A DNA stretch of 14,449 nt from NCBI GenBank assembly GCA_031284345.1, contig JAITAC010000067.1:1-14449 (forward strand). The letters are read 5' to 3'. Source of the DNA: Holosporaceae bacterium. GTDB lineage: Bacteria; Pseudomonadota; Alphaproteobacteria; UBA3830. The notes below the pieces were generated by a model. It searched no databases. It had not been told where the DNA came from and saw nothing but the letters and a program-made list of their open reading frames with translations. The position numbers were made by a program, and so were the translations under genes. Positions 1 through 14,449 of this stretch are shown here, piece by piece (position 1 is the first letter of the stretch; every line of letters begins with the position of its first letter).

Positions 1-217
1 GGGGATTGCCAGCCATCTCATACAATGCTTTATCGAATAAATCAAGATATACGTTATTTGTTATTCCTCTTGTGTCAAATAATTTATCTTTGCTTTCCTG
101 GACAATGAACTGTGCAATATCATAAGGCATATAGTATGTGTACTTTATGGTAGAATTAAGTTTTTCTATAGAATTAAGTTTTTCTTCGGTCTCTAAATCT
201 TTTTGCAAAGAGTAGGC
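1..217 (-). pseudogene. Open-frame continuation of the secreted repeat protein beyond an in-frame TAA; runs off the left edge
   Basis: The minus-strand frame of the 218-793 gene stays open for 72 codons after its TAA, up to the window edge. It starts A-Y-S-L-Q-K-D-L-E and ends L-Y-E-M-A-G-N-P. So long an open frame in AT-rich DNA, in exactly the same phase, suggests the two parts were once one gene split by a nonsense mutation. An 18-base tandem duplication at 151-186 reads as EKLNSI then EKLNST and keeps the frame. Alternatives are stop readthrough, or an independent gene from a weak start such as the TTG four codons after the stop. I do not recognise the domain. Confidence 0.5.
151..186. 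repeat. 18-base direct tandem duplication
   Basis: TAGAATTAAGTTTTTCT(A/T) occurs twice back to back at 151-168 and 169-186, differing only in the last base. The unit is six codons, so the minus-strand frame is preserved (EKLNSI/EKLNST). Confidence 0.85.
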
Positions 218-793
218 TTATTCCATATATGTTATCAACCTGCCAATTAAATCGCGATCTTTATGCAAATTAAAGTTATTGGCCAAATAACATCCTTTTA
301 CGTATGCTGCTAATTCATGTCCAGAAATTCTATATATGGTATTCATACCAATTTCTTCTGCAAAGTTTTTCAGAAGATGATCTCTGCACAATAAAGACGT
401 CTCCACTCTACCGGAAGGTGTATAACTATACCAATGATTCTCTTCAAAAAATGTTGCTAGTGACACAGTATTTGCTCCGGTATTTTGCATTCCGGCATTT
501 GGCACTCCGGCATATGGTACTCCGGCATATGGCACTCCGGCATATGCGGTATTTGGCATTCCGCCGTATGGCGTTCCGGTATTTGGCATTCCGCCGTATG
601 GTAGTCCGGTATTTGGCACCACGCCGTATGGCAGTCCGGCATTTGGTACTCCGCCGTATGGCGTTCTGGCATTTGGCGCTCCGGGAGCTCCATTGTATGA
701 CGCTTCACTCATTTCAAAAAAAACCACTGTCGCAAGCAAGCAACAAACTACCAGTGATTGGGAAGCTTGTGATATTATTCTTTTTTTCATCAT
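218..793 (-). CDS. Secreted Pro/Gly/Tyr tandem-repeat protein, probably truncated by a premature stop
   Basis: The product is 191 residues of unknown function. Residues 1-31 look like a Sec signal peptide: basic MMKKR, then a hydrophobic stretch to about residue 26, then S-E-A-S. Residues 45-106 are low-complexity tandem repeats, about four copies of a ten-residue PYGG(V/M)PN(A/T)G(L/T) unit followed by three copies of YAGVP. Residues 107-191 form a non-repetitive region with Cys136 and Cys167 that I do not recognise. GGAG at 798-801 lies 4 bases before the first ATG and 7 before the second (788-790), so the second Met is an equally good start. The TAA at 218-220 is followed by a continued open frame, so the product is probably shorter than the ancestral one. 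It is transcribed away from the outer-membrane protein gene at 1358. An export role is inferred only from the signal peptide. Confidence 0.7.
   Translation of the reverse strand: MMKKRIISQASQSLVVCCLLATVVFFEMSEASYNGAPGAPNARTPYGGVPNAGLPYGVVPNTGLPYGGMPNTGTPYGGMPNTAYAGVPYAGVPYAGVPNAGMQNTGANTVSLATFFEENHWYSYTPSGRVETSLLCRDHLLKNFAEEIGMNTIYRISGHELAAYVKGCYLANNFNLHKDRDLIGRLITYME
476..661 (-). repeat. In-frame coding tandem repeat (30-base then 15-base units)
   Basis: This is the DNA for residues 45-106 of the secreted protein. About four 30-base units of the type ggcattccgccgtatgg... are followed by 15-base units encoding YAGVP. All units are multiples of three, so copy-number change by slippage would alter length without shifting the frame. 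Confidence 0.85.
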
Positions 794-807
794 TTTTCTC
801 CGATTAA

Positions 808-1357
808 AAACTAAAATTTAGGATCTTATTTTACGAAAAACAATATACTCTTAGCTCAAATATGTTGCATTCGTTCCAGCTATAAATCAGCCCTCACGGC
901 ATTATTTCCGAGAGATATACAGTATTTTTTTCGAAATATATCCAACCATAAGCGAGGCCAGATGCCACCAATAAACTGCTTTTTTTTGCAATGGACAGTT
1001 ACGATAAACATTTACCTCATGTATTGATACTATCATATTTTCAAAGCGAAGTCAAATATTTTTGTAAAATATTTTATTTCCTGCGGATCCTAATATATAT
1101 TGATTTTGAGATCTGTTTTTTATTTTAATGGACCTCCAATGACGCATTTGGCAAAAATTATCGCATATCATAGCATCAAAAATACCAAAAAATTTTGTTA
1201 ATTTGCGAAATTCCTACGATGATCATCAATCCCCGAAAAAAGCATACAAAATTTATTAATATATTTTTTCGTTTTTTTGTTGTTTTTTTCATAAACATTG
1301 ATATATTATAGAAAAAAAGTTAGGTGCTTTTTGTTTATTTTAGATTAGGAGAGTGAT
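808..1357. other. AT-rich divergent intergenic region without a gene
   Basis: The 550 bases between the secreted-protein gene (minus) and the outer-membrane gene (plus) contain only very short frames on both strands and no recognisable RNA gene. They must hold the two divergent promoters. On the minus side TATATT (complement of 845-850) is a possible -10. The plus-side candidate is listed separately. Long A and T tracts are frequent, especially 1261-1320. Confidence 0.6.
1277..1309 (+). promoter_or_regulatory. Possible promoter of the outer-membrane protein gene
   Basis: TTGTTG at 1277-1282 and TATTAT at 1304-1309 (or TATATT at 1302-1307) resemble -35 and -10 boxes, with a spacing of 19-21 bases that is longer than ideal. 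They sit about 50 bases before the start codon inside a T-tract-rich stretch. Confidence 0.3.
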
Positions 1358-2371
1358 ATGAAAAAATTATATCTTATGGCGTCATTGGTGGGAGTGCTCA
1401 TTTGTAGTGGCGCTGGAGCTACTGACGCCGCTATTGATGACGCAGCGTCATGCGAAAGCTCGTGCGTATGCGCAAACGGCGGTCTCGGCGGATTCTATGG
1501 AGCTATCGGTATCGGTGGAAATTTTTCCAAAAGCGAACTGAGCACCAGCCGCCAGTCCTACCAAAATAAAGAATTTCTACCTGCTCCAGGAGATCTTTGG
1601 AATGATGCTGCGGCGGGGGCTCCAGCAGATGATGCAGATGCTGTAGCTAGTGCGGCCGACGCTGCTGCATTAGCTACTGCTTTTAAGGAGGATCTCGAAG
1701 GATGCGGTTTTACCAACGTCAGCACGACTGCAGCTGAAGATACTACTCTGGGTTTTGGAGTATCAAATATTAGTTTTCTAGGAAACAAAAACGAAAAAAT
1801 GGCTGATTTGGACAAGAACTCGTTTGTCGGTGTGATAGCGCTTGGCTATGGTAACTTCTTCAACAACAACGTCTACTTGGGCGCAGAGTGCCTGTTGGAT
1901 TTCGGCAAAAAAAGCGAAAAAGACAAGGTACTCCATAGTGATTATGTAGATAATACTGGTGAAGAGACATGGAGCACTCTGGAGCACTCGGGAGTAACTC
2001 CTGTGGTATCCGTCAGATGCGGCTACTACATGGATGCAATAAAAGCTATGCCGTATTTGAAGTTCGGTTTCGCATTTATAAATGTTAAAGCGGCCAATAA
2101 GTATAGTAGCGTAAAATTGTCCAAAGCCGTTCCGGAACTCACTCTGGGCATTGAAAAAGCTTTGCCAAAGCGTGCGTCCTTAAGATTTGAGATTGGATAT
2201 AAATTCAAGAGCAAAACCAGTGGACAAATTAAGAGCGATTGTAGGATGGCCAACCGCTATTTTCCAGACTACGATGGAGATGGTGACCCTTTTGACACCT
2301 TTAAAAGTTCTGATGTGCAATTGGAAAACAAAGGGTTTGTTGTTCGTTTAATAACGGCGTTCCACATCTAG
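1358..2371 (+). CDS. Predicted outer-membrane beta-barrel protein
   Basis: The product is 337 residues. Residues 1-21 are a Sec signal peptide (MKK, hydrophobic core, S-G-A-G-A before T-D-A-A). The mature protein has alternating, glycine- and aromatic-rich segments typical of short beta-barrel strands: GGFYGAIGIGGNF (43-56), SFVGVIALGYGNFF, VYLGAECLLDFG, VTPVVSVRCGYY, MPYLKFGFAFINV and a terminal strand GFVVRLITAFHI. Residues 82-109 are an Ala/Asp-rich insertion, and residues 304-313 carry a DxDGDGD-type acidic motif, both probably in loops. The start is supported by AGGAG at 1347-1351, six bases before ATG. It resembles the porin or OmpA-like barrels that are abundant surface proteins in alphaproteobacteria, but no precise family can be named. 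It ends before an intrinsic terminator and appears monocistronic. Confidence 0.75.
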   Translation: MKKLYLMASLVGVLICSGAGATDAAIDDAASCESSCVCANGGLGGFYGAIGIGGNFSKSELSTSRQSYQNKEFLPAPGDLWNDAAAGAPADDADAVASAADAAALATAFKEDLEGCGFTNVSTTAAEDTTLGFGVSNISFLGNKNEKMADLDKNSFVGVIALGYGNFFNNNVYLGAECLLDFGKKSEKDKVLHSDYVDNTGEETWSTLEHSGVTPVVSVRCGYYMDAIKAMPYLKFGFAFINVKAANKYSSVKLSKAVPELTLGIEKALPKRASLRFEIGYKFKSKTSGQIKSDCRMANRYFPDYDGDGDPFDTFKSSDVQLENKGFVVRLITAFHI

Positions 2372-2419
2372 TGACATCGTCGTCCCGAGATGGCGTACAA
2401 AGCCAGTCCCGGATCCCGG

Positions 2420-2454
2420 AAAGGCGTACATCCGCAATGGTGTCCGCCTTTTTT
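2420..2454 (+). terminator. Intrinsic terminator of the outer-membrane gene, possibly bidirectional
   Basis: Stem AAAGGCG (2420-2426) plus ACA (2428-2430) pairs with TGT (2441-2443) plus CGCC and TTT (2445-2451), with one T-C mismatch and a 10-base loop, followed by TTTTTT at 2449-2454. It lies between convergent genes. Read on the minus strand the hairpin is followed by TTTCC, so it may also serve the cyclase gene weakly. Confidence 0.8.
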
Positions 2455-2502
2455 GGGGTGTTTTTTGGCTCTTAAATATGGAACTCTAGGCGCCCAGCCT
2501 AC

Positions 2503-4770
2503 CTAGCTCCAGCGAAGGTGATATACCTCCTGCTGCCCAAAGCTTTTGGCCAGCGAAATCATGCCGACGTACTCGGTGGAATAGCGTTCATAGTATTTCA
2601 GTCCCTTTTGATTATATTCATTTTGCTCATCGTTGGTCTCTCCGTGCAGAAGCGCCACAAATTGCTGGGTGGCGTAAACCTGTCCCACCGTGGTAACCGG
2701 CTCCAGACGCGCCGCTCGGTTAATATGACCACCGTAGAAGTTCATTTTCTTTATGAAAGGATCTTCGGCAATAAATACCGGACCAGAATGCAGTGATATG
2801 CGCGCCCGAATGGGAAACGGAAATTCCGGGTACTTTCTTCCGAGATTTTCTATAATATCACAGTAGCGCAGTCCGAAATCGGCGATTTTGATGGCGCTGT
2901 CCGCTACGGCAAAAATAGCGTCTCCCCAGGTGTTTAGGGACTCCAAAGTGACTCCAATTTTGTCCATGGCCGCCTGAAGCTTCCCAAGAAAATCTAAAAA
3001 CGACGGAATATGTTCGTCCTGCAGCTTGCTGTAGCCGGATAAATCCGAGAACATCATGGATTTTATAACACGATCCGGAGATTTCGCTATAAACGGATCA
3101 AAAGAAAGAGTCCCCTTTTGAATTTTGATGAGAGCAGGCTCGATTTTTTCGGACACGCTCCCTCCGGAGATTTCATCCAAATCAATGAGATGCAGGGTGC
3201 TGATATTGGACCATCTGTCTATGAAATCAGCAGGACCTCCCGGCATGGAATCCGTTCTGGAGTGCCAAACGGCCATTAAATGCGGCTCCGTAGTGAGAAA
3301 TTTGCCCCTCATGACGGCGCTTCCCTGCATGACGTGGTTGGAAAAACGATAGAGCATGTCGTGACCCAAATACCGATCTTCGCAGGCAAAACTCACGGAA
3401 TGAGCGTTCTGAAGTGCCTTCTCAAACCTTTTTTCCCAGCGAGGTCCTGCGTGTCTGACGTTATTTTCCACAAAGTCGGAAATCGCAAACGGCAAAATAA
3501 TATTGACCTCTCCGCCAATGCTCTGGAGCGCCTCTATGAAAATTAAATCCGCACCGCAGGACGCTGAGCTATAGCCTATTTTGGCGTTTATACTCTTGAG
3601 TTTATCCACAATAATTCTCTTGACGTCCGCTTCGATTTCCTGCGGAAACAACGAAATCTGAAAACTCGGATGATCTATGGAGTGTCCCGTAAACACCACG
3701 ATCGTAGGCGGCGTCAGTATCTCCAGAGCTTGGTTGGGGACCTTAAAACCCGCCTCCCGAAGAAAATACAATTGCTGTCTGGCCGCCACAATGGAGATAT
3801 AATTTTCGTTCTCGCTCTGCTTCATGGCTTCTTGATATAATTTACAGGCGTCGTCCTCCCGCCCCAAAAGCAATTGCGCCTCCGCAAGATTGATCAATTC
3901 CTGAAACGACGCTTCAAGACCAAACGGAGGCAATAGCCGAAGAACACTGGCCGATAATTTCTTCGCTTGATCATCATCTCCGGTCAGCCACGATAACCAA
4001 GCGGCGTTTATGCCGGTGCTGGTCTTCTGGTCTCTTTGGAATGAAGCGAAATACAACTCCCTTGATATTTCAAGATCTCGGCAGTGATGCGAATATTTCC
4101 AGGATTCCCGGAAAATATGCCCGAGACCGGCAATGGTCGCCGGAAGTCCGCTTTGGAGAAACCTGCTATTTCTCAGATCTTCGACGGTCATCATCATTTT
4201 CCCGCTGGCTTCGTCCAGTTTTGGCGCAACGCCGAGAATCGGATAGATGAGCTTGCGAGACTCCTCTACGGCCCCGGTCTTTAGCAGCACTAGCGCATAA
4301 GCCTGCGCAAGATTCTCATTGTTCGGATTTTTACTGAAGGCTTTTTTGGCTATGGCATGCGCTTTGAACATGTGTCCCGTGGCAATCAGTGTCATTATAT
4401 GGTCTTCGATTTTTATGCCCGAAGCGTCTGTCACATTGTCGTCGTCATCGTCGTCGTCGTCATCCTCTTCTTCAACAGGTTGAGCAACAATAGCAGCTTC
4501 CGGAGTAGATCCCGCAGCAGCTTCCGCCGTAGATCCCGCAGCGGCTTCCGGAGTAGATCCCGCAGCGGCTTCCGCCGTAGATCCCGCAGCGGCTTCCGCC
4601 GTAGATCCCGCAGCAGCTTCCGCCGTAGATCCCGCAGCGGCTTCCGGAGTAGCTTCCACAGACGGCGCCACAATATTATCATCTGGGCTATTCGTTTCAG
4701 TGGTTTTATCGGTATCATTTGGAGAATCGTTATCTTTATTTGCATTATCTGTTGTGTCGTTATCAGACAT
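2503..4770 (-). CDS. TPR/TRAFs-binding-like + SLOG-like + class III adenylate/guanylate cyclase signalling protein
   Basis: The product is a cytosolic signalling protein of 755 residues from the ATG at 4768-4770. That start has a strong GGGAGGGG Shine-Dalgarno, whereas the longer frame to 4824 has none. Order: acidic, disordered N-terminus; six-copy PEAAAGST/AEAAAGST repeat (42-93); nine consecutive Asp (103-111); helical TPR/TRAFs-binding (DUF4071-like) region at about 115-350; a SLOG-like Rossmann domain at about 355-465 (FTGHS, SCGAD, ILPF); and a class III cyclase domain at about 568-712. Cyclase metal ligands are present as Asp576 (FSDLSGYS) and Asp617 (WGDA), and the transition-state pair is Asn684/Arg688 (HINRAARLEP). 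The usual purine-selecting Lys and Asp are Asn613 and Asn677, so cAMP versus cGMP cannot be assigned. It probably makes a cyclic nucleotide in response to a nucleotide-like ligand or partner. It is divergent from the receiver/kinase gene at 4915. Confidence 0.85.
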   Translation of the reverse strand: MSDNDTTDNANKDNDSPNDTDKTTETNSPDDNIVAPSVEATPEAAAGSTAEAAAGSTAEAAAGSTAEAAAGSTPEAAAGSTAEAAAGSTPEAAIVAQPVEEEDDDDDDDDDNVTDASGIKIEDHIMTLIATGHMFKAHAIAKKAFSKNPNNENLAQAYALVLLKTGAVEESRKLIYPILGVAPKLDEASGKMMMTVEDLRNSRFLQSGLPATIAGLGHIFRESWKYSHHCRDLEISRELYFASFQRDQKTSTGINAAWLSWLTGDDDQAKKLSASVLRLLPPFGLEASFQELINLAEAQLLLGREDDACKLYQEAMKQSENENYISIVAARQQLYFLREAGFKVPNQALEILTPPTIVVFTGHSIDHPSFQISLFPQEIEADVKRIIVDKLKSINAKIGYSSASCGADLIFIEALQSIGGEVNIILPFAISDFVENNVRHAGPRWEKRFEKALQNAHSVSFACEDRYLGHDMLYRFSNHVMQGSAVMRGKFLTTEPHLMAVWHSRTDSMPGGPADFIDRWSNISTLHLIDLDEISGGSVSEKIEPALIKIQKGTLSFDPFIAKSPDRVIKSMMFSDLSGYSKLQDEHIPSFLDFLGKLQAAMDKIGVTLESLNTWGDAIFAVADSAIKIADFGLRYCDIIENLGRKYPEFPFPIRARISLHSGPVFIAEDPFIKKMNFYGGHINRAARLEPVTTVGQVYATQQFVALLHGETNDEQNEYNQKGLKYYERYSTEYVGMISLAKSFGQQEVYHLRWS
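4492..4647 (-). repeat. 24-base coding tandem repeat (EAAAGST[A/P])
   Basis: Six and a half copies of a 24-base unit (ccgcagcggcttccg(c/g)(c/a)gtagat on the plus strand) encode (A/P)EAAAGST in the linker of the cyclase protein. The unit keeps the frame, so copy-number change would only alter linker length. The opposite strand reads as an Arg/Ser-rich open frame, which is an artefact of the repeat. Confidence 0.9.
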
Positions 4771-4914
4771 TGTTGCCCCTCCCATAAAATTCGTTTGCGT
4801 ATAGATTTCTTCCATAATAATCAAAAAAAATTAAAAAATAGTAAAAAATATAAATTTAAAATAATTTTTAACTACATTGGATGTAATATAAATCTAAGCA
4901 AAAGGTCAGTAAAA
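4771..4914. promoter_or_regulatory. Divergent promoter region between the cyclase and receiver/kinase genes
   Basis: These 144 AT-rich bases separate two oppositely transcribed regulators, whose proteins both begin M-S-D. On the plus side TAATAT at 4884-4889 is a possible -10, with no good -35. On the minus side TTGATT (complement of 4817-4822) and TATACG are a weak pair with 15-base spacing. I see no clear operator palindrome. Confidence 0.4.
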
Positions 4915-6159
4915 ATGTCAGATCCAGCAGTTGAAATATTTTACGTTCAAAAACCAGCAAAAGTTCTGGTGATAGACGGTCTCGAAAGCACAAGAGCTCT
5001 CCTGAAAAGACGACTCTCCATATACGGATACGAAGTGGTCACCGCCGAAGACGAAACCCGCGCCTACGTCGTGCTTAAAAAAGTCTCCGTCGATGTTATT
5101 TTTCTCAATATGTTCATCAATGAGAAAAGTACCCTCGGTCTTCTAAAACAACTAAAAGAAAACGACGACTATAAAAAAATTCCCATCATAATGATATCCA
5201 GCGATAGCGATCTCGACCTCATAGTCCGCTGCATCGAGGCCGGAGCCGACGACTACATGGTCAGACCACTAAACCAAACGCTCATGCGCGCTCGATTGGC
5301 TAACTGCGTCGCCCGTAAAGAAGCCTACGATAAAGAAATCGCCTATCTCGCCCAAATCGAACGAGGACAAAAACAAATAGCAGCTCAGGAAAAAATGGCC
5401 TCCATCGGCGTGCTCGTAAGCTCCATATCACAGGAACTGAAAAATCCTCTGCATTTTGTCATTAATTTCGCCGAAGTAAGCGCCGAAACATGCAGCGAAA
5501 TCGATGAAAAAGTAGAGGCCGATAAAGGAAGAATTGAACCAATTATCTACGAGTATCTATCAAAAAATCTTAAAAAGTTCCAATCAAATGTGCAAAAAAT
5601 AACCGAGTACGGCCGTAACGCAGATAAAATTCTGAGATTTATGTTGACGCAGTCCAGCGTTTCCGACGGAAAAAAGCATCCGGCTATTATCAACAAGATC
5701 ATTACCCAGACCATCAGCATGCTGTTGGCCTCCTATAAAATCAACGGTATTACCAATCCCCCGCGAATTATCACCCAATTCGACAATACGGTCCCCCTGA
5801 TCCCGGTGTCCACTCAGGCTGTCAGTAAAATGATCTACAATATACTGGACAACGCCATGTATTCGGTAATTCACAAATTCGAAGATATCTCCCAAGCTCG
5901 CATAAGCATAGAAACCATCAACACCGAATCAACAGTGGAAATAAAAATACGAGATAACGGATCCGGCATAAGCCAAGAAGTAAAATCCAAGATCTTTGAC
6001 CCATTTTTTACGACTAAACCCGCCGGAACCGGTCCCGGACTAGGATTGTCAACCTCCATCGAAGTGGCCGCCGACCACAGCGGAACAATTGTCGTCGATT
6101 CTATAGAAGGAGAATTCGCAGAATTCGTGATATCACTAGAAAAAAAACTCCCTGATTAA
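4915..6159 (+). CDS. Receiver + histidine-kinase-like protein lacking both phosphoacceptors (pseudo-kinase)
   Basis: The product is 414 residues from the ATG at 4915, preceded by AAAGG at 4900-4904. The open frame extends upstream, but only as an antisense shadow of the cyclase repeats. Residues 16-130 form a receiver domain (KVLVID, PIIMISS, AGADDYM). Residues 150-270 are the coiled-coil and dimerisation region, with an H-box-like segment ASIGVLVSSISQELKNPLHF. Residues 290-410 are a HATPase domain with N-box Asn313, G1 Asp347 (DNGSGI), F-box FDPFFTT and G2 GTGPGLGLS. The receiver has Asn65 in place of the phosphoacceptor Asp, Asp21-Gly22 in place of the acidic pair and Arg117 in place of the conserved Lys. 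The H-box has Gln173 in place of the phosphoacceptor His. There is no membrane segment. It therefore looks like a soluble ATP-binding regulator without phosphorelay chemistry, perhaps acting on the neighbouring cyclase. Confidence 0.85.
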   Translation: MSDPAVEIFYVQKPAKVLVIDGLESTRALLKRRLSIYGYEVVTAEDETRAYVVLKKVSVDVIFLNMFINEKSTLGLLKQLKENDDYKKIPIIMISSDSDLDLIVRCIEAGADDYMVRPLNQTLMRARLANCVARKEAYDKEIAYLAQIERGQKQIAAQEKMASIGVLVSSISQELKNPLHFVINFAEVSAETCSEIDEKVEADKGRIEPIIYEYLSKNLKKFQSNVQKITEYGRNADKILRFMLTQSSVSDGKKHPAIINKIITQTISMLLASYKINGITNPPRIITQFDNTVPLIPVSTQAVSKMIYNILDNAMYSVIHKFEDISQARISIETINTESTVEIKIRDNGSGISQEVKSKIFDPFFTTKPAGTGPGLGLSTSIEVAADHSGTIVVDSIEGEFAEFVISLEKKLPD

Positions 6160-6261
6160 AACAATCGAGGATTTAGGTTGCAAATTCTCATTCAATTTGT
6201 TAATTCTGTGTTTTAATGCTAGCATTGTTAGCAAATATAGTGAATAATTAAGGAATACTAC
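6160..6261 (+). promoter_or_regulatory. Probable argS operon leader and promoter region
   Basis: These 102 bases hold a small hairpin, TGCTA (6218-6222) with TAGCA (6229-6233), and the AAGGA Shine-Dalgarno at 6250-6254 that sets the argS start. TTCAAT (6191) and TTTAAT (6212) are only a weak promoter pair. Confidence 0.3.
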
Positions 6262-7977
6262 ATGGAATGCGCTTTGTTTGTTCATTATGGCAATATAATA
6301 AAGAATTTTATCGGCAATGAATACTCCGATTTAGTCGCGGTTGATCCTCCGAAAGATGCATCTTTTGGAGATTTTTCAACGAACATCGCCATGCTCCTGG
6401 CAAAAAAAATCGGCAAGCCTCCATTGGTCATTGCCAACGAACTCTGCCGCCATCTGGAATTGCATGAAGATTTCGCGGACATCGTTGTAAAATCTCCAGG
6501 ATTCGTCAACTGGCGCATCCCAAACAGAGTCATTACCAGACATTGCCGCCACATGATCGCCAAAGATTTCGGCAAAATCGACGTTGGAGCAGGACAGCAC
6601 GTAAACATCGAGTATGTGTCAGCAAATCCGACGGGCCCTCTGCATGCGGGACACGCCCGCGGCGCCGTCTCCGGCGATGTTCTGGCTAATTTGCTGGCGT
6701 TCATGGGATACAACGTCACCAAGGAATACTATGTAAATGACGCCGGAAAACAGGTGGAGATTTTGGCCAAATCACTGCGCCATAGATACCTGGAGCTGTT
6801 TCAAAAGGCAGACGCTGAACTGCCGGACTGGGCCTACCCGGGAGAATATTTGCTGGATACGGCCGAAAAATTGAAAAAAAATTTTGGCGATGCTTTTTTA
6901 GATAAAAACGAAGCGGAATGGCTGCCGTTTTTTAAAAAATTCGCAGTTGCAGACATGATGGACGGTATAGAAGCCGATCTCGAGGAACTGGGCATTCGGC
7001 ACGACGTCTTTTCATCTGAATTGAAATACATCAATGGCGGCGCCATAGAAAATGCCATAGACCTTCTGCGATCCAAAGGATTGATCTATACCGGAATTCT
7101 GGACGTCCCCAAAGGCAAAGAACCCGACGACTGGGAAGCACGAGAGCAGCTGCTGTTCAGGTCCACGGCGTTCGGAGACGACGTCGATCGCCCATTGCAG
7201 AAGTCCGACGGATCCTGGACTTACTTCGCCTCGGATATCGCCTATCATCTGGATAAAATTAACCGAGGATTCGATACCATGATCAATTTCTGGGGCGCAG
7301 ATCACGGCGGTTACATAAAACGTATGCAGTCCGCTGTTTCCGCTCTCTCCGATGATCGCAAGAAACTGGACGTGAAAATCGTACAACTGGTGCGCTTCAT
7401 GCAGAACGGTCAGGAATTTAAAATGTCTAAACGAGCCGGAACATTCGTTACAGTTCGAGACATCATGAAAAAAGTAGGAAAAGACGTCGTTAGATTCATT
7501 ATGCTCACTCGCCGCGATGACGCCCCTCTGGATTTCGACTTCCAAAAAGTCGTGGAACAAAGCCGCGATAATCCAGTGTTTTATGTGCAATACGCCTACG
7601 CCCGAACTCACTCGGTAATGAAACAATTCTTCCACACTTTCAATTGCTCTCTTCCAAATATTGACAACGTAAATCTTGACTTGCTAAATGCAGAAGCAGA
7701 ACTTCAAATGTTAAAAACTCTCGCCGATTGGCCCCGTCAACTGGTAATGGCCGCTAAAAACCGAGAACCTCACCGTCTGGCCTTTTACCTGGCCGAACTA
7801 GCGTCCAAGTTTCATTTCCTCTGGAATCAAGGAAAAGATAATGCTATGCTCAGATTTATATTGGCAGATGACTTCGAAAAAACTGCCGCAAAAATGATAC
7901 TGATTATGCTAATTCAGAATGTAATAGAGTCAGCCTTTAAAATAATCGGAATAACTCCACTACGGGAGCTACGCTAA
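6262..7977 (+). CDS. argS: Arginyl-tRNA synthetase
   Basis: The product is a 571-residue class I aminoacyl-tRNA synthetase that charges tRNA-Arg with arginine using ATP in the cytosol. An N-terminal Add-1-like region (about 1-100, DASFGDFSTNIAM) precedes the catalytic domain. The HIGH signature is HAGH at 128-131 within SANPTGPLHAGHARGA, and the KMSKS loop is KMSKR at 387-391. The C-terminal helical anticodon-binding domain carries the VQYAYARTHS segment. Length is normal for the family. The start has AAGGA eight bases upstream. Its stop overlaps the next start by one base (TAATG), which indicates translational coupling with the SPOR-domain gene, an arrangement commonly seen in alphaproteobacteria. 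Confidence 0.97.
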   Translation: MECALFVHYGNIIKNFIGNEYSDLVAVDPPKDASFGDFSTNIAMLLAKKIGKPPLVIANELCRHLELHEDFADIVVKSPGFVNWRIPNRVITRHCRHMIAKDFGKIDVGAGQHVNIEYVSANPTGPLHAGHARGAVSGDVLANLLAFMGYNVTKEYYVNDAGKQVEILAKSLRHRYLELFQKADAELPDWAYPGEYLLDTAEKLKKNFGDAFLDKNEAEWLPFFKKFAVADMMDGIEADLEELGIRHDVFSSELKYINGGAIENAIDLLRSKGLIYTGILDVPKGKEPDDWEAREQLLFRSTAFGDDVDRPLQKSDGSWTYFASDIAYHLDKINRGFDTMINFWGADHGGYIKRMQSAVSALSDDRKKLDVKIVQLVRFMQNGQEFKMSKRAGTFVTVRDIMKKVGKDVVRFIMLTRRDDAPLDFDFQKVVEQSRDNPVFYVQYAYARTHSVMKQFFHTFNCSLPNIDNVNLDLLNAEAELQMLKTLADWPRQLVMAAKNREPHRLAFYLAELASKFHFLWNQGKDNAMLRFILADDFEKTAAKMILIMLIQNVIESAFKIIGITPLRELR

Positions 7978-9056
7978 TGTGCCCTTTTCTGAATGAAGAA
8001 AATAACTTAGACGAATATGATAACTACTCCCCAAATAATAACGATCCCAAGCTGTCTCTGGAAAATATTGAACAATCACCCAGCTCCTACCTACTGCAAG
8101 ACGATAAAAAATTCTTCATCATAGGAGGAGTCGCTTCAGTAGCAGCGTTTGCCGCCGTCGCCTATTTCATGTATTCAAACTCCAAACCCGTTGACCTAGA
8201 CGAATTGCCTGTCATTCACGCCAACACAACCCCTCTAAAAGTAAAACCTTCTCAGGAAGATCACGTCGGTCATCAAGATAAAATCGTCTACGATAACATA
8301 TCCGGAGAAAAAACCGCCGCCGTAGCCGTAAAAACAATCCCTCCACCGGAAGAAGTGCTGTCAATTAATGAAATAGATTCAGAAGTCTCTTTGTCCGATG
8401 AAGAAAAGAAAAATATCATAAAAGCCTTCGATGACCTGGTTCCAGAAAAAGAATATAAAATAAATTACGTGAAAAGCGAATCAAAAAAAAATCCTTCCCA
8501 AAACGCTGCCCCTCTAAAAAATAATGCGCAAATGTCAAATACTAAGCACCGCACCGAGTCAAATGGATTAATGATAGAAGAAAACGCCTCTGAAATACAG
8601 CAATCTCGTAGCGAAATCATACCCGCCGACGTCCGAAATAATGCCTCCACCAAAAAAAATATCGGCGACTACATTAACAATAAAAATACCACCTACGATC
8701 CCCCCATCAGAAGAATAAAAGAAAATTCCGACAATAAAGACTCTAAAAAAAATAAAAAATCCAAATTAAAAAATTTAGTAAATGAACTGGAAGAAAACTC
8801 AGCTGCCTCAAATGGTATTATGGTGCAAATAGCATCGCTGCCTTCAAAAATAGCGGCAGAAACAGAATATAAAAGACTGCTGCCCAAAAATAAAGTGCTC
8901 CGCGGCCTACGCAAAAACGTCGTTAGGGTTGATCTGGGACGAAATAAAGGCCTTCGCTATCGTGTATTGGTCGGTCCATTCAAAAATCAGGCCCAGGCGA
9001 ACAAAATTATACACGAAATGAAACAAACCGGCGTTAACGCCTACATCTCCAGATAA
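7977..9056 (+). CDS. SPOR-domain cell-envelope protein
   Basis: The product is 359 residues in a bitopic membrane topology: an acidic cytoplasmic N-terminus (1-45), one membrane segment at about 46-66 (FFIIGGVASVAAFAAVAYFM), a long low-complexity periplasmic linker rich in Lys, Asn and Glu, and a C-terminal SPOR domain at about 280-359 (MVQIASLPSKIAAE ... RYRVLVGPFKNQAQANKI ... GVNAYIS). SPOR domains bind peptidoglycan stripped of stem peptides at division sites, so a role in septation or envelope maintenance is likely. Its start overlaps the argS stop by one base, with GGGAG eight bases upstream. The rsmE start follows 24 bases after its stop, so the three genes are probably one operon. Confidence 0.88.
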   Translation: MCPFLNEENNLDEYDNYSPNNNDPKLSLENIEQSPSSYLLQDDKKFFIIGGVASVAAFAAVAYFMYSNSKPVDLDELPVIHANTTPLKVKPSQEDHVGHQDKIVYDNISGEKTAAVAVKTIPPPEEVLSINEIDSEVSLSDEEKKNIIKAFDDLVPEKEYKINYVKSESKKNPSQNAAPLKNNAQMSNTKHRTESNGLMIEENASEIQQSRSEIIPADVRNNASTKKNIGDYINNKNTTYDPPIRRIKENSDNKDSKKNKKSKLKNLVNELEENSAASNGIMVQIASLPSKIAAETEYKRLLPKNKVLRGLRKNVVRVDLGRNKGLRYRVLVGPFKNQAQANKIIHEMKQTGVNAYISR

Positions 9057-9080
9057 CCATGAAATCCATAGAGTTAAATA

Positions 9081-9782
9081 ATGAAACACATCGCCAGATT
9101 CTATGCCGCTCATAAATTATCCGCCAAAACAGAAGTGCCTCTGGACAATCGGCAAATGCACCATGCCATCCACGTGCTCCGATTAAAAAAAAACGACGAC
9201 GTCATCCTGTTCAATGAGCATTCCGGAGAATGGCATTGCCAAATAATCGATGAAAAAAAAACAATAGTAAAATGTATAACCATTCTTCGGAACGCAACAA
9301 TAGAAAACGGTCCAATATTGGCCATCTCCCTGATAAATCCAGTAAAAATGTCGCTGCTGCTGGAAAAAACAACGGAATTGGGAGTGACCAAAATAATTCC
9401 GGTGATTTCTCAGTATACCCAATGCAAAAATTTCAACACCCAAAAAGCCGAAAATATCGTGATGGGAGCGTCGGAGCAATCTCGTCGCATGACCATACCT
9501 CAAATATACACCCCAGTGGATTTGCAAAAATTTTTGAATACCTATCAGTTCGATTTCCCCCTGCTGGTGGGTGATGAAACCATGACAGGCGTACCCCTAA
9601 AGGATGCAATTTCTTCTGAAGTTGCCTTTCTCGTTGGGCCAGAAGGTGGATTTTCTCCGGCAGAATTAAAAATAATGGAGAAATATAATTTTGTAAAAAA
9701 AATAACCATCGGAAAAAATATTTTGCGAAGCGAGACCGCCGCCATAGCTGCCATAGCTGTCTGGAACGTGCTTGAAAAATAG
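9081..9782 (+). CDS. rsmE: 16S rRNA (uracil1498-N3)-methyltransferase
   Basis: The product is 233 residues with the RsmE architecture. An N-terminal PUA-like RNA-binding part (1-70) has HHAIHVLRLKKNDDVILF, and a C-terminal SPOUT methyltransferase has the AdoMet-binding trefoil-knot motifs LVGPEGGFSPAE (184-195) and ILRSETAAIAAIAVW (214-228). The segment GASEQSRR (129-136) is also typical of the family. The enzyme methylates N3 of U1498 in the decoding region of 16S rRNA after small-subunit assembly. It follows the SPOR gene by 24 bases on the same strand. The Shine-Dalgarno is weak (AGAG at 9069-9072). I see no clear terminator after it before the tRNA promoter. Confidence 0.94.
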   Translation: MKHIARFYAAHKLSAKTEVPLDNRQMHHAIHVLRLKKNDDVILFNEHSGEWHCQIIDEKKTIVKCITILRNATIENGPILAISLINPVKMSLLLEKTTELGVTKIIPVISQYTQCKNFNTQKAENIVMGASEQSRRMTIPQIYTPVDLQKFLNTYQFDFPLLVGDETMTGVPLKDAISSEVAFLVGPEGGFSPAELKIMEKYNFVKKITIGKNILRSETAAIAAIAVWNVLEK

Positions 9783-9890
9783 GACGTTGATATGCGAAAT
9801 AAAATGCAGTAGTTCATACCGTCTCATATCTTTTTGAACTTGGGCAGAACTTTGAACTTAAACAAACTTATACATTTTTTTATTAAGGAC

Positions 9891-9922
9891 TTGACTTAAT
9901 ATTCGCAATCTCTAATTATAAT
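9891..9922 (+). promoter_or_regulatory. Promoter of tRNA-Ser
   Basis: TTGACT at 9891-9896 and a perfect TATAAT at 9917-9922 lie 38 bases before the tRNA. The 20-base spacing is long. AATTAT at 9914-9919 would give 17 bases but is a poorer -10. Confidence 0.55.
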
Positions 9923-9959
9923 GCATAATTCAATTTTGTGAATGTATGTTTCGAAGTGT

Positions 9960-10053
9960 GGAGGGATGGCCGAGAGGCTGAAGGCAGCGGTTTGCTAAAC
10001 CGCCATACGGTTGAAAAGCCGTATCGAGGGTTCGAATCCCTCTTCCTCCGCCA
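9960..10053 (+). tRNA. tRNA-Ser (anticodon GCU)
   Basis: The cloverleaf folds fully. Acceptor stem: GGAGGGA (9960-9966) with TTCCTCC (10043-10049), discriminator G and encoded CCA. D stem: GCC/GGC. Anticodon stem: GCGGT/ACCGC with loop TTGCTAA, placing anticodon GCT at 9994-9996. The long variable arm ATACGG/CCGTAT is characteristic of class II tRNA-Ser. T arm: GAGGG TTCGAAT CCCTC. It decodes AGC and AGU. Confidence 0.97.
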
Positions 10054-10380
10054 CCAGGCCTGAGGTCTGGACCCGCTTATCCAGAACTATTTCAATGGAG
10101 AATAAGTCTCAGAATCAAAGCCTGCCGCAATCCTTAGGATGATGAGTAACGGCGCTTACCATTCGTCATTCTTATATGTTTAGAAGGTAATAAGAAGTTG
10201 CTAAACTTATTACAGAATATAGTAGGGTGAACACGTCGTCATCCGAATGCTTTAGAGCATGTCGCCAAGATTCCTGTCCCCTACCTTTTGCTTTGAGATA
10301 AGGCTGAACGCGACCGTAGAACCTCATTTCCGAGTGACCTCGCATTTATAAGGATAGCCCTCTCATAATTTATTCTAGCC
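10054..10380 (+). ncRNA. Candidate structured RNA downstream of tRNA-Ser (unidentified)
   Basis: No credible reading frame covers this stretch, yet it is less AT-rich than other spacers here and rich in pairing. CCAGGCC/GGTCTGG with TGA loop (10054-10070). A 12-pair stem including three G-U pairs, 10136-10147 with 10161-10172. A perfect 8-pair GTAATAAG/CTTATTAC (10187-10213). GTAGGG/CCCTAC (10222-10227 with 10279-10284) enclosing ATGCT/AGCAT (10247-10260). A nested GAGA..GGCT..GCGA / TCGC..AGCC..TCTC (10295-10364). It begins immediately after the tRNA CCA, so it could be co-transcribed with it. I looked for RNase P, SRP, tmRNA and 6S signature sequences and did not find them. A decayed gene is the main alternative. 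Confidence 0.3.
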
Positions 10381-10392
10381 TAAGTAGATCAA

Positions 10393-10656
10393 ATGTTAAT
10401 CAAACAAAAGAAGACCAGATTACATTTCCATAAAACTTACAAAGCCTGCACTGAAACAATTGCACAATATTGCAAAAACGAGAATCCAGAGAAATATTTC
10501 ATGAATTATGAAATTTCTATCGATGGTGAACTATCAACTGGATCCTTGCTCACGTCGTTTGCAAAGATGACGAGTGATGCTGCGTTCATTAACAAAAAAT
10601 TTACGTTTTTTTGGTATCATGGTATCTGGTGGAAAAGGTGCTCGCGCACAGCTTGA
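10393..10656 (+). CDS. Doubtful hypothetical ORF, possibly a frameshifted remnant
   Basis: This 87-codon frame begins MLIKQKKTRLHFHKTYK and has no recognisable domain, no clear Shine-Dalgarno and no partner genes. Removing one T from the seven-T run at 10606-10612 would switch the frame to ...FTFFGIMVSGGKGARAQLEKSESVK, ending at the TAA at 10675-10677, and the frame is open again beyond that stop for about 25 codons. This is compatible with a degraded gene. A minus-strand open frame overlaps 10534-10788 and also lacks a ribosome-binding site. I cannot assign a function and consider a decayed sequence the most likely reading. Confidence 0.2.
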   Translation: MLIKQKKTRLHFHKTYKACTETIAQYCKNENPEKYFMNYEISIDGELSTGSLLTSFAKMTSDAAFINKKFTFFWYHGIWWKRCSRTA

Positions 10657-10947
10657 AAAGTCTGAATCTGTAAAATAAACCGCAGCATCAATGGAGTCCA
10701 GAATCTGTTGGGTGGCAAGAATCCGCATCGGAAAATTTCCGAAATTCGAAGGGTTCTGATGCCGTAAAGTATTTTTTCTCTTCCGCATTTGCCGGAGTTC
10801 TCTAAAAGTTCAAATTATTGATTGCAATCTGACAGCGTTGCTTTAAAATTCCTCTAGGAAGCGAGAATGGTTTTCGCACATCATGAGCCCTAGCATAATG
10901 CAACGGCCTTTTCATGGCTTTCCTGTACGGCTAACTTGGAGGATTAT
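10657..10947. other. yidC upstream region without a gene
   Basis: The stretch from the doubtful ORF to the yidC start has no supported gene. It contains a probable yidC promoter (listed separately), a 7-pair hairpin GCGAGAA/TTTTCGC with TGG loop at 10861-10877 in the presumed leader, and the GGAGG Shine-Dalgarno at 10938-10942. Confidence 0.5.
10818..10847 (+). promoter_or_regulatory. Possible yidC operon promoter
   Basis: TTGATT at 10818-10823 and TTTAAA at 10842-10847, with 18-base spacing, resemble sigma-70 boxes. They would give a leader of roughly 90 bases before yidC. Confidence 0.35.
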
Positions 10948-12675
10948 ATGGACGAAGAAAAACGTAATATGCTTGTGTTTTTCGTAATTTCAATACTGAT
11001 ATTGTTTGGTTATTCTTATTTTTTTGAGAAACCGGTTCCGTCTCCGACGCTTCCGCCCGCGGTGGAGAGCACGTCGATGATCGATAATTCTAGAACAGAC
11101 GCGTTGTCACCAAAGCAATCGGAGGTCGTGAAAAAAATTGTGGTAAACGACAACACACCGGTACGTAAAATAGCAATTGATACCAAAAGCATAAGCGGCG
11201 TCATATCGTCCTGCGGAATAAAAATCGACAATATTCTCCTGAAAAATTATGAAAATGACTCCGAAAACACAAAAGATGCTAAACAATCTGGCAGAGTTTC
11301 GATTTTTGGAGACCAAAAAAACGTCTACTATTCCAGCGCAGGCTGGCACTCGGACGACAAATCTATAATTCTACCAGACGAAAATACTCGCTGGAACGGA
11401 GAAACAGATAAATTATCCGAAGATTCTCCCGTTGTGCTGACCTGGGACAATAAAAACGGATTGCTATTTGAAAAACACATATCCATCGATGGCAACTACG
11501 TCATAACGATAATGGATAAAGTCAAAAACTACGGAGATCGCGCCGTTACGCTGCGCTACAAAACGCTGATACATCGCGAATTCGTTCGCTCCTCCGATAG
11601 TACCATGACTTTCTACGAAGGTCCTCTGGGATATCTAAATGGAAAATTGCAGGAAATCAGCTACGAAGATATCGAAAAATCCAGCCAAATAAAACACGAT
11701 ACCAAAGGCGGATGGTTCGGCATCACGGATAAATATTGGCTGGTGGCATTTATTCCCGCCCAAGATAGCTGCAACAATGTCTCCTATAAATATTCTTTGC
11801 AGAACGACAAGAAAATATACGAAGTAGAAAGTCTCGGAGAAGTTATCCAGATCGCTCCATCCTCCGAAATATCGCTGACCAACAATCTATTTGTGGGCGC
11901 TAAAGAAATAAAAACTCTCGACATGTACGAAGAAAAACTCGGTGTGAAACATTTTGACCTCGCCATAGATTTCGGATGCCTGTATCTGATGACAAAACCA
12001 CTGCTCTACGCTCTGGCCTTTGCCAAAGATATCTTGGGCAATATGGGACTGGGTATTTTGCTTATAACGCTGATCATTAAGATATTACTGCTGCCATTGG
12101 CCCATAAATCCTATAAATCCATGAACCGTATGAAAGAAGTTCAGCCGAAAATTCAAGCGTTACAGAAAAAATATGCCAACGACAAAGTGAAACTTAGTCA
12201 AGAAGTATCAGAACTGTATAAAAAAGAAAAAATAAACCCCGTGGGAGGATGTCTTCCATCGCTGATTCAATCGCCGGTACTATTTGCGCTCTACAAGGTC
12301 TTGTATATATCTTTGGAGATGCGTCATGCTGCGTTCATCTGGTGGATCAAAGATTTATCGCTGCCAGATCCGCTGAGTGTATTCAATCTTTTCGGATTGA
12401 TTCCCATTACCCTGCCAACCTTTCTCCAAATCGGCATTTGGCCGCTGCTAATGGGATTCTCCATGCTACTGCAGCAAAAAATGGGACCAAAACCTACAGA
12501 TCCGGCCCAGGCCAGCATGACGCTCATACTGCCTGTGGTGTTTACATTTATGTTTGCACAATTGCCGTCAGGACTGGTCATTTATTGGACATTCAGCAAT
12601 ATCTTGTCTATTCTACAGCAGTACTACGTAAATAAATACTCTGACGCCTCCGCCCCAAAAAAAGTTGAAAAATAA
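10948..12675 (+). CDS. yidC: Membrane protein insertase YidC
   Basis: The product is 575 residues from the ATG at 10948, which has GGAGG five bases upstream. A TTG four codons earlier overlaps that Shine-Dalgarno and is less likely. Residues 8-26 are the first membrane segment, 30-340 the large periplasmic domain (GWHSDDKSI, WFGITDKYWLVAFIP), and about 350-565 the conserved five-helix insertase core (INPVGGCLPSLIQSPVLFALYKVL, PSGLVIYWTFSN). The hydrophilic-groove basic residue is Lys378 (TLIIKILLLPLA), in the position of Arg366 of E. coli YidC. YidC inserts and folds inner-membrane proteins alone or with SecYEG. Its stop overlaps the engB start by one base. The usual upstream partners rpmH and rnpA are not present in the window. 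Confidence 0.97.
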   Translation: MDEEKRNMLVFFVISILILFGYSYFFEKPVPSPTLPPAVESTSMIDNSRTDALSPKQSEVVKKIVVNDNTPVRKIAIDTKSISGVISSCGIKIDNILLKNYENDSENTKDAKQSGRVSIFGDQKNVYYSSAGWHSDDKSIILPDENTRWNGETDKLSEDSPVVLTWDNKNGLLFEKHISIDGNYVITIMDKVKNYGDRAVTLRYKTLIHREFVRSSDSTMTFYEGPLGYLNGKLQEISYEDIEKSSQIKHDTKGGWFGITDKYWLVAFIPAQDSCNNVSYKYSLQNDKKIYEVESLGEVIQIAPSSEISLTNNLFVGAKEIKTLDMYEEKLGVKHFDLAIDFGCLYLMTKPLLYALAFAKDILGNMGLGILLITLIIKILLLPLAHKSYKSMNRMKEVQPKIQALQKKYANDKVKLSQEVSELYKKEKINPVGGCLPSLIQSPVLFALYKVLYISLEMRHAAFIWWIKDLSLPDPLSVFNLFGLIPITLPTFLQIGIWPLLMGFSMLLQQKMGPKPTDPAQASMTLILPVVFTFMFAQLPSGLVIYWTFSNILSILQQYYVNKYSDASAPKKVEK

Positions 12676-13292
12676 TGACAACCATAAAAGCATTGTTCAG
12701 TGCCGAATGTAGATTTATTGCAGGAGCATCCTCCCTGGAACAAATCCCCCAAAATGTATTCATGCCGGAGGTCGCCTTTGTGGGCAGATCGAATGTCGGA
12801 AAATCATCGCTGATTAACGCGGTAGTTGGTGAGCGGGACTGCGCTCGCGTATCAAAATTGCCCGGTAGAACTCAGCAGATAAATTTTTTCACTCTGCAGG
12901 AGAAAATTTCCATCTCCGATCTGCCCGGATATGGTTACGCCGCCGTATCCAAAAAAACAAGACGATCCTGGGATCACCTAATATTGGATTATTTGAGGGG
13001 CAGGCAGAATCTCCGCAGAATTTTTTTGCTTATAGACTCCAGACACGGCATAAAAAAAAATGACGACGAAATTATGGACATTCTGGACGAATCTGCCGTT
13101 GTTTATCAGCTGATACTAACGAAAATCGACAAAAATCCTCACCATCGAGAAGTGCTCAAGCAGATGGAAGAGCAAATAGCTACCCGTGTTGCCGCTTTTC
13201 CCTACGTCATTCCCACCAGTGCCGAAAAAAAAATTGGCATCGAAAGTCTGCAGATGGAAATGGTCTCACTCATTAACAATCAAAGGAACTAA
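12675..13292 (+). CDS. engB: Ribosome-biogenesis GTPase EngB/YsxC
   Basis: The product is a 205-residue TRAFAC-class GTPase acting in late large-subunit ribosome assembly in the cytosol. All G motifs are visible: G1 GRSNVGKS (37-44), G2 region PGRTQQINFF (63-72, with the switch I Thr66), G3 DLPGYG (82-87), G4 TKID (149-152) and G5 TSAEK near 187-191. Length is typical. The ATG overlaps the yidC stop (TAATG), so translation is probably coupled. The yidC-engB order is a well-conserved alphaproteobacterial arrangement. The HIT-family gene starts six bases after its stop codon, continuing the operon. Confidence 0.96.
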   Translation: MTTIKALFSAECRFIAGASSLEQIPQNVFMPEVAFVGRSNVGKSSLINAVVGERDCARVSKLPGRTQQINFFTLQEKISISDLPGYGYAAVSKKTRRSWDHLILDYLRGRQNLRRIFLLIDSRHGIKKNDDEIMDILDESAVVYQLILTKIDKNPHHREVLKQMEEQIATRVAAFPYVIPTSAEKKIGIESLQMEMVSLINNQRN

Positions 13293-13298
13293 TCCATC

Positions 13299-13703
13299 AT
13301 GAACGAAAACTTTTTTCTATGGGATGCATTCAAAAGTAAAGAATTAATCACGGAGTTGTCGCTTTGCACAGTTCTTTTGGAGGATAAAGAATTTCCATGG
13401 CTTTTGCTGATACCCCGCAGACCAAATATTCGCCAGATGAATCAGCTTGGTCCGGAGGACCGCCATATGTTAATGGACGAAATAACCGCTGCCTCTAACC
13501 TGATGGAACAGCTTTTTCCCACAGATATGCTAAACGTAGCGGCCATTGGCAATAAAACTCCGCAATTGCATGTGCATGTGATCTGCCGCCACAAAAATGA
13601 TTCCCTTTGGCCGGAGGTCATATGGGGACGGGAAATAAAAAAGCTCTCTCCGGAAGAGCTGTTAGACCGCGCGAAATTCATAAGAGAAGCATGGAATAAT
13701 TAG
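13299..13703 (+). CDS. HIT-family nucleotide-binding hydrolase
   Basis: The product is 134 residues with a single histidine-triad domain. The active-site motif is Q89-L-H91-V-H93-V-I followed by CRHKNDSLWPEVIWG. The first position is Gln rather than His, as is usual in the alphaproteobacterial diadenosine-tetraphosphate-hydrolase-like group (COG0537), and His91/His93 are retained. Members hydrolyse or transfer nucleoside phosphate esters such as dinucleoside polyphosphates and AMP conjugates, and the exact substrate cannot be read from sequence. AAGGA at 13283-13287 lies 11 bases before the ATG. It lies six bases behind engB on the same strand and is probably the last gene of the yidC operon. 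Confidence 0.9.
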   Translation: MNENFFLWDAFKSKELITELSLCTVLLEDKEFPWLLLIPRRPNIRQMNQLGPEDRHMLMDEITAASNLMEQLFPTDMLNVAAIGNKTPQLHVHVICRHKNDSLWPEVIWGREIKKLSPEELLDRAKFIREAWNN

Positions 13704-13753
13704 ACTCTGTAAAGATATGAGACTGATTCAATCTCTCATGTGCTGAGTTAATA

Positions 13754-13797
13754 ACTCCATAGGAATCATTCCGCGCAAGCTGTTATGCGATCGGAGT
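13754..13797 (+). promoter_or_regulatory. Possible three-way structured leader before a small ORF
   Basis: ACTCC (13754-13758) pairs with GGAGT (13793-13797) and encloses two hairpins, GGAA/TTCC (13762-13772) and CGCA/TGCG (13774-13789). The outer strand GGAG overlaps the region just before the small ORF. Stems are short, so chance pairing is possible. Confidence 0.25.
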
Positions 13798-13809
13798 CAG
13801 GGCGCACTC

Positions 13810-13908
13810 ATGAAAATTTTTGCTACTTTTCTTATGCTGTTTTTCTGGCCTATTACAATATGTATAGGTGCCATAATTAAACAAAAACCATGCGGTTTTG
13901 GCAAATGA
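13810..13908 (+). CDS. Small hydrophobic peptide (32 residues), putative membrane peptide
   Basis: The frame reads M-K-I-F-A-T-F-L-M-L-F-F-W-P-I-T, then ICIGAIIKQKPCGFGK and TGA. Residues 3-23 form one continuous membrane segment, followed by a short basic, Cys- and Gly-containing tail, so it would be a single-pass inner-membrane peptide. A partial Shine-Dalgarno AGGG (13799-13802) sits seven bases before the ATG. It stands alone between the HIT gene and a non-coding stretch. A hairpin AAAACC/GGTTTT (13884-13899) overlaps the 3' end of the frame and could help termination. I do not recognise a family. A small membrane-stress peptide or a type I toxin-like peptide are possibilities, and so is a chance frame. 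Confidence 0.4.
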   Translation: MKIFATFLMLFFWPITICIGAIIKQKPCGFGK

Positions 13909-14280
13909 TTTTTGAGGAGTAAAGCAAATTTTTGTGATTATTTTTTTAGAATCTAAGTAAGTTCAGAAAGAAGCGAAACCATAAAACATTGAGATTTTCG
14001 AAAAATACTCAAGAGATTGGATAGCTATTCGCTGCGAACTGAATGTGGTTTCTCGCTCGACCTATTATACCAGGTCCCATCTCTGATTTGCCATTGTCGA
14101 CTGGACAGCGACTGATACAGCACGCATTCCGCAAATTGTTTGGATAATTCAAAATGGGATCTGGTATTATACAGTGGATTACAGTAGATTGATGAAAAAA
14201 TCAGCATCTGCCATCAAGGCCAAGCGAAAACGGATCTTCCCTGTGTGTTCTCATATGGTCAGAGATAAAAGTGAAGAAGC
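13909..14280. other. Gene-poor stretch with an imperfect inverted repeat
   Basis: No frame here has a ribosome-binding site or recognisable domain. The main structure is the inverted repeat at 14063-14171 listed separately. The short frames on both strands around 14025-14280 owe part of their openness to that repeat. Confidence 0.5.
14063..14171. repeat. Long imperfect inverted repeat
   Basis: TATTATACCAGGTCCCAT (14063-14080) and ATGGGATCTGGTATTATA (14154-14171) are complementary at 16 of 18 positions and enclose 73 bases. The interior pairs further: GATTTG (14085-14090) with CAAATT, including one G-T pair, and TGTC/GACA at 14095-14107. It could be a miniature mobile element, a structured RNA or a recombination remnant. 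Confidence 0.65.
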
Positions 14281-14301
14281 GCCGTCGGCTCGGCCGACGG
14301 T
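14281..14301 (-). terminator. GC-rich hairpin after the right-edge minus-strand gene
   Basis: CCGTCGGC (14282-14289) and GCCGACGG (14293-14300) form a perfect 8-pair stem with a 3-base loop, 11 bases beyond the stop of the minus-strand gene. On the minus strand it is followed by GCGCTTCTTCACTTTTATC, which is T-rich but not a clean T run. It is a probable terminator. Confidence 0.5.
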
Positions 14302-14311
14302 GAGCATAGAT

Positions 14312-14449
14312 TTATTTTGTGAGTTTACTCAGAAATTCTGCGAAAACACTAGCAATCTCTGGGCCATTTTCTTCTATATCTTCAGTTTTAATCTTAGCAT
14401 AGTTACCACTATTTTCATCATCACGACTTAAGTCTATATATTTTTTCCA
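14312..14449 (-). CDS. C-terminal end of an unidentified protein (partial, runs off the right edge)
   Basis: On the minus strand the frame is open from the window edge to a TAA at 14312-14314 and gives 45 residues, beginning W-K-K-Y-I-D-L-S-R-D-D-E and ending with F-A-E-F-L-S-K-L-T-K. The composition is soluble and acidic, like a genuine protein C-terminus, and a GC-rich terminator-like hairpin follows directly. The start and most of the gene lie outside the window. I do not recognise the family from this fragment. Confidence 0.6.
   Translation of the reverse strand, partial: WKKYIDLSRDDENSGNYAKIKTEDIEENGPEIASVFAEFLSKLTK

Follow-up and report, generated by a model that had tools for sequence, protein, structure and literature searches.

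LvrB of Leptospira is a Rec-controlled histidine kinase that is activated by phosphorylation of its receiver and autophosphorylates at His161; upon receiver phosphorylation, the coiled coil of the signalling helix forms and the catalytic domains are released (PMC13269768). DivL of Caulobacter, an alphaproteobacterial protein, is a kinase-dead histidine kinase able to signal by contact, which combines PAS domains with Tyr550, reads DivK~P and controls CckA (PMC4211667). RitR represents the aspartate-less receivers, its folded receiver domain having Asn53 (PMC4395418). Both pseudo-kinases and Asp-less receivers have been described before, while the protein considered here belongs to one family that is without both acceptors and has an invariant ATP site. 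Another relevant case is the GHKL protein NifL from Klebsiella, which makes a nucleotide-dependent contact with its partner with no phosphorylation of a histidine, and which differs from the present protein in its PAS sensor and its enhancer-binding partner.

The window, that is, the whole stretch of 14,449 nucleotides that was analysed, encodes this protein next to a divergently oriented gene for a class III nucleotide cyclase (Table 1). The initial annotation had placed a receiver-kinase frame here and had named D21-G22, N65, R117 and Q173 at its key positions, all of which proved to be as described, coordinates included. The N, G1, F and G2 boxes that it had reported are present as well, and their cores (N313, D347, G349, G351, F364, K368 and G375-L378) show no variation in 70 family rows. 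A 600-aa frame starting at 4357 was rejected; it lies antisense to the cyclase gene, and the start at 4915 agrees with the homologues. There is also a HisKA remnant in the protein, for which the profile gives 19.7 bits, under the curated Pfam cut-off of 26.9, and no PAS domain was matched in it by Pfam. PADLOC matched the protein to PD-T4-6 (20.6 bits, residues 12-137), which was judged to be generic because the match is restricted to the receiver.

Table 1. Features of the pseudo-kinase gene and of its divergent neighbour (positions in the window).
Feature	Position	Strand	Details
Candidate partner, TPR - alpha/beta domain - class III nucleotide cyclase	2503..4824	-	Guanylate_cyc 37.8 bits, TPR_19 25.9 bits
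Cyclase catalytic domain, residues 589-741	2602..3060	-	
Intergenic region of the two divergent genes	4771..4914	.	144 bp with the putative cyclase start ATG 4770
Pseudo receiver-histidine kinase	4915..6159	+	414 aa, REC-DHp-HATPase
Receiver domain, residues 17-128	4963..5298	+	Pfam Response_reg 67.3 bits (cut-off 30.2)
Acidic pair position, Asp21-Gly22	4975..4980	+	
Asn65 (AAT), receiver phospho-Asp position	5107..5109	+	
Arg117, conserved Lys position	5263..5265	+	
Signalling-helix linker, residues 131-162	5305..5400	+	Boundaries chosen by us
H-box region, residues 168-180, VSSISQELKNPLH	5416..5454	+	
Gln173 (CAG), phospho-His position	5431..5433	+	
HATPase_c, residues 303-410, N/G1/F/G2 boxes	5821..6144	+	Pfam 59.6 bits (cut-off 26.4)

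In the AlphaFold model (mean pLDDT 83.8, pTM 0.48) the protein divides into the receiver, one long helix and the HATPase part. The receiver has the expected fold, with alternating strands and helices at a pLDDT of about 90, the helix is unbroken over residues 121-202, and the ATP lid (residues 370-374) has a pLDDT below 50. LvrB is the closest protein of known structure, both by sequence (best PDB match, 7.6e-21) and by fold, the six best Foldseek matches among solved structures all being chains of LvrB 8vc9 (E 1.8e-24 to 9.7e-24). The two proteins have the same full-length order of REC, signalling helix, DHp and CA (PDB 8vc9, 9qqw and 9qr2 for LvrB). However, both acceptors are present in LvrB and missing in the window protein, to which the NCBIfam LvrB model gives 87.4 bits compared to a cut-off of 500. 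With DivL, whose structure 4q20 is the fold match at rank 45 (E 1.0e-12), the protein shares a replaced phospho-His and the retention of the other histidine kinase boxes, but DivL has PAS domains and Tyr550, and in the window protein the receiver is degenerate and the gene is linked to that of a cyclase. The receiver has the fold of the aspartate-less receivers and no phospho-Asp, with an Asn as in RitR; RitR is a DNA-binding regulator, whereas the window protein joins its Asp-less receiver to a kinase core that lacks the His. Finally, the canonical REC-HisKA-HATPase kinases P0120, P0119, P0241 and P0242, which form sister branches, have the same architecture at 34-44% identity but, unlike the window protein, keep Asp65 and His173. 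Classical phosphorylation on His and Asp, which had been claimed to be impossible for this protein, would indeed be excluded by its sequence. The same genome also encodes a 136-aa single receiver (L183, G000 C72:17914-18240) in which an Asn is aligned to the phospho-Asp.

We now turn to the relatives. The family set consists of P0001-P0118 from the best 120 of 3035 homologues, with the window, fragments and near-duplicates included. Position 65 in these 118 listed matches is Asn in 105, Asp in 3, Glu in 2, Ala in 2, Ser in 1, Gly in 1 and a gap in 4, so that 105 of the 114 with a residue there have Asn, and position 173 is Gln in 77, Asn in 31, Arg in 4, His in 4, Glu in 1 and Asp in 1, with Tyr in none of the 118. 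The alignment, which had been proposed as a check, thus shows that the state is shared by a clade. The finding that His173 occurs in 4 of 118 and Asp65 in 3 of 114 of the listed relatives is in part counter-evidence, but the two are never found together. The opposite outcome named beforehand, relatives with the normal His and Asp together with a high dN/dS, is accordingly not what the data give, and since none of the 118 listed family proteins has both Asp65 and His173, the double acceptor loss is a feature of the clade and not decay. At position 22, the listed family proteins have Asp in 91 and Gly in 4 of 114, and at position 117 Lys in 99 and Arg in 14 of 115; the Asp-Gly pair and Arg117 of the window protein are minority states within the family. 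In the H-box, Glu174 is kept in all 118 listed proteins, and position 177 is Asn in 114, Thr in 3 and Ser in 1.

Of 104 comparison homologues (P0119, P0120 and P0241-P0342, the top matches when alignment A3 served as the search profile), 98 have Asp65 and 103 have His173, figures that are biased to normal kinases because A3 itself includes such kinases. The sole exception at position 173 is P0243, which has Glu at both sites and groups with P0112 and P0115. In all three of these proteins the receiver phospho-site is occupied by Glu, which may act as a phospho-mimic, and the His site is acidic too. At the level of codons, Asn65 is found in all 27 aligned coding sequences, a set that comes from 27 genomes of the family, includes the window and leaves out G028, and is encoded by both AAT and AAC; Gln173 is found in 21 of them, Asn173 in 5 and Arg173 in 1.

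The frame had also been claimed to be under constraint, and the substitution rates agree with this. By the NG86 method, 8 of 351 pairs were computable with dS below 1.6, and in seven of these the whole-protein dN/dS is 0.031-0.076. The eighth, the very divergent pair G003-G018, has 0.254 (dN 0.389, dS 1.53), and we count it against the reading favoured below. For the window compared to G002, dN/dS is 0.076 for the whole protein, 0.152 for REC, 0.038 for DHp and 0.071 for HATPase, which amounts to strong purifying selection; between the same two genomes, neighbouring genes give 0.093 (cyclase), 0.085 (ArgS), 0.174 (SPOR) and 0.160 (RsmE). Glu174, Leu175, Pro178 and Leu179, which flank the H-box position, are each constant across the 70 family rows, while position 173 has an average variability, at the 54th percentile of column entropy. 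The signalling helix (131-162) is the most conserved of the four segments, with a mean column entropy of 0.75 bits, compared to 1.19 for REC, 1.41 for DHp and 1.49 for CA.

The order of the two losses was considered with an IQ-TREE phylogeny of 81 sequences (71 of the 120 listed homologues, 4 added ones and 6 outgroups), from which columns 65 and 173 had been removed. The outgroups are 6 of 11 candidates from a scan of genome contigs, which yielded only relatives of 24-34% identity from other phyla; the other five, with partial coverage, were dropped. The outgroups and P0119/P0120 carry the normal Asp/His. The next branch, from family f3, has Asp/His in G037 and G040 and one Asp/Gln member (P0116, from G042), and the early family contains P0112 and P0115 (Glu65 with Glu or Asp173), P0106 (Asp/Gln) and P0113 and P0114 (Ala/Gln). 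Then comes G038 (Asn/Asn), whose placement is doubtful because of its branch length of 4.3, followed by the crown with Asn65, inside which the deep branches are weakly supported. Within the crown, His173 reappears in P0092, P0095 and P0096, adjoining an Arg member and with Asn65 still there, and Asp65 reappears once, in P0070; a fragment outside the tree, P0118, likewise has His173 with Asn65. Living relatives show intermediates, i.e. Asp with His, Asp with Gln, and Asn with Gln, Asn or Arg, so that one can ask which loss came first and also what remains for a two-component protein to do once phosphotransfer is gone. The existence of two Asp/Gln lineages suggests that the His was lost before the Asp.

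The divergent gene is the best lead for a partner, on the basis of linkage and co-occurrence. If its listed start TTG 4824 is taken, the intergenic gap is 90 bp; the 755-aa record of the protein, P0121, begins 18 residues in. Promoter and terminator scans gave nothing beyond shuffled sequences, and in 4771-4914 there is no promoter match above shuffles. The model of the cyclase has a mean pLDDT of 80.0, and its best Foldseek match is CyaC (1wc1). In 59 aligned cyclases, picked from the window and the 120 listed homologues, Asp594, Asp635, Asn702, Arg706, Asn631 and Asn695 are identical in all 59. We take Asp594 and Asp635 to be the metal residues and Asn702 and Arg706 to be further catalytic residues, while Asn631 and Asn695, whose counterparts in solved cyclases are Lys/Glu and Asp, presumably sit at the base-selecting (substrate-selecting) positions. 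Judged in this way, the cyclase appears to keep its catalytic residues, and the putative Asn/Asn substrate pair is unusual. Of 49 genomes from the order, none had the cNMP-binding domain PF00027 above threshold, compared to 10 of 14 control genomes. No PADLOC match was obtained for the cyclase. The alpha/beta domain between the TPR part and the cyclase domain (3145-3732, minus strand) is well conserved and was at first thought by us to be a SLOG domain; it has no Pfam match even at an E value of 5, and among open-licence papers we found none on TPR-S/SLOG with a cyclase. A tandem repeat of 24/48 bp (4492-4652, 93% matches) encodes a disordered N-terminal part of the cyclase that is rich in Ala, Gly, Ser and Thr.

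In family f1, the cyclase is the divergent neighbour of 25 of 34 kinase copies, the edges of the two matches lying 91-351 bp apart, and whenever the two share a contig (25 copies) they are divergent. The other nine copies are off the cyclase contig, some of them at contig ends. Five genomes (G010, G009, G001, G026 and G060) have both genes on separate contigs, and an assembly break is not a plain reason for all of them. Across the 40 f1 genomes, a count that includes an added fragment of G031, both genes are found in 32, neither in 6, the kinase only in G033 and the cyclase only in G017 (Fisher p 1.2e-5, kinship ignored). The six genomes without either gene are 85, 55, 91, 96, 80 and 94% complete, and joint absence is the weaker evidence because adjacent genes can drop out together from incomplete assemblies. 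For 26 kinase entries of the homologue lists there is a cyclase entry with exactly the same longest-contig size, compared to 0.45 expected with jittered sizes; this count and the 25 of 34 are not independent, since the window and other counted genomes are in both.

Of the order's 49 genomes, 42 contain the cyclase and 35 the kinase (E 1e-20). In G038, of family f4, the divergent neighbour of the cyclase is a 377-aa REC-HK of 24% identity in which both acceptor positions are Asn. The f3 genomes carry the two genes on separate contigs, and those of f2 have the cyclase alone. In the class, the cyclase is present in 22 of 385 sampled genomes (E 1e-30). We have also considered that the same gene pair might occur with a working kinase in free-living alphaproteobacteria, and this is not borne out: at 16 other alphaproteobacterial cyclase loci taken from these genomes, several of which end near the gene, no REC-HK lies beside the cyclase, and locus L205, with two other HK-like matches, is the sole case of its kind among them. 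G059 and G055 likewise have no REC-HK there. The pair therefore looks like an invention of this order. A search of open-licence papers for a degenerate or pseudo-histidine kinase together with a cyclase found none. One kinase and cyclase (P0034 and P0218, on a contig of size 8474) are labelled Treponema; they are typical of the alphaproteobacterial family and are probably misbinned.

Because the acceptors are lost, the ATP pocket is kept, this state is preserved across the clade and the neighbour is a cyclase, a change of shape is probably at work here and not a transfer of phosphate. The reading that we tentatively prefer, giving it slightly less than an even chance, is thus a pseudo-histidine kinase that signals by ATP-dependent conformation, probably with the divergently encoded cyclase. 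The ATP-dependent scaffold or switch suggested by the initial annotation is thereby supported in part. In such a protein, the receiver would no longer be phosphorylatable and the DHp helix would be without its acceptor, while the dimer core, the signalling helix and the ATP pocket would be maintained. ATP or ADP, or else a ligand or a protein that the receiver binds, might then move the HATPase domains between a docked and a released state along the signalling helix, a movement that is borrowed from the active relative LvrB and would have a different trigger. The partner, most likely the TPR-class III cyclase, would read the state of the HATPase domains by contact. We infer ATP binding, dimerisation, physical contact and the direction of control. 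It is important to point out that kept ATP motifs do not prove tight binding, since DivL binds the ATP analogue TNP-ATP only weakly (PMC4211667). Several points count against the preferred reading. Linkage and co-occurrence do not equal contact, families f2 and f3 of the same order have cyclases that no pseudo-kinase adjoins, and pure scaffolding does not explain why Glu174 and Asn177 are kept.

These two H-box residues bear directly on the alternatives. In CrdS, the H-box Glu is reported to be needed for kinase activity only and the Asn for phosphatase activity only, and the His-to-Ala variant H371A retains much of its phosphatase activity (PMC3510030). By analogy, an Asn177 without the His would favour a phosphatase, and Glu174 would favour a structural role or a re-aimed kinase.

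The foremost alternative, itself an unlikely one, is a dedicated phosphatase. The protein would have lost its kinase activity and would dephosphorylate a response regulator made by other kinases, with Asn177 positioning the water, the His being dispensable and ATP or ADP acting as a gate. Such a role is possible because the H-box Asn, the phosphatase residue of HisKA proteins, is kept in 114 of the 118 listed proteins (Thr and Ser taking the rest) and because CrdS stays active without its His, and response regulators with an intact Asp are present in the genome (C27, C88, C104 and C2). However, the Glu174 that is invariant in the listed family is dispensable for the phosphatase reaction of CrdS, the linked gene is a cyclase and not a response regulator, and the protein's own receiver could not serve as the substrate. 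Moreover, DivL keeps the histidine kinase motifs, and no phosphatase activity is reported for it (PMC4211667).

Rather more doubtful is a reader of the DivL kind, in which the DHp surface would bind a phosphorylated response regulator of a different system and relay this to another kinase, the linkage to the cyclase being incidental. DivL does so with its phospho-His replaced (PMC4211667), and kinases with an intact His (C88, C104 and C85) are available in the genome. However, DivL has PAS and Tyr where the window protein has REC and Gln, and the linkage, the joint presence of the two genes and the conserved receiver fold would all be left unexplained.

Another option considered was a direct transfer of phosphate onto a partner, at a Ser/Thr or some other side chain, in the manner of PDK and similar GHKL protein kinases. 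The invariant ATP-box cores and Glu174, which is kinase-specific in CrdS (PMC3510030), are in line with it, and human PDK structures appear at Foldseek ranks 46 and 47; we nevertheless consider it very unlikely, as the fold is far closer to LvrB and ordinary histidine kinases and Glu174 may be structural. A long shot of the same kind is a kinase re-aimed, and not dead, on account of its retained kinase-specific Glu174 and ATP pocket, which would pass phosphate from ATP to the neighbouring cyclase or some other protein. This would make the two genes an ATP-to-second-messenger system, and its product would not be classical cAMP-CRP, given the Asn/Asn substrate pair and the 0 of 49 genomes with cNMP-binding receptors.

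A genome-wide loss of two-component chemistry was rejected, because the kinases C88, C104 and C85 keep their His and the receivers C27, C88, C104 and C2 their Asp (in this survey C131 matches weakly, while C120, C13, C23 and C83 lie outside the residue check). Finally, a relaxed or decaying kinase that has lost its function and drifted while the genome shrank is hardly conceivable and was rejected on dN/dS and conservation: the genome does measure only 1.05 Mb, the gene is absent from 6 of 40 family genomes, and in the window lineage it is the receiver that changes fastest (0.152) and in which more of the pocket residues are gone, but the frames are intact, seven of the eight pairs show strong purifying selection, N65 is retained across synonymous codon changes and the ATP-box cores are invariant.

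For the preferred conformational signalling, the link to the cyclase would give a protein of this type a concrete output, and would do so in a host-associated order, the Holosporales (PMC11909080). Elsewhere in the window, positions 218-793 on the minus strand encode a 191-aa protein that has no Pfam match and contains tandem repeats rich in Pro, Asn and Gly (period 60-69 bp), and a tRNA gene lies at 9960-10050 on the plus strand (Rfam RF00005, 54.7 bits).
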